64,000 bases of DNA from an uncultured Flavobacteriaceae bacterium (GTDB lineage: Bacteria; Bacteroidota; Bacteroidia; Flavobacteriales; Flavobacteriaceae). Positions 1 to 64,000 of the stretch are shown one piece after another. Positions within the stretch are counted from its first letter, which is position 1. Each line of letters starts with the position of its first letter. The stretch spans positions 124,001 to 188,000 of the forward strand of contig CAJIYJ010000005.1 in the NCBI GenBank assembly GCA_905181625.1, in the 5' to 3' direction. Both the position numbers and the translations under genes were made by a program. The notes beneath the pieces are model-generated. The model was not told the origin of the DNA, did no database searches, and was given only the letters and a program-made list of their open reading frames with translations.

Positions 1-1105
1 TGATAATAGTTCTACGCTTCAAAGCATATTAGACTCAAACGATGTAGACAAAATAAAACTTAAAAGAAAAGAAATAGCAGAATCGCAACAGGATTTTTTT
101 AATAAGCTTCTGGTTATAGATAATAAGCTAGATAAATTAAATACTAATCCGCAATTACCCATAGTTGAAGTTCTAGCAGTTAATCCTGTAATTTTTGAGC
201 ATTATGTTCAAGTTCAAGGAAGTGTTAAGTCCGATGAGTTAATAAATATTTTTCCAGAATTTTCCGGAGTTGCTAAAGCTATTTATGTGAAAAGTGGAGA
301 CGTCGTAAAAAAAGGACAGCGCTTAATAAAAATTGATGATGGCGGATTAAAAGAACAATTATCTCAGCTTGAAATAGGGTTTGAACTTACAAAAACAACC
401 TTTGAAAGACAGAAAAGATTATGGGATCAAAACATTGGAAGTGAAATTAAATTCTTGGAAACTAAGTCAATGTATGAAGCGCAAAAACAGGGAATAAATC
501 AATTGAAAAAACAAATTAAGAAAACATTGATTGAAGCTCCTTTTAGTGGAACTATTGATAATGTAGTAGTAAAAAAAGGTGAAGTAGTTTACCCCGGAAG
601 ATCTAATCTTATGATGCTTCTAAATTTAGATAATTTATATATCGAATCTAATGTTCCTGAAAAACATATCGCTTCTATTAATTCTGGTAACAAAGCTATT
701 GTTCACTTTCCTTTACTTGACAAAACTATTTCAACAACTGTTCGACAATCAGGGAGTTATATAAATCCCATTAATCGAACTTTTAAAATAGAAATGGATA
801 TTGAAAAAAACGATTTAAATATTAAACCTAATTTAAATTCCAAGGTAAAAATTAACGATTATTCTAATGACTCTGCATTAATGATAAATCAAAATTTCAT
901 TAGCATTGATAGTGATAATAAAGAATACGTCTATAAGATTTATAACAAAGATAACAAGACATATGTCTCTAAAACAATCATTTCTACGGGTAAAAATGAT
1001 GGAATAAAAATAGAGGTTCTATCAGGACTTAATGCTGGAGACAAAGTGGTTTCTGAAGGAGTTAGAAAATTAGTAAATAACGCTAGAGTTAAAATAATCA
1101 ATTAA
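1..1105 (+). CDS. RND efflux periplasmic adaptor subunit (HlyD/MFP family), 5' partial
   Basis: Membrane-fusion subunit that would link an inner-membrane RND pump to an outer-membrane channel. The frame is open from base 2, so the N-terminus with its signal lies outside the window. A GTG at 287 is internal, because the biotinyl-lipoyl half-motif (PEFSGVAKAIYVKSGDVV) starts upstream of it. Then come a coiled-coil hairpin, the second lipoyl half (IEAPFSGTIDNVVVKKGEVV) and a beta-barrel/membrane-proximal part ending in GLNAGDKVVSEGVRKL, the usual order for AcrA-like adaptors. The stop is 11 bases before the RND permease start, so the two form an operon. Substrate cannot be read from sequence. 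Confidence 0.9.
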   Translation, partial: DNSSTLQSILDSNDVDKIKLKRKEIAESQQDFFNKLLVIDNKLDKLNTNPQLPIVEVLAVNPVIFEHYVQVQGSVKSDELINIFPEFSGVAKAIYVKSGDVVKKGQRLIKIDDGGLKEQLSQLEIGFELTKTTFERQKRLWDQNIGSEIKFLETKSMYEAQKQGINQLKKQIKKTLIEAPFSGTIDNVVVKKGEVVYPGRSNLMMLLNLDNLYIESNVPEKHIASINSGNKAIVHFPLLDKTISTTVRQSGSYINPINRTFKIEMDIEKNDLNIKPNLNSKVKINDYSNDSALMINQNFISIDSDNKEYVYKIYNKDNKTYVSKTIISTGKNDGIKIEVLSGLNAGDKVVSEGVRKLVNNARVKIIN

Positions 1106-1116
1106 AAAATACTCAA

Positions 1117-4100
1117 TTGAACAATAAAGAAAAAGATTTTGCACCATCCTCTTGGGCAATAAATAACAGCACTACAATGTATGTTGTTATGGCGTTAGTT
1201 CTGTTTTTAGGAATTAACTCCTACTTTAATATGCCAAGAGAAGAATATCCTGAAATAAAAGAAAATATAGTATTTGTTAGCTCTATTTACCCTGGCAGTA
1301 CAGCTGAAGATGTTGAAAAACTTATCACAGAACCTCTTGAAGATAAACTTAAATCTGTAAATAATATTCTAGAAATAAAATCTTCTTCCAAAGAAAATTT
1401 TTCATTAATAATAATTGAATTTGATGATGGAATTGGATACACTGAAGCTAAACTTAAGGTAAAAGATGAAGTTGAATCTGCAGTAGCTAGCGAAGATTGG
1501 CCTATGTATAACAATGTAAAAGTTGATCCTAATGTGTTCAACATGACTTTTACAGAAGAAATGCCAATTGTGAATATAAATATTTCAGGAGATTACTCTA
1601 CTGAAAAACTAAAAGAATATTCTGAAATTTTACAGGATGAAATTGAAAGTTTAAATGAAATCAAGAAAGTTGATATTTCTGGTGCACTTGAAAAAGAAGT
1701 TGAAATTGCAGTAGACATTTATAAAATGATGGCTTCCAAAGTTTCCTTTTATGATATAATAAATTCAATTCAATCAGGAAACATCTCTATTTCAGCGGGT
1801 AATTTAAAAGCTAATGAACAAAGAAAAACGGTTCGAATCATTGGAGAAATAAGTTCTCCTTCAGATCTTGAAAATTTTGTTGTTAAATCATCATACAACA
1901 ACTCCGTATTATTAAGAGATATAGCCGAAATAAAATTTAAGGAAAAAGAGGTTACAACTTACGCTCGTGAAAAGGAAAAACCTGTTGTAATGTTAGTAGT
2001 CAAAAAAAGATCAGGACAAAACACTTTACTGGCAGTAGAAAAAATACGTTCTATTGTAGAACAAAATATAAACAATGTATTTCCAAAAAATTTAACCGTT
2101 TCAATAGCAAATGATCAATCTGAATTGACTGAAAATCAAGTTACAGATTTAGTGAATAGTATAATTTTTGGAGTTGTCATCGTTGTTTTAGTATTATTAT
2201 TTTTCTTAGGATTTAAAAATGCGCTTTTTGTAGGTATTGCTATTCCGATGTCAATGTTTATGTCTATTGCAATATTAGGTGCTTTGGGCAATACATTAAA
2301 CACTATGATTCTATTTGGTCTAATCCTCGGACTAGGGATGTTAGTTGATAATGCTGTTGTTGTTGTTGAGAATGTCTACAGGTTGATGGAAAAAGAAGGC
2401 ATGAACAGAATAGAAGCTACAAAAAAAGGCATCTCTGAAATTGCTTTTCCTATAATAATTTCTACGGCAACTACGGTCGCTGCATTTATTCCACTTGGAT
2501 TATGGCCTGGAAGAATAGGTAAATTTATGGTTTTTTTTCCGGTTACTCTATCGGTAGTACTATGCTCTTCACTATTTGTAGCCGTCTTTTTTAATTCGGT
2601 TTTAGTTTCAAGATTTATGAAAATTGAAGACACCAATATGCCAATAACAAAAATAATTAGACTTACATCAATACTTGGAATTTTTGGAATCTTATTTTTA
2701 ATATTAGGTTTTACAACAGAAGATTTAGAAATTGCTGGGTTTTATAGGTTTTTAGGATCCCTTCTGATATTTGTTTCTATAAATTTCTGGTTTTATAGAC
2801 TTTTTCTTAGAAAATTAGCAAATAACTTTCAATCAAGGTTCCTCCCAATTCTTGATAATTATTACGAAATTTTGCTCAAAAAAATATTAGTAGGGAAAAG
2901 ACCCTATTTGATCATCCTTTCAACTTTTATAAGTTTAATATTAGCTTTTATCAGCTTTGGAGAATCAGTTGGTAGTCAAAGAACTAGTATAGAGTTTTTT
3001 CCAGATGAAGATCCAAGACAAATAATAGTTTATGTAGAATATCCTGAAGGCACGGATATTTCCAAAACTAATAAAATTGCTAAACTGATTGAAGCAGATA
3101 TAAATTCTATTATATACTCTGATAAATATTATGATGAGTCTGGTTATAATTTTATGATTCAAAATAATATTTCGCAAGTTGGTGAAGGAACAGAAAATCC
3201 AGATAAAGAACTAGGAGGATTAGCGGAACTACCCAATAGAGCTAAAATCACAACTTCCTTTAGAGATTTTAAGTATCGTCAAGGGTTAAGCTCAAGAGAG
3301 GTAAGAAAAGAGATACAGCAAGCATTAAAAAACAAATACCCAGGAGTTTCCATAGCAGTTGAAAAAAATCAATCAGGTCCGCCTGTTGGTTATCCTATAA
3401 ATATTGAAATTACTGGGAAAGATTATAGTACTTTAATTGAAAAAGCTGAAAAAATTACTGAATATATTAATACAAGAAATATTCCTGGAATTGAAGAGTT
3501 GAAAATAGATGTTAATAAATCAAGAGTAACTAATCTAGTCCATATTGATAGAGAAAAAGCCGGTGAACTTGGACTTAGTGTTGGACAAATAGGTCAACAA
3601 TTAAGAGCAGCTCTTTTTGGGACTAAAGCTGGGATTTATAAAGAAAAAGGAGAGGATTATGATATCAATATTAGATTTAATAAAGACAATAGATATTCTG
3701 AAGATATACTGTATGACCAAAATTTAATCTTTAGGGATCCCGATAATGGGATGATAAAAGAAATTCCTATCTCAAGTGTAACTAGTAACTCTAGAACTAC
3801 CACTTTTAATGTTATCAAACACAAAGATTTCAAAAGAATTGTTACAATTTATTCTGGGTTATCTTCTGGCTATGTAGATGCTGGAGCTATTGTAAATCAA
3901 ATTGTTTCCGAAATGAAAAGCTTTAATGAAGATATCAGCATGATTGATATTGATTACACTGGTCAAATTGAAGAACAAAATAAAAATCAAGCTTTTTTGC
4001 TTAAAGCTTTTGGAACTGGTTTATTATTGATTTTCTTATTATTAATTCTACAATTTAACTCCATAAGTAAACCTACTATCATTATGATTGCAATAATCCT

Positions 4101-4596
4101 AAGTTTAATTGGTGTATTTGGATATCTCGCTATTTCCGGGAATTCTTTTGTAATCTTAATGACTATGATGGGAATAATAGCCCTTTCTGGAATAGTCGTT
4201 AATAATGGAGTTGTATTACTTGACTACTCAGAAATTTTATTAAACAGAAAAAAACTTGACGTCTCAAATAGTAAGAAAAAATTAATTGAACTTAAATACG
4301 AGTCAATTGTAGAATCATGTAAATCGAGATTAAGACCAGTTTTACTTACTGCTATAACAACTATTGGAGGTCTTGTTCCCCTATCTATTGGATTCAATAT
4401 TAATTTTTACACGCTGTTTAGTGATTTTAATCCAAATATTTATTGGGGAGGTGATAACTTCGTGTTTTGGGGTCCGCTTGCCACAACAGTAATATCAGGG
4501 TTAGTTGTAGCAACATTTTTAACATTATTTGTTGTTCCCTCTTTGTTTATGATGATTGAAAAATTTAAATTGTGGATTGGTTTAAGATATAGATAA
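1117..4596 (+). CDS. RND (AcrB/HAE1-like) efflux permease
   Basis: Proton-driven inner-membrane pump of 1159 aa, the normal length for the superfamily. It shows an N-terminal membrane helix (about residues 18-36), a periplasmic porter domain starting with the YPGSTAEDVEKLITEPLE motif, a helix bundle with GLGMLVDNAVVVVENVYR (the segment carrying the proton-relay Asp; here Asp-Asn rather than the Asp-Asp of AcrB), a second periplasmic domain, and a final helix bundle ending near residue 1150. The start is TTG at 1117, directly behind the adaptor stop; the protein opens at the expected place for this family. No TolC-like gene is visible; it may lie upstream of the window. Drug, metal or lipid substrates are all possible. 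Confidence 0.9.
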   Translation: MNNKEKDFAPSSWAINNSTTMYVVMALVLFLGINSYFNMPREEYPEIKENIVFVSSIYPGSTAEDVEKLITEPLEDKLKSVNNILEIKSSSKENFSLIIIEFDDGIGYTEAKLKVKDEVESAVASEDWPMYNNVKVDPNVFNMTFTEEMPIVNINISGDYSTEKLKEYSEILQDEIESLNEIKKVDISGALEKEVEIAVDIYKMMASKVSFYDIINSIQSGNISISAGNLKANEQRKTVRIIGEISSPSDLENFVVKSSYNNSVLLRDIAEIKFKEKEVTTYAREKEKPVVMLVVKKRSGQNTLLAVEKIRSIVEQNINNVFPKNLTVSIANDQSELTENQVTDLVNSIIFGVVIVVLVLLFFLGFKNALFVGIAIPMSMFMSIAILGALGNTLNTMILFGLILGLGMLVDNAVVVVENVYRLMEKEGMNRIEATKKGISEIAFPIIISTATTVAAFIPLGLWPGRIGKFMVFFPVTLSVVLCSSLFVAVFFNSVLVSRFMKIEDTNMPITKIIRLTSILGIFGILFLILGFTTEDLEIAGFYRFLGSLLIFVSINFWFYRLFLRKLANNFQSRFLPILDNYYEILLKKILVGKRPYLIILSTFISLILAFISFGESVGSQRTSIEFFPDEDPRQIIVYVEYPEGTDISKTNKIAKLIEADINSIIYSDKYYDESGYNFMIQNNISQVGEGTENPDKELGGLAELPNRAKITTSFRDFKYRQGLSSREVRKEIQQALKNKYPGVSIAVEKNQSGPPVGYPINIEITGKDYSTLIEKAEKITEYINTRNIPGIEELKIDVNKSRVTNLVHIDREKAGELGLSVGQIGQQLRAALFGTKAGIYKEKGEDYDINIRFNKDNRYSEDILYDQNLIFRDPDNGMIKEIPISSVTSNSRTTTFNVIKHKDFKRIVTIYSGLSSGYVDAGAIVNQIVSEMKSFNEDISMIDIDYTGQIEEQNKNQAFLLKAFGTGLLLIFLLLILQFNSISKPTIIMIAIILSLIGVFGYLAISGNSFVILMTMMGIIALSGIVVNNGVVLLDYSEILLNRKKLDVSNSKKKLIELKYESIVESCKSRLRPVLLTAITTIGGLVPLSIGFNINFYTLFSDFNPNIYWGGDNFVFWGPLATTVISGLVVATFLTLFVVPSLFMMIEKFKLWIGLRYR

Positions 4597-4628
4597 TATC
4601 TTCTTAAATTTATAATATATTTAATAAG

Positions 4629-6389
4629 ATGTATAGAACTCACGATTGTGGCGAACTAAGACTATCAGATTCAAATACTAAAGTAACTCTTTGTGGATGG
4701 GTTCAAAAATCTAGAGATAAAGGCTTCATGGTATGGATAGATCTTAGAGATAGGTATGGTATCACACAATTAATTTTCGACGAACAAAGAAGTTCCAAAG
4801 AATTATTTAACAAAGCAAAATCTATTGGAAGAGAATTTGTAATTCAAGTTAAAGGAAAAATTATTGAGCGTTCATCTAAAAATCTAAATATACCTACAGG
4901 AGAAATTGAAATTTTAGTTTCAGAACTGAATATATTAAATGAATCTAAAACTCCACCTTTTACTATTGAAGATGATAGCGATGGTGGAGAAGAATTGAAA
5001 ATGAAATATAGATATTTGGATATAAGAAGAAATCCAATAAAAGAAAAACTAATATTTAGACATAAAGTAAGCTCAGAAATAAGAAATTATTTGACTAAAC
5101 TAGATTTTATTGATGTTGAAACTCCTTATCTAATAAAATCTACACCTGAAGGAGCTCGTGATTTTGTTGTGCCTTCTAGAATGAATTCTGGAGAGTTTTA
5201 TGCTCTGCCACAATCCCCACAAACTTTCAAACAATTATTAATGGTTGGTGGATTAGATCGATATTTTCAAATTGTAAAGTGCTTTAGAGATGAAGATTTA
5301 AGAGCTGATAGGCAACCCGAATTTACTCAAATTGACTGTGAAATGTCATTTGTAAATCAAGAAGATATTTTAAACACTTTTGAGGGTTTAACAAAACATT
5401 TACTAAAAACAATTAAAGGATTAGATATTGATAAATTTCCTAGAATAACATACGATGAAGCCATTTCTAAGTATGGTTCTGACAAGCCTGATATTCGATT
5501 TGGGATGGAATTCGGAGAATTGAACAGCGTATCTCAACATAAAGATTTTAATGTTTTTAACTCTGCTGAATTAGTGGTTGGGATTTCAGTTCCTGGCGGA
5601 AACACATTTACAAGAAAAGAAATTGACAAATATGTTGACTGGGTAAAAAGACCTCAAATTGGGGCTTTAGGAATGATTTATGTTAGATGTAATGAAGATG
5701 GAACGTTTAAATCTTCCGTAGACAAGTTTTATGATCAAAAAGATTTAGGTAATTGGGCTAAAATAACTAACGCAAATAAAGGAGATTTAATTTTTATTTT
5801 ATCTGGAGATAAAAATAAGGTGCGAACTCAATTAAGTGCCTTAAGACTAGAATTGGCTGAAAATTTAAATTTAAGAAATCCTGAGGAATTTGCTCCTTTA
5901 TGGGTAACTGATTTTCCACTGCTTGAATGGGATGAAGAATCTAAAAAATTTCATGCTATGCATCACCCGTTTACATCTCCAAAATTAGATCAAATTGATC
6001 TGCTTGAAAGTAAGCCCGAGGAGGTTAAAGCCAACGCATATGATTTAGTGCTAAATGGAAATGAAATTGGAGGTGGATCAATTAGAATTCATGATAAAAA
6101 TATTCAATCACTAATGCTAAAACATTTAGGATTCTCCGACGAGCAAGCCAAAGAGCAATTTGGATTTCTAATGAACGCCTTTGAATACGGAGCTCCTCCT
6201 CACGGTGGAATTGCCTTAGGCTTAGATAGACTTGTCGCAATTTTAGATGGTCAAGAATCTATTAAAGACTACATAGCTTTTCCAAAAAATAACAGTGGAA
6301 AAGATGTCATGATTAACGCCCCTTCAAAATTAGGTGATGATCAGTTAGATGAACTATCCTTAGGCTTAAGAATTAAATCCCATGAATAA
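4629..6389 (+). CDS. aspS: Aspartyl-tRNA synthetase
   Basis: Class II synthetase charging tRNA-Asp, 586 aa, the bacterial length. Order: N-terminal OB-fold anticodon-binding domain (residues 1-105, with [20 protein letters not shown]), catalytic core with motif 2 ([18 protein letters not shown], about 220-237), the bacterial GAD insertion (about 275-410) and motif 3 ([13 protein letters not shown], about 533). Starts at an ATG 32 bases after the RND permease. A small membrane-protein gene overlaps its 3' end by 8 bases. Whether it is Asp-specific or also charges tRNA-Asn cannot be settled here. Confidence 0.97.
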
Positions 6390-6627
6390 AATTATTCTCA
6401 TGTCTTTCATTACTTCAATAATTGGAATATTTATTGGCTATTATTTTAAACTTGAAAACGAAATGCTTGGTGATAAAATAATTGGCATTAGCGTGATTAT
6501 TTTCGTGCTACTATTTATGCCCTTATTCATCTATAATAGTTGGAAAGGAAAAAAATTAAGTGACTATACTTTTAGTGAAGCAAATATTAAAAAAATGAAG
6601 TCAAAATCTTCAAAATCAATTAAATAA
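6382..6627 (+). CDS. Small two-helix membrane protein, unknown function
   Basis: 81 aa with two hydrophobic segments (about residues 4-20 and 33-52) and a Lys/Ser-rich basic tail. It overlaps the end of aspS by 8 bases, which suggests translational coupling, and a cold-shock gene with its own promoter follows. I do not recognise a family. The overlap and clean hydrophobicity pattern support a real gene. Confidence 0.6.
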
Positions 6628-6647
6628 AAAGCTCTAATTAATATAGA

Positions 6648-6680
6648 TTTGTCTATATAATTATTTAATCACTACATTTG
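6648..6680 (+). promoter_or_regulatory. Bacteroidota-type promoter of the cold-shock gene
   Basis: TTTG at 6648-6651 (-33 element) and TACATTTG at 6673-6680, a perfect match to TAnnTTTG, separated by 21 bases. This is the spacing known for the primary sigma factor of Bacteroidota. The leader to the ATG at 6709 is about 20-25 bases. Confidence 0.7.
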
Positions 6681-6708
6681 CATCTTATAAATAAACAATT
6701 TTTAATTA

Positions 6709-6903
6709 ATGACTGGTACAGTAAAATTTTTTAATGGATCCAAAGGTTATGGTTTCATTACTAACGACGAAACGAGCGAAGACATCTTCGTTCACGCAAC
6801 TTCTTTAGATGGTATCCAACTAAATGAAGGCGACAAAGTAGAATATTCAGAAGAAGATGGTAAAAAAGGTAGAGTTGCGGCTGACGTAACACTAATCGAC
6901 TAA
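6709..6903 (+). CDS. Cold-shock domain protein (CspA family)
   Basis: Single 64-aa OB-fold nucleic-acid chaperone, full length for the family. RNP-1 reads KGYGFI (about residues 12-17) and RNP-2 reads DIFVHATSL (about 25-33). It probably melts RNA structures during cold shock or growth. Stand-alone transcript: a good promoter lies upstream and an intrinsic terminator just downstream. G+C is visibly higher than in its neighbours, as is usual for highly expressed small genes in such genomes. Confidence 0.95.
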   Translation: MTGTVKFFNGSKGYGFITNDETSEDIFVHATSLDGIQLNEGDKVEYSEEDGKKGRVAADVTLID

Positions 6904-6928
6904 TAATATTTTATTTCTTACATTATTA

Positions 6929-6954
6929 ACCCTCAGTCTACTGGGGGTTTTTTT
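6929..6954 (+). terminator. Intrinsic terminator of the cold-shock gene
   Basis: Stem ACCCTCAG / CTGGGGGT (one G-U pair) with a TCTA loop, followed by a run of seven T. It overlaps the last two bases of the convergent tadA gene. Confidence 0.8.
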
Positions 6955-7402
6955 ATTGCAATCCTCTTTTTTTTTTAAAAAAATCATCAATTAATTCTTT
7001 AGACTCTGCAGAAAGAAGTCCGTCAATAATTTTAGTTTTTGGATGAATTTTAGTTTTCATAGCCCTAAATCCTCTGTGGTCATCACTAGCGCCAATAACA
7101 ATTTTGGAAATTTGAGACCAGTAAAGTGCGCCTGCACACATTTGACAAGGCTCTAATGTTACGTAAAGAGTACAGTCTTTTAAATATTTCCCTCCTATGT
7201 AGTTAGCAGCTGATGTAATTGCTTGCATTTCGGCATGAGCTGTAACATCATTTAATGTTTCTGTTAAGTTATGAGCCCTTGCTATGATTTGATTATTACT
7301 TACGATTACTGCCCCCACAGGAACTTCATCTTTTTGAAGAGCAACTTTAGCTTCTTCAATTGCTCTTCTCATAAAATATGAATCATCATATAAATCTTTC
7401 AT
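6953..7402 (-). CDS. tadA: tRNA-specific adenosine deaminase (TadA-like)
   Basis: Zinc-dependent deaminase of 149 aa that would convert A34 to inosine in the tRNA-Arg anticodon. The catalytic motif HAEMQAI (His and proton-shuttle Glu) and the zinc motif PCQMCAGAL are intact, with VPVGAVIV upstream as in TadA. Guanine deaminases share this fold, but the length and the LYWSQISKIVIGASD segment fit TadA better. It starts 2 bases after the dgt stop, so the pair is cotranscribed. Confidence 0.88.
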   Translation of the reverse strand: MKDLYDDSYFMRRAIEEAKVALQKDEVPVGAVIVSNNQIIARAHNLTETLNDVTAHAEMQAITSAANYIGGKYLKDCTLYVTLEPCQMCAGALYWSQISKIVIGASDDHRGFRAMKTKIHPKTKIIDGLLSAESKELIDDFFKKKRGLQ

Positions 7403-7404
7403 GT

Positions 7405-8724
7405 CTAGCTCATTTTTTTATACCACTCCAAAGCTTTTCCATCAGTCAAACTAGCTATAAAACAACTAATGTCTAAAAGCTGAGTATAAAGATCTTTCTC
7501 TTTATGTAAATATGATTTAGGGATGCAGGCAAGTGCTAAATCATCAAGTGTAGTCGTATTATCTTCCTGATTATTAACCGCGGCTTTTACAAATACTTCC
7601 AATAGATGGTTAATAACCTGATACCCTTTTAACTCTTTTTCAATAACTTCTTCTGATTTATATACTTTCTCTACACTGATGTCAATGATATCTTTCATTT
7701 GAGCTTTAAAAGCGCTTTCCGATAAAATAGATTTTGAATAGTTTCCAGATAATAAAGATTCTTCATTTTTCATGAAAATATTGACAGCATCATTAATTAA
7801 AGTATTTACTGAAAGTGCCCTTAAGTAAGCTACTCTATCTGACTTATGTTCCAAAGAATTATACTTTTTAATGTCTATACTATCCTTTACCAATCTAATC
7901 AAGTACTCTAAAGCAAACTCTTCTGAAATCCATCCAAGGTTAATTCCGTCTTCAAAGTCTATTAATGTATAACAAATATCATCTGCTGCTTCAACTAAAA
8001 AAGCTAAAGGGTGTCTAGAGTAATCTCCCTTTAATTCATTCAACCCCAACTCACTTGCTACTTCATCAAAAAAATCGTTTTGTGAATTAAAAAATCCAAA
8101 CTTTTTGTCTTTAATATGTTTAGAAAATTTATTGGATATGGATCCCTTAGGATATTTAGTAAAAGCACCTAAAGTAGCATAGCTTAATCTCAATCCCCCT
8201 GGAATTCCAGTTTTATTTTCACTTATAATTTTAAATCCATTAGCATTACCTTCAAAATTACAAAGGTCTTTATATTGTTGTTCTGAAAGTTTTTCTTTAT
8301 ACTTTAAGCCATTACCATTTTTGAAAAAATCACCAATTGCCATTTCTCCACTATGTCCAAATGGTGGATTTCCAATATCATGAGATAAACTTGCAGCAGC
8401 TACAATAGCCCCAAAATCGTTACTTTGAAATCCGTATGTTTTATGCAAATAGGGATGTTTCTCGATTAATTTTTTTCCAACAATACGACCCAAACTTCTG
8501 CCAACTACTGAAACCTCCAGACTGTGAGTTAACCTTGTATGAACAAAGCTTGTTTTAGAAAAAGGAATTACTTGAGTTTTATCTTGAAGAGATCTAAATG
8601 CAGAAGAAAAAATAATACGATCGTAATCTACTTCAAAGCCAATTCTAGTTTCATCTTGTTCTATTCTAAGCCTCTTAAGGTTATCTCCTTGTCTTTTTAA
8701 CGATAATAATTGTTCCCAATTCAT
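7405..8724 (-). CDS. dgt: Deoxyguanosinetriphosphate triphosphohydrolase (dGTPase)
   Basis: HD-superfamily enzyme of 439 aa that hydrolyses dNTPs, classically dGTP, to the nucleoside and tripolyphosphate. The N-terminal RIEQDETRIGFEVDYDRI is typical. The metal-binding HD core shows HTRLTHSLEV (about residue 62) and SHDIGNPPFGHSGE (about 114), and a later AADDICYTLIDFEDG supplies further conserved acidic residues. First gene of a two-gene unit with tadA. With nrdAB nearby it fits nucleotide-pool control, but they are not in one operon. Confidence 0.92.
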   Translation of the reverse strand: MNWEQLLSLKRQGDNLKRLRIEQDETRIGFEVDYDRIIFSSAFRSLQDKTQVIPFSKTSFVHTRLTHSLEVSVVGRSLGRIVGKKLIEKHPYLHKTYGFQSNDFGAIVAAASLSHDIGNPPFGHSGEMAIGDFFKNGNGLKYKEKLSEQQYKDLCNFEGNANGFKIISENKTGIPGGLRLSYATLGAFTKYPKGSISNKFSKHIKDKKFGFFNSQNDFFDEVASELGLNELKGDYSRHPLAFLVEAADDICYTLIDFEDGINLGWISEEFALEYLIRLVKDSIDIKKYNSLEHKSDRVAYLRALSVNTLINDAVNIFMKNEESLLSGNYSKSILSESAFKAQMKDIIDISVEKVYKSEEVIEKELKGYQVINHLLEVFVKAAVNNQEDNTTTLDDLALACIPKSYLHKEKDLYTQLLDISCFIASLTDGKALEWYKKMS

Positions 8725-8769
8725 TTATGCAATTTAATAAATCATTTACAATATGGGAGAGATTAATTG

Positions 8770-8847
8770 ATAACATTAAGTTCACATTATAATGACTTAT
8801 TGATAATATTCATTTAACAATTAATTTAAATTCAATCTAGTTATTTG
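8770..8847 (+). promoter_or_regulatory. Putative Pho-box array and core promoter of the surface lipoprotein gene
   Basis: Octamers close to TTAACATT recur every 11 bp: ATAACATT at 8770, TTCACATT at 8781, a poor ATGACTTA at 8792, ATAATATT at 8803, TTAACAAT at 8814 and TTTAAATT at 8825. TTTG of a -7-like element (GTTATTTG) is at 8844-8847, exactly 30 bp after the start of the 8814 repeat. OmpR/PhoB-type regulators bind direct repeats with an 11-bp period, and the sequence resembles Bacillus PhoP (TTAACA) and cyanobacterial Pho boxes. The assignment to PhoB is an inference. Confidence 0.6.
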
Positions 8848-8880
8848 CAGTATTAATTAACTCAAAATAAAAAAATTATA

Positions 8881-10389
8881 ATGAAAACATTTTTAAAATT
8901 TCCCATTTTTACTTTAATCTCTGGAATGCTATTGTTTACCGCATGTAGTGATGATGATGATACATTAACAGACATTAATGCTGCTCCTGTGTCACAAAAC
9001 TTAAATGCTTCTGTTTCAGAGGGAAAGTCTCTAGACATCACATTAGTTGCCACAGATTCTGATTACGATGCTTTGACTTTTTCTATAGTTACTCCTCCTA
9101 CTTTAGGAACAGTGGTTATTACAGAAAATATTGCTAAATACACCCCAAATGAAAATGCAGATGGACTAGACACTTTTACTTATAAGGCAAACGATGGTAA
9201 TACAGACAGTGCTCCATCAACAGTAACTGTAACTGTAAATGGGTTTTTTATTTTAAATGGAACTTACACTAAAAACAAAATTTTAACAGCCGATAAAATT
9301 TGGAATTTAAAAGGGAGAGTGTTTATTGCTGATGGTGCTACATTAACTATCCCAGCTGGAACAATAATAAAAGCTGATGGTGGCACTGGTACTGATGCTA
9401 CTTTTATCTGTATTGCTAGAGGCGGGAAAATTGATGCTCAAGGAACTGCTGATAAGCCAATTGTTATGACTTCAATTGCTGACGACATTAAAGTCGGTGA
9501 AAAATATGGTTCAAATCTTACAATTGACAATAGAGGATTATGGGGTGGATTGCTAATTTTAGGAAAAGCTCCTGGATCCTTTAAAGGAGATGTTAGTGAA
9601 TATCAAATAGAAGGTATTCCTGCTTCTGAAACAAAAGGTTTATATGGAGGGTCAGATACTGCTGACAATTCAGGAACTGTAAAATATCTTTCTATACGTC
9701 ATGGTGGTGCTTCAATAGGTGCTGATAATGAAATTAACGGATTAACTCTAGGTGGAGTTGGGAATGGAACTACTATTTCTAACGTAGAAGTTGTAGCAAA
9801 TGTTGATGATGGAGTAGAATTCTTTGGAGGAACGGTAGATGCTTCGAACTTATTAGTATGGGGGCAAGGAGATGATGGATTAGATATCGACCAATCATAC
9901 GCGGGAAAAATTAGCAATTCAATAGTTATTCTTACTAAAGCTTCAGATCATGGGTTAGAAATAGATGGTCCTGAAGGATCAATGAAAGCTTCTTTCACTT
10001 TAGAAAATATAACTATTATAGCAACTGATGAAAGTACTAGTTCATATGCTGATTTCAGAAAAGGTGCTCTTGGTACTGTAACTAAAGTATATGCATATGG
10101 ATTTGCAAAAGGGTCTAATTTCGAACTTGATGCAACTGCTGATAGCACTAACTTCTCTGATGGAACATTAAACTTTTCAAGTATGGAAATCGTTGTTCCT
10201 ATTGATGATTCTTTAGCTGGGGGAGAGATATTTGATGACAAATCTGATTCTCCAGATGCTAATTTTGAAAATGCAAAAAATAAAGACGGAGTTATATTTG
10301 CAACAAATGTAACGCTGGGAGCTCAAACAGTTGGAGCTACAGTTTCTGACTTTGCTTGGACATTTGCTAATAACAACTCTGCATTCTAA
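8881..10389 (+). CDS. Surface lipoprotein with Ig/cadherin-like and parallel beta-helix domains
   Basis: 502 aa. Signal peptide with lipobox LFTAC; Cys22 is the lipidation site. It is followed by SDDDD, which resembles the acidic lipoprotein export signal known from Bacteroidota, so it is probably exposed on the cell surface. Residues about 30-118 form a tandem-95/cadherin-like domain (VATDSDYDALTF, DGLDTFTYKANDG). Residues about 120-502 are Gly/Asp-rich short strands (ADGATLTIPAGTIIKADGG, VDDGVEFFGGTVDASN) typical of a right-handed beta-helix. No catalytic motif is recognised. The promoter shares the Pho-like repeats of the receptor and porin genes, and the receptor follows after a terminator, so it likely binds a phosphorus substrate or calcium-linked ligand at the surface. 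The exact function is unknown. Confidence 0.75.
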   Translation: MKTFLKFPIFTLISGMLLFTACSDDDDTLTDINAAPVSQNLNASVSEGKSLDITLVATDSDYDALTFSIVTPPTLGTVVITENIAKYTPNENADGLDTFTYKANDGNTDSAPSTVTVTVNGFFILNGTYTKNKILTADKIWNLKGRVFIADGATLTIPAGTIIKADGGTGTDATFICIARGGKIDAQGTADKPIVMTSIADDIKVGEKYGSNLTIDNRGLWGGLLILGKAPGSFKGDVSEYQIEGIPASETKGLYGGSDTADNSGTVKYLSIRHGGASIGADNEINGLTLGGVGNGTTISNVEVVANVDDGVEFFGGTVDASNLLVWGQGDDGLDIDQSYAGKISNSIVILTKASDHGLEIDGPEGSMKASFTLENITIIATDESTSSYADFRKGALGTVTKVYAYGFAKGSNFELDATADSTNFSDGTLNFSSMEIVVPIDDSLAGGEIFDDKSDSPDANFENAKNKDGVIFATNVTLGAQTVGATVSDFAWTFANNNSAF

Positions 10390-10411
10390 AAAATTCATTT
10401 TTATATTAATT

Positions 10412-10447
10412 AAAAAGCCCTGTCTTAAAATAAGACAGGACTTTTTA
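10412..10447 (+). terminator. Intrinsic terminator after the surface lipoprotein gene
   Basis: Long hairpin: AAAAAG and CTGTCTTA pair with TAAGACAG and CTTTTT around a loop of three A (10428-10430), with one C-A mismatch in the stem. Ends in a five-T run. It separates the lipoprotein from the receptor promoter, so the two genes are transcribed independently. Confidence 0.75.
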
Positions 10448-10450
10448 ATG

Positions 10451-10495
10451 TTAACCTTCGCTTAACATTAAATATCTAAGTGAAGTAGATATTTG
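10451..10495 (+). promoter_or_regulatory. Putative Pho box and core promoter of the TonB-dependent receptor
   Basis: TTAACCTT at 10451 and TTAACATT at 10462 form a clean 11-bp direct repeat. The -7-like GATATTTG ends at 10495, so its TTTG begins 30 bp after the second repeat, the same phasing as at the lipoprotein promoter. Both genes also share the core TAGnTATTTGCA. The leader is only about 10 bases. Confidence 0.6.
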
Positions 10496-10508
10496 CAAAA
10501 ATAAATTA

Positions 10509-13313
10509 ATGAAAAATCTATTACTTAACACTTTTCTAGTGTTTATTTCCGTTTTTAGTCTTAATGCCCAATCAGGGTTGATTAGAGGAGTTATAATCGA
10601 CAATGAATTCCAAGATCCTGTCCCTTTTACTAATATAATAGTGAAAGAGGTGGGTACTGGAACAACGTCAGATTTTGATGGAAATTATGAGATTGAACTA
10701 AGTGAAGGTGTTTATACATTAATGTTTTCATTTATGGGATATGAAACTCTTGAAATCAGCGATGTAAAAGTAAGCAGTCAAGAGTTAGCAGTTGTAAATG
10801 TAACAATGAATACACTAGCTCAAGGTTTAGATGAAGTTGTTATTTCTGTTAGTGCTAGTAAAAACACTGAAACATCGGTATTGGAGTTTCAAAAAAAATC
10901 AGTAAGCTTAGTTGATGGTTTATCATCACAACGGATCAAATCATCTGGAGCTTCAAATATTGCATCAGCAGTCAAATCAGTGCCTGGGGTTTCTGTTCAG
11001 GGAGGTAAATATGTTTACGTAAGAGGCCTTGGGGACAGGTATACTAAATCTATTTTAAATGGTATTGATATTCCAGGATTAGATCCCGATAGAAATACTA
11101 TTCAAATGGATATTTTTCCAACTAATATTTTAGATAATGTAATTGTTATTAAATCCGCAACAGCAGATATGCCAGCAGATTTTACTGGTGGAATTGTAGA
11201 TGTATTAACTAAAGAATTTCCTAATTCTAAACGACTTTCAATATCTGTTAGTTCAGCTTACAATCCTAAGATGCATTACAATAATAATTATTTATCATCC
11301 GTGTCTAGTAATACAGACTTTTTAGGCTTTGATGATGGTTTAAGGTCAATTCCAGTTAACCCTAATCAAGGTTATAGTGTGCTAGAAGGAATTAATAGTC
11401 CTAAAATAAGTGAAGTCACTAATAAGTTTAATCCTAATATGTCCGCTTTAAAAAAAACAAGTTTAGGGGATTATAGTTTTAGTATTTCAGGAGGAAATCA
11501 AAAAACAATTGGAAGTGATATGAGGCTTGGATATTTTGGGTCTTTTAGTTATAAAAATACTACTGATTTTTATGAAAAATCTCAAAACAATACATTTTAC
11601 AAGGAAGCTGATTCAAAAATTTTTCAGTTATCAAAAAACAGAACTCAGAATGGCCCATTAGGTCAAAACTCTGTTATTTTAAGCGCAATGGGTGGTTTCT
11701 CATTTAAAACTAGTTTGTCAAAATATAAATTAAATATATTACATATTCAAAATGGAGAATCTTCTGCAGGTATTTTTGATCAAACTGTGAACTTAAACGA
11801 TTCTAAAGAACTTTTAAAACACAACTTAGATTATACTCAACGAGCTATTACTAATATATTAATTTCTGGAACTCATACATTTAACCAAGATAGTGCCTGG
11901 AAATTAAATTGGAAACTTTCTCCAACAAAATCATCTATAAAAGACAAAGATGTTCGAACTACTTCTTTTGAAGTCGTTGATAATGGCACTTTTCAAATTA
12001 AAGAAAATGATAAGCCAACTAGAATTTGGCGAAATTTAGATGAATTAAATTTGGTAGGAAAATTAGATTTAGAAAGGAAATTGAAGTTATTTAATAACGA
12101 TTCTAAATTAAAATTTGGGACATTAGGCTCCTTTAAGGAAAGAGAGTACGATATTTATAGTTTTAGAATCAATGTTCCTGATAATATGGGAATATTAAAT
12201 AACGGTAATCCTGATGATTTACTTAAATCGTCAAATTTATGGTCTCCTAATAATATTTTTGGAAATCATATTGCCCTTTATACAAATGGTGGGGTTGAAA
12301 AAGGAAAAAATTATGATGCCAATCAATTAACATTAGCAGGCTATTCTTCTATAGAATTTAAAATAGGAATTAAATTAAAATCTGTAATAGGAATTAGAGC
12401 TGAAAAATTTATTCAAAAATATTCTGGCGAAAACAGTGGAGGAACAATAAATTATCAAGATGAGAAGGTAATTGACAAATTAGATGTATTCCCATCGACA
12501 AATTTAATATATTCTTTAAAAGAAAATTCTAACATACGTTTTTCATATTCAAAAACAACAGCCAGACCATCTTTTAAAGAGGCTTCTATTGCAGAAATTT
12601 TTGATCCACTTTCAAATATGACTTTTATAGGGAATATTAAGCTTAGACCTAGTTACATAGATAATCTAGATTTGAGATTTGAAATTTTTGGAGACAAAAA
12701 TGAACTGTTTGCAGTAAGTGGGTTTTATAAATCATTTCAAGACCCAATAGAACTTAGCTATTATGAATCTGCAACTGAAAATTTTCAACCAAAAAATTTA
12801 GGTAATGCAAAAGTTTTTGGACTAGAATTTGAAATGAGAAAACAAATAAGTCAGGCTATAGGAATAAATATTAATGCTTCTATAATTGAATCCAAACAAG
12901 AATATGGAACAAGCGAGTTAAACTTAAGGACAAATGGTTTAAGAGCTGGAGAATCTTTAGGAACATACAGAAGGCTTCAAGGGCAATCTCCTTATTTAAT
13001 CAATTCTAGTATAGATTATAAAGATGAAAATGGACTAATTACAGGATTATTTTTTAATATGCAAGGGAAAACCTTAGAGGTTGTTGGAACAGGTTTTGCC
13101 CCTGATGTATATACTCACCCATTTGAAAGCTTAAACTTTAATCTATCTAAAAAAATCGGAGAAAATAAGAACAAAACATTTACAGTAAAGATTGAAAATC
13201 TATTAGATAGTAAAAAAGAAAGTTATTACGAGTCGTTTAAAGCAGTAAACAGAATATTTTCATTTAGAGATTTAGGCAGAACTTTTTCGATTGGTTATAA
13301 TGTTAATTTTTAG
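10509..13313 (+). CDS. TonB-dependent outer-membrane receptor of a putative phosphorus-acquisition locus
   Basis: 934 aa. Signal peptide ending ...FSLNAQ (about residue 21), carboxypeptidase-D regulatory-like domain (about 25-105, GTGTTSDFDGNYEIEL), plug domain (about 135-235, with YVRGLGDRYTKSILNGIDIP) and a 22-strand-type barrel ending in the aromatic C-terminus NVNF. No STN signalling domain. The receptor would take up a substrate through energy from TonB/ExbBD. It sits between the surface lipoprotein and the porin-PiT pair, and all three promoters carry the same 11-bp repeats, which argues for phosphate or organophosphate rather than sugar. It is not a SusC: no SusD homologue lies nearby. 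Confidence 0.85.
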   Translation: MKNLLLNTFLVFISVFSLNAQSGLIRGVIIDNEFQDPVPFTNIIVKEVGTGTTSDFDGNYEIELSEGVYTLMFSFMGYETLEISDVKVSSQELAVVNVTMNTLAQGLDEVVISVSASKNTETSVLEFQKKSVSLVDGLSSQRIKSSGASNIASAVKSVPGVSVQGGKYVYVRGLGDRYTKSILNGIDIPGLDPDRNTIQMDIFPTNILDNVIVIKSATADMPADFTGGIVDVLTKEFPNSKRLSISVSSAYNPKMHYNNNYLSSVSSNTDFLGFDDGLRSIPVNPNQGYSVLEGINSPKISEVTNKFNPNMSALKKTSLGDYSFSISGGNQKTIGSDMRLGYFGSFSYKNTTDFYEKSQNNTFYKEADSKIFQLSKNRTQNGPLGQNSVILSAMGGFSFKTSLSKYKLNILHIQNGESSAGIFDQTVNLNDSKELLKHNLDYTQRAITNILISGTHTFNQDSAWKLNWKLSPTKSSIKDKDVRTTSFEVVDNGTFQIKENDKPTRIWRNLDELNLVGKLDLERKLKLFNNDSKLKFGTLGSFKEREYDIYSFRINVPDNMGILNNGNPDDLLKSSNLWSPNNIFGNHIALYTNGGVEKGKNYDANQLTLAGYSSIEFKIGIKLKSVIGIRAEKFIQKYSGENSGGTINYQDEKVIDKLDVFPSTNLIYSLKENSNIRFSYSKTTARPSFKEASIAEIFDPLSNMTFIGNIKLRPSYIDNLDLRFEIFGDKNELFAVSGFYKSFQDPIELSYYESATENFQPKNLGNAKVFGLEFEMRKQISQAIGININASIIESKQEYGTSELNLRTNGLRAGESLGTYRRLQGQSPYLINSSIDYKDENGLITGLFFNMQGKTLEVVGTGFAPDVYTHPFESLNFNLSKKIGENKNKTFTVKIENLLDSKKESYYESFKAVNRIFSFRDLGRTFSIGYNVNF

Positions 13314-13514
13314 TTTGAACAATTTAATTTTTTATTTAGAATATTAAATGATTAAAATAAGCACACTATAATAAAGCCCTTTATTACAATTATTTTTATC
13401 TATGGCAAAATCCTAACCAATTATTATAACTGAACTGTAATTAAATTTTTTACCAATCAAAAAAACACTTAAATACATGACTTTTAATTCAAAAAAAAGA
13501 TACTCCTATCTTTG

Positions 13515-13586
13515 TTAACATTAAATTAACTATTTAGTAACATAACAATTTCTTAACATTGGAATTGTTCATTTCAATTAAATTCG
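13515..13586 (+). promoter_or_regulatory. Putative Pho-box array and core promoter of the porin-PiT operon
   Basis: Within the 286-base gap before the porin: TTAACATT at 13515, TTAACTAT at 13526 and GTAACATA at 13537 (11-bp period), then ATAACAAT at 13542 and TTAACATT at 13553, again 11 bp apart in a second phase. A -7-like TAAATTCG lies at 13579-13586; its TTCG starts 30 bp after the last repeat, as at the other two promoters. A perfect TATCTTTG at 13507-13514 lies just upstream of the array; transcription from it would run through the repeats. The first part of the gap (13314-13506) holds only a weak A/T hairpin near 13370-13385 that might end the receptor transcript. Confidence 0.62.
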
Positions 13587-13599
13587 TTAAAAATTAAAG

Positions 13600-14598
13600 A
13601 TGTTAAGAACAAAACTTGTACTTATTTTTTTATTCTTCTTGGCTTATACAAGTGCTCAGGATGATTTTAGTTCAATTGGCAAACCTAATTTTAAGGTTTT
13701 TTGGAATTATCATAATGATTTCACAAAAGACATTGAACAGAAAAGTGCTTTTGAGCTTAAAAGAGTTTACCTAGGATATACTTACACTTTTAGTGAAGAT
13801 ATTTCAGCTAAAATAACATACGATATAGGTTCTAATTCAGCTGGAAGTGCCTATACAGCCTATGTTAAAATTGCTCAATTGGACTGGAAATTAAATCCCA
13901 AAGTAAAACTTAGTATGGGGTTAATTGGAAACAAACAGTTTAATGATCAAGAAAGTTTATGGGGCTATCGATATGCATATAAAGGCTTTCTAAATGAATT
14001 TAAATTTGGCGCCAGTGCAGACCTTGGGTTTAATTCAGAATTTACTGTTAATCCAAAATTTAAAATAAATTTATTTGTTTTAAACGGAGAGGGTTATAAA
14101 TCTATTCAAGATGATAATGGACACCAAAAAATGGGAACAAGTTTTATATATAATTTTTCAAAGAAGCTTTCGGGAAAAATATATATGGATTCTCAACGTT
14201 CAGAAAATACCAAATCAATGAAAAATAATTCTATTTTCTTAGGATATAATAGTATTGATTTTAGATTTGGAGTTGAATATGGTAAAATTAAAAATGCCAG
14301 AACATATAAAAATGCTGAAGATGATCATAATAGAGATGGGTTCTCAATTTATGGATCAAAAAAATTGTCTAATAATTATGAGTTATTTGCTAGATACGAC
14401 CAAATAAGTTCAAACATTCTTACGGGCGAATCAAGATCCTGGAATTATGACAATGACGGCAGTTTATTAATGTTTGGAGCTCAATATCAAGCATTAAAAG
14501 GAGTAAAATTTAATTTAAATTACAGGTTTTTTAACCATGATAATTCAATAATAAATAATAAATCAATCTTGTCTTTAAACGCAGAATTTAAAATATAA
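13600..14598 (+). CDS. OprO/OprP-like phosphate-selective porin
   Basis: 332 aa beta-barrel protein with signal peptide MLRTKLVLIFLFFLAYTSAQ. After it come alternating polar/hydrophobic strands (FELKRVYLGYTYTFSEDISA, LFARYDQISSNI, FNLNYRFFNHDNS) typical of the porin O/P family, and a C-terminus of LNAEFKI. It would let phosphate or polyphosphate diffuse through the outer membrane. The PiT gene starts 3 bases after its stop, which strongly supports a phosphate role. The upstream region has Pho-like repeats. Barrel assignment is by pattern and context, not by a catalytic motif. Confidence 0.8.
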   Translation: MLRTKLVLIFLFFLAYTSAQDDFSSIGKPNFKVFWNYHNDFTKDIEQKSAFELKRVYLGYTYTFSEDISAKITYDIGSNSAGSAYTAYVKIAQLDWKLNPKVKLSMGLIGNKQFNDQESLWGYRYAYKGFLNEFKFGASADLGFNSEFTVNPKFKINLFVLNGEGYKSIQDDNGHQKMGTSFIYNFSKKLSGKIYMDSQRSENTKSMKNNSIFLGYNSIDFRFGVEYGKIKNARTYKNAEDDHNRDGFSIYGSKKLSNNYELFARYDQISSNILTGESRSWNYDNDGSLLMFGAQYQALKGVKFNLNYRFFNHDNSIINNKSILSLNAEFKI

Positions 14599-14601
14599 AC
14601 T

Positions 14602-16969
14602 ATGAACTTTCTTAACATTAATTTTAGCTCATCTATTTTCGAATTATCGAACTTTAATTCTCAATTTAGTAATGATATGGATATCTATCTAATAATGATC
14701 ATCGCACTAGGTCTTCTTGCTATAGGAGATTTAGTTGTTGGAGTTAGTAACGATGCGGTGAATTTTTTAAATTCAGCTATTGGGTCAAAAGTGTTGAGCT
14801 TTAGATCAATAATGATTGTTGCTAGTCTTGGAATAGCTGTTGGTGCTGTATTCTCTAGTGGGATGATGGAAGTAGCTAGAAAAGGGATTTTTAATCCTGA
14901 TATGTTTTTCTTTTCGGAAATCATGATAATTTTTATGGCAGTAATGATTACTGACATTTTATTGTTAGATTTTTTTAATACCCTTGGGATGCCGACATCA
15001 ACCACTGTTTCGATAGTCTTTGAATTATTAGGCGCAGCCGTTGCAGTTTCATTAATTAAAATATTTGCCGGAGGAGGAGAGTTTAGTGATTTATCACAAT
15101 ATATTAATGTAGCTAAAGCAACTCAAATAATATTTGGGATACTTCTTTCAGTATTTGTTGCTTTTAGTATTGGGGCAGTTGTTCAATATGTTTCAAGAAT
15201 TTTACTTTCATTCAAATTCGAAGCAAAAGAAAAATGGGTCGGAGCTTTATTTGGAGGTGTAGCGCTTACCTCCATAACATATTTTATTTTGATGAAAGGC
15301 ATCAAAGGAACTCCTTATGCAAAGGAAAGTTTTGAAATATTAAATGGCTCTACTATTGCCTCTTTTATGGAATCTAATGTTCTTGGAATTGCACTAGTAA
15401 GTTTTATAATTTTGTTTTTGTTTTCTGCTTTTTTAATTTATAGACTTAAAAATCAATATTTATAAATTAATTATAGCAATCGGTACTTTTTCTTTAGCAC
15501 TTGCATTTGCAGGAAATGATCTAGTTAATTTTATTGGAGTTCCAATTGCTGCATGGCAATCTTACGAAGCTTGGGTTGTATCGGGTGTTCCAGCAACAGA
15601 ATTTTCTATGGGGATATTAGCTGCTAAAGTGCCAACACCTACCTTACTATTGTTGCTTGCTGGAATTATAATGGTTATTACATTGTGGTTCTCTTCACGA
15701 GCTAAAAATGTTGTTAAAACATCTATTGATTTATCTAACCAAGAAAATACTAAAGAAAGGTTTAAAGCAAATTTTTTATCTAGAGGGCTGGTTAGACTTT
15801 CCGTTAATGTTTCAAATGTGTTTTCAAAAGTAATTCCAATAAAAATACAAGCTCATATTGAAAGTCAGTTTGAAAAACCTTCAATAGAATTAGCTTCAAA
15901 TAAGTCACTAGAATTACCTGCTTTTGATCAAATTAGAGCTGCTGTAAATTTAATGGTTGCTGCAATATTAATATCAATCGCTACATCTTTTAAACTTCCT
16001 TTATCAACTACTTATGTGACATTTATGGTTGCTATGGGAACTTCACTTGCTGATAGAGCTTGGGGAAGTGAAAGCGCAGTGTATAGAGTCGCTGGAGTAC
16101 TTAACGTTATTGGGGGATGGTTTTTTACTGCATTTATAGCTTTTATAGGATGTGGGATAATGGCCTTTTTAATAAACCTAGGAGGGCCTTCTGCTGTTGC
16201 TATTTTATTGTTTTTAGCTTTAATAATCTTAGCTAAAAATTACATTTCTCATAAAAAAGATGTGGATCAAGTTAACAGTGAAGATGTTTTAAGTTTAGCG
16301 GAAAGCCGTTCAATTCAAGGACTAATAATAGAAAGCTCTAAAAACGTTTCTAAGGCGTCAAAAAAAATAAAAAATATCTTTATTAATTCAATTGATGGGT
16401 TAGCTACCCAAAATTTATCTGGTTTAAAAGCTAATAAAAAAGCCGTAAAAATTCTTTCAGAACAAATAGATAACTTAAGAAATGATTTGTTTTACTTTAT
16501 TAAAAATTTAGATGAATCTACCATTAAAGGTGCTAGTAATTTTTATATAAATGTATTGGGTTCTCTAGAAGATATTGCTCAGTCCCTAGAATATATTTCA
16601 AAAATCACATTTAAACATATAAATAACAATCATAAAGCCTTAACCTTTAATCAAATTAGAGAGTTAAAAGAAATTAGTCTTCAATTAGAAACTTTATTTG
16701 ACAGAGTGAAATTTGCTTTTTCTAAAAATAACTTTAATGAAATTCCTAATATTTTAGATATTAAACAAATTTTATTAGACTCTGTTAGAGAAAAAATTGA
16801 TAATCAAATTTCTAGAACAAAATCTGAGGAATCAAGTCCTAAAAACACAACTCTTTACTTTAGCCTTCTAACTGAAACTAAAGATTTAATAAAGGCAACT
16901 ATGGCAATGTTAGAGATTTACAATGAACAATATGATTCAAAAGTAAAACTTCCAAAAAGTAATGAATAA
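14602..16969 (+). CDS. PiT-family phosphate permease fused to a C-terminal PhoU-like domain (frameshifted)
   Basis: Inner-membrane phosphate:cation symporter. The first frame (14602-15465) gives the N-terminal half with the PiT signature GVSNDAVNFLNSAIGS. It hits TAA at 15463-15465, but the +1 frame continues without a stop as KINIYKLIIAIGTFSLALAF plus GNDLVNFIGVPIAA, the second PiT signature, then further helices and a helical tail (from about 16260) resembling PhoU. Removing one A from the run at 15448-15452 restores one 788-aa protein. This is probably a sequencing error; if real, the permease is dead. The tail may gate transport. Cotranscribed with the porin. Confidence 0.87.
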
Positions 16970-16990
16970 TATTTTTTAATTATTTGACAT

Positions 16991-17021
16991 AAAAAAAGCA
17001 ATTCTTTCGAATTGCTTTTTT
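16991..17021. terminator. Bidirectional intrinsic terminator between the PiT and nrdA genes
   Basis: Perfect stem GCAATTC / GAATTGC with a TTTC loop, flanked by an A-run on the left and a T-run on the right, so it works on both strands. It sits between the two convergent genes. Confidence 0.85.
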
Positions 17022-17038
17022 GTTGTTATATACAGAGT

Positions 17039-19489
17039 TTAAGATCCGCACATTAAGCAATCGTCGTCCTCACTTTCTTTAGACTTTGCTAACATTTCTT
17101 TAAGTTCTTCTGGCGTAAGTGGCTCAACAGGAATGTTCGAAGGATTAGGCGCTGGCTTAGGTGCTGCTGCGCTTAAAGCAACGTCAGCTTTTGCAACTTT
17201 CTTTACTGGCTCTGATTTTTTCTTGTTGTCTAAAGTGAATTTGATTGCATCAACTGCTGATTTAGTTCTTAAATAATACATTCCCGTTTTTAATCCAGAT
17301 TTCCAGGCGTAAAAGTGCATAGAAGTTAATTTAGCCATTGTAGCACCTTCCATGAACAAATTAAGTGATTGAGATTGATCAATAAAATATCCTCTATGTC
17401 TGGACATGTCAATAATGTCTTTCATGCTTAGTTCCCAGACAGTTTTATAAAGCTCTTTTATATCTTCAGGAATAATATCAATATGCTGAACTGACCCATT
17501 TGCCTTCATTAATTCTTGCTTTAGATCTTCAGTCCATAAACCAAGTTTTACCAAATCTTCTAATAAATGCTTGTTAACTACTATAAATTCTCCACTTAAT
17601 ACTCTTCTGGTGTAGATATTAGAAGTATAAGGTTCAAAACATTCATTGTTTCCTAAAATTTGAGACGTAGAAGCTGTGGGCATAGGAGCTACTAAAAGTG
17701 AATTTCTAACACCATGCTTTTTTATTTCTTTTCTAAGACTTCCCCAGTCCCATCTTCCACTCAATTCATTATCCTCGATTCCCCATAAATTATGCTGAAA
17801 TTCTCCTTTAGAAATAGGAGATCCTTTGTAAGTTTTGTAAGCTCCATCTTTTTGAGCTTCTTCCATTGAAGCAGTTAAAGCAGCAAAGTAAATAGTCTCA
17901 AAAATTTCTTGATTCAGCTTTTTAGCTTCGTCAGATGTAAATGGTAATCTTAACATTATAAATGCATCCGCAAGACCTTGAACTCCTAGTCCAACTGGAC
18001 GGTGTCTAAAGTTAGAATTCTTAGCTTCTGGGACTGGATAATAATTACGATCAATTACTCTATTTAAGTTTATCGTAGCCTGTTTTGTTACTCTAAAAAG
18101 TTCATCATGATCAAAAGAATTATCCTTAACAAACATTGGTAAGGCAATTGACGCTAGATTACATACCGCTACTTCATCCTCAGATGTATACTCCATAATC
18201 TCAGTACATAAATTAGAAGATTTAATCGTTCCTAAATTCTTTTGATTCGATTTTCTATTTGCAGCATCTTTATAAAGCATATAAGGTGTCCCAGTTTCAA
18301 TTTGAGATTCTAAAATTTTATCCCATAAATCTCTAGCCCTTATCGTTTTTCGACCTTTATTTTCAGATTCATATTTTAAATATAATTTATCAAACTCATC
18401 TCCATAACAATCTTGTAAACCTGGACATTCGTTAGGGCACATTAAAGTCCATTTATCATCATCTTTTACCCTTTTCATAAATAAATCCGAGATCCACATA
18501 GCATAGAATAAATCTCTTGCTCTCATTTCTTCTTTACCGTGATTCTTTTTTAAATCAAGAAAATCAAAAATATCCGCATGCCAAGTTTCCAGGTAGATAG
18601 CAAATGATCCTTTTCTTTTCCCCCCTCCTTGATCAACATAACGAGCGGTGTCATTAAAAACTCTTAACATTGGAACTATTCCATTAGAAGTTCCATTAGT
18701 CCCAGCTATATATGATCCCGTGGCTCTTATATTATGAATTGACAACCCTATACCTCCAGCAGACTGAGAGATCATGGCTGTTTGTTTTAAAGTGTCATAA
18801 ATCCCGTCTATACTATCGTCTTTAGTTGTCAATAAAAAACATGATGACATTTGGGGTTTTGGAGTGCCTGCATTAAACAATGTCGGAGTAGCATGAGTAA
18901 AATACTTTTTTGACATTAAGGTGTACGTTTCAATAGCTGCATCTAAATCATCCATATGAATTCCTATTGAAACTCTCATTAGCATGTGCTGTGGTCTTTC
19001 AGCAACTTTTCCATTTAGTTTTAAAAGATAAGATCGTTCTAGTGTTTTAAATCCAAAATAGTCATAATGAAAATCTCTGTTATAAATAATAGTGGAGTCT
19101 AAAAGCTCTGCATTTTTGCTAATAACGTCGTAGACTTCATCAGCTAATAAAGGAGATTTTTTGCCATTTCTGGGATTTACATAAGTATACAAATCAGACA
19201 TCGTTTCAGAAAAAGACTTCTTAGTGTTTTTATGTAGGTTCGAAACAGAAATTCTAGCAGCTAGTTTTGCATAATCAGGGTGGGTTGTAGTCATAGTAGC
19301 CGCTATTTCTGCAGCCAAATTATCTAATTCTGAAGTAGTAACTCCATCATACAGGCCTTCAATAACCCTCATTGACACTTTAACTGGATCTACTAATTCA
19401 TTTAAAGTATAACAAAGTTTTCTAACTCTAGACGTTATCTTGTCGAACATTATTGGCTCTTTATGGCCGTCTCTTTTTACTACATACAT
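17039..19489 (-). CDS. nrdA: Ribonucleoside-diphosphate reductase, class I, alpha (large) subunit
   Basis: 816 aa; reduces NDPs to dNDPs with NrdB. N-terminal ATP-cone (residues 1-90, [16 protein letters not shown]) for allosteric overall control. Barrel with the first redox Cys in QMSSCFLL and the active-site NLCTEI (Asn-Leu-Cys-x-Glu). The C-terminal swinging tail ends DDDCLMCGS, giving the CxxC pair that receives electrons from thioredoxin or glutaredoxin. A Pro/Ala-rich linker (about 765-795) precedes the tail. Follows nrdB by 64 bases; convergent with PiT across a shared terminator. Confidence 0.96.
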
Positions 19490-19553
19490 ATGCTTAAACT
19501 TTAATATATTATATACCCTTGTTTTGATCTAGGCAAGAAAAACTCTCTAGATG

Positions 19554-20531
19554 TTAAAAATCCTCGTCAGTACTAAACCCAGCAGATTTAGTGTCATTGT
19601 TTAAAACGCCCGCTTTTTGATATTCTGAAACTCTTTTTTCAAAAAAGTTTGTTTTGCCTTGAAGCGAAATCATATCCATAAAATCAAATGGATTAGTAAC
19701 GTTATACTCTTTTTCACAATTTAACTCTACTAACAATCTGTCAGTAACAAATTCTAAATATTGAACCATAAGCTTTGAATTCATCCCAATCAAGCTTGCA
19801 GGAAGTGACTCGGTGATAAATTCTCTCTCAATATTTAATGCATCTACTAAAATTTCTCTTATTCTTTTCTTTGGCACCTGGTTAACTAAGTGATTATTAT
19901 GAAGATGAACAGCAAAATCACAATGTACTCCTTCGTCTCTAGAAATTAATTCATTAGAAAATGAAAGTCCCGGCATTAGCCCTCTTTTTTTAAGCCAAAA
20001 AATTGAACAAAACGCTCCAGAAAAAAAGATTCCTTCAACTGCAGCAAAAGCAATTAATCTTTCAGCGAAAGAGTCAGAGTCAATCCACTTTAGAGCCCAA
20101 TCAGCCTTCTTTTTTATTGCTGGAAAAGTTTCAATAGCGTTGAAAAGGTTATCTTTTTCTTTAGGGTCTTTAACGTATGTGTCAATTAACAAGGAGTAAG
20201 TTTCTGAATGAATATTCTCCATCATAATCTGAAAGCCATAGAAAAACTTAGCTTCTGAATATTGAACTTCATTAACGAAATTTTCAGCTAAATTCTCATT
20301 TACAATTCCGTCTGAAGCTGCAAAAAATGCCAAAATATGCTTTATAAAGTACCTTTCATCATCAGTTAATTTCTCTTTCCAATCATTAAGGTCTTCACTT
20401 AAATCTATTTCTTCAGCTGTCCAAAAACTAGCTTCACATTTCTTGTACCATTCCCATATATCGTGATGTTCAATAGGAAAAATAACAAATCTATTTTTAT
20501 TTTCTTGTAAAATTGGTTCAACTGTAGACAT
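19554..20531 (-). CDS. nrdB: Ribonucleoside-diphosphate reductase, class I, beta (small) subunit
   Basis: 325 aa ferritin-like radical subunit. The diiron and radical region ENIHSETY matches E115-x-x-H118-x-x-x-Y122 of the E. coli enzyme, so the tyrosyl radical residue is kept (class Ia/b type rather than radical-free Ic). RDEGVHCDF supplies the later Glu/His ligands. First gene of the nrdB-nrdA unit. Confidence 0.96.
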
Positions 20532-20623
20532 AATTAAAAGTGATGGTTATTTAAAATTAATAAATATTGTTGTTGTTGTGTTACACAAAGATTCTAAAAT
20601 GTTTCCAAAAATAAAAGGAGTAC

Positions 20624-20632
20624 TTATTCACA
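20624..20632 (+). promoter_or_regulatory. DnaA-box-like 9-mer upstream of nrdB
   Basis: TTATTCACA is a perfect match to the DnaA consensus TTATnCACA, in the 223-base gap before nrdB. DnaA controls nrdAB in E. coli. A handful of such 9-mers is expected by chance in this AT-rich window, so this is weak. The rest of the gap (20532-20754) shows no clear NrdR box, terminator or RNA gene. Confidence 0.2.
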
Positions 20633-20754
20633 AAGCAGGCTAGTTCTTAACAAAAAAACATTCAAGTAAAAACCGTTTCAACAAACTATCGATTATAATG
20701 TACTGGACAAAAGCAAGTTAGTGTTATTGTGTGAATTTTATTTTTTAAAACAAC

Positions 20755-21324
20755 TTAAATGTTATTTTTTTTTGAAATTTTTTCTAGTGAATTATACCAC
20801 TCGTTTCCAAACTTGCGAATTAAAGCTTCTTTAACAAATTCGAAAACTGGCTTTTTTAGTTCCGCTCCAAGTGAACAAGCGTCGGAACAAATACTCCAAT
20901 TATGATAATTTACCGCAGTAAATTCTGAATATTCTTTTATTCTAATAGGATAAAGGTGACAGGATATTGGTTTGTTGAAATTAATTTTTTTATCCTTATA
21001 AGCTTTTTCAATTCCACAAGATAAAGTTCCGTTTGATTGATAATGAACATATACGCAAGCCTTGTTATTTAATAAAGGTGTCTCTATTGACCCATCATCT
21101 AGAGCTACAAAAGCTCCTTTAGATTTAATTATTTTATTTGCATTATCACTTAAATATTCTGATATTTTATTATAGTTTTTTTGTAAACTCTCAGCTTCTT
21201 GTTTGTCCAATGGAGCTCCAGCTTCCCCCTCAATGCAACAGGCTCCTTTGCAAGCAGAAATATTACAATGAAAATTTTTCTCGATTATTTCTTCAGAAAC
21301 TAAAGTATTCTCTATTCTAAACAT
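20755..21324 (-). CDS. DUF3109 family protein
   Basis: 189 aa cysteine-rich cytosolic protein. It opens with VSEEIIEKNFHCNISACKG and has further conserved cysteines in GACC, ACVYVH, LSCGIEKAY, SCHLYPIR and WSICSDAC. This pattern fits the DUF3109 family, widespread in Bacteroidota, in which the cysteines probably hold a metal or Fe-S cluster. No function is known to me. Divergent from marC. Confidence 0.8.
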   Translation of the reverse strand: MFRIENTLVSEEIIEKNFHCNISACKGACCIEGEAGAPLDKQEAESLQKNYNKISEYLSDNANKIIKSKGAFVALDDGSIETPLLNNKACVYVHYQSNGTLSCGIEKAYKDKKINFNKPISCHLYPIRIKEYSEFTAVNYHNWSICSDACSLGAELKKPVFEFVKEALIRKFGNEWYNSLEKISKKNNI

Positions 21325-21370
21325 TTGATGAAAATAATAAATATGTCAAGGAAATCATTTTATTATAAAT

Positions 21371-21378
21371 TATATTTG
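21371..21378 (+). promoter_or_regulatory. -7 promoter element of the marC-like gene
   Basis: TATATTTG matches TAnnTTTG and lies 15 bases before the ATG at 21394. No clear -33 TTG at the expected distance. Confidence 0.5.
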
Positions 21379-21393
21379 CTTAAAATTAATTAA

Positions 21394-21963
21394 ATGGTTA
21401 ACGCTAAAGAGGTTTTAACAGTTGGAATGATTCTTTTTGCAGTAATCAATATAATTGGAAGTGTTCCTGTCATTATATCTCTTAAAAAGAAGGTAGGCCA
21501 TATTCAATCAGAAAAAGCATCCATTGTTTCTGTAATAATAATGATTGCTTTTTTGTTTATTGGAGAAGAAATCTTAAATATAATTGGTATTGATGTTAAT
21601 TCTTTTGCAGTTGCCGGTTCTTTTGTTATTTTTTTTATTTCATTAGAAATGGTTTTAGGAATTTCTCTTTATAAAGACGAAACACCTGAAACAGCGTCTA
21701 TAATTCCTATTGCATTTCCTTTAATTGCTGGGGCTGGCACACTAACTACCTTACTATCTTTAAGAGCGGAATTTCATGTGGTCAACATCATAATTGCAAT
21801 TATTGTGAATATGCTATTTGTTTATTTAGTACTTAAATTTTCCGGAAAAATTGAAAGAATTTTAGGCACGGCTGGGATAGGAGTTGTTAGAAAAGTTTTT
21901 GGCGTAGTTTTAATGGCAATTGCTGTTAAATTATTTGAAAGCAATGTTCAGGAATTATTTTAA
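21394..21963 (+). CDS. MarC family integral membrane protein
   Basis: 189 aa with six predicted membrane helices. NIIGSVPVIISLKKK at the N-terminus and AIPIAFPLIAGAGTLTTLL-type sequence in the middle (here IPIAFPLIAGAGTLTTL) are family hallmarks. MarC proteins have no established transport substrate and are not part of the Mar drug-resistance system despite the name. A small membrane gene follows after 5 bases. Confidence 0.88.
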   Translation: MVNAKEVLTVGMILFAVINIIGSVPVIISLKKKVGHIQSEKASIVSVIIMIAFLFIGEEILNIIGIDVNSFAVAGSFVIFFISLEMVLGISLYKDETPETASIIPIAFPLIAGAGTLTTLLSLRAEFHVVNIIIAIIVNMLFVYLVLKFSGKIERILGTAGIGVVRKVFGVVLMAIAVKLFESNVQELF

Positions 21964-21968
21964 TTAGT

Positions 21969-22160
21969 ATGAAAAATTACATTTTTATAATATTAGCGAT
22001 TGTCTTATTAGTTTTCAATATAACTAAATTGGATTTTGAAAATATTTATTCTAACGACAGTAAAATTGCTTTAATTGGTGTGCTAGCCTGTTCATGTGCA
22101 ATTATCCTTTTGGTTATTCTTCATTTATCCAAAAAAATTAAGAATAAAACTAAAAATTAA
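21969..22160 (+). CDS. Small two-helix membrane protein, unknown function
   Basis: 63 aa, hydrophobic at about residues 3-18 and 35-53 with a Lys-rich tail (SKKIKNKTKN). Five bases downstream of marC and probably cotranscribed. Its stop overlaps the convergent deaminase stop by 4 bases. Family not recognised. Confidence 0.55.
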   Translation: MKNYIFIILAIVLLVFNITKLDFENIYSNDSKIALIGVLACSCAIILLVILHLSKKIKNKTKN

Positions 22161-22582
22161 AAATCTAGAACATGAGCAATCTCTATTCCAGATTTTTTTA
22201 GAAAATCCAGTCCAGACGTGTCCTTATATTCTTTATTATAAACCAGTCTGGTGATCCCTGATTGAAAAATAAGCTTACTACACTCCCTGCAAGGAGAAAG
22301 CGTGATGTATAACGTTGCTCCTTTACTTGACTGGGTCGAAGCTGAAACTTTCATAATAGCATTCGCTTCCGCATGAAGCACATACCACTTTGTGTAATTT
22401 TTTTCATCCTCACAAACATTTTCAAATCCGGTTGGAGTTCCGTTATAACCATCTGATATGATCATTCTGTCTTTTACAATTAAGGCGCCAACTTGCCTTC
22501 TTTTACAATAAGACAATTTTGCCCACTCTAATGCCATTTTTAAATAAGCGATATCATATTTTTTCTGTTTATTCAATTCCAT
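22157..22582 (-). CDS. dCMP deaminase family protein
   Basis: 141 aa zinc-dependent deaminase. Catalytic HAEANAIMK (His, Glu) and zinc-binding PCRECSKLI motifs are intact, and RRQVGALIVKDRMIISDGYN GTP-type loop (GYNGTPTGFENVCE) is typical of deoxycytidylate deaminases. It would convert dCMP to dUMP for thymidylate synthesis; ComEB-type proteins share this architecture. Starts directly after the HupE-like stop. Confidence 0.88.
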   Translation of the reverse strand: MELNKQKKYDIAYLKMALEWAKLSYCKRRQVGALIVKDRMIISDGYNGTPTGFENVCEDEKNYTKWYVLHAEANAIMKVSASTQSSKGATLYITLSPCRECSKLIFQSGITRLVYNKEYKDTSGLDFLKKSGIEIAHVLDF

Positions 22583-22583
22583 T

Positions 22584-23156
22584 TTATAACATATTTATAA
22601 TCATGCTTATCGAAACCCCCATAATAATGCTTGAGCTAATAATTTTGTATTTAGAAAAATACTTTAAACTCAGCTTTATTATTGCCAAATTAACAAACAA
22701 AATTCCCAATACAATAATTAATTGTGAAAACTCTACTCCAATTGCAAATCCCAATAGGGGGTTCAACTTAGAGTCAACAGGAAATGTAATCTGATTAAAA
22801 TAATTTCCAAATCCAAACCCATGAATTAAACCAAAAAATAACGAGAAGTTTAATTCGAAAAATTTATTTGAGTTCTTCTTAGTGTTGTTTAAAATATTAT
22901 TTAACGCTGTAATTAGAATAGTTATTGGAATTAATAATTCGATTATTTTTTCTGAGGGATTGTAAATTTCAAAAGCTGATAAAATTAATGAAAAAGTATG
23001 GCCAATAGTAAATAAAGTAACTAACCAAAACACTGTCTTAATTTCCCTGAACGAAAATGGTAGTGTTAAGGCTAATAAAAACAAAAAATGATCATACGCG
23101 TTCCAATCTAAAACGTGAGAAAACCCTAATTCGAAATAAAAAACTAATTCTTGCAT
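22584..23156 (-). CDS. HupE/UreJ-like membrane protein
   Basis: 190 aa with about six helices. Conserved His-rich helices are visible: GFSHVLDWNAYDHFLFLLAL, TIGHTFSL and LIHGFGFGNYF, the pattern of HupE/UreJ proteins, some of which carry nickel or cobalt. No hydrogenase or urease gene is in the window, so the cargo is unknown. Probably cotranscribed with the TerB-DnaJ gene upstream and the deaminase downstream. Confidence 0.78.
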   Translation of the reverse strand: MQELVFYFELGFSHVLDWNAYDHFLFLLALTLPFSFREIKTVFWLVTLFTIGHTFSLILSAFEIYNPSEKIIELLIPITILITALNNILNNTKKNSNKFFELNFSLFFGLIHGFGFGNYFNQITFPVDSKLNPLLGFAIGVEFSQLIIVLGILFVNLAIIKLSLKYFSKYKIISSSIIMGVSISMIINML

Positions 23157-23188
23157 TACAAAACTATTTTAAAACTACTAAAACTTAT

Positions 23189-23905
23189 TTAAAACCCTCT
23201 TTCCTTCTTAATACTTTCATATGCTTTTTGAATTTTTTGAAATTTATCTTGTGCCGCTTTAACATAAGCACTCCCTAAATGCTGAACCTTGTCTGGATGA
23301 TGCTTTTTTGCTAAATCCCTGTAGGCTCTTTTTACTTGTTGGTTAGTTGCAGATTTTTCAATTTCTAATATTTTATACGCCCCACCTACTTCATTAACAA
23401 ACATTGCTTTAATGCTAAGAAAATCCGCATAAGAAAGTCTTAATAAATTTGAGAATTCTAATAGCTTTTCTATTTCCAAGGAACTAACATTTCCGTCAGC
23501 CTTAGCAATTCCAAACAAAAAATGAATGACTTGAATTCTACTTGCATAATTCAATCCAGAATTAAATAAAGTAGATATTTTTAAAGGAGAAATCCCTATG
23601 TCTTTTAGGTTATCATTAAAAATTTTAAATGTTGAATTAGCTCTTTCTTTTCCGTAAGCCGAAACAAAGTAGGTTCTAACATAATCTAATTCCTGCTTAG
23701 TAACCCTGCCGTCTGCTTTAATCACTAAGGATGCTAGAGCTAGTAAATTTAATTCAAACTCCTGAGATGAAATATTATTAATTTTTGATTTTTTGAACTT
23801 ACTTGAGCTAATGTTCTCTACAATAATTCCTAAAAAATATCCTATAATAGCTCCTGGAAACCTAAAAAAACTATAACCTAAAAACGCAAATATCCATTTT
23901 GACAT
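23189..23905 (-). CDS. DjlA-like co-chaperone (TerB-like plus J domain)
   Basis: 238 aa. N-terminal hydrophobic Gly-containing segment (about 5-28, FPGAIIGYFLGIIV), a TerB-like helical domain (about 50-160, with two KADG loops, VIKADGRVTKQEL and IAKADGNVSSLEI) and a C-terminal J domain (about 172-236) with the HPD motif in KKHHPDK. It would anchor DnaK activity at the inner membrane, as DjlA does. Confidence 0.85.
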   Translation of the reverse strand: MSKWIFAFLGYSFFRFPGAIIGYFLGIIVENISSSKFKKSKINNISSQEFELNLLALASLVIKADGRVTKQELDYVRTYFVSAYGKERANSTFKIFNDNLKDIGISPLKISTLFNSGLNYASRIQVIHFLFGIAKADGNVSSLEIEKLLEFSNLLRLSYADFLSIKAMFVNEVGGAYKILEIEKSATNQQVKRAYRDLAKKHHPDKVQHLGSAYVKAAQDKFQKIQKAYESIKKERGF

Positions 23906-23947
23906 AATAAACTTTAATAATGCGAATTTACAAATGTCATTTTAAAA

Positions 23948-23979
23948 TTGATTTGTTTTTAAGATCTTTCTTATCTTTG
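23948..23979 (+). promoter_or_regulatory. Promoter of the bacilliredoxin gene
   Basis: TTG at 23948-23950 and TATCTTTG at 23972-23979 (perfect TAnnTTTG) with 21 bases between. It lies inside the longer possible reading frame and so supports the downstream ATG at 23998. Confidence 0.6.
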
Positions 23980-23997
23980 ATCAAAATAAAATTAATT

Positions 23998-24408
23998 ATG
24001 TACCCAGCTGAACTTGTTAAGCCCATGAGAGAAGATCTTACTTCTGTAGGATTTATTGAGTTAACGGACTCTAATGACGTGAAAACTAATATTGCAAATA
24101 GTAAATCTGCCGTTTTAATTGTTAATTCAGTATGCGGGTGTGCTGCTGCTAACGCAAGACCAGGAGTGAAAGACTCTTTAAATAATGATAAAAAGCCTGA
24201 GCAATTATTTACTGTTTTTGCTGGTGTTGATAAAGAAGCCACAGATAGCGCAAGAAACCTAATGGTTCCTTTTCCTCCATCATCTCCATGTATAGCGATT
24301 TTTAAAGATGGAGAGTTGGTTCATATGCTAGAAAGACACCATATTGAAGGTAGGTCTTCAGAAATAATTAGCGAAAACCTTAAACAGGCTTACGATCAAT
24401 ACTGTTAA
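23998..24408 (+). CDS. Bacilliredoxin, BrxA/BrxB (YphP/YqiW) family
   Basis: 136 aa thioredoxin-fold protein with the CGC active site in VNSVCGCAAANARPG and the family C-terminus HHIEGRSSEIISENL. Members remove bacillithiol from proteins or act as disulfide isomerases. The ATG at 23998 was chosen because the protein then begins MYPAELVKPMRE, the conserved family start, and because a promoter lies just before it; a longer frame from 23920 is unlikely. Confidence 0.9.
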   Translation: MYPAELVKPMREDLTSVGFIELTDSNDVKTNIANSKSAVLIVNSVCGCAAANARPGVKDSLNNDKKPEQLFTVFAGVDKEATDSARNLMVPFPPSSPCIAIFKDGELVHMLERHHIEGRSSEIISENLKQAYDQYC

Positions 24409-24417
24409 GTTTCTAAA

Positions 24418-25191
24418 TTAGAATTCAGGCTTTCTTTTATTTAGAAAAGAATTTGTCCCTTCAATAAAATCAGAATTTTGAAAACAAGATCCAAACGCCT
24501 TGATTTCACTTTCAAATCCATTTTTGTTTGGCTCAAAAGCTAAATTAACTAGAGATATAACTTCTTTTTGAGCAAAAGGAGAATTATTAATTAAAATATT
24601 TGCTGTCTCAATACATTTCTTATTTAAGTCTTCTGATTCACAAACTAAGGAAACCATTCCCATTTCTAAAGCTTGACTTGAATCAATCATTTTTCCAGTT
24701 AAAATTAACTCTAAAGCTCTTCCTTTCCCAATTATTTGAGGGAGTCTTTGAGTGCCACCATATCCAGGGATAAGTCCTAATGTTGTTTCTGGGAACCCCA
24801 TTTTAGCATTCCTTCCGCTAATTCTTATGTGACATGCTAAGGCTAGTTCTAATCCTCCTCCAAGAGCGTAACCATTGATAGCTGCAATTATTGGTTTAGA
24901 AAAACTATCTATATAATTAAACACTTTTTGGTGTCCAGATCTCGCCATTTCTTCGCCTTCTTTTTTTGAATACTTTGAAAACTCTTTAATGTCAGCTCCA
25001 GCTACAAAAGCTTTATTACCCGAGCCAGTGATTATTATTACTCTAACTGAATTGTCAAATTCTAGACTTTTAAGAGCTTTATTGATTTCAGATAAAGTTT
25101 CTAAATTAAGAGCGTTTAAGTTGTCAGGTCTTTCAATTGTAAGTAAGCTAATTTTATTTTTATTTTTTAAACTGATGTTTTTAAAATTCAT
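24418..25191 (-). CDS. Enoyl-CoA hydratase/isomerase (crotonase) family protein
   Basis: 257 aa. Oxyanion-hole segments AFVAGADIKEFS and GYALGGGLELALAC are present, as are both catalytic Glu positions (GLELA and FPETTLGL), so it should hydrate trans-2-enoyl-CoA. Typical short-chain enoyl-CoA hydratase length. Last gene of the minus-strand unit that starts with the AraC regulator; 5 bases after the kinase stop. Substrate chain length is not evident. Confidence 0.88.
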   Translation of the reverse strand: MNFKNISLKNKNKISLLTIERPDNLNALNLETLSEINKALKSLEFDNSVRVIIITGSGNKAFVAGADIKEFSKYSKKEGEEMARSGHQKVFNYIDSFSKPIIAAINGYALGGGLELALACHIRISGRNAKMGFPETTLGLIPGYGGTQRLPQIIGKGRALELILTGKMIDSSQALEMGMVSLVCESEDLNKKCIETANILINNSPFAQKEVISLVNLAFEPNKNGFESEIKAFGSCFQNSDFIEGTNSFLNKRKPEF

Positions 25192-25196
25192 TTTAA

Positions 25197-26645
25197 TTAT
25201 TTTAAAATTGGAAAATAAATTGAAAAAGTAGTTCCATGGTTAACTTTGGAAGTGAAAGTAATTTCACCGTCATATGAATTAACTATATTTTTAACCATTC
25301 CTAATCCTAGTCCCATTCCACTGGATTTGGTTGTAAAGTTAGGTTCAAATATCTTGTTTCTTATTGGTGTTGAAATGCCTGTTCCATTATCTTTAATATC
25401 TATAAAAACATTATTCTTTTTCTTTTTTATTATTACCTGAATTAAAGGGTTCTCAATTGATTCACAAGCTTGAAGTGCATTTTTAATAAGGTTTGTAATT
25501 ATTCTGACCATTTGTGCTCTATCAATATTAACCTGAACGTCGTAAAGCTCAGAAGAAAATTCTATTTGTTTTTCATTAAAAATCTCTAAAGCTAATTTAA
25601 CAGTTTGAATTATATTTATTTTTTCTCCCAGCTGAGCTGGCATTTCTGCAAAATTTGAAAAAGCTGAAGCTATCGAACTCATAGTCTCTATTTGCTGTAT
25701 CAATGTTTGAATAAATTCATCTAATTTATTGTTAATATTAGGGTCGTTTATATCAAAACTTCTTTGAAAGCTTTGAACACTTAACTTCATTGGCGTTAAA
25801 GGATTTTTGATTTCATGAGCGACTTGTTTAGCCATCTCTCTCCAGGCTTGTTCTTTATTAGATTTAGATAATTTTTCTACACTTTCATCTAACATGTCGA
25901 CCATCTTATTGTAAGAGTTGACCAAACTATAGATTTCTTTACTTCTAGGTTTAACTTCAATTTTAGTATTAGTTTTATCAAGTCGTGTTTGATTCATCTT
26001 GTAGGCAATTTCGGAAATCGCTCTAGTAATATAAACGGACACAAAATAGGAGATAACAATTGATAGAATTAATAAAAACAAATAAACTTCTAAAAGAATA
26101 ATAATAAAAGAATCCAGTTCATATGTGTTTAAATTATCATCATCCGAATATGGTAAATTCAGAATCCATAAAGGATTAAAATCCTCATCGAGAATTAAAG
26201 AATAAGAAGACCTATACTGCTTGTCTTCTTCTTTAGAAATTTGAATTGTTTTTGAATCTTTATTTTTTAAAATATTTATTAATAATTCTTTTTTTATATT
26301 TTTAATATTATTCTTAGGTAGAGTAGAGTTAATCAAACTTCCATCGGTATTATAAATGCTGAAATTTACACTTTGAACATCAGCTATTTGATAAATTTTT
26401 TCAATTAAAACAGAATCTAATTCAGCTCTACTTATTTCTTTATTAGATTCAAGAAAAAAATATGCTATACTTCTTTGAATTTGAGCTTCTTTTCTTTCTA
26501 AACGCTGTTCGTGATATTTATCTGATTGAGTTCTAAATTGAGGAATAGTAATGATTGATATTAGAAAAAATGTAATTATAACTAAAGCTGTCATTGCTAT
26601 AAAAACTCTAGCTCTTAAAGACAAATTTGTTTTAGTATTAATCAT
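25197..26645 (-). CDS. Membrane sensor histidine kinase (NtrY-like)
   Basis: 482 aa. Helix 1 (about 13-34), a periplasmic sensor region of about 140 residues, helix 2 (about 178-202), HAMP linker, phospho-acceptor His in VAHEIKNPLTPMKLS (about 283), then ATPase N-box NLIKNALQACES, G1 DNGTGI and G2 GMGLGLGMV. The HEIKNPLTP form is typical of NtrY-type kinases. No response regulator is adjacent, so it is an orphan. Overlaps hemJ by 8 bases and may be translationally coupled to it. Confidence 0.88.
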   Translation of the reverse strand: MINTKTNLSLRARVFIAMTALVIITFFLISIITIPQFRTQSDKYHEQRLERKEAQIQRSIAYFFLESNKEISRAELDSVLIEKIYQIADVQSVNFSIYNTDGSLINSTLPKNNIKNIKKELLINILKNKDSKTIQISKEEDKQYRSSYSLILDEDFNPLWILNLPYSDDDNLNTYELDSFIIILLEVYLFLLILSIVISYFVSVYITRAISEIAYKMNQTRLDKTNTKIEVKPRSKEIYSLVNSYNKMVDMLDESVEKLSKSNKEQAWREMAKQVAHEIKNPLTPMKLSVQSFQRSFDINDPNINNKLDEFIQTLIQQIETMSSIASAFSNFAEMPAQLGEKINIIQTVKLALEIFNEKQIEFSSELYDVQVNIDRAQMVRIITNLIKNALQACESIENPLIQVIIKKKKNNVFIDIKDNGTGISTPIRNKIFEPNFTTKSSGMGLGLGMVKNIVNSYDGEITFTSKVNHGTTFSIYFPILK

Positions 26646-27177
26646 TTTTTCTAACTTTTTTATAAATTTTAATTAATACAAATAGTACTATTATAAAACC
26701 TATTAATGATAAGATAGAATAAATCCAACTAATATTGTTTTTAAGAACCACCAAAAAAACAACTGAAAACAAAACAATTGTTGCTATTTCGTTCCAAATC
26801 CTCATAAAATTTGACGAATAGTTAATAATTCCTGACTGCATTTGTTTGAATATAAGATGTGTTTTAATATGATATAAAATTAAAATTAATACAAAAAATA
26901 ATTTAACAATCATCCAGTCTTCGTTTAACCAATTTGGCACTAATATCAATAGCCAAGATCCAAAAAAAATAGTAAGTATTGCTGAAGGCCATGTGATTAT
27001 ATACCATAATCGGAACATCATTAGTTTAAACTGGTCAATTAAAATTGTTTTCGCAGGTTCTGGCTTAAAAGAAGCTTCTATGGTATAAATAAACAATCTT
27101 GGTATGTAAAACAGTCCTGCAAACCAGGTTATTACAAAAATAATATGTAATGATTTTATGTAGTTATAATATTCCAA
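26638..27177 (-). CDS. hemJ: HemJ-type protoporphyrinogen IX oxidase (UPF0093)
   Basis: 179 aa membrane protein with four to five helices. SLHIIFVITWFAGLFYIPRL carries the conserved His in helix 1, and KLFFVLILILYHIKTH the conserved Lys/His. HemJ performs the six-electron oxidation of protoporphyrinogen IX before iron insertion. It lies 12 bases after hemH, and no hemG or hemY is visible, which supports this assignment. Confidence 0.85.
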   Translation of the reverse strand: MEYYNYIKSLHIIFVITWFAGLFYIPRLFIYTIEASFKPEPAKTILIDQFKLMMFRLWYIITWPSAILTIFFGSWLLILVPNWLNEDWMIVKLFFVLILILYHIKTHLIFKQMQSGIINYSSNFMRIWNEIATIVLFSVVFLVVLKNNISWIYSILSLIGFIIVLFVLIKIYKKVRKND

Positions 27178-27189
27178 TTTCTATATTAA

Positions 27190-28206
27190 TTAAGATACTG
27201 CCCATTCGTCAACCCACCTGCTTAATGTTTTAACCCAATCTAAATCATCATTTAAACAAGGTATTACGTGAAATTGTTCTCCACCCTTTTCAATAAAATC
27301 TTCTTTTGCTTCCATTCCTATTTCTTCTAAGGTTTCTAAACAATCTGAAACAAATGCCGGAGTAACAATAGCCATATTTTTGGTGCCAGATTTAGCAAAG
27401 CCTTCAATAACCTTGTCTGTATATGGTTTTAGCCAAGGCTGTCCAGCTAGTCGAGACTGAAAAGAACTGGAATAGGTGCCTTCTTTTAATCCTAAATACT
27501 CAACAACTTTTTTGGTTGTTTCATAGCACTGATGTCTGTAACAAAAATCATGTGCCGGCGATGTTGTTTGACAACAACTACCATCAATTTTACAATGAGA
27601 TTTAGTTATATCCGTTTTCCTAATGTGTCTTTCTGGAATTCCATGATAAGAAAAAAGCAGGTGTTCCCACTCTTTATCTTTTAAATAGTCCTGAACTGAA
27701 TTTGACAATACTCTAATATAATCTGAATGGTTATAAAATGCTGGAAGGTTAGTGAATTTTATTTTTGGGAAAAATTCATTTTTAATTTGGTCTGCTAAAA
27801 CTAAAATTGTTTCAGTAGATGCCATAGCATGTTGGGGGTATAAAGGAATTAATAAAATCTCATCTATTCCCTTGTTTACCAGCTCTTCTATTCCAGATTT
27901 AATTGATGGATTGCCATATCTCATAGCCAATGCCATAGGGACTGAAGTTATTTTTTTGACCTTATTTATTAATCTATTAGATAAAACGATTAATGGCGAC
28001 CCTTCATCCCACCAGATTTTTTTATAGGCTCTTGCAGATTTTTTTGGTCTTGTATTTAAAATTATTCCCTTGACCAATAAGGTTCTAAGCCATAACGGCT
28101 CATCAATTACCCTTTCGTCCATAAGAAATTGAGATAAATATTTTTTTACATCTTTTTTCTCTGGACTATCTGGTGACCCTAGATTAATAAGTAGTACTCC
28201 TTTCAT
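27190..28206 (-). CDS. hemH: Ferrochelatase
   Basis: 338 aa; inserts Fe2+ into protoporphyrin IX, the last step of protoheme synthesis. It opens GVLLINLGSPDSPEKKDVKK, has the catalytic His in LLFSYHGIPERHI and the metal-path Glu in LETLEEIGMEAKEDF. A Cys cluster (HCKIDGSCCQTTSPAHDFCYR) is present in the middle and might be structural. It follows the AraC regulator by 8 bases. Confidence 0.96.
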   Translation of the reverse strand: MKGVLLINLGSPDSPEKKDVKKYLSQFLMDERVIDEPLWLRTLLVKGIILNTRPKKSARAYKKIWWDEGSPLIVLSNRLINKVKKITSVPMALAMRYGNPSIKSGIEELVNKGIDEILLIPLYPQHAMASTETILVLADQIKNEFFPKIKFTNLPAFYNHSDYIRVLSNSVQDYLKDKEWEHLLFSYHGIPERHIRKTDITKSHCKIDGSCCQTTSPAHDFCYRHQCYETTKKVVEYLGLKEGTYSSSFQSRLAGQPWLKPYTDKVIEGFAKSGTKNMAIVTPAFVSDCLETLEEIGMEAKEDFIEKGGEQFHVIPCLNDDLDWVKTLSRWVDEWAVS

Positions 28207-28214
28207 ATGATAAT

Positions 28215-29102
28215 TTATATTGACATTAAATATTTTTTAGGCGTAGTGCCAAATTTTTTTTTAAAAGCATTAATAAAATGAGTTGCTGTGCTATATCCTA
28301 CTTTTAACGCTACCTCGTTTACGTTATAATTTTTTGAGGATAATAATCGTTTAGAAACTTGCATTTTATAATCAAGCAGAAAAGCATAAACTGAGGCCCC
28401 ATATACTTGTTTAAATCCTTCTTTTAGTTTTTTAAGACTAATTTCCGCCTCTGAAGCTAATTCAATTAGTGTGGGAGGTTCAATCATTTTAGAAATAATA
28501 ATTTCTTTTGCTTTTCTTATTTTTTTTATGTTTTGATCATCCATTAAAAAGGGGCATTGCTCCACATCCATTTCTTTACTTTTATTAAAATAAAGACTCA
28601 TTAATTCAAAGATTTTCGCTCTTAAATAAAGTTTATACATGCTTTGTCCTATAGACTGCTGTAATATTTGATTTAGAACAACTGCAATCATTGGGCCAAT
28701 TTGTTTTTCTTTATATAATTTATTGCCAATATTTTCTTCATTTAAAAATGAAATTTGATTTGCTTCGTTGGAAAATAAGCTATGAAATTTTTTTATTGAA
28801 ATTAAGATTGAAAGTACTGAGCTATTAGGATCTAACAAAAGATTAATTGGAAGCTTTTTGACAGGATTGTATAATAATATAGAATTTTCCTCTACAACTG
28901 GAAAGCTATAAGTATCATTATTGTATTGAAACTTGGAAGCTCCTTTTATACAAAAATGAAACTGAATGTAAGTCCTATCAATATCATAATATTGCGATGA
29001 ATGAAACTCACTATCATTAATCTGTTTTAAAAAAATTATACCTTCTTCTACATTAAAACTTTCTACGGATCCTTTTGCGATATTTTTTTGTTTAATTTCC
29101 AT
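28215..29102 (-). CDS. AraC-family transcriptional regulator
   Basis: 295 aa. N-terminal ligand/dimer domain (about 1-190) and C-terminal double helix-turn-helix (about 200-293: IELASEAEISLKKLKEGFKQ and VNEVALKVGYSTATHFINAF). The ATG at 29102 is preferred over an in-frame GTG 9 bases upstream. It is the first gene of the hemH-hemJ unit and is divergent from hemACDEFB across 194 bases, so it is well placed to control both heme operons, perhaps in response to iron or heme. This is inferred from position. Confidence 0.9.
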   Translation of the reverse strand: MEIKQKNIAKGSVESFNVEEGIIFLKQINDSEFHSSQYYDIDRTYIQFHFCIKGASKFQYNNDTYSFPVVEENSILLYNPVKKLPINLLLDPNSSVLSILISIKKFHSLFSNEANQISFLNEENIGNKLYKEKQIGPMIAVVLNQILQQSIGQSMYKLYLRAKIFELMSLYFNKSKEMDVEQCPFLMDDQNIKKIRKAKEIIISKMIEPPTLIELASEAEISLKKLKEGFKQVYGASVYAFLLDYKMQVSKRLLSSKNYNVNEVALKVGYSTATHFINAFKKKFGTTPKKYLMSI

Positions 29103-29263
29103 TTTAATCACTATTTAGAAGGGTTCTAAATTATAGCACCTTAATCATCCCTCTTCATCTGTAAAAATATTAAATTTATATCGATTTTTTTAATGTTTTT
29201 TCAAAAATTCTTTCATAGTTATTTATAGACCCTTAAAGGTTATTTTTAGAAATTATTGAATAT

Positions 29264-29271
29264 TATTTTTG
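29264..29271 (+). promoter_or_regulatory. -7 promoter element of the hemACDEFB operon
   Basis: TATTTTTG matches TAnnTTTG, 25 bases before the TTG start of hemA. No clear -33 element. The 194-base divergent region (29103-29296) shows no other feature I can name; any AraC-protein site would be here. Confidence 0.45.
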
Positions 29272-29296
29272 ATTTATAAAAATAAAACTTTTATTA

Positions 29297-30532
29297 TTGA
29301 ATTCGCCATCTATAAATGTTATTGGTATTAGTTATAAAAATGCTAATACTAACGTAAGAGGAAAGTTTAGCTTAGACAAATCTCAGTCAAAAACTTTAAT
29401 CCTAGAAGCAAAAAAAATTAAAATAAATTCAATAATTGTAAATTCCACTTGCAATAGGGTAGAAATTTATTTTAATTCATCTAATACAGTAAAAGTCATT
29501 GAGCTATTGTGTCAAGTTAGTAGAGGAACTATCAAAGAATTTCATGATTACGGATATGTTTATAGTGGAAGTCTAGCTGTAAATCATTTATTCAGAGTTG
29601 GAACAGGGTTAGACAGCCAGATTTTAGGAGATTTTGAAATAATAGCTCAACTAAATCAAAGTTTTAAAAGAGCAAAAGATTTAAAAACAATTGACCCATA
29701 TTTTGAAAGACTTTTTAATATGGTTAAGCATGCTAGTAAACGAATTAAAAATGAAACTAACATTTCCTCCGGCGCTACTTCAGTATCATTTGCCGCAGTG
29801 AGATATATTCTAGATAATATTACAGAGGTCAAATCAAAAAAAATTTTATTATTTGGAACTGGTAAAATTGGCAGGAACACTTGTGAAAATTTAGTAAAAC
29901 ACACTTCTAATAAACAAATAACTCTAATTAACAGAACTGAGAATAAAGCAAAAATTATTGCCGGTAAATTTAAATTGATTGTAAAAAATATTTCTGAATT
30001 AAATTCTGAAATATCTCAGAGTGATGTTTTAATTGTTGCCACCTCTTCAAATAAACCAACTGTAACTAACAAAAATATATCGGTTTCTAAACCCCTACTG
30101 ATACTAGACCTTTCTGTTCCTAAAAATGTAAATGAAAATTTAGTTACAAATTCTAATATTAAACTATTAGATTTAGACTATTTGTCGAATGTAACTGATT
30201 TAAATAAAGAAAATAGAAAAAAGTTTATTCCAGATGCAGAAAAAATAATACAAGAAGTAACCGAAGATTTTGAATTATGGCTAGAAACAAGAAAATTTGC
30301 TCCTACTGTAAATGAATTAAAAACTAAGCTTAAAAAGTTACAGTCAGACAAAATTAATACGCTAAAGAAAAAATCTTCAAATGTTGATGAAGATAATCTA
30401 CAACAGGTCTCTGAACATTTAATTCAAAAAATAACTAATCAAGTGGCTAATTACTTAAAAGAGAGTAAAGAGTTTGATAAAGAATTAAAGTCTATTAGAA
30501 ATATTTTTCAGTTAGATTCAAATGGACAATAA
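29297..30532 (+). CDS. hemA: Glutamyl-tRNA reductase
   Basis: 411 aa; reduces Glu-tRNA to glutamate-1-semialdehyde, the first committed step of the C5 heme route. Active-site Cys in NSTCNRVEIYF, the GLDSQILGDFEI motif, NADPH site GTGKIGRNTCENL, and a C-terminal helical dimerisation region. The start is a TTG, placing NVIGISYKNA at the expected N-terminus; no better ATG is available. hemC overlaps its end by 11 bases. Confidence 0.94.
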   Translation: MNSPSINVIGISYKNANTNVRGKFSLDKSQSKTLILEAKKIKINSIIVNSTCNRVEIYFNSSNTVKVIELLCQVSRGTIKEFHDYGYVYSGSLAVNHLFRVGTGLDSQILGDFEIIAQLNQSFKRAKDLKTIDPYFERLFNMVKHASKRIKNETNISSGATSVSFAAVRYILDNITEVKSKKILLFGTGKIGRNTCENLVKHTSNKQITLINRTENKAKIIAGKFKLIVKNISELNSEISQSDVLIVATSSNKPTVTNKNISVSKPLLILDLSVPKNVNENLVTNSNIKLLDLDYLSNVTDLNKENRKKFIPDAEKIIQEVTEDFELWLETRKFAPTVNELKTKLKKLQSDKINTLKKKSSNVDEDNLQQVSEHLIQKITNQVANYLKESKEFDKELKSIRNIFQLDSNGQ

Positions 30533-31430
30533 AATAAGAATAGGAACTAGGGGGAGTAAATTAGCTCTTTGGCAAGCAAATTTTGCTAAGTCAGTACTTG
30601 AAAAAGAAAATGTTAAGGCTGAAATAGTAATAATTAAGTCTTCTGGGGATTTAAATCAATCTATCCCCTTATATGAGTTTGGCGTTACTGGAATATTTAC
30701 AAAAAGTCTTGACCAAGCATTACTCAACAATAAAATTGATATTGCTGTACATAGTCTTAAAGATGTTCCTATTGAACCTGCAAAAGGACTGAAAATAAAT
30801 TGTGTATTTAAAAGAGCTGATCCCATGGATGTATTGGTTTTGAAAAATGATACAATAAATTTTGAAAAAAAATTGACGATTGCTACTAGTAGTATTAGAA
30901 GAAAATGCCAGTGGCTAAATAAATATCCTCATCATGAAATTGCTGTTTTGAGAGGAAATATAGATTCGCGATTAGAAAAAATTAATAAAAACGATTGGGA
31001 TGGGGCAATATTTGCTAAAGCTGGATTAGATAGGTTGTCAATAAATTCCAACAAAATGATAGTGCTAGACTGGATGATTCCATCCGCAGCACAAGGAACA
31101 ATTGGAATTGCATCAAGAGAAGAAGATTTAGAATTAAATGATTTGCTTGACAAAATTAACTGTAAAGAAACCATGCATTGTGTGAATCAAGAAAGAGAAT
31201 TTTTACAATTAATGGGGGGAGGGTGTACTATGCCTATTTCCTCTTATGCTAGAATAAATGACAACAAATTGATTTTCATCTCAAACCTATGCTCAATTGA
31301 CGGAAAAGACTCTATCTCACAAACTGAGATTTATAATAAAACTGATCTTAAGGCAGGAAAGAAAAGTTGTGAAAAGATACTAAGCAGTGGTGGTGTGAAA
31401 ATTTTTGAAAACTTGAAAAATTTAAAATGA
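30522..31430 (+). CDS. hemC: Porphobilinogen deaminase (hydroxymethylbilane synthase)
   Basis: 302 aa; joins four porphobilinogens to hydroxymethylbilane. N-terminal IRIGTRGSKLALWQA, IAVHSLKDVP (catalytic Asp loop), TSSIRRKCQW, and the dipyrromethane-cofactor Cys in GGGCTMPISSYA. Overlaps hemA (11 bases) and hemD (4 bases). Confidence 0.96.
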   Translation: MDNKIRIGTRGSKLALWQANFAKSVLEKENVKAEIVIIKSSGDLNQSIPLYEFGVTGIFTKSLDQALLNNKIDIAVHSLKDVPIEPAKGLKINCVFKRADPMDVLVLKNDTINFEKKLTIATSSIRRKCQWLNKYPHHEIAVLRGNIDSRLEKINKNDWDGAIFAKAGLDRLSINSNKMIVLDWMIPSAAQGTIGIASREEDLELNDLLDKINCKETMHCVNQEREFLQLMGGGCTMPISSYARINDNKLIFISNLCSIDGKDSISQTEIYNKTDLKAGKKSCEKILSSGGVKIFENLKNLK

Positions 31431-32101
31431 CAAAGCTTAAAATTCTTTCAACAAAAAAATTAAATATAACTAATCAAGATTTGTTTAAAGCTAGCAACTT
31501 AGATTTAACTCAACATGACTTTATTAGTACGTCAACAACTACATTTAAACTTCCTAATCATAATGGTGCTTGGATTTTTACAAGTAAATCTGCAGTCAAT
31601 GCCGTTTTTTTATCAAAAGAAAAAATAAAGTGTATTGGTAAAACAATCTATTGTGTGGGAGAAAATACAAAATCATTATTATTGAAAAATGGTCAAAAAG
31701 TGATAAAAATGACTAAAAATTCATCAAAATTAGCCGATTTTATTAAAAAAACCGCAAAAAATGAAAATTTTGTATTTTGCTGTGGAAGTATAAAAAATAA
31801 AGCCTTTAACACTTTTTTTAAAAAAAATAACATCACTTTAACAGAAATTCCTGTTTATAAAACCATTTTAAATTCAAAAAAATTTGAAAAGAAGTTTAAT
31901 GGAATAATGTTTTTTAGTCCAAGTGGTGTGAAAAGTTATTTAGAAAAAAATTCTTTTGATGACAATGCTTGTATTTGTATTGGAGAAACTACTTCAAATT
32001 ATGTTTCAAAGTTCTCAAAAAATATAATCACCTGTGATAGCCCATCCATTAATAATGTGATAACCCTAACTATTAATTTATTTAAACATGAGTCAAATTA
32101 A
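31427..32101 (+). CDS. hemD: Uroporphyrinogen-III synthase
   Basis: 224 aa; cyclises hydroxymethylbilane with D-ring inversion. This family is poorly conserved; visible features are [15 protein letters not shown], the [14 protein letters not shown] segment and [12 protein letters not shown], all at normal positions in the two-lobed fold. ATGA overlap with hemC and a 14-base overlap with hemE make the assignment secure by context. Confidence 0.9.
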
Positions 32102-33116
32102 AAATCCATTGTTTTTAAAGGCATTAAAAGGAGAAACTGTTAGCAGGCCTCCCGTGTGGATAATGAGACAAGCTGGAAGATACTTGCCAGAATTTATGGT
32201 TTTAAAAAATAAATATGATTTTTTTACAAGATGTCAAACTCCTGAACTTGCAGCTGAAATTACTATGATGCCAATAAAAAAAATTGGGGTCGATGCTGCT
32301 ATTCTATTTAGTGACATTCTTGTGATTCCTCAGGCAATGGGCGTAAATGTAGAGATGAAAAATAATTTTGGTCCTTATATCGAATTTCCTATTCAATCAA
32401 AATCTGATGTAATTAACCTAAATACTCAAAATGTTGAAGATCATTTAAATTATGTTTTTGAGGCAATTAAACTAACTAAAGACGCTTTAAATAATGAAAT
32501 TCCTTTAATAGGATTCGCAGGTTCCCCATGGACCATTTTATGTTATATGGTTCAAGGAAGTGGTTCAAGAAATTTTGATAAAGCAAAAAATTTCTGTTTT
32601 AAAAATCCAGAACTAGCTCAAATGCTGCTAAGTAAAATAACGATGATAACTATCGAATATTTAAAACTAAAAATTAAAGCTGGTGTTGATGCAATTCAAA
32701 TATTTGATTCTTGGGGAGGCGTATTATCTCATTCAGATTATCAATTGTTTTCGTTTCCATACATACAACAAATAACAGCGGCACTAAACAAAACTAGTCC
32801 TGTTATAATTTATCCTAAAGGATGCTGGCATGCGCTTTCCGATTATTCTAAAATTGGAGCTTCTGCAATAGGATTAGACTGGACTTGTTCCGCAAGAAAT
32901 GCTCGTTATTTAACTCAAAATAACGTTACTCTTCAAGGAAATTTTGATCCAAGCAGATTGTTTTCATCTAAAAAAACCATCATATCACAAACTAAACAAA
33001 TGCTAAATGATTTTGGAAAAGACAAATACATTGTAAATTTGGGACACGGGATATTACCTAATACTCCAGTCGAAAATGTTCAGGCTTTTGTAGAAACAAT
33101 TAAGAACTTCAATTAG
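32088..33116 (+). CDS. hemE: Uroporphyrinogen decarboxylase
   Basis: 342 aa; removes four carboxyls to give coproporphyrinogen III. Signature [16 protein letters not shown] near the N-terminus, the catalytic Asp in [25 protein letters not shown], and the C-terminal [15 protein letters not shown]. Complete and in operon between hemD and hemF. Confidence 0.97.
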
Positions 33117-33117
33117 C

Positions 33118-34017
33118 ATGAAAAATAAGTTTTCTAATTATATTGATGAATTGCAGAAAAACATAACAGATGTTTGTGAAAAACTCGATGGTAAATCTAA
33201 GTTTATAAAAAATCCTTGGAAAAGAAGTGAAGGTGGTGGTGGACTGACGATGGTGATTGAAGATGGAAACGTTTTTGAAAAAGGCGGGGTAAATGTTTCT
33301 AAAATATTTGGGAAACTTCCAAAAATTATTGCTGAGCAGCTTAATGTCAATGGTGCTGATTTTTTTGCTTGTGGACTAAGTTTAGTTTTGCATCCAAAAA
33401 ATCCGATGGCTCCAACAGTACATGCTAATTTTAGATATTTTGAAACCTATAAAGATGGTGCATTAATAGATCAGTGGTTTGGTGGGGGGACCGATTTAAC
33501 CCCTTATTATTTATTTCAAAAAGATGCTATTCATTTTCATGAAGTTTGTAAAAAAACTTGTGATAGACACAATAAAGGTTTTTATCAAAAATATAAAAGG
33601 AAATGCGATGAATACTTTTGGAATTCACACAGGAATGAAGCCAGAGGAATCGGTGGGCTATTCTTTGATTATTGCAGACCCAATAAAAAAATGTCAATAA
33701 ATGATTGGTTTTTATATGTTTCTGATTTAGGAAATTCTTTTCTTGATTCATATGTGCCAATAATTGAAAGAAGAAAAAAATTGTCATATAATGATGAAAA
33801 TAAAAAATGGCAAGAAATTAGACGTGGCAGGTATGTTGAATTCAACCTTTTACATGACAAAGGCACTCTTTTTGGATTAAAAACGAACGGCAGAATTGAG
33901 AGTATTTTCATAAGCTTACCTCCAAAAGCTCAATGGGTCTATGATTTTAATCCAAAAAAAAACAGTGAAGAACACAAGCTTGTAGAAATTTTAAAATCTC
34001 CCATTAAATGGGTGTAA
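33118..34017 (+). CDS. hemF: Oxygen-dependent coproporphyrinogen III oxidase
   Basis: 299 aa; oxidatively decarboxylates coproporphyrinogen III using O2. Signatures PTVHANFRYFE, WFGGGTDLTPYYLF, GIGGLFFDY and GRYVEFNLLHDKGT are all intact. The oxygen-dependent enzyme suggests an aerobic lifestyle; an oxygen-independent HemN is not seen in the window. Confidence 0.97.
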   Translation: MKNKFSNYIDELQKNITDVCEKLDGKSKFIKNPWKRSEGGGGLTMVIEDGNVFEKGGVNVSKIFGKLPKIIAEQLNVNGADFFACGLSLVLHPKNPMAPTVHANFRYFETYKDGALIDQWFGGGTDLTPYYLFQKDAIHFHEVCKKTCDRHNKGFYQKYKRKCDEYFWNSHRNEARGIGGLFFDYCRPNKKMSINDWFLYVSDLGNSFLDSYVPIIERRKKLSYNDENKKWQEIRRGRYVEFNLLHDKGTLFGLKTNGRIESIFISLPPKAQWVYDFNPKKNSEEHKLVEILKSPIKWV

Positions 34018-34028
34018 ATTCTAAAAAT

Positions 34029-35003
34029 ATGTTTCCATTAAATAGAAATCGTAGGTTAAGATCCAAATCTTCATTAAGGAATTTAGTAAGAGAATCTTCT
34101 TTAAGTCCAAATGATTTTATTGTTCCTCTTTTTATTTGTGAGGGCGAAAAAATTAAAGAAGAAATAAAGTCTATGCCTGAATATTATAGATTAAGTCTTG
34201 ACAATTTAAAAAAAGAAGTAAGAGAATTGTGGGGTATTGGGATTCAGGCCATTTTATTGTTTGTTAAAGTCCCTGATAAGCTTAAAGATAATGCTGGAAG
34301 TGAAGCTGTAAATGAAGATGGGCTTATGCAAAGAGCTATTAAAGAGATTAAAAATACAGTTCCTGAAATTACCATAATGACAGATATAGCTCTTGATCCT
34401 TACTCAATTCATGGTCATGATGGAATCGTAAAGAACAATCTTATTTTAAATGACGAAACCAATGAAGTGCTCTCAAAAATGGCTTTATCACATGCTATGT
34501 CTGGTGCGGATGTATTGGCGCCTAGTGATATGATGGATGGAAGAGTATTAGCAATAAGACAAGAATTAGAGAAAAACGGATTTCATGACACCTCAATTAT
34601 GAGTTATAGCGCTAAGTATGCCTCGTCTTTTTACGGCCCATTTAGAGATGCGCTGGGTTCCAAACCTGGGTTTGGAGATAAAAAAACCTATCAAATGGAT
34701 ATCGGAAATAGGACAGAAGCAATAAAAGAAGCGCTTTCAGATATTGAGGAGGGGGCGGATATTTTAATGATCAAGCCTGGAATAGCTTATTTAGATATCG
34801 TTAGGGACATTAAAAACACTATAAATGTTCCGCTAGCTGTATATCAAGTAAGTGCAGAATATGCCATGGTAAAGGCAGGTGCTAGATTAGGATGGATAAA
34901 TCACGATGAGATAATGATGGAGCAATTAAACTCTATCAAAAGAGCTGGCGCTAATATGATAGTCTCTTATTTTGCTAAAGAAGCTATCAAATTAATCTCT
35001 TAA
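34029..35003 (+). CDS. hemB: Delta-aminolevulinic acid dehydratase (porphobilinogen synthase)
   Basis: 324 aa; condenses two ALA to porphobilinogen. Catalytic lysines in MSYSAKYASSFYGPFRDA and ILMIKPGIAYLDI, and the magnesium/metal region TDIALDPYSIHGHDG, which lacks the zinc cysteine triad. An in-frame ATG at 34008 would add seven residues, but MFPLNRNRRLRS at 34029 matches the usual family start. Last hem gene of the operon; gltX and hemL are not in the window. Confidence 0.95.
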   Translation: MFPLNRNRRLRSKSSLRNLVRESSLSPNDFIVPLFICEGEKIKEEIKSMPEYYRLSLDNLKKEVRELWGIGIQAILLFVKVPDKLKDNAGSEAVNEDGLMQRAIKEIKNTVPEITIMTDIALDPYSIHGHDGIVKNNLILNDETNEVLSKMALSHAMSGADVLAPSDMMDGRVLAIRQELEKNGFHDTSIMSYSAKYASSFYGPFRDALGSKPGFGDKKTYQMDIGNRTEAIKEALSDIEEGADILMIKPGIAYLDIVRDIKNTINVPLAVYQVSAEYAMVKAGARLGWINHDEIMMEQLNSIKRAGANMIVSYFAKEAIKLIS

Positions 35004-35024
35004 TTTTTGATACATTAGTAGTGT

Positions 35025-36161
35025 ATGAAACGTTTAAAAAGTAAAACTGGATTAGTATTAGCTTTATTTTTAATTTTTGGTGGGTTTAATTTTAGTTCTG
35101 ATATAATTTACTTATCCGAATTAGTTAGTGCCTTTTATAAAATTCAAAGAACTAAAGCAGATATCACTGATTATAAATTTTTTGATAATATTGATATTCC
35201 CAAAAGTGAAAGCCCACAAGCCTGGCCAATCCATAAAAACTACAACAAGGCTAATTCAACAGATAAGTTAATTTCTAAAAACACATCTCTTGGAACAATC
35301 GCTTTTTTAATTATTAAAAACGATTCCATATGGCATGAAAAATATTATGAAGGATATAATAAAAACTCCTATAGTAATTCTTTTTCTATGTCCAAAAGTA
35401 TAGTTTCAGCTACAATGGGAAAGGCAATTCAAGAGGGGTTTTTTAATGATCTAAATGACAAGGTTGGATCTTATATTCCTAATTACAATGAGGGTTTTGC
35501 TTCACAACTAACCATTGGTGATTTATCAAGTATGTCCTCTGGAATGAAATGGAATGAAAGTTATACTAATATCTTTGGCGTAACAGCAAGAGCATATATT
35601 GGGAGCAATTTAAATGACCTGGTAAAGTCAAGGCCTATTATCAAAAAGCCTGGCGAATCATTTAAATATTTAAGTAGTGACACTCAGCTTTTAGCAATGA
35701 CTATTGAAAAAGCTACTAAAAGAAAATTATCTGACTTAGTTTATGATTGGTTTTGGAATCCTATGGGTGCCGAAAACAATGCCTTATGGCAAGTAGACAA
35801 TATCAAAACAAATACAGAAAAAGCATATTGTTGCTTTAATTCTAATGCTAGAGATTTTGCAAAATTTGGAAAACTATATAAAGATAATGGTCTTTGGAAT
35901 GGTAAACGATTGTTAGATTCAGCTTTTGTAAAAAAATCTTTGACAGCTAGGTTTCTTGCGAGTCCTGAGTATGGATATGGATTTTGGCTTGGAAAATTTC
36001 AAGAAAAAAATTATTTTGCTATGAGAGGACATTTAGGTCAATACGTGATTGTATTTCCCAAAGAAAACATACTTATTGTACGCCTTGGCAGAATGGAAGA
36101 AAACACTCAGGAAAAAACATATATTGAGGAAGCTTTTAAAATGCTTGACATAAATCTATAA
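35025..36161 (+). CDS. Serine hydrolase, class C beta-lactamase family
   Basis: 378 aa with an N-terminal hydrophobic segment (about 9-25) that is probably an anchor or signal. The catalytic SxxK is SMSK in NSFSMSKSIVS (about 125), and YLSSDTQ fits the YxS/N position. MRGHLGQYV near the C-terminus replaces the KTG-type triad with HxG. This pattern resembles 6-aminohexanoate-dimer-hydrolase/esterase members rather than true beta-lactamases. Substrate unknown. 21 bases after hemB and 1 base before the ABC ATPase. Confidence 0.82.
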   Translation: MKRLKSKTGLVLALFLIFGGFNFSSDIIYLSELVSAFYKIQRTKADITDYKFFDNIDIPKSESPQAWPIHKNYNKANSTDKLISKNTSLGTIAFLIIKNDSIWHEKYYEGYNKNSYSNSFSMSKSIVSATMGKAIQEGFFNDLNDKVGSYIPNYNEGFASQLTIGDLSSMSSGMKWNESYTNIFGVTARAYIGSNLNDLVKSRPIIKKPGESFKYLSSDTQLLAMTIEKATKRKLSDLVYDWFWNPMGAENNALWQVDNIKTNTEKAYCCFNSNARDFAKFGKLYKDNGLWNGKRLLDSAFVKKSLTARFLASPEYGYGFWLGKFQEKNYFAMRGHLGQYVIVFPKENILIVRLGRMEENTQEKTYIEEAFKMLDINL

Positions 36162-36162
36162 C

Positions 36163-37782
36163 ATGATACCTGTGCCACTTCTTTCAGTAAAAAATCTTTG
36201 CGTCTCAATTTCTAAAATTCCTATTTTAAAAAATATTTCTTTTGATTTAAAAGAAAATGAAATTTTAGGATTTGTAGGAGAATCTGGAAGCGGAAAGTCT
36301 ATTACGGCATTTTCAATAATCAACCTATTAAGATTAAAAAATATTACTAAAACCGGGACTATTAATTTTAATGGCAATTTCATTGAATCTCTTGGATCCA
36401 ATGATTTGGAAAAAATAAGAGGAAATGAAATTTCAATAATTTTTCAAGAGCCAATGAGCTCTCTAAATCCGAGTATGAAATGTGGGGAACAAATATTAGA
36501 AATAATTTTAAATCATAATTTAATCAGCTTAAAAAAAGGGAAAAATAAAGTTTTAGAGTTAATAAAAAAAGTTCAGCTAAGTGACTCTGAAATAGCTTAT
36601 AACAAATATCCTCATCAGCTTAGTGGGGGTCAACAACAACGTATTATGATTGCTATGGCTATCGCATGTGATCCAAAAATTTTAATTGCAGACGAACCAA
36701 CAACCTCATTAGATGGTATTGTGAAAAAAGAAATTATAAATCTTTTAAAATCAATTCAAAAAGAAACAAAAATGAGTATAATATTTATATCTCATGACCT
36801 TCAACTAGTTTCCAAAATAGCTGAAAAAATTATTGTTTTAAATAAAGGTGAAATTGTAGAGTTTGGCAGTAGTTATCAAATTTTTAATAACCCTAAAAAA
36901 CGCTATACTAAGCTTTTATTAAATGCTAGGCCTCCTAAAAATGTTAGGCCAATAAGATTGCCTACAAATGAAAAAAATATAAAGACAGTATTAATTTCAA
37001 AGAAAGAAAGAATTGAGGCGCACGATAATTTATATCAACATGATCCTATTTTAAAAATTGAAAATTTAGAATTTTCTTATGAAGATAAAAAGGTTCTAAA
37101 TAATGTAACTTTTAATTTATTTAAAGGAGAAACTCTAGGGCTAATTGGTGAATCTGGCTCTGGAAAATCTACTATTGCCAGATCTATATTAAATTTAAAC
37201 AGATTTGATAAAGGTCAGATTATTTATAACAAAAAATGTATAAAGACATATCCTAACACAAAATTTAGAAGAAAAATTCAATTGGTTTTTCAAGATCCTT
37301 ATTCATCTTTAAATCCTGAAATTTCTATTGGCTACTCAATAATGGAGCCTATGCTTGCTCATAAACTTTACAAAACAAAAAAAGAATCAAAAGAAAAAGT
37401 TATTTCACTTTTAAAACAGGTAAATCTTACTGAAAGTGATTTTAATAAATTTCCTTATCAATTTTCTGGAGGTCAACGGCAAAGAATAGTTATCGCAAGA
37501 GCTTTGGCGTTAAACCCTGAAATACTAATTTGTGATGAATCAGTTTCTGCTTTAGACGTTACTATTCAAGCTCAAATATTAAACCTATTAAATCACTTAA
37601 AAGAAAAGTATTCAATTACTATTTTATTTATATCTCATGACTTGTCGGTTGTGAAATATATGTCTGATCGAGTTATAATATTAAACAATGGGAGGGTTGA
37701 AGAAGTCAACGAGACTGATCGGCTTTTTTTAGAGCCAAACGAAGATTATACAAAGAAATTATTATTTGCCAATGACTTTTAA
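36163..37782 (+). CDS. Double ABC ATPase of the peptide/nickel (DppD-DppF/YejF) type
   Basis: 539 aa with two complete nucleotide-binding domains. Domain 1: Walker A GESGSGKS (about 44), signature LSGGQQQR, Walker B LIADEPT. Domain 2: GESGSGKST, FSGGQRQR, LICDESVSALD. Each carries the C-terminal extension typical of oligopeptide ATPases. It would power an Opp/Dpp/Yej-type importer, but no permease or binding-protein gene is near, so its membrane partners must be elsewhere. Confidence 0.92.
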   Translation: MIPVPLLSVKNLCVSISKIPILKNISFDLKENEILGFVGESGSGKSITAFSIINLLRLKNITKTGTINFNGNFIESLGSNDLEKIRGNEISIIFQEPMSSLNPSMKCGEQILEIILNHNLISLKKGKNKVLELIKKVQLSDSEIAYNKYPHQLSGGQQQRIMIAMAIACDPKILIADEPTTSLDGIVKKEIINLLKSIQKETKMSIIFISHDLQLVSKIAEKIIVLNKGEIVEFGSSYQIFNNPKKRYTKLLLNARPPKNVRPIRLPTNEKNIKTVLISKKERIEAHDNLYQHDPILKIENLEFSYEDKKVLNNVTFNLFKGETLGLIGESGSGKSTIARSILNLNRFDKGQIIYNKKCIKTYPNTKFRRKIQLVFQDPYSSLNPEISIGYSIMEPMLAHKLYKTKKESKEKVISLLKQVNLTESDFNKFPYQFSGGQRQRIVIARALALNPEILICDESVSALDVTIQAQILNLLNHLKEKYSITILFISHDLSVVKYMSDRVIILNNGRVEEVNETDRLFLEPNEDYTKKLLFANDF

Positions 37783-37834
37783 AATGAATTATAAAAAGTA
37801 CTTATATTTAGCAATTAGTTATTTCAAATAAAAT

Positions 37835-38266
37835 ATGGAATTAATGTTTCAATGGGTTCTTCAACTTCATTCTTACTGGACTTTATTAGTTTTTTTGATA
37901 ACTATATTTGTAATACTAAATTGCTCTTTATCTCTTGTCATTAAAAAAAAATTTAAAACATTTGACTTAAGACTTTCACTGTATGCTTTAATTTTTAATC
38001 ATATTCAACTAATAATTGGATTGGTCTTATATTTCATTTCTCCTAAATTTTCATGGTGGAGTAATGGATTTAAATCAGTGATTCACAACATTGAGCATAG
38101 GCTATATTTGATTGAACAACCTATAGCCAATTTATTGGGTGTTATAATTTTAACTTTAGGATGGTCTCTTCATAAAAAATCATCTGAAAGCTCAAAAAAA
38201 TTTTTAAGAATTGGGGTGTTTTATTTACTAGGATTTATTTCAATTTCATCTAAAGTTTATTGGTAA
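37835..38266 (+). CDS. Conserved Bacteroidota membrane protein, unknown function
   Basis: 143 aa with four helices. Conserved-looking features are HSYWTLLVFL in helix 1, FNHIQLIIGLVLYFISP in helix 2, a loop with HRLYLIEQPIANLLGVI in helix 3 and a Lys-rich loop. The intramembrane His residues recall b-type cytochromes, but I cannot show heme binding. Such proteins are common in Flavobacteriia without known role. 52 bases after the ABC gene. Confidence 0.7.
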   Translation: MELMFQWVLQLHSYWTLLVFLITIFVILNCSLSLVIKKKFKTFDLRLSLYALIFNHIQLIIGLVLYFISPKFSWWSNGFKSVIHNIEHRLYLIEQPIANLLGVIILTLGWSLHKKSSESSKKFLRIGVFYLLGFISISSKVYW

Positions 38267-38281
38267 AAATTAATAAAAAAA

Positions 38282-38302
38282 CACTCTCTAAAAAAGAGAG
38301 TG
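38282..38302. terminator. Stem-loop, possible terminator
   Basis: Perfect 8-bp stem CACTCTCT / AGAGAGTG with a five-A loop. A T-run follows it only on the minus strand, although the gene it follows is on the plus strand, so it is either a minus-strand stop or an RNA 3'-end stabiliser. Confidence 0.4.
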
Positions 38303-38349
38303 CTGCTAAAAACAAACTATTTATGAAATCCTAATTTAATTTTATATTA

Positions 38350-38363
38350 GGGAATTAATTCCC
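38350..38363. promoter_or_regulatory. 14-bp perfect palindrome upstream of gpsA
   Basis: GGGAATTAATTCCC lies 24 bases before the gpsA ATG and is followed by AAATTTTT. It could be a dimer-binding operator or a short terminator hairpin; sequence alone does not decide. Confidence 0.3.
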
Positions 38364-38386
38364 AAATTTTTGTTAATCTTTTATAT

Positions 38387-39376
38387 ATGAATAAAAAATA
38401 TGGTGTGCTAGGTGGAGGAAGTTGGGGAACAGCTATTGTTAAAATACTAACTGAAAATAACAATTTAATTAATTGGTATGTTCGAAATGAGGACAATGTA
38501 AATTATTTAAGAGAATTTAAAAAAAATCCCCATTACCTAACTTCAGTTATGTTTGATGTTAAAAAACTAAATATTAGTTCTTCAATTAATGAAGTGGTTG
38601 AAAGCTCTGATATTATAATATTAGCCATTCCATCCCCTTTTTTAGCAAGTGAATTAATGAAAGTTAAATCGCTGTTAAAAGAAAAAATAATTTTTTCAGC
38701 GCTTAAAGGAGTTGTTCCAGAGTCTCATTTAATTGTTAGCGAGCATTTAAATGAATTCTATGACGTCTCTCTAAGTAAGATTGGGATCATTACTGGGCCT
38801 TGCCATGCTGAAGAAGTTGCTTTAGATAAGCTCTCATACTTAACTGTAGCCTGCCAAGTTGATCAAATCGGTAAAGACATGAAAACGTCTTTAGAATCAA
38901 AAAAAATCAAAGTAAAGCTCTCCAAAGATACTACGGGGATAGAATATGCCGCCATGCTTAAAAATGTTTATGCTATTGTAGCAGGAATCGCGCATGGTCT
39001 TGGCTATGGTGATAATTTTCAAAGTGTTTTAATCAGTAATTCTGTTCGAGAAATGAAACGCTTTGTAAATGATGTTTGTAAAATCAATAGAGATATCAAT
39101 GACACCGAATATTTAGGCGATTTATTGGTGACTGCCTACTCTACTTTTAGTAGAAACAGAACTCTTGGTAATATGCTTGGAAAAGGATATTCTTTAAAGG
39201 CAGCTATCGCTGAAATGTCTATGATTTCAGAAGGTTATTATGCCACTAAAAATGCTTATGAAATTGTAAAAAAAGATTTTAAAAAATTCCCAATTATACA
39301 CGCTGCTTATGATTCTCTTTATAAAAACATAAGTTTAAAAAAAATATTTCAAAATTTGAGTGAAAAATTAAATTGA
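38387..39376 (+). CDS. gpsA: Glycerol-3-phosphate dehydrogenase [NAD(P)+]
   Basis: 329 aa; reduces dihydroxyacetone phosphate to sn-glycerol-3-phosphate for phospholipids. Rossmann motif [16 protein letters not shown] at the N-terminus, catalytic Lys in [20 protein letters not shown], and the [18 protein letters not shown] segment. Its 3' end overlaps the convergent pheS by 9 bases. Confidence 0.96.
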
Positions 39377-40387
39377 ATTCTTAAACTGACTTAAAAATCG
39401 TGCATCATTTTGATATAAAATTCTAATATCTTCTATTTGATATAAAAGCATTGCTATTCTTTCTATACCCATTCCAAAAGCAAAACCTGAATATTCATTT
39501 GAATCTATATTACAATTTTCTAAAACATTCGGATCAACCATGCCACATCCCATTATTTCTAGCCACCCGGTTCCTTTGGTTATTCTGTAATCAGTTTCTG
39601 AATTTAACCCCCAATAAATATCAACTTCTGCACTTGGTTCAGTAAAAGGGAAATAAGAAGGTCTTAATCTTATTTTAGAATTTCCAAAAAGTTCTTTTGT
39701 GAAATATATGAGTGTTTGCTTTAAATCCGCAAAAGAGACATTTTTATCAATATACAACCCCTCTACTTGATGAAAAAAACAATGTGATCTTGCTGAAATA
39801 TCCTCATTCCTATAAACTCTCCCAGGTGAAATTGTTCTAATTGGAGGTTGATTATTTTCCATGTGCCTTATCTGAACTGAAGAAGTGTGAGTTCTAAGTA
39901 ATAAATCTGGGTTTTTATTTATAAAAAAAGTATCCTGCATGTCTCTAGCAGGATGATGTTCTGGCAGATTTAAGGCGGTAAAATTATGCCAATCATCTTC
40001 AATTTCTGGGCCTTCAGAAATATTAAATCCTATTTTATAAAAAATATCAATTATTTTATCTCTAATAATAGAAATTGGATGTCTAGACCCTAACTCTAAC
40101 ATTGAAGCTGGCCTAGTCAGATCCTTGTTAGCTGTCTTTGAATTTTTTTTAGCATTTAAAGATTTTTTTAAATCCTCTAGTTTCAGATGAGTTACTTTTT
40201 TTAATTCATTTATAGCTAAACCATATTCTTTTTTTTCGGAGACATTTACTTTTTTGAATTGAGCAAAGTAAGAACTTATGTGTCCTTTTTTTCCTAAATA
40301 TTCTATTCTAAATTTCTCTAACTCTTTTGGGTCATTAGTAATAAAAGTCGAAGCTTCTTTAATTCTTTTTTGTATTTCAGCAATCAT
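39368..40387 (-). CDS. pheS: Phenylalanyl-tRNA synthetase alpha subunit
   Basis: 339 aa class II synthetase subunit. N-terminal coiled coil (about 1-85), then the catalytic core with [12 protein letters not shown] (motif 1-2 area), [21 protein letters not shown], and motif 3 [16 protein letters not shown]. pheT is not adjacent, a common separation in Bacteroidota. Confidence 0.97.
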
Positions 40388-40428
40388 AAATAAACTTAAA
40401 ATTGTTCTTCAAAAGTAATGTTTTTCAG

Positions 40429-40785
40429 CTATTGAATTAATTCTTTTTCTATAAAATAATTAACCACAGCCTCTTTCATTAAAAGAGTTTGTTCTCCAGA
40501 TTTTAAATTCGGCAACTTATTTATCACTTTGTAGTGAGGCCAGCCGTCGTTGTCAATATATTCAAATTGATAAAATCCAAAAGGCTCTAAAAGCCTGCAA
40601 ATGGCTATATGCATCAAGTCTAACTTTTGATCTTTATTAAACTTGTTGTCTGTTTGACCTAGTTCTTGAACTCCAATTAAATAAATTACATTTTCTAAAC
40701 CTAGAGGCTCACCATCGTTAAATTGGCTGCTTAAAATATCTAAAATTGTAATCCATTTATTTTTTAAATCATTGTTGTTATTCAT
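40429..40785 (-). CDS. Conserved hypothetical protein
   Basis: 118 aa, acidic and soluble, no signal peptide or helix pairs. Segments such as GLENVIYLIGVQELGQ and GFYQFEYIDNDGWPHYKV look conserved in type, but I recognise no family. It lies between pheS and the divergent cvpA. Confidence 0.65.
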   Translation of the reverse strand: MNNNNDLKNKWITILDILSSQFNDGEPLGLENVIYLIGVQELGQTDNKFNKDQKLDLMHIAICRLLEPFGFYQFEYIDNDGWPHYKVINKLPNLKSGEQTLLMKEAVVNYFIEKELIQ

Positions 40786-40823
40786 TGCTCATAGTATTCA
40801 AAATTCATAGCGCACAATATACT

Positions 40824-40831
40824 TATATTTG
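40824..40831 (+). promoter_or_regulatory. -7 promoter element of cvpA
   Basis: TATATTTG matches TAnnTTTG and lies 13 bases before the TTG at 40845. It falls inside the longer frame from 40785 and so argues for the shorter protein. Confidence 0.5.
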
Positions 40832-40844
40832 TAAAAAAAATGTA

Positions 40845-41366
40845 TTGAATTACTTAGATATTTTTATTGTTTCTATTTTGGTTTTTGGTTTTTTTAGAGG
40901 TTTTATAAAGGGCCTTATCATGGAACTATCCTCTTTATTGGCTATTGTTTTAGGAACTTATGGTTCTCTAAAATTTTCTGACATTACACACGATTGGCTA
41001 TCAATAAATTTTTCAAGTCAAATCGAAAGTATTGATGAAAATTATTTAAAAGTAGCTTCATTTGCTTTTACTTTTCTAATAATTATAGTATTTGTTTCTA
41101 TTATTGGCAAGGGCCTTACTAGTGTTATTAAAATGGTTTCGTTAGGCTTAATCAATAAGGTTTTAGGAGGATTGTTTGGGTCTGTAAAATATGTTCTTAT
41201 TTTATCTTTTTGTTTTGTTTTCTTTGAAAACTTAAACTCTACTTTATTCTTAATTGATGAAAGTTTCTTTGAAGCGACTTTGTTTTATGGATCAATTATT
41301 GAATTAGGAGATACTTTGCTGAATTTTTTTAATTCAAACAAAGAATCAATTAATTTTTTTAATTGA
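40845..41366 (+). CDS. CvpA family membrane protein
   Basis: 173 aa with four membrane helices. MNYLDIFIVSILVFGFFRGF and KGLIMELSSLLAIVLG are the family N-terminal helices, then KMVSLGLINKVLGGLFGSVK before the last helix. In E. coli CvpA affects colicin V production and envelope stress tolerance. TTG at 40845 is chosen as start, since it matches the family N-terminus and lies behind the promoter element. Its end overlaps batE on the other strand by 21 bases. Confidence 0.85.
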   Translation: MNYLDIFIVSILVFGFFRGFIKGLIMELSSLLAIVLGTYGSLKFSDITHDWLSINFSSQIESIDENYLKVASFAFTFLIIIVFVSIIGKGLTSVIKMVSLGLINKVLGGLFGSVKYVLILSFCFVFFENLNSTLFLIDESFFEATLFYGSIIELGDTLLNFFNSNKESINFFN

Positions 41367-42104
41367 CTTTAATTCAATCCACCCGCTATTTCCATCGTTA
41401 ATTTTAACTAGGCCCCACTCATTTAATTCTTCTTGTATAACAACTTTTGTTCCTTCATGTAAATTAAAAAGAATTTCACTTCTAAAATTAGGTTCAGCTC
41501 TGAAGTCTATTTTATTTTCAAAAATTATAGCACTAATAGTCTTCTTTTTGTTTTCAAAGCGATTAATTCCATTAAAAATAAAAAGAATACTAAGACTAAA
41601 AAATATTGCAGAAAAGGTGAAATAATTTTTCTTTGATATAGTTTTAGTATTGAAGAAGTATAACAAAAATGTTGCTAAAAAAATATACCACAGGACTAAG
41701 CCTGTAATTAACCATTGCTGCATATTTAAGATTTTTGAAATATAATTCAAAAAATCTGAAACTTGATTGGTTGGGAGCTTTTCTATTTTGTCAATTAACA
41801 TGTTTTGAGAATAGGCCAGGTTATTTAAAATATCCCTGTCCTTAGGCTTTAATATTAAAGCCTTCTCGTAAAAGTATATGCTGTTTGCAATATCATTTAT
41901 TTTATAAAAGGAGTTTCCTAAATTAAAATACAAGGCTTCAGAGTGCTCTCCATTTTCAATTATTGATTTAAATTGAACAATAGCCTCTTCATATTTGCCA
42001 TTGTTGTATAACTTTACTCCATTATTAAAATAATCAGTGCTGTTAGTTTGTGAAAAAACTAACGTTGAGAAAAGCGAATAAACTATAACAATAATTTTTT
42101 TCAT
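41346..42104 (-). CDS. batE: BatE, TPR and SH3-like domain protein
   Basis: 252 aa. Signal peptide ending VFSQ, TPR repeats (about 22-100, YNNGKYEEAIVQFKSI, LYFNLGNSFYKIND, YFYEKALILKPKDRD), two membrane helices (about 132-185) and a bacterial SH3 domain at the C-terminus (about 195-250, VDFRAEP-like IDFRAEPNFRSEIL, GNSGWIELKSI). This is the standard BatE layout. Last gene of the moxR-bat operon, 2 bases after batD. Confidence 0.9.
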   Translation of the reverse strand: MKKIIVIVYSLFSTLVFSQTNSTDYFNNGVKLYNNGKYEEAIVQFKSIIENGEHSEALYFNLGNSFYKINDIANSIYFYEKALILKPKDRDILNNLAYSQNMLIDKIEKLPTNQVSDFLNYISKILNMQQWLITGLVLWYIFLATFLLYFFNTKTISKKNYFTFSAIFFSLSILFIFNGINRFENKKKTISAIIFENKIDFRAEPNFRSEILFNLHEGTKVVIQEELNEWGLVKINDGNSGWIELKSIKKIN

Positions 42105-42106
42105 CT

Positions 42107-43882
42107 TTAAATTTGTTTGTCAATTTCTGAAATTATATTTACTGCATTCTCGTAATCATTGTTAATTGCAACATTTGACGCTGGTGTAAATCTGGCATAC
42201 TCACAGTTCTCTATCAATTTAACGAACAGTTCTATTGATTCTATTTGAATATTTTTATTTGCCAATAACCTTTTAATTTTTTCTTTACTATAATCTGATG
42301 TTTCGATTAAAAGTTTAGATTTTAAAAAATTGTGTAAAGCTCTTTCTAGTGCGTCATAAAAGACCTCTTTCTTTTGCAAATTTATTTTTGCTTCTGATAA
42401 ATATTTTTTAGCTAATTTATTAGCTCGTCTTGATTTATATCCTTTTAAATCAGAATCTGAAACTTTTTTAAATTTAAAAAACACTAATAGAACAAATATA
42501 ATTATTAAGGGCATGACAATAAGAATATAAAACAAAGTCGAGTAAATGAAGTTTTGACTCTTTAATTTAATTAATCCTGGTTTTGTTTTTATAAATCTAA
42601 ATTGATTTTGAGAATTAGAAATACTATTAGTGTTTTCAGACAATACTTTAACTTTATTGTTTTGAGAATATGAAGAGGGATCTTCTAATACACTAATTAC
42701 TATCTCCTTTGTAAATGTGGATTTGTATTTTTTTGTTTTAGGGTCAAAATAAACAAACTCAACGGGTGAAATTGGATATTTCCCTTTAAATTGTGGTACT
42801 AATGTGTAGGTGTCCGAGATATCGCCTGACATTCCTCCTAGATTAGTTGTTATGTTTTCATTATGTTCAGGATCATATTTTTCAAGTGAACTTGGAACTG
42901 ATAAATCAGGAGTAGAAAATAATTTTAAATTCCCCGATCCTTTAACTTTAATTGTTAATTGAAATGACTCCGAAGCATTTAATTGATTTTTTGAAGATAA
43001 TAATTCAATTTTAAAATCTCCAACTGCTCCGCTAAAATTAGATGGAGCATCTTTAGGCAATGGCTTTACTTTTATTAATCGGTTTCCTGCAACAACCGTT
43101 TTAGGAATCTGAGTATAAATTCTATTTCCAAAAAAATCTCTTTTACTTGTTGGCACATCAACTGAAACATCTAAAGAAAGAGGCTTAATGTTTAACTCTC
43201 CTTCTTTTTGAGGGTAAAGGACCATTTTTTTCCAAATAACGTAATTATAACTATCTCCCTTGTATGATCCTCTTTCGATTTGGAGTCTTGGTATTTTGAT
43301 GTTATTAGACCAAAAATCCACATATTCAGGGCTGTCAATTTCACCGACATTGGTAACATTAATTTGAGGGCTAAAAAAGAGTTTATAAACAACAGAAATA
43401 CCTTCATTTAAGAAAGGGTTAGTATTGGATACTTCAGCTACCAAATGTAAATTTTCATTGACTAAATAGTTTGAATTATTTGGATCATTATTAATTGAAA
43501 CAGATTCGCTAACTATAACCTTAACTGGCATAGTTTTATAAAGTTTTTCTTTTATTTCTATAGAAGCTTGCCCAATGGATAAAGATCCTTTTTTTAAAGG
43601 AGACAAAAAATAAGTATAAACCTTAGAAAAAGATCTTTTCCCATTTATCCAGGAATTGCTTACTGATTGTTGTGGTCCACCAACAACTCGAAAGCCATCA
43701 AAATTTGGAGGCGAAAAATTGTCTCCATCTTTATTCATTTTAAAATCTAATCTAAGAGTTTCGTTTATTCCTAAGATTTTTTTGCTAGTTATGGCCTCAA
43801 AACTAATTCCTTGATTTTGAGCATTAATTTCAAAAAATATTGTTGAAATAAATAACAGTAAAAGAGTAGCTCGTATTCTCAT
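42107..43882 (-). CDS. batD: BatD, oxygen-tolerance family protein
   Basis: 591 aa. Signal peptide MRIRATLLLLFISTIFFEINAQ, tandem beta-rich domains in the periplasm (GISFEAITSKKILGINETL; FRVVGGPQQSVSNSWINGK), a membrane helix (about 452-476) and a cytosolic helical tail. The ATG at 43882 is chosen over a TTG at 43897 because it begins the signal peptide and lies 8 bases after the batC stop. Confidence 0.9.
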   Translation of the reverse strand: MRIRATLLLLFISTIFFEINAQNQGISFEAITSKKILGINETLRLDFKMNKDGDNFSPPNFDGFRVVGGPQQSVSNSWINGKRSFSKVYTYFLSPLKKGSLSIGQASIEIKEKLYKTMPVKVIVSESVSINNDPNNSNYLVNENLHLVAEVSNTNPFLNEGISVVYKLFFSPQINVTNVGEIDSPEYVDFWSNNIKIPRLQIERGSYKGDSYNYVIWKKMVLYPQKEGELNIKPLSLDVSVDVPTSKRDFFGNRIYTQIPKTVVAGNRLIKVKPLPKDAPSNFSGAVGDFKIELLSSKNQLNASESFQLTIKVKGSGNLKLFSTPDLSVPSSLEKYDPEHNENITTNLGGMSGDISDTYTLVPQFKGKYPISPVEFVYFDPKTKKYKSTFTKEIVISVLEDPSSYSQNNKVKVLSENTNSISNSQNQFRFIKTKPGLIKLKSQNFIYSTLFYILIVMPLIIIFVLLVFFKFKKVSDSDLKGYKSRRANKLAKKYLSEAKINLQKKEVFYDALERALHNFLKSKLLIETSDYSKEKIKRLLANKNIQIESIELFVKLIENCEYARFTPASNVAINNDYENAVNIISEIDKQI

Positions 43883-43890
43883 AGTTTTAT

Positions 43891-44650
43891 TTACCAATCT
43901 TTTTTGTTTTTTATAGGAGAGCCTTTAATTTTATTCTTGTTAACCTTTTCCTGAACTTTCTTTTCTTGATTGTCCATTGCTTTTAATAGATTTTTAAGTT
44001 GCTCTGGTGATATTTTCTTTTCTTGAGGTTTATTTTGCCTGTCATCCTTCTTGTCGTCCTTCTTGTCATCCTTCTTGTCGTCCTTCTTGTCATCCTTCTT
44101 GTCATCCTTCTTGTCATCCTTCTTGTCATCCTTCTTGTCATCCTTCTTGTCATCCTTCTTGTCGTCCTTCTTGTCGTCTTTTCTTCTTGTCGTTTTTCTT
44201 TTGTTCGTTTTTTAGCAGCTCTTTTGCTAAAACATAATTATATCTAGTTTCGTCATCATTAGGGTTATTAAGCAGAGCGTTTTTAAAAGAGTTCACGGCG
44301 TTTTGATAGTCTTTGTTTTGCATGTAGACATTCCCTAAGTTATGATGTCCTTTGTGAAGTTCTTGACTTGAATTGGCTTTTTTAATGGATAATTTATACT
44401 GATTAGCTGCTTCTTGGTTTAATTGACCTTTGTAAAATGAATTGGCCAAATTATATGAGGCTATATTATTTAATGAATCAATCGAAATAGCTTTTCTGTA
44501 GAGGGCTTCCGCATCAATTAAATTATTTTCAACGTACTCTAAATTTCCGTCTAATGTCATATTGTTAGATTTCTTGTCCAAAAGAGAGTCCTGAGAAAAA
44601 ATCTTTACAGATATTAAAAAAAAGAAAATTATTGTATATCTTTTATTCAT
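43891..44650 (-). CDS. batC: BatC, TPR protein with Lys/Asp repeat tail (frameshifted)
   Basis: The first frame gives a signal peptide (to FSQ), TPR repeats (LYRKAISIDSLNNIASYNLA, HHNLGNVYMQNKDYQNAVNS) and stops early after KNDKKKRRQEGRQEG. Skipping one base in the T-run at 44179-44182 (plus strand) restores a second frame: eleven KKDD units, then ISPEQLKNLLKAMDNQEKKV and IKGSPIKNKKDW, the conserved BatC C-terminus. The restored protein has 252 aa and stops at 43891-43893, just before batD. Error in sequencing beside the repeat is likely; a true frameshift would drop the tail. Confidence 0.85.
44041..44172. repeat. 12-bp tandem repeat, 11 units, inside batC
   Basis: Eleven exact-length units GTCRTCCTTCTT in a row (R is A or G): eight units read GTCATC and three GTCGTC, with no other difference. 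On the minus strand each unit is AAG AAG GAY GAC, coding Lys-Lys-Asp-Asp. The unit length is a multiple of three, so copy-number change keeps the frame. The use of AAG and GAC in a genome that prefers AAA and GAT suggests recent expansion by slippage. Confidence 0.95.
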
Positions 44651-45674
44651 TAAATAAATTTAACTTTTTAATCCAAAATGTTTTCTTTTCAAAAACAAAT
44701 AATTCCAAACATAGAAAAATTAAGGCAAGTGCTATAAACCACTGAAATTGATCTTTATAAGCAACAAATTGCTTGGATTCAAATTCTTGTTTATCCATTT
44801 CTTTTAATTTATCAATTACAATTTTAACTACTTCTTCAGTATTTTCGCCTTCAATATAAATGCCATTTGTAGAGGAAGCTAAATCTTCTAATAATTTTGG
44901 AATAAGCTTGGTAATAACCACTTCCCCTTCTGAATCTTTTTTATATGATTCTACTATATTATTTGATTTAATTGGAATAGGTGACCCTTTGACAGTTCCT
45001 AGTCCAATTGTAAAAATAGTAATTCCCGAATCTTCACCTATTTCAGAAATATTTTGATTTTCAATCTCATGATCTTCTCCATCAGAAAGTATGCATAAAA
45101 CTCTGTTAGTTTGGTTTTCATCATCATAATAATCTTTAGCCAATTTAATTGATTCTAGAATTGCTGTCCCTTGAGATGATAACATCTCTGTATTTAAACT
45201 TTGTAAAAACATTTTTGCCGTAGAATAGTCATTAGTAATTGGTAGTATTGGTAAAGCTGAAGCTGCATATGCAATTATTCCAACCCTGTCCGAATTTAAT
45301 TCATTAATTATTTGAGAGACCAATCGTTTTGCTTTTTCTAGTCTATTAGGAGCAACATCCTCAGCTAACATACTTTTAGAAACATCTATTGCAAATACAA
45401 TATCTACTCCTTCTCTTTTGACAGTTTTAAGTTGAGTTCCAATTTTTGGATTAACTAAGCTTATTGAAGTAAAAAGAAAAAAAAGTAACAAAAAAATTAA
45501 TTTTAATTTAGGTTTGAAAGTAGAAATATTTGGGCTTAATATTTTTAATAACTTTTTAGAAACATGCTTTTTTTGAACAGTACTTTTCCATCTATTAAGA
45601 ACGAGAAACCCTACCAAAACAATTGGAGTTACCAATGTTAAATAAAAATATATTGTCTGTTCTAATTGATACAT
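44643..45674 (-). CDS. batB: BatB, von Willebrand factor A domain membrane protein
   Basis: 343 aa. Two N-terminal helices (about 10-25 and 60-76), a VWA domain (about 88-290) with the MIDAS motif DVSKSM, conserved Thr/Asp in ILPITNDYSTAK and LSDGEDHE, and a C-terminal helix. Close relative of batA next to it, as is usual. Overlaps batC by 8 bases. Confidence 0.92.
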   Translation of the reverse strand: MYQLEQTIYFYLTLVTPIVLVGFLVLNRWKSTVQKKHVSKKLLKILSPNISTFKPKLKLIFLLLFFLFTSISLVNPKIGTQLKTVKREGVDIVFAIDVSKSMLAEDVAPNRLEKAKRLVSQIINELNSDRVGIIAYAASALPILPITNDYSTAKMFLQSLNTEMLSSQGTAILESIKLAKDYYDDENQTNRVLCILSDGEDHEIENQNISEIGEDSGITIFTIGLGTVKGSPIPIKSNNIVESYKKDSEGEVVITKLIPKLLEDLASSTNGIYIEGENTEEVVKIVIDKLKEMDKQEFESKQFVAYKDQFQWFIALALIFLCLELFVFEKKTFWIKKLNLFNE

Positions 45675-46676
45675 TTATATAAAACTTTTAAATAAAGTTG
45701 ATCTAAGTAACCACTCAATAAAAATAAGCACAAAAGACATTAACACAAAAATTCTATACTTTTCTACAGCATTAGTGTATTTAAATTCTTCCACTTCTGT
45801 TTTTTCAAGTTTATTGATTTCTTCATAAATATCTTTAAGTCTTTTATTGTCTGTTGCTCTAAAATATAATCCTCCTGTTTTTTTTGCAATAGATTTTAAT
45901 AAGTCCTCATCAATTTCAACTTTTGTTAATCCAAACCTAAAGGAACCATTTGGATTAATAGCGATTGGAGCTAAAGCATTCCCATTAGTCCCCAAGCCTA
46001 TTGTATAGGTTTTTATTTCATAAGATGAGGCTAGATCTGCTGCTGTATTTGGATCAATAAATCCTGAATTATTAACTCCATCAGTAAGTAGAATGACTAC
46101 CTTACTTTTAGCCTTACTATCCTTAAGCCTATTAACTGCTGTCGCCAAACCCATTCCAATTGCTGTTCCATCTTCAATGACTCCATCAAAGTTAATTTCT
46201 TCAAGTGATTTGATTATTATTGATTTATCAGATGTAACTGGGGTCTTTGTATAACTTTCTCCTGCATAAACTACCAATCCAATTCGATCGTTAGTCCTGT
46301 CGTTTATAAATTCTTTCGCTACTAATTTTAGAGCATCTAATCTATTTGGACTCAGATCTTGAGCTAACATACTTGAAGAAACATCTACAGCGATTACTAT
46401 GTCTATCCCTTTGCTTGTTTTAGTTTGAGTAGAAACATTTAGTACTTGTGGTCTAGACAGTCCTATAATTAACATAGTAATGGCTAAATATCTTAGAATA
46501 TCTAAAATTGGATAAAACTTAATTTTAAAAGATTTAAAGTTTAATTCCTTTAATGAGGATATTTTAAACTTTGAAGTTTTTTTATTTGAAGTTTTAATAT
46601 TTACCAAAACTAAAAGAGGCAATAACATTAGGAGCCAAAGAAATTCAGAGTTATAAAAAGTTATTTCTTGAAACAT
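45675..46676 (-). CDS. batA: BatA, von Willebrand factor A domain membrane protein
   Basis: 333 aa. It begins MFQEITFYNSEFLWLL, the typical BatA start; an in-frame TTG 15 bases upstream would overlap the previous gene. N-terminal helices, a VWA domain (about 85-290) with MIDAS DVSSSM, KTPVTSDKSI and LLTDGVNNSG, and a C-terminal helix. Likely forms a membrane complex with BatB. Confidence 0.92.
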   Translation of the reverse strand: MFQEITFYNSEFLWLLMLLPLLVLVNIKTSNKKTSKFKISSLKELNFKSFKIKFYPILDILRYLAITMLIIGLSRPQVLNVSTQTKTSKGIDIVIAVDVSSSMLAQDLSPNRLDALKLVAKEFINDRTNDRIGLVVYAGESYTKTPVTSDKSIIIKSLEEINFDGVIEDGTAIGMGLATAVNRLKDSKAKSKVVILLTDGVNNSGFIDPNTAADLASSYEIKTYTIGLGTNGNALAPIAINPNGSFRFGLTKVEIDEDLLKSIAKKTGGLYFRATDNKRLKDIYEEINKLEKTEVEEFKYTNAVEKYRIFVLMSFVLIFIEWLLRSTLFKSFI

Positions 46677-46680
46677 ATTG

Positions 46681-48255
46681 TTAATCATCAAATTTTATTG
46701 ATCCTTCTATTTTCTTTGAAATTTGTTTAGCGTAATCATTTTCTCTGTCAAATATAATTAGAACATTTTGAACCCCTGCTTTTTTACTAAATGTAATATT
46801 TGAATATTCTTTTTTAATTTGAATCTCGTTTTCTGTTAAGAAATCGAATGATCCCAAAAATTTTAACGCAGATAATCCATTGTCTAAATAAAATTCTTCT
46901 TGCTTTGTTAAAATATTTTCTGCACCCATGTCTTTTAATAAAGCAATTAAATCATCTATTGTGTTCTGAGGTTCGTTCTTTTTTTCTTTATCAATTGGCT
47001 TTATGTTTAATATAACATTTACTGAACTATTTAAAGAGCCCCATTCAAATTTTTGATTTTCTGTTTCTAATTCCCGAATTAACACATCGGGAGAAGAGAT
47101 AGTAATAGGAAAAGCGCCATAAGTACTGATTGTCCAATCTTGTTGTAATAATTTTTTAGTTGAATTTCCTATAACATTATCTTTTACATCTTGCCATCCA
47201 AAAATTATTACAGATATAATCAAACTAAATAAAACAAGTCCCGAACTTATCACAACAAAAAACTTTATAAACTTATTTTTTTTTTGTTTTTTAAGTTTTT
47301 CTAAATATTCTTTATTTTTTAAAAGTTCTTCTTCAGTTGGTTTAGGAATAGCTTCTTTGGTGTCTAATAAAACATTTTCTAAAACTTTTTTGTCTGAAGA
47401 AGCTATCTCGTTTCCTGGATTTGATTTAGCAAATTTCACTAAATCTGCTGTTTTTAATACGCCTTTAAAATTAATAATTGTTTCGTTGGATAATGAAAGT
47501 TTTCCTGCATCCTTCAATAATTCTAATTTATTAATTAGTTCATCTGTAGTGCTTTCTATCGCATCTAAACTCACTTCTTCCTCTAAATAACTTTTTACGA
47601 TTTCAGTTAGTTTAGAGTAATATAACTTGTAGTCTAACTGTTCTTTTAAATTATTCGATTCTAAAAGATGTAATGCATTTATAGCCCTCTCCAAAGGGGG
47701 TTGTATCTTTTCTTTTTCTAGTTTTGAATTAAGAGCTCGCTTATATAATTTCCAAATTAAAATAAACATTAAAATAATAAGACAAATCGCCACATAATTT
47801 TTCCACCAACCTTCATCATTTTTATTTACTTCAATAATATTTTTTATATCGAAAAATTTTTTGCTAACTGTGTCAACCTTTACATTTAAAACATCTATTA
47901 AAATAGAATCTGAATAAAATAAAATATCATTTATAATTATTTTTGGAGATTTTAAAGAAAATGTGCCTGGGTCAAAACTTGTTAACGAAAATTTTTTTTT
48001 AATATTAAATTTATTTTCAAATCTTACCGTATCCCATTCTTCTTCTTTAATTATTTCGAAAGGATTAATAAACTTGCTAGATTCAAAAGCAAATAAGGAT
48101 ATCGTGTCAATAATCAAGCTTAATTCATAGTTTATTTGTTCACCTACTTTAATGGATGTTGTATCAACTTTAGATGAAATGACTGGTAAATCCTGTGAGA
48201 ATATATTTGTATTAAAACAAATTAATATTACAATAAGTAGCTTTATTTTATCCAC
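46681..48255 (-). CDS. BatD-like membrane protein of the moxR-bat operon
   Basis: 524 aa. Signal peptide ending FSQD, a beta-rich periplasmic domain of the BatD/DUF4381-neighbour type (about 22-140), helix 1 (about 150-170), a cytosolic region with Lys-rich linker, helix 2 (about 330-355) and a final soluble domain (about 370-524) with NTIDDLIALLKDMGAENI. Found between DUF58 and batA in Flavobacteriia. Its function is not established; position suggests it helps the VWA proteins. Confidence 0.75.
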   Translation of the reverse strand: MDKIKLLIVILICFNTNIFSQDLPVISSKVDTTSIKVGEQINYELSLIIDTISLFAFESSKFINPFEIIKEEEWDTVRFENKFNIKKKFSLTSFDPGTFSLKSPKIIINDILFYSDSILIDVLNVKVDTVSKKFFDIKNIIEVNKNDEGWWKNYVAICLIILMFILIWKLYKRALNSKLEKEKIQPPLERAINALHLLESNNLKEQLDYKLYYSKLTEIVKSYLEEEVSLDAIESTTDELINKLELLKDAGKLSLSNETIINFKGVLKTADLVKFAKSNPGNEIASSDKKVLENVLLDTKEAIPKPTEEELLKNKEYLEKLKKQKKNKFIKFFVVISSGLVLFSLIISVIIFGWQDVKDNVIGNSTKKLLQQDWTISTYGAFPITISSPDVLIRELETENQKFEWGSLNSSVNVILNIKPIDKEKKNEPQNTIDDLIALLKDMGAENILTKQEEFYLDNGLSALKFLGSFDFLTENEIQIKKEYSNITFSKKAGVQNVLIIFDRENDYAKQISKKIEGSIKFDD

Positions 48256-49114
48256 GCTTTTTAAAATAACTTAATAGTTTTTTTACATAACTTTCGTCTG
48301 TTCTACATACCAATGTTCCTGCTCCATTTTTAGTGAATAATTCATTGATTTTTTTAAAATTTAACGAATTCAGTTTTCGGTACTTGTTCCTTAATTCTAA
48401 AGACGATGTGTCTATAAGTCTGATTTCTTCTGTTTCCTGATCAAACATAGATACCAAACCTAAATTTGGAATAGCTTCTTCTAGTTTGTCATAAATTCTA
48501 ATTCCTGTTACGTCATGTTTTTTAGCGGTAACTCTTAAAGTTTTTTCAAAGTCAGGAGAAATAAAGTCAGATAAGATAAATGCGATTGATTTCTTTTTAA
48601 TTACACTAATTAAAAATTGCAGAGCAATTCCAATATCTGTTTTTTTGCTTTCAGGCTTAAACTCGATCAACTCTCTGATTATTCTTAAAACGTGAGTTTT
48701 GCCCTTTTTTGGAGGAATATAAAGCTCTATTTGATCAGTAAAAAGTATGAGCCCAACTTTATCATTATTTTGAAGTGCTGAAAAAGCTAAAGTCGCTGAA
48801 ATTTCAGTTATTATATTTTTTTTTAATGCGTTGTCAGATCCAAAAAATTCTGAGCCACTAATATCAACTATCAGCATTAACGTTAACTCTCTTTCTTCTT
48901 CAAAAACTTTAACAAATGGTTCATTATACCTTGCTGTTACATTCCAATCTATCGCTCTTACATCATCTCCAAATTGATAATTTCTCACTTCACTAAAAGT
49001 CATGCCCCTTCCCTTAAAAGCACTATGATATTCTCCTCCAAAAATATTATTACTTAATCTTCTGGTTTTTATTTCAATTTTTCTTACTTTTTTTAATAGC
49101 TCTTTTGTTTCCAC
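48248..49114 (-). CDS. DUF58 domain protein
   Basis: 288 aa cytosolic protein with the DUF58 core SEVRNYQFGDDVRAIDWNVT (about 42-61) and a following VWA-like fold with MIDAS-type DISGSEFFGS. Standard partner of MoxR ATPases. Overlaps the downstream BatD-like gene by 8 bases. Confidence 0.92.
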   Translation of the reverse strand: METKELLKKVRKIEIKTRRLSNNIFGGEYHSAFKGRGMTFSEVRNYQFGDDVRAIDWNVTARYNEPFVKVFEEERELTLMLIVDISGSEFFGSDNALKKNIITEISATLAFSALQNNDKVGLILFTDQIELYIPPKKGKTHVLRIIRELIEFKPESKKTDIGIALQFLISVIKKKSIAFILSDFISPDFEKTLRVTAKKHDVTGIRIYDKLEEAIPNLGLVSMFDQETEEIRLIDTSSLELRNKYRKLNSLNFKKINELFTKNGAGTLVCRTDESYVKKLLSYFKKRG

Positions 49115-49162
49115 TAGATAAGGTTAATTAACTTTTTTAAGAATTGATAATTCCAATTACTA

Positions 49163-50164
49163 CTAAGGAACTTCAACTTGATTAACTATTTTATTTATAA
49201 TATCTTCAGAAGTGATGTTTTCGGCTTCAGCCTCATAAGTTAAACCAATTCTATGCCTTAGGACATCGTGAATTACAGATCTTACATCTTCTGGAACAAC
49301 ATATCCTCTTCTTCTAATAAAAGCATAACAACGTGAAGCATTTGCTAGATTAATACTTCCTCTTGGTGAAGCTCCAAAATTAATTAATGGCTTAAGCTCT
49401 TTTAATCCGTATTTCTCAGGATACCTTGTTGCAAATACTAAGTTTAAAATATATTTTTCAATTTTTTCGTCCATATATACCATTCTAACGGATTCTTGAG
49501 CCTTAATAATTTCCTTAATACTAACAACAGGCTTGATTTCACCAAAACTGTTATTAATATTTGCTCTAACAATTTGTTGTTCATCCTCAATATTCGGATA
49601 ATCTATAATGGTTTTTAACATAAATCTATCTACTTGAGCTTCAGGAAGGGGATAGGTCCCCTCTTGCTCAACTGGATTCTGAGTTGCCATAACAAGAAAT
49701 GGTGGCTGAAGTTTAAAAGTGGTATCTCCAATGGTCACCTGTTTCTCTTGCATAGATTCTAAAAGGGCAGACTGCACTTTAGCAGGAGCTCTATTTATTT
49801 CGTCTGCTAGTACAAAGTTTGCGAAAATTGGGCCTTTCTTAATAGAAAAGTCATTCTCTTTCATGTTGTAAATCATAGTTCCCACAACATCTGCAGGAAG
49901 TAAATCTGGTGTAAACTGAATACGACTAAAACTGCCTTTAACAGCTTTGCTTAGTGAATTTATAGCCAGCGTTTTAGCAAGTCCAGGAACTCCTTCTAAA
50001 AGAATGTGTCCTTGCCCTAAAAGCCCTATCAAAAGCCTTTCTATCATGTGTCTTTGACCAATAATAACTTTGTTGATTTCTAACACTAAAAGGTCTATAA
50101 ACGCACTTTCTTTTTGAATTTTTTCATTGATTTCTTTAATATCAATATTTTTATTATTCTCCAT
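49163..50164 (-). CDS. MoxR-type AAA+ ATPase
   Basis: 333 aa. Walker A GVPGLAKT (about 58), Walker B FVLADEINRAP (about 118), sensor MATQNPVEQEGTYPLPEAQ with the MoxR-specific extension, and a C-terminal helical lid. Acts as chaperone-like activator of VWA proteins, here the DUF58 and Bat proteins that follow. First gene of the eight-gene operon. Confidence 0.94.
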   Translation of the reverse strand: MENNKNIDIKEINEKIQKESAFIDLLVLEINKVIIGQRHMIERLLIGLLGQGHILLEGVPGLAKTLAINSLSKAVKGSFSRIQFTPDLLPADVVGTMIYNMKENDFSIKKGPIFANFVLADEINRAPAKVQSALLESMQEKQVTIGDTTFKLQPPFLVMATQNPVEQEGTYPLPEAQVDRFMLKTIIDYPNIEDEQQIVRANINNSFGEIKPVVSIKEIIKAQESVRMVYMDEKIEKYILNLVFATRYPEKYGLKELKPLINFGASPRGSINLANASRCYAFIRRRGYVVPEDVRSVIHDVLRHRIGLTYEAEAENITSEDIINKIVNQVEVP

Positions 50165-50211
50165 TTAAATTAATTATATATTATAAAATTACTCATTAAA
50201 CTAAGGGGGTG

Positions 50212-50241
50212 CAATTTGAATAAAAAAAATCATTCAAATTG
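50212..50241. other. Inverted repeat between nadD and moxR
   Basis: Perfect 10-bp arms CAATTTGAAT / ATTCAAATTG around a 10-base A-rich loop. No T-run follows on the minus strand, so it is not a classical terminator; it may protect the nadD transcript end or be an operator for moxR. The rest of the 109-base gap has nothing clear. Confidence 0.4.
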
Positions 50242-50273
50242 TTAATAATTGGTTAAATATTAGATGAAACTAA

Positions 50274-50840
50274 TTAAGGTTTTGTTAAAATTTCTAATAT
50301 TTCTTTGGGGACTAAATGATTTATTGATTCATTTTTTGATTTTTTCTCTCTTATTTTAGTTGACGAAATGTCCATTACAGGAGCATTATACAGCTTTACG
50401 TTTGGATGTTCTAATAGCGAATTAGATAAGTTTGACATACTTTTTCTAGGGTAAACACATACCTGAAGTTTCAAGATGTTTTCATAATTTTTCCATAAGT
50501 GCAAAGAATTTAAATTATCTTCTCCTAACAGAATGAAAAAATTAACATTAGTGTTTTTATTCACTAAATAATCTAAGGTGTCTGCAGTATAGTTTGGAGA
50601 AGGCAAGTTAAATTCAATATCTACGCATTTTATTTTTTCATTAAAGTCACAATAATGAGATACTATTTCTAATCTTTTATTTGCATCGGAAATATTATCC
50701 TGGTTCTTAAAAGGATTTTGGGGAGTAACTACCAGCCAAAGTTCATCTAGATTAAGCTTAGATATAAAATAGTTAGAGATTGCGACATGCCCATTATGTA
50801 AGGGGTCAAAGGTTCCAAAAAACAAGCCTATACGATTCAT
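50274..50840 (-). CDS. nadD: Nicotinate-nucleotide adenylyltransferase
   Basis: 188 aa; makes deamido-NAD from NaMN and ATP. Nucleotidyltransferase motif GLFFGTFDPLHNGH at the N-terminus and ISSTKIREK at the C-terminus. Its ATG shares one base with the gmk stop, so translation is coupled. Confidence 0.95.
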   Translation of the reverse strand: MNRIGLFFGTFDPLHNGHVAISNYFISKLNLDELWLVVTPQNPFKNQDNISDANKRLEIVSHYCDFNEKIKCVDIEFNLPSPNYTADTLDYLVNKNTNVNFFILLGEDNLNSLHLWKNYENILKLQVCVYPRKSMSNLSNSLLEHPNVKLYNAPVMDISSTKIREKKSKNESINHLVPKEILEILTKP

Positions 50841-51412
50841 TAGATATTTAGAAATTGATTAACTATTTGATAAGATCTCTCTATTGCCATATTTAAATCA
50901 TCATTAACAAGAATAATGTCAAAGTTATTTTTCTTTTTTAGCTCATGTTTTGCTTTCTCTAATCTTAATTTAATTGAATGATCTGAATCTTTTGCTCTTG
51001 ATTTTAGCCTTATTCCTAACTCATCAATACTTGGGGGCTTAACGAATATAGATAAAGCACTTTCTTTAAATAAATTTTTAAGTTTTATACCTCCCTCTAC
51101 ATCAACATCGAATATCACATTATGTGTACTTAAAAGCTTTTCTAATTCTTTTTTAAGAGTTCCATAATAGGTTCCCTTATAAACTTCTTCATATTCAAAC
51201 AGACCTTCTGAATCTATAAGTTTTTCAAACATATCTTTTGAAATATAAAAATAATCTATCCCCTCCTTTTCTCCTGCTCTTTTCTTTCTTGTGGTAGCAG
51301 AAATTGAAAAGCAAAGATTCAATTCACTGTTCTTAAGTAAACTTTTCACTAAAGTAGTTTTTCCACTTCCAGACGGCGCTGAAAAAATTATACACTTCCC
51401 CTTATTAATCAT
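50840..51412 (-). CDS. gmk: Guanylate kinase
   Basis: 190 aa; phosphorylates GMP to GDP. P-loop APSGSGKTTLVKSL at the N-terminus, SATTRKKRAGEKEGIDYFY (GMP-binding) and VDVEGGIKLK. Complete. ATGA overlap with yicC, a gene order common in bacteria. Confidence 0.97.
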   Translation of the reverse strand: MINKGKCIIFSAPSGSGKTTLVKSLLKNSELNLCFSISATTRKKRAGEKEGIDYFYISKDMFEKLIDSEGLFEYEEVYKGTYYGTLKKELEKLLSTHNVIFDVDVEGGIKLKNLFKESALSIFVKPPSIDELGIRLKSRAKDSDHSIKLRLEKAKHELKKKNNFDIILVNDDLNMAIERSYQIVNQFLNI

Positions 51413-52269
51413 AACACATTAAGTAATTGCTCTTTAATTTTTTCTAAATCATTTTTCATTTCAACAACCGTTTGTTGCATTAGCAGATGATTTGATTTTG
51501 AACCAATAGTGTTAATTTCTCTACCGATTTCTTGACCCACAAATGCAAGTTTTTTTCCTTTTTCAACAGTTGACTCATTAATTATTTTTTTAAAAAAAAC
51601 AAGATGATTTTCAAGCCTAATTACCTCTTCGTTAATGTCATATTTTTCCAAATAATATATTAATTCTTGTTCAAATCTATTTTTATCAAATTCGACTTTA
51701 AGCTCTTCTAAGCTTTGTTTAATTTTTCTCTTTACACTCTCTATTCTTTCTGGTGAATAAGTTTTAATTTTTTCTATTTTATTATCAATTGAATTTATAT
51801 TATTTAATAAATCTAACTCCATTGATTTTCCTTCTTGAATTCTAAAATCAATTAATTCTTTTACTGCTTTTTTAATTAATTCTTTGATTTTATCTGTAAA
51901 CTTCTCATCAAGATCAGAGCGGTTGTTTTCGATAGAATTCGGAAGGGTAACTGCAATTTTTAAAAATTCTGTGCCAACTCCAGTTGTTATCTTTTGTAAA
52001 TCTTTAATGTAAGATTTAATCACATCATGGTTTAAATTAGAACTAAAATTATTTTCTGAAATTTTAAAATTAATTTTAAAATCAACCTTTCCTCTTTTTA
52101 AAGAATTAGTCAAGACTGACCTTATGTCATTCTCAATATTTCTAAATATTGGGTTTAAATTATAGTTAAGATCTAGATTTTTACTGTTTAGGGATTTAAT
52201 CTCTAAAGATATTTTTCCAAAGTTAGAATCTATGGAAGCATTTCCAAAACCAGTCATTGATTGTATCAT
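51409..52269 (-). CDS. YicC-family endoribonuclease-like protein
   Basis: 286 aa. Conserved N-terminus MIQSMTGFGNAS and C-terminus FVGQEIGREINTIGSKSNH with VVEMKNDLEKIKEQLLNV are diagnostic of YicC proteins, some of which cleave RNA as a clamp-shaped hexamer. First gene of yicC-gmk-nadD. Confidence 0.92.
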   Translation of the reverse strand: MIQSMTGFGNASIDSNFGKISLEIKSLNSKNLDLNYNLNPIFRNIENDIRSVLTNSLKRGKVDFKINFKISENNFSSNLNHDVIKSYIKDLQKITTGVGTEFLKIAVTLPNSIENNRSDLDEKFTDKIKELIKKAVKELIDFRIQEGKSMELDLLNNINSIDNKIEKIKTYSPERIESVKRKIKQSLEELKVEFDKNRFEQELIYYLEKYDINEEVIRLENHLVFFKKIINESTVEKGKKLAFVGQEIGREINTIGSKSNHLLMQQTVVEMKNDLEKIKEQLLNVL

Positions 52270-52297
52270 GCTGTCAAAGTTACAAAAAACTGACTCT

Positions 52298-53041
52298 TTA
52301 ATCGGCTATTTTTCTAATCCAAATATTTCTAAAGGATAGAGGCAAGGAAGGATGATCTTGAAGAACTAATGGCATGTTTTGGTGTGAGTTATATTTTGGC
52401 AAACCAACATTTGTGGTGGCTCCTTGAACCTCCACATGATTTTGTATTAATACTCCATTTTGAAATACAGTAAAAAAGGCTGGTTTAATTAATTTTTTTT
52501 TGTCAAATACTGGGGCATTGAAAATTATATCATAAGATTGCCACTCACCGGGTTTTTTACTTGAATTTACCATTGGGGAGTATTGTTTGTAAATAGATCC
52601 TGCTTGTCCATTGACATATGTCGGATTTTGATAACTGTCTAAAATTTGTAGTTCGTATTGTTGCTGTAAAAACACCCCACTATTTGAATTGTATTGCGGT
52701 TTTTTATCCCTAATTCCTTTGCTTGTTTTCCATTCAACATGTAACTGTACGGACCCATATGATTCTTTAGTTTTAATTCCGCCTGTCCCATTTACAACCG
52801 TCATAGAGCCGTCACTGTTAATTTTCCATTTAGGGGTTTCATTTGAATATTGGGTTACCCAATTAGAAAAATCTTTGCCGTCAAAAAGAACTGTCGCATC
52901 ACTAGGAGCTTCTTTAAAGCCGTTGGCACCTACTCTAATAGGAACAGGGTTCCAAATTTCCGTTGGTGTGGACTCATCTTGAGAAAAACTTAAAAAAATA
53001 TTGATTAAAAAAATAATCGAAACTAGCTTGTTGACAGACAT
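52298..53041 (-). CDS. DUF1080 (3-keto-disaccharide hydrolase-like) secreted protein
   Basis: 247 aa. Signal peptide ending LSFSQD, then a concanavalin-like jelly-roll fold: ATVLFDGKDFSNWV, GSVQLHVEWKTS, NSGVFLQQQYELQILDS, PLSFRNIWIRKI. These match DUF1080, some of whose members hydrolyse 3-keto-glycosides in the periplasm. It follows the cytochrome c gene by 9 bases, as often seen where oxidised sugars are handled. The exact substrate is not known. Confidence 0.88.
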   Translation of the reverse strand: MSVNKLVSIIFLINIFLSFSQDESTPTEIWNPVPIRVGANGFKEAPSDATVLFDGKDFSNWVTQYSNETPKWKINSDGSMTVVNGTGGIKTKESYGSVQLHVEWKTSKGIRDKKPQYNSNSGVFLQQQYELQILDSYQNPTYVNGQAGSIYKQYSPMVNSSKKPGEWQSYDIIFNAPVFDKKKLIKPAFFTVFQNGVLIQNHVEVQGATTNVGLPKYNSHQNMPLVLQDHPSLPLSFRNIWIRKIAD

Positions 53042-53050
53042 GATTTTTTA

Positions 53051-53533
53051 TTAAAGTGTTCTAAAATATTCTGATAAAGCACGCGCTTGATCTTCAGTTA
53101 TATTTTGATTTAGCATCATTATATTATTATACTCTTTTAGAAGTGCTTTAGCTGTAGGATCCTTTTTTAACATTTCATCAGGATTTAAAATAATATTCAT
53201 AACCCATTCTGGACTTCTTCTTTCGTAAATTCCTTTCATTGGCGGTCCAATTAATCTCCTATTAGCGTTGTGACATGCAGTACACTTAGAGTTAAAGATG
53301 TTTTTACCGTTCTCTACTAAACTAAGATCTGTTTTTTCAGAAAAAATAATTTTTTTAATAGGACCAATTCCTTTATTATTTAAGTCAATAGGAGTTTGTC
53401 GAACTTCTTTTGCAACAACTTCAGATGGAGATTGAGTTCTTTGATAAGTTAACTTTTTAGGTGCTTTTTTGTCATTACCACAGCCTAAAATTAATATTAT
53501 AAAAAAAGAAAAAAAGAATTGGTTTATTTTCAT
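53051..53533 (-). CDS. Cytochrome c class I lipoprotein
   Basis: 160 aa. The ATG at 53533 gives MKINQFFFSFFIILILGC with a lipobox Cys18; the longer frame from 53575 would hide this signal. The heme motif CTACH is at about residue 84 and the distal Met is probably in NNIMMLNQNIT. A small electron carrier on the periplasmic face, probably working with the DUF1080 product or a terminal oxidase. Confidence 0.88.
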   Translation of the reverse strand: MKINQFFFSFFIILILGCGNDKKAPKKLTYQRTQSPSEVVAKEVRQTPIDLNNKGIGPIKKIIFSEKTDLSLVENGKNIFNSKCTACHNANRRLIGPPMKGIYERRSPEWVMNIILNPDEMLKKDPTAKALLKEYNNIMMLNQNITEDQARALSEYFRTL

Positions 53534-53594
53534 TGTTAAAAGTTTATTTAAAAATACAAAACACATCAATAACACCTGTTTTATTTAGCTTAAC

Positions 53595-53951
53595 TTATAG
53601 TTTCTCTAGTTCAATTTTGGCTTTTAAAACAGTTTCTTTAGAGTTTCCAATAAAAAGCTTGTTGCCAATAATCAATATTGGCCTTTTCAAAAAACTATAA
53701 TGCTTTAAAATCAGCTCTTTATAAGTGTTTTCAGTTATCTTTTTTGTTTCTTTTTTTACTTCTCTAAACAGTAATGCTCTTTTGTTAAATATATTTTCAT
53801 AGTTTTTAGAAATCAAATACACTGCTTCAAGTCCTTTTGAGTTTATAGGATTTTTTTTAACGTCTATAAGCTTAATAGACTTATTTAATTTCCATGAATT
53901 AATAATTTTTTTACAGGTGGAGCAAGTAGATAAATAATATAATTTGTTCAT
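53595..53951 (-). CDS. ArsC/Spx-like thioredoxin-fold protein
   Basis: 118 aa with an N-terminal CxxC in YLSTCSTCKK and the late RPILIIGNKLFIGN motif (Arg-Pro) of the ArsC family. Arsenate reductases of this class use one Cys and three Arg, which are not clearly all present, so a redox or Spx-like role is equally possible. Confidence 0.78.
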   Translation of the reverse strand: MNKLYYLSTCSTCKKIINSWKLNKSIKLIDVKKNPINSKGLEAVYLISKNYENIFNKRALLFREVKKETKKITENTYKELILKHYSFLKRPILIIGNKLFIGNSKETVLKAKIELEKL

Positions 53952-53987
53952 TTAAATATAAAACTATAAGATTATTTTAAGATAATA

Positions 53988-53995
53988 TATCTTTG
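53988..53995 (+). promoter_or_regulatory. -7 promoter element of the sulfur amino acid enzyme gene
   Basis: TATCTTTG matches TAnnTTTG, 19 bases before the ATG at 54015. No clear -33 element. Confidence 0.5.
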
Positions 53996-54014
53996 ACCTA
54001 TTAATTTATAATAA

Positions 54015-55169
54015 ATGTCTAAAAAAGAAATGAAATTCAACACTAAAACCATTCATGGGGGACAAATTACTGAAAAAGGCTATGGTGCGGTCATGCCTCC
54101 CATTTATCAAACCTCTACCTATTCACAGTCGAGCCCAGGTAAACATCAAGGATATGAATATAGCAGAACTCATAATCCAACGCGACATGCTTTGGAAAGT
54201 TCGTTAGCAAGTATCGAAAATGGTCAATTTGGTTTAGCATTCGGTTCTGGTTTAGCAGCTATAGATGCTGTTTTAAAATTATTTAAACCAGGAGATGAAA
54301 TTATTTCTACCAACGATTTATATGGGGGTTCATACAGACTATTTACTAAAATTTTTGAAAAATATGGTCTTAAATTTCATTTTACTGATATGCAAAATGT
54401 TAATAATGTTGAAGCCTTAATAAATGTGAAAACACAAATGATTTGGATTGAAAGCCCTACTAACCCAATGATGAGTATAGTTGACATCAAAGCGCTAAGC
54501 AAAATAGCTAAGGCTAATGAAATCCTGTTAGCTGTAGATAATACTTTTGCAACTCCCTTTTTACAAAAACCTTTAGATTTAGGAGCTGACATTGTGATGC
54601 ATTCTGCAACAAAATATTTAGCAGGACATAGCGATGTCATATTAGGAGCTTTAGTTACCGATAATAAGAAAATCTCAGATCAACTTTATTTTATTCAAAA
54701 TGCAAGTGGTGCCATTTGTGGTCCAATGGACAGTTTTTTAGCCTTGAGGGGGATTAAAACTCTCCACGTAAGGATGGCTAGGCATTGTGAAAATGCAAAA
54801 AAAATTGCCTTTTTTTTAGAGTCTCATACAAAAATTGAAAAAGTATTTTGGCCTGGCTTTAAGTCTCACCCAAATCACGAAATAGCAAAAAATCAAATGA
54901 CTGATTTTGGTGCAATGATTTCATTCACAACAAAAGGCAATAATTATGAGCAAGCAATACGTGTTGTTGAAAATTTAAAAATATTCACCCTTGCCGAATC
55001 GCTAGGAGGCGTAGAAAGTCTTGCTGGACACCCTGCTTCAATGACTCATGCCTCAATCCCTAAAGATCAAAGAGAGCTGTCTGGAGTTATAGACTCCTTA
55101 ATAAGGCTTAGTGTTGGGATTGAGGATGCTGAAGATTTAATTGAAGATTTAAAACAAGCTATAGGCTAA
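54015..55169 (+). CDS. Cystathionine gamma-synthase/lyase family PLP enzyme
   Basis: 384 aa fold-type I PLP enzyme of transsulfuration. KTIHGGQITEKGYGAVMPPI, the phosphate-binding YEYSRTHNPTR, the PLP Asp in LLAVDNTFATP, the PLP Lys in MHSATKYLAGHSDVI, and SLGGVESLAGHPASMTH. Synthase (MetB) and lyase (MetC/Cth) cannot be separated confidently by eye; gene context gives no help. Confidence 0.93.
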   Translation: MSKKEMKFNTKTIHGGQITEKGYGAVMPPIYQTSTYSQSSPGKHQGYEYSRTHNPTRHALESSLASIENGQFGLAFGSGLAAIDAVLKLFKPGDEIISTNDLYGGSYRLFTKIFEKYGLKFHFTDMQNVNNVEALINVKTQMIWIESPTNPMMSIVDIKALSKIAKANEILLAVDNTFATPFLQKPLDLGADIVMHSATKYLAGHSDVILGALVTDNKKISDQLYFIQNASGAICGPMDSFLALRGIKTLHVRMARHCENAKKIAFFLESHTKIEKVFWPGFKSHPNHEIAKNQMTDFGAMISFTTKGNNYEQAIRVVENLKIFTLAESLGGVESLAGHPASMTHASIPKDQRELSGVIDSLIRLSVGIEDAEDLIEDLKQAIG

Positions 55170-55237
55170 CATTGCATATATTTAAGTTAATTGTTTTAAA
55201 TTTAAAATAGTATTTATAAATTTTAATTCGTTTTATT

Positions 55238-56578
55238 ATGAAAAAAGATATTGAAAATTTTATAGCTGAAATTGATAAAAAAAATTCTCAAGAGCCTGAA
55301 TTTATGCAGGCAGTTAGAGAGGTTGCAGAAACGGTTATTCCTTACATTGTCTCAAAAAAAATATATCACGGAAAAAATATTCTAATGAGAATGGTTGAGC
55401 CTGAAAGAGTTCTTATGTTTAGAGTGGCTTGGGTTGACGACAAAGGAGAGATTAGAGTGAATAGAGGCTACAGAGTACAAATGAGTTCTGCTATTGGACC
55501 ATATAAAGGGGGTTTAAGATTTCATCCTTCGGTAAACTTAAGCATCTTAAAGTTTTTAGCTTTTGAGCAAGTTTTTAAAAATAGTTTAACCACTCTTCCA
55601 ATGGGGGCAGGAAAAGGTGGATCAGATTTCGATCCAAAGGGCAAAAGTGACGGTGAAACAATGAGATTTTGCCAAGGATTTATGACGGAACTTTATAGGT
55701 ATATTGGTCCTAATACCGATGTTCCTGCTGGGGACATTGGGGTTGGCGGAAGAGAAATAGGTTATATGTTTGGTCAATATAAAAAATTAAAAAAAGAATT
55801 TACTGGAGTTCTTACTGGAAAAGGGCTTTCATGGGGAGGTTCATTAATAAGACCTGAGGCTACTGGATATGGGACTGTTTATTTTGCTGAAAACATGCTC
55901 AATCATGTGAATAACACTATTAAAGGGAAAACAGTCGTAATTTCTGGATCCGGAAATGTTGCGCAGTACGCAGCTGAAAAATGCATTCAACTTTCAGCTA
56001 AAGTAATTTCTTTATCTGATTCGTCAGGTTCAATTTATGATTCTGATGGGATTAGTCAAGAAAAATTAGAGTTTGTTATGGACCTGAAGAACAATAAAAG
56101 AGGAAGAATTCATGAGTATGTAAAAAAATATCCTAACGCAAAATTTTTCGAAAAAGAAACACCTTGGAATTTTGTGTGCGACGTTGCCTTACCTTGCGCT
56201 ACACAAAACGAATTAAAATTAAAAGATGCTGAAATTTTGATAAAAAATGGATGTATATGTGTTAGCGAAGGAGCCAATATGCCTTGTGAGCCCGAAGCTA
56301 TTGCTGTTTTTAAAGCTCATAAGATACTGTATGCTCCAGGGAAAGCTTCAAATGCAGGTGGAGTTGCTGTTTCAGGACTTGAAATGGCTCAAAATTCTCT
56401 AAGATACAGTTGGTCAAGAGAAGAAGTAGATAATAAATTGAAAGGGATAATGAAAGATATTCATAACTCATGCTTAACTCATGGTGATGAAAATGGGTAT
56501 GTTAATTATGAGAAAGGTGCAAATATTGCCGGTTTTATAAAAGTAGCTGACGCCATGTTAGCGCAAGGTGTCGTCTAA
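55238..56578 (+). CDS. gdhA: Glutamate dehydrogenase, NADP-type
   Basis: 446 aa, the hexameric bacterial length. Substrate region RGYRVQMSSAIGPYKGGLRF, catalytic Lys in PMGAGKGGSDFDPKGKS, VPAGDIGVGGREIGYMFG, and Rossmann motif VVISGSGNVAQYAAEK. It assimilates ammonium into glutamate. No clear promoter motif in the 68-base gap before it. Confidence 0.97.
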   Translation: MKKDIENFIAEIDKKNSQEPEFMQAVREVAETVIPYIVSKKIYHGKNILMRMVEPERVLMFRVAWVDDKGEIRVNRGYRVQMSSAIGPYKGGLRFHPSVNLSILKFLAFEQVFKNSLTTLPMGAGKGGSDFDPKGKSDGETMRFCQGFMTELYRYIGPNTDVPAGDIGVGGREIGYMFGQYKKLKKEFTGVLTGKGLSWGGSLIRPEATGYGTVYFAENMLNHVNNTIKGKTVVISGSGNVAQYAAEKCIQLSAKVISLSDSSGSIYDSDGISQEKLEFVMDLKNNKRGRIHEYVKKYPNAKFFEKETPWNFVCDVALPCATQNELKLKDAEILIKNGCICVSEGANMPCEPEAIAVFKAHKILYAPGKASNAGGVAVSGLEMAQNSLRYSWSREEVDNKLKGIMKDIHNSCLTHGDENGYVNYEKGANIAGFIKVADAMLAQGVV

Positions 56579-56611
56579 TATATGTTTTTAATTTAACCCA
56601 ATTCTCTCCAC

Positions 56612-57334
56612 ATGCTAGTCTCGACTGAAGCTATAGTTTTAAGCTATTTAAAGTATTCTGAAACTAGTATAATTGTTAAATGTTTCACTCAATCTGACGG
56701 ATTAAAATCTTATTTAATTAAAGGGATTAGATCTGTAAAAAAAAAAACAATAAATATTGGATTTTTTCAACCGCTAACAATTCTTGAGATTGATGCTAAT
56801 CATAGAAATAAAGGGACTCTTGAAAGTATTCGTTCAGTCAAAATAATAGAACCCTACAAAACTATTCATGTTGATGTTTTAAAAAACACCATAGTATTGT
56901 TTCTTTCCGAAATCTTATCTAAAAGTATTCTAGAAGAAGAAGAAAACAAATCTTTTTATGACTTTATAAAAACATCTTTGATATGGTTAGACTCCTCAGA
57001 AAATTTTGTGAATTTTCATATTCAATTTATTACTAAATTGTTGAAACATTTAGGAGTTTCTCCTGATATATCCCTCATCACACTTAGTAGTTTTGACATC
57101 ATAAATGGTGTTTTTTGCAGGCCTTCCAAATCGCTATATTGTATTCAAGGAAGTGTAGTTAATCATTTTAAAGAGTTTTTAGGCACAGATTTTGATGCAA
57201 TACTGTCAAATATCGACTCTTCACACAAAAGAAAAGAATTATTAGAGTTTTTAATGAAATATATGCAATTCCATTTACCAGAGTTTAAAAGACCTTTATC
57301 CCTTAATATTATGTATGATCTTTTTAAAAAGTAA
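56612..57334 (+). CDS. recO: DNA repair protein RecO
   Basis: 240 aa; mediates RecA loading with RecR. N-terminal OB fold (STEAIVLSYLKYSETSIIVK, YLIKGIRSVKKK) and a helical C-terminal part; zinc cysteines are not evident, as in other Bacteroidota. Its end overlaps the next gene by 20 bases. Confidence 0.92.
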   Translation: MLVSTEAIVLSYLKYSETSIIVKCFTQSDGLKSYLIKGIRSVKKKTINIGFFQPLTILEIDANHRNKGTLESIRSVKIIEPYKTIHVDVLKNTIVLFLSEILSKSILEEEENKSFYDFIKTSLIWLDSSENFVNFHIQFITKLLKHLGVSPDISLITLSSFDIINGVFCRPSKSLYCIQGSVVNHFKEFLGTDFDAILSNIDSSHKRKELLEFLMKYMQFHLPEFKRPLSLNIMYDLFKK

Positions 57335-59792
57335 AAACATTTTAGTGGTTGCTATTTGCCTAGTTTGTTGGAATAGTTTTTCGCAAGAATTAATTGTAAA
57401 AGATTCTCAAGATAATTCAGAAATTAGCAATGCAACTGTCTACAATACGCAAAGAACCATTTCTGTTCTTTCAAATTCTGAAGGAGTTTTAGATCTTTCA
57501 AAATTTAATAAAAATGATACTCTTGTTTTTAGCCATTTGTCTTACAAAAAACTGATTCTCGCCAAATCAAATTTTTCTGTTGATAAATCAATTTTGTTTA
57601 TGGATTCAAATACACAAAAGTTAAATGAAATCATCTTATCAGTTGCCCGAAATAAAGAAGATAAAGGAAAAATATCTAAACAAGTTTCGTTAATCACTCA
57701 AAGAGATTTAGAGCTAAACATGCCCCAAACATCTGCAGATTTATTGCTTTATGCTAGTGGGGTTAGAGTTCAAAAATCACAAGGTGGGGGAGGGAGTCCA
57801 GTGATTAGAGGTTTTGAAGCTAATAGAGTTTTACTTGTGATTGATGGGGTAAGAATGAATAATGCAATTTATCGATCTGGGCATCTTCAAAATTCCATTA
57901 CTATAAATCCTAATAGTTTAGAAAGAACTGAGGTAATTTACGGTCCTTCTTCTGTTGGGTATGGCTCAGACGCTTTAGGAGGAGTAGTCCATTACTTTAC
58001 AAAAACCCCTAAAATTAACAATGAAAAAAAATGGGCTATTAAGGTAATGTCTTCATTTAATCCAAGGCTACATAACACTATTCAGAATTTAGATTTTGAA
58101 CACAGTGAAAAAAGATGGGCAAGCTATACCAATATTTCTTTTTCAAAATTTGGAGATATAGTAATGGGTTCTAAAAGAAATCATGGTTTTAAAGATTGGG
58201 GTTTAGACAACCATTATTTAGATTCAAACATTTATAATCTCCTCGATATTAAAAACTCTAATCCAAAAACTCAATTAAACACAGCATATCATCAATATGA
58301 TTTTATGCAAAAATTTAATATCATGCTGTCTGAATCGTCTAATATGATTTTGAACTTTCAGCACTCTAAATCATCTGACATAAATAGATTTGACAAGCTT
58401 AATGAAACAAAAAATGGTGATTATAAGTATTCCGGATGGAGATATGGTCCGCAAAAAAGAACAATGATTTCATCCGCTTTAAACTTTTCTAAAAAGAAAA
58501 AATTAAGTGATAAAGTGAAGCTATTAATTGCATATCAAAATATTGGAGAATCTCGTCATTTCAGGAAATTCCAAGAGCTTTCTAAAACTAATCAACTAGA
58601 GAGTTTAAATATCTTTTCAATAAATTCAGATTTTATTAAACTCCATTCCAACAGATCTTCCTTAGCCTACGGATTCGAGTATGTTTATAATAATGTTAAT
58701 TCTAAAGCTTACGTCAAAAATTATACTCTTGGTTCTTCAAACGAATTAATTGAAGATGGAGTAGATTATGATGTTCCAACAAGATATCCAAGTGATGAGG
58801 GTCATTACGCAACAGCTGCCGCTTATTATGAATACAGAAAAGACCTTTCTCAAAAATCTAATATGAATGTTGGAATGAGATATACCAATACACAGTTAAA
58901 GGCCAAGTGGAATGATCAGGCAATAATAAATGCAAATATTTATGATATTCATTTTCAAAATTCTTCTTTAACAAGTAGTGTTGGCTATGTGCTAAGGTCA
59001 GATAAAAATTGGCAATTTAATGCTAATTTTTCCAGCGGATTTAGATCGCCTAACATTGATGACATAGGAAAGATTAGAGAGCAAAAGGGAGTTCTTTCGG
59101 TTCCAAATGCTGAACTTAAGCCGGAATATGCCTACAATACAGAATTAGGGTTTTCTAAGTCGTTTAATAGACGAAATGTCCTTTCTTTAAATGCATATTA
59201 TACTCATATTTCCAAACATATTACAAGAGATTATTTTGAAATAATAAATGATACTTCTACTGATGATGACTCAACTATTATTTTTAATTCTGAAGAAGTT
59301 ATTACAATGGCTAATGTTAATAAAGGTAGTGCCTATATTTATGGAGGAACTCTAGACTTAAAAGCCCATATTTACAGTAATCTATTGTTTGCCGGAAACC
59401 TAACTTATACCAATGGAGCAAGCGTTAAAAATGAACACCCCTTACCCTCTATTTCTCCATTTTTTGGATATTTTTCTTTAAAAATACTTTTCAAAAAATC
59501 AGAGACTCAACTAGCTTACAGGTTTTCTAATTCCAAAAATCCTGATGAATATAGTATTGGGGGAGAAGATGGCTTAGAGGAAACTCCTGAAATTTTCCAA
59601 GGATTAGACTCATACTTTTACGGGATGCCATCATGGAGTATTTTAAAACTCTCTTCTTCATATGAGTTTTCTAATAATTTTAAAACAACCCTTATTTTAG
59701 ACAATATTTTTGATTTACATTATAGAGAATTTGCTTCTGGAATCTCAGCTCCAGGTAGAAACTTAAATGTTGTTTTAATTTATAAGTTCTAA
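57315..59792 (+). CDS. TonB-dependent outer-membrane receptor
   Basis: 825 aa. Signal peptide ending SFSQ (about 23), a short carboxypeptidase-D-like domain (about 25-100), plug (about 118-235, with GGGGSPVIRGFEANRVLLVI and RSGHLQNSITINPNSLERTE) and a barrel ending NVVLIYKF. The plug is of the type found in heme, siderophore or cobalamin receptors, not SusC. The ligand cannot be read from sequence. The gene overlaps recO by 20 bases and lies between housekeeping genes. Confidence 0.88.
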   Translation: MIFLKSKNILVVAICLVCWNSFSQELIVKDSQDNSEISNATVYNTQRTISVLSNSEGVLDLSKFNKNDTLVFSHLSYKKLILAKSNFSVDKSILFMDSNTQKLNEIILSVARNKEDKGKISKQVSLITQRDLELNMPQTSADLLLYASGVRVQKSQGGGGSPVIRGFEANRVLLVIDGVRMNNAIYRSGHLQNSITINPNSLERTEVIYGPSSVGYGSDALGGVVHYFTKTPKINNEKKWAIKVMSSFNPRLHNTIQNLDFEHSEKRWASYTNISFSKFGDIVMGSKRNHGFKDWGLDNHYLDSNIYNLLDIKNSNPKTQLNTAYHQYDFMQKFNIMLSESSNMILNFQHSKSSDINRFDKLNETKNGDYKYSGWRYGPQKRTMISSALNFSKKKKLSDKVKLLIAYQNIGESRHFRKFQELSKTNQLESLNIFSINSDFIKLHSNRSSLAYGFEYVYNNVNSKAYVKNYTLGSSNELIEDGVDYDVPTRYPSDEGHYATAAAYYEYRKDLSQKSNMNVGMRYTNTQLKAKWNDQAIINANIYDIHFQNSSLTSSVGYVLRSDKNWQFNANFSSGFRSPNIDDIGKIREQKGVLSVPNAELKPEYAYNTELGFSKSFNRRNVLSLNAYYTHISKHITRDYFEIINDTSTDDDSTIIFNSEEVITMANVNKGSAYIYGGTLDLKAHIYSNLLFAGNLTYTNGASVKNEHPLPSISPFFGYFSLKILFKKSETQLAYRFSNSKNPDEYSIGGEDGLEETPEIFQGLDSYFYGMPSWSILKLSSSYEFSNNFKTTLILDNIFDLHYREFASGISAPGRNLNVVLIYKF

Positions 59793-59811
59793 AAATTTCA
59801 TCTAAAATAGT

Positions 59812-59819
59812 TACTTTCG
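59812..59819 (+). promoter_or_regulatory. -7-like promoter element of ileS
   Basis: TACTTTCG differs from TAnnTTTG at one base and lies 27 bases before the ileS ATG. It would let ileS be expressed apart from the receptor upstream. Confidence 0.4.
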
Positions 59820-59846
59820 CTTCTTAGCAAATTTCGATTTAATCAA

Positions 59847-62800
59847 ATGGCATTTAAAGAATACAAAGGCTTAAATTTATCACAAGTTGCTGATGAAATT
59901 CTTATAGATTGGGAGAAGAATAATTCTTTTGAAAAAAGCATCAGTATAAGAAAAGGGGCTCCCAAGTTCATTTTTTATGAAGGGCCTCCTTCAGCAAATG
60001 GTATGCCTGGCATTCATCATGTGATGGCAAGAAGTATAAAAGATATTTTTTGCAGATACAAAACTTTAAAAGGATTCGAAGTTAACAGAAAGGCTGGTTG
60101 GGATACTCATGGACTTCCTATAGAGCTTAGTGTTGAAAAAGATCTTGGAATAACTAAAGAGGATATCGGAACTAAAATTTCTGTAGAAGATTATAATAAA
60201 GCTTGTAAAAAAGCTGTCATGAAATATACTGATGTATGGAACGATCTCACAAAAAAAATGGGTTATTGGGTTGATACAGAAAATCCATATGTAACTTATA
60301 AATCAAAGTATATTGAAACTGTATGGTGGCTATTAAAACAACTTTACGATAAAAAATTAATTTACAAAGGCTATACCATACAGCCGTATTCTCCAAAAGC
60401 TGGAACAGGGTTAAGTTCACATGAATTAAATCAACCTGGAACCTATCAAGACGTAACTGATACAACAGTGGTAGCCCAGTTTAAAGCAATAAACGAAACT
60501 CTTCCTGACGAGTTGAAATCATTTGATTCGGTTTATTTTTTAGCCTGGACAACAACTCCATGGACACTTCCTTCAAATACCGCTTTAACTGTAGGTCAAA
60601 AAATTAATTATGTGTTAGTTTCAACTTTTAATCAATATACTTTCGAGCCCGTTAGCGTAATTCTTGCAAGGGATTTAGTTAGTAAGGTTTTTAAAAATGG
60701 GTTTACTGAAGTGCAAAACAAATTAGAATTAAAATTTGACATAAAATCTAAGAATAAAATTCCATTTATTGTTGAAAAATCATTTATTGGAAATGATTTA
60801 ATTGATGTTAAATACGAACAGTTGTGGAATGGCGCTCCTCTTCCTTATGAAAACTCTCAAAATGCTTTTAGAGTTATAGCTGGAGATTTTGTAACGACTG
60901 AAGATGGAACTGGGATAGTTCATACTGCGCCAACTTTTGGCGCTGATGATGCTAAGGTTGCTAAAATGGCTAGCCCTGAGATTCCTCCTCTTTTAATTTA
61001 TAATGAAAATCAACAACTAGTTCCCTAGTTGATTTACAAGGCAGGTTTCGAAAAGAGCTTGGGGAACTTGGAGGAAAGTATGTTAAAAACGCTTATTATC
61101 CAGAAGGCGAAGCTCCAGAGAAGTCTGTAGATGTTGAGATAGCGATAAGATTAAAAGAAGAAAACAAAGCTTTTAAAGTTGAAAAATATGTTCATAGTTA
61201 TCCTAATTGTTGGAGAACTGACAAGCCTATACTATACTATCCTTTAGATTCTTGGTTCATTAAAGTGACTGAAAAGAAGGACAGTTTAAAAAAACTAAAC
61301 GATACAATAAACTGGAAACCTAAATCAACTGGCGAAGGTAGATTTGGTAATTGGCTTCTAAACGCAAATGACTGGAATTTATCTAGATCTAGATTTTGGG
61401 GAATTCCTCTTCCTATTTGGAGGTCAGAAGACACTAAGGAGTCTATAATTATTGGTTCCATGGAAGAGCTAAAAAATGAAATTGTCAAATCGATTTCTTT
61501 AGGATTCATGAGTTCTGATCCATTTAAAAATTTTGAAGTCAATAATATGGCTGACTCAAATTATGATCAAATTGATTTACATAAAAATGTTGTTGATCAA
61601 ATTATATTATCCTCTAAAAGTGGACAAAAAATGTTTCGAGAATCAGATTTAATTGATGTTTGGTTTGATTCCGGGTCGATGCCCTATGCCCAATGGCATT
61701 ATCCCTTTGAAAATAAAAAAATGATCGATGAAAACCAAGCTTTTCCAGCTGATTACATCGCAGAAGGTGTTGACCAAACTAGAGGTTGGTTTTATACTTT
61801 ACATGCTATTAGTTCAATGGTTTTTGATTCTATAGCATATAAAAATGTAATATCAAATGGATTAGTTCTTGATAGAAATGGTCAAAAAATGTCTAAAAGG
61901 CTAGGCAATGCTGTTGATCCCTTTAAAACTATATCAGAATTTGGACCTGACGCCACAAGGTGGTATATGATTAGTAATGCAAACCCATGGGATAATTTAA
62001 AATTTGATTTAGAAGGAATTCAAGAAAGTAAGCGTAAATTTTTTGGAACACTATACAATGTTTATTCGTTTTTTTCTCTCTATGCTAATATTGATAATTT
62101 TACATATTCTGAAAAGGATATAGATCATAATAAAAGGCCGGAAATGGACAGGTGGATTTTGTCTGAGTTAAATTCATTGATCGCTGAAGTTGATGATCAT
62201 TATTCAAACTACGAGCCAACTAGAGCTGCAAGGTCTATTTCCAAATTCCTTCAACTTTACTTAAGCAATTGGTATGTTAGACTTTCTAGAAGAAGATTTT
62301 GGAAAGGTTCCTATGGTGAAGATAAAATTAGCGCCTATCAGACTCTCTTTACTTGTCTAGTAGAGGTTTCTAAAATGTCCTCTCCAATAGCTCCTTTTTA
62401 TATGGACCGATTATATCTTGACTTAACTTCAAACACGAATTCTAATTTAAACGATTCCGTTCATCATTCTGATTTTCCCAAAAGCAACAGTGCTTTTATT
62501 AATGTTGATTTGCAAAAGAAAATTAGAAAAGCACAAATAATTTGCTCTTTAGTTCTTTCATTAAGAAAAAAAGAAAAAATAAAAGTTCGCCAACCGCTTT
62601 CAAAAATAATGATTCCCTATTTTACTGATCAAGAAAAAGTGGAATTAAGCGAAATCTCTGGTTTAATTAAATCAGAAGTTAACGTAAAAAAAGTAGAATT
62701 AATTAGTAACTCTTCTGGTATTCTAGTTAAAAAAGTTAAACCTAATTTTAAAGCTTTAGGCCCTAAATTAGGCAAAACCCTTTCTCAAGTAACTAATAAA

Positions 62801-63250
62801 ATAAAAGCATTTGATAATGCTGATATTCAAAAAATAGAAAACGGAGAGTCAATTACTATAGAATTTAATTCAGAAAAAATTATTCTTGAGCCAACAGACT
62901 TAGAGGTGGTTTCTGAAGACATAGAAGGGTGGTTAGTTGCTTCAGAGAATGATATTACAGTAGCTTTAGATGTTCAGCTAAATCCTAAATTAATTAATGA
63001 AGGTGTCTGTAGGGAGCTAATTAATCGTATTCAAAATTTAAGAAAGGAAACTGGACTATTAGTTACTGATAAAATTAATTTAAAAATTCAGAGGGATAAT
63101 ATCATTGAAAAAGCTATTTTTGAAAATAGAGCTTATATTTTAAGCGAAACTCTAGCTGAAAATTTAGAGTTCTTTGATGTTTTAAGCGAAGGAATTGAAA
63201 TCTCCTTTGATAATATTAAAACTAAACTTTATATTAAGAAAATAATTTAA
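59847..63250 (+). CDS. ileS: Isoleucyl-tRNA synthetase (frameshifted)
   Basis: Class Ia synthetase. The first frame (59847-61028) has the HIGH-type motif SANGMPGIHHVMA and the editing-domain TWTTTPWTLPSNTAL, then stops after NENQQLVP. The downstream frame resumes at once with LVDLQGRFRKELGELGGKYV and continues with HSYPNCWRTDKPILYYPLD, DQTRGWFYTLHAISSMVF, the KMSKS variant QKMSKRLGN and the anticodon-binding domain. Adding one C to CCC at 61023-61025 restores 1134 aa, the normal length. Because the gene is essential, this is very probably a sequence error. Confidence 0.93.
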
Positions 63251-63252
63251 TT

Positions 63253-63627
63253 ATGGCTATAACAAAATACTCTGATAAAGATTTAAAAGAATTTAAATTT
63301 TTAATTGAAAATAAAATAACAAAAGCTGAAAATGATTTGGCTTTAATCAAAAGCGCGTATATGAACGATGGGAATAATGGAACAGAAGACACTTCCCCTA
63401 CCTTTAAAGCTTTTGAAGAAGGATCGCAAACTATGTCTAAAGAAGCCAATACTCAACTTGCCATAAGACAAGAAAAGTTTATTAGAGATTTGAATAGTGC
63501 CCTTATTAGAATAATAAATAAAACGTATGGTATTTGTAGAGTCACTGGCAAATTAATTAACAAGAAAAGACTTGAGTTAGTTCCACATGCTACTTTAAGT
63601 ATTGAAGCTAAAAATATTCAAAAATAA
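63253..63627 (+). CDS. DksA/TraR-like protein with degenerate zinc finger
   Basis: 124 aa. Helical N-terminal part and the family C-terminus YGICRVTGKLINKKRLELVP followed by HATLSIEAKN. Only one Cys remains of the four zinc ligands of E. coli DksA, so it probably folds without zinc. It would bind RNA polymerase and tune transcription with ppGpp, by family inference. It starts 2 bases after ileS and precedes lspA. Confidence 0.88.
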   Translation: MAITKYSDKDLKEFKFLIENKITKAENDLALIKSAYMNDGNNGTEDTSPTFKAFEEGSQTMSKEANTQLAIRQEKFIRDLNSALIRIINKTYGICRVTGKLINKKRLELVPHATLSIEAKNIQK

Positions 63628-63662
63628 ATCCAGATTCCTCTTAATTTTCTGTTTTAAATTTT

Positions 63663-64000
63663 ATGAGTTTAAAAAAATCTTTATTAATAATTTTATTGAT
63701 TTTAGTAGTTGATCAAGTTTCTAAAATTTATATAAAACTTAATTTTCCTCTTACACTCTACGGAGAAGCAGCTCTTCTAAATTGGGGCTGGTTTAAAATT
63801 TTATTTATTGAAAATAAAGGAATGGCTTGGGGAACAAAAATCAATGATATCATTCCTTTTATTAGTGAACGAAGCGGAAAGTTAATGCTCACATTATTTA
63901 GGGTGATTGCTGTTTCTGGGATTTTTTATTGGCTGTATGATAGCATTAAAATTCATGCCAGTAAATTACTTATAATGTGCTTGACTCTAATTTTAGCAGG
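63663..64000 (+). CDS. lspA: Lipoprotein signal peptidase, 3' partial
   Basis: The first 112 residues are visible and the gene runs off the window. ILVVDQVSKIYIKLN in the first helix is the conserved N-terminal motif and FIENKGMAWG the conserved Asn/Gly region; the catalytic Asp pair should lie in or beyond the cut end. It cleaves prolipoproteins ahead of the modified Cys. The gene order ileS-dksA-lspA is common in bacteria. Confidence 0.93.
   Translation, partial: MSLKKSLLIILLILVVDQVSKIYIKLNFPLTLYGEAALLNWGWFKILFIENKGMAWGTKINDIIPFISERSGKLMLTLFRVIAVSGIFYWLYDSIKIHASKLLIMCLTLILA

Follow-up and report, generated by a model that had tools for sequence, protein, structure and literature searches.

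The stretch of DNA analysed in this study (the window; 64,000 bp from the genome of an uncultured member of the Flavobacteriaceae) carries on its forward strand a set of genes that were identified from their open reading frames (ORFs) and by domain searches. These encode (i) a lipoprotein with a Big_9 domain (positions 8881-10389), homologous to the FI, FII and FIII lipoproteins of Flavobacterium johnsoniae, (ii) a TonB-dependent receptor with CarbopepD_reg_2 and Plug domains (10509-13313), (iii) a porin O/P-like outer-membrane protein (PF07396; 13600-14598) and (iv) a PiT phosphate permease, whose first part (PF01384; 14602-15465) is followed by a second part in a separate ORF (15608-16969), which lies below the Pfam cut-off. 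The ORFs and domains agree with an earlier reading of the window made from its letters (the sequence-only reading), which had named a porin O/P-like gene and a PiT permease among the genes served by three repeat-bearing promoters. Since the PiT gene starts 3 bp past the porin gene, the two are probably cotranscribed. Homologs of the lipoprotein were found in 282 of 299 genomes of the family (E≤1e-15), and homologs of the receptor in 65 of 149 relatives (E≤1e-60).

In a close relative with a 99% identical receptor, the PiT permease is encoded by a single ORF (L066, 4172-6463); the split ORF in the window (14602-16969) is a frameshift or an assembly error. The gap between the lipoprotein and receptor genes contains a hairpin followed by a T-run (about 10412-10447). 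Differing hairpin-like stretches were seen by eye at the same gap in several relatives without the receptor promoter (several of the loci L043-L062), hinting at attenuation or mRNA processing.

Repeat arrays in the window

A repeat is present at every start position given in the sequence-only reading, and all of the elements described here lie on the forward strand. The candidate PhoB-box array of the lipoprotein promoter (8770-8832) is composed of ATAACATT (starting at 8770), TTCACATT (8781), ATGACTTA (8792), ATAATATT (8803), TTAACAAT (8814) and TTTAAATT (8825). Relative to the TTTG at 8844, these repeats occupy the slots -74 (ATAACA), -63 (TTCACA), -52 (ATGACT, degenerate), -41 (ATAATA), -30 (TTAACA) and -19 (TTTAAA), respectively, and the same slots are used in the lipoprotein and receptor promoters of relatives. 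When one mismatch is allowed, slots -74, -63 and -30 pass. The repeat at 8792 had been described as poor; it is weak indeed, and two further repeats, at 8803 and 8825, match TTAACA no better than with two mismatches each.

The receptor promoter contains two candidate PhoB boxes (10451-10469), TTAACCTT at 10451 (slot -41) and TTAACATT at 10462 (slot -30), which were found in six loci (L036-L041), with both slots filled in 5/5 relatives. The candidate array of the porin promoter (13515-13560) comprises TTAACATT (13515), TTAACTAT (13526), GTAACATA (13537), ATAACAAT (13542) and a further copy of TTAACATT (13553). Its last two repeats correspond to slots -41 and -30 and are locked in register to the -7 element, whereas those at 13515, 13526 and 13537 form a separate register, 5 bp off.

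The spacing reported earlier is exact: the repeats at 8814, 10462 and 13553 each start 30 bp ahead of TTTG or TTCG. These tetranucleotides are part of the -7-like elements GTTATTTGC (8840-8848; lipoprotein promoter), GATATTTGC (10488-10496; receptor promoter) and TAAATTCG (13579-13586; porin promoter). They stand where the sequence-only reading had placed them, but the elements themselves are loose matches (GTTATTTG, GATATTTG and TAAATTCG). Among four genomes of the genus, GTTATTTG is invariant; at the porin -7-like element the aligned bases differ among relatives. The same comparison of four genomes revealed a conserved block around the porin repeats, with 40 invariant columns of 53 within 13511-13563 versus 16 of 100 outside it. 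The lipoprotein promoter showed no distinct footprint within the genus (conserved columns: 43/83 inside 8768-8850 versus 36/73 outside).

We also determined the frequency of the motif in this genome, a scan that the sequence-only reading had proposed and that did not raise the patterns above their controls. Pairs of sites that differ from TTAACATT in no more than one letter and are placed 11 bp apart occur in the window twice on the forward strand and never on the reverse strand (other spacings, 0-2), which is a modest excess. For the whole genome, the pattern TTAACATTN3TTAACATT with up to three mismatches gave 94/93 matches versus 104/120 for the reversed pattern, and the phased pattern gave 196/200 versus 182/223 for its control, so neither is enriched. 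With up to two mismatches, the repeat-pair pattern has 16 sites in 1.86 Mb, of which four lie in the three promoters, none of them overlapping an ORF of at least 80 aa; at the same tolerance, three of the genome's 37 phased sites lie within the 4.8 kb that contain the three promoters (Poisson P of about 1.4e-4, calculated post hoc). Because the pair and phased patterns do not exceed the reversed control, the evidence from this single genome is weak. The deciding evidence comes from conservation in the genomes of relatives.

Two further sites were noticed in the same genome. A TTAACC/TTAACA pair (50212-50256, reverse strand), one mismatch off the phased pattern, precedes a gene that we read as moxR-like (49163-50164), and another TonB-receptor promoter, about 7 kb past the window (L349, 1501-1571; G000:C5:194827), has boxes at -41 and -30 with a TTTG in phase.

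Slot geometry and gene context in related genomes

For the comparison of relatives, a box was defined as a TTAACA-like sequence with at most one mismatch at a given distance ahead of TTTG, and the counts refer to loci, not to placements. This analysis revealed a common slot plan for the family, with boxes 19, 30, 41, 63 and 74 bp ahead of TTTG and a degenerate slot at 52 bp. In 36 lipoprotein promoters, boxes were found at 19 bp (20 loci), 30 bp (26), 41 bp (9), 52 bp (6), 63 bp (15) and 74 bp (20), with at most 4 at any other offset. Forty held-out promoters, from genomes unused before, gave 28, 26, 15, 4, 14 and 23 loci for the same slots (other offsets, at most 6). The receptor promoters, taken from named records (Kordia, Algibacter, Maribacter, Aequorivita, Cellulophaga, Flavobacterium and some uncultured bacteria), gave 47, 45, 36, 3, 26 and 43 loci of 66 (other offsets, at most 7); 14 of the 80 named loci were dropped from this set because no in-frame ATG coincides with or precedes the match.

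A box at 19 bp is accompanied by another 11 bp upstream in 18/36 lipoprotein, 22/40 held-out and 34/66 receptor promoters, while the best box pair of any other period occurs in 3, 4 and 6 of them, respectively. The excess per offset on the comb is 25- to 37-fold for lipoprotein and receptor promoters, 10-fold for those of OprP genes and 6-fold for those of PiT genes. Where at least two proximal boxes are present, slot 74 is filled in 32/43 lipoprotein and 34/48 receptor promoters and slot 52 in one of each; an alignment of 71 of the 76 promoters showed the -52 slot to be ATRAC-like, i.e. degenerate rather than random. The lipoprotein promoter of the window fits this plan, and its repeat at 8792 reads like the weak -52 slot of the family.

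Two forms of the array can be distinguished. The -19 box is present in 42/43 lipoprotein, 43/48 receptor and 7/7 OprP promoters that qualify, and a -41/-30 form without it is found in all 12 qualifying PiT promoters and in 5/5 receptor promoters from the genus of the window and one near genus. The receptor and porin promoters of the window belong to the latter form. In genomes outside the data of the sequence-only reading, the repeats keep their 11-bp period and 30-bp phase as well as their association with phosphate genes, and the recurrence of the slot layout in lipoprotein and receptor promoters provides the conservation in relatives for which it had called.

Gene classes were counted in 60 fetched regions (L066-L105 and L211-L230). 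At least two phased boxes were found ahead of 12/32 PiT, 7/23 OprP, 23/61 receptor and 19/56 lipoprotein genes, 3/15 small ORFs with a carboxypeptidase-regulatory domain, 1/19 phoB genes, 0/15 phoR genes and 5/482 other genes; control combs shifted by 3, 5 or 8 bp gave 0-2 in every gene class. The remaining PiT (20/32), OprP (16/23), receptor (38/61) and lipoprotein (37/56) genes have fewer than two phased boxes, and many of these are not the first of their operon. Among the five other genes, two head phosphate operons, namely pstS-pstC-pstA-pstB-phoU (L083) and a porin O/P (OprP) gene followed by pstS to phoU (L216), and a third is a truncated PiT gene (L213, 19584). The small ORFs, of about 128 aa, precede the operon in many relatives (L076, L083, L084, L090, L094, L213, L214 and others), and 12/15 of them have at least one phased box.

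The sequence-only reading had asked whether pstS, phoU, phoX and phoB genes are preceded by the motif. This is the case for pstS and phoU operons in the two relatives named (L083 and L216). It is not the rule for phoX and phoB, where a box is expected of a Pho regulon though not strictly defining for it: phased boxes precede 1/15 PhoX-like loci (any 11-bp pair, 3/15; a further 15 weaker matches were left uncounted) and the single phoB promoter of 19 mentioned above. PhoX was accordingly dropped as a positive control. At L107, the one phoX locus with its ORFs listed, no MauG gene lies beside phoX; the neighbor is a gene that we take to encode a CobW-type GTPase.

A strict form of the pattern was searched in 199 genomes of the family and gave 92 matches in 83 genomes, versus 14 matches of the reversed pattern. 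Thirty of the 92 matches were made into loci, of which 23 lie directly ahead of a receptor gene, five ahead of a lipoprotein gene and one ahead of another gene, the last having no ORF. In a second search, counted from its table, 46 family genomes had 19 matches (6 in the control) and 346 other genomes also had 19 (10 in the control); the excess outside the family is small, and the strict form is therefore mainly a feature of the Flavobacteriaceae. One match outside the family stands ahead of a lipoprotein homolog (L407).

Published Pho boxes and phosphate induction

In the PhoP box of Bacillus subtilis, a TT(A/C/T)ACA-like sequence is directly repeated at intervals of about 11 bp, but this box belongs to another phylum and another promoter type. 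Features similar to the Pho box have been noted for this species (PMC4415409), and PhoB-type regulators are described as binding 11-bp direct repeats head to tail (PMC4415409). The Pho box of Escherichia coli PhoB resembles the arrays studied here in being composed of at least two 8-bp direct repeats with a 3-bp A/T-rich linker, i.e. an 11-bp period (PMC1906773, PMC4415409). It is placed 10 bp upstream of the -10 element (PMC1906773) and has the core CTGTCAT (PMC4415409), in contrast to the TTAACA/TTTACA of the present boxes, whose point of reference is the -7 element of Bacteroidota and which fill up to six slots. The cyanobacterial SphR box is closer, with 8-bp repeats of the CTTAACCT type and a 3-bp linker (variants within one array: TTTAACCT, GTTAACCT and CTTTACC; PMC1906773). 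Its letters are nearly identical to those of the window, and the likeness to cyanobacterial Pho boxes seen earlier is upheld in both letters and spacing. The positions listed for SphR boxes range widely, e.g. from -23 to -403 (PMC1906773), whereas the present boxes keep a constant distance from the promoter core.

Within the flavobacteria, DAP-seq of Riemerella anatipestifer PhoP yielded a motif whose most conserved letters are TTTAACA, and the genes of a TonB receptor and of an outer-membrane barrel are among its targets in EMSA (PMC9603813). This motif is described as ArcA-like, and the available part of its description contains neither promoter spacing nor a phosphate operon (PMC9603813). 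The statement of the sequence-only reading that no flavobacterial Pho box of this form was known is thus nearly right, except that the Riemerella motif had been published under the ArcA-like label. According to the available part of another report, pstS was up 8-fold in a phoPR double deletion of Riemerella, the opposite of activation (PMC5399024). The titles and abstract openings of the literature matches listed announce no flavobacterial Pho box with the present promoter geometry. Given the known letters and spacing, the box is therefore of a known kind, and its promoter geometry looks new.

The closest described gene cluster is PUSIV of F. johnsoniae (Fjoh_0541-0549), which has a receptor and lipoprotein of the same kind as the window. 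PUSIV is reported to contain GT, OprP, PhoR and PhoB genes beside those of a TonB receptor, an FII lipoprotein and a CARDB protein, and most of these genes are reported as induced upon Pi depletion (PMC8115612). The gene order of relatives (GT, PhoR, PhoB, receptor, lipoprotein and, in some, a CARDB protein behind) matches that of PUSIV except for OprP, and these loci are PUSIV-like in having a TonB receptor beside an FII-type lipoprotein, with phoBR or an OprP gene nearby. The window differs from PUSIV in that phoBR is located elsewhere (contig 6), the lipoprotein gene is ahead of the receptor gene, and a PiT permease follows the porin.

The boxes of F. johnsoniae were compared with published induction using a matrix trained on 105 of 139 training promoters of relatives, with the named Flavobacterium loci left out. 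We scored 336 genes in 21 fetched stretches, in which phoX and the PUSI and PUSII genes were not recognised; locus numbers were placed by interpolation, and gene order and domains agree with the published table. As the stretches had been picked around the expected places of induced genes, the ranking applies within these stretches and not to the whole genome. The best scores were those of Fjoh_0545 (1st, 60.7), the OprP gene Fjoh_0542 (2nd, 6.1) and Fjoh_0546 (3rd, -1.4), with Fjoh_4889 in 7th and Fjoh_3841 in 9th place (median, -56.8). In the fold-change column for Pi depletion of Lidbury et al., the values are 8.0 for Fjoh_0545, 9.9 for Fjoh_0546, 11.6 for Fjoh_4889 and 7.7 for Fjoh_3841 (PMC8115612). 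The top ten ranks thus hold 4 of 15 induced genes (hypergeometric P = 4.7e-4; rank test P = 0.015, both within the 336 genes).

The F. johnsoniae orthologs of the receptor and the lipoprotein are box-bearing and published as induced upon phosphate depletion. The OprP gene (L326, 6044-7339) has the second-best predicted Pho promoter of the 336 genes, though phosphate depletion reportedly does not induce it (-1.3, FDR 0.25; PMC8115612). Fjoh_0541 and Fjoh_0549 rank 27th and 44th of 336. Several induced genes of this species lack the box; those of the FI cluster and of the phytase pair take ranks between 29 and 300. Since the FI cluster contains its own ECF sigma factor, it may be under indirect control. 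A lax pattern (up to two mismatches) had no excess in F. johnsoniae (70 matches versus 132 reversed).

The candidate regulator and its proposed action

In 20 of the 66 named-record loci, phoB is no more than 1.5 kb away from the start of the receptor gene, and phoB-phoR is found near the operon, with at most one ORF between, in 12 of 40 regions (read off the map). The genome of the window (about 91% complete) encodes two Trans_reg_C regulators. One is PhoB, with PhoR behind it, on contig 6, which shares 51-57% identity with the operon-linked PhoBs of relatives; the other, on contig 7, is presumably RprY-like.

Very probably, the repeats constitute the operator (Pho box) of the phosphate-starvation regulator PhoB, which would activate the lipoprotein, TonB receptor, porin and PiT genes. 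This reading is based on the repeats, their phase, conservation and gene context, and on the presence of phoB-phoR beside the operon in relatives. At least two direct repeats with an 11-bp period adjoin the promoter core at a fixed phase, stand ahead of phosphate-acquisition operons including pst and phoU, and occur in a genome encoding a PhoB-PhoR pair. The attribution of 11-bp repeats to the PhoB/OmpR class, as proposed from the window, is supported at the sequence level by the geometry and phosphate-gene context of relatives. Binding and phosphorylation of PhoB, activation of the genes, and the position of PhoB in place of a -33 element are predicted.

It is improbable that the boxes bind another OmpR-family regulator, e.g. 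the second one of this genome, that happens to control outer-membrane transport genes. Such a regulator is present, the 11-bp repeat habit is common to OmpR-type proteins, and the pair ahead of the moxR-like gene would fit, as binding of Riemerella PhoP upstream of moxR has been reported (PMC9603813); but the regulator beside the operon in relatives is phoB-phoR, and boxes are found upstream of pst and PiT genes as well. Even less probable is a role of the repeats as part of a sigma-factor promoter or as an AT-rich UP-like element with no activator bound. The repeats are AT-rich and their distance to the -7 element is fixed, yet the copies continue at regular 11-bp steps as far as slot 74, slot 52 being weak, and they mark phosphate genes and not promoters in general. 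Chance in AT-rich DNA, which would suit the lack of enrichment in the genome of the window, has a negligible probability in view of the comb kept by the held-out and named promoter sets, the shifted-comb controls and the excess of strict matches over 199 genomes.

According to the PhoB reading, phosphorylated PhoB would bind the 11-bp direct repeats head to tail when phosphate is low. The boxes closest to the promoter core, at 19, 30 and 41 bp from the TTTG in the -7 element, lie in the place of a -33 element, and we therefore propose that PhoB recruits RNA polymerase there. This recruitment would switch on the lipoprotein, TonB receptor, porin and PiT phosphate permease genes, and the extra pair at -63/-74 may aid cooperative binding of PhoB. 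The helical register of the array with the -7 element is as expected of an activator touching the polymerase. With moderate confidence, we are inclined to assign these promoters of the Flavobacteriaceae to one rigid activator-dependent class. Its PhoB array would have six slots (-74, -63, -52, -41, -30 and -19, of which -52 is weak but conserved) at a fixed distance from the TTTG in the Bacteroidota -7 element, and PhoB would replace the -33 element. Operons of receptor, lipoprotein and OprP genes would have a form that includes the -19 box, and PiT genes, like the receptor and porin genes of the window, a form that lacks it.

Flavobacteria are major degraders in ocean and soil, where phosphorus is often limiting. 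A Pho box readable from sequence would allow the phosphate regulon to be listed in genomes and metagenomes without expression data, and it leads one to expect that the widespread pair of lipoprotein and TonB receptor serves as a core system of phosphate starvation. It also offers a specific arrangement of sites through which an activator could drive Bacteroidota promoters; if true, this would be, to our knowledge, the first activator geometry mapped for the unusual promoters of this phylum.

Autoregulation of phoB was considered and rejected as a general feature, given the outcome of the phased test for phoB promoters and an own phoB whose upstream region has an opposite-strand pair only. This TTAACC/TTAACA pair (G000:C6:62669-62713, reverse strand; L033, 4670-4714) could reflect autoregulation or chance.
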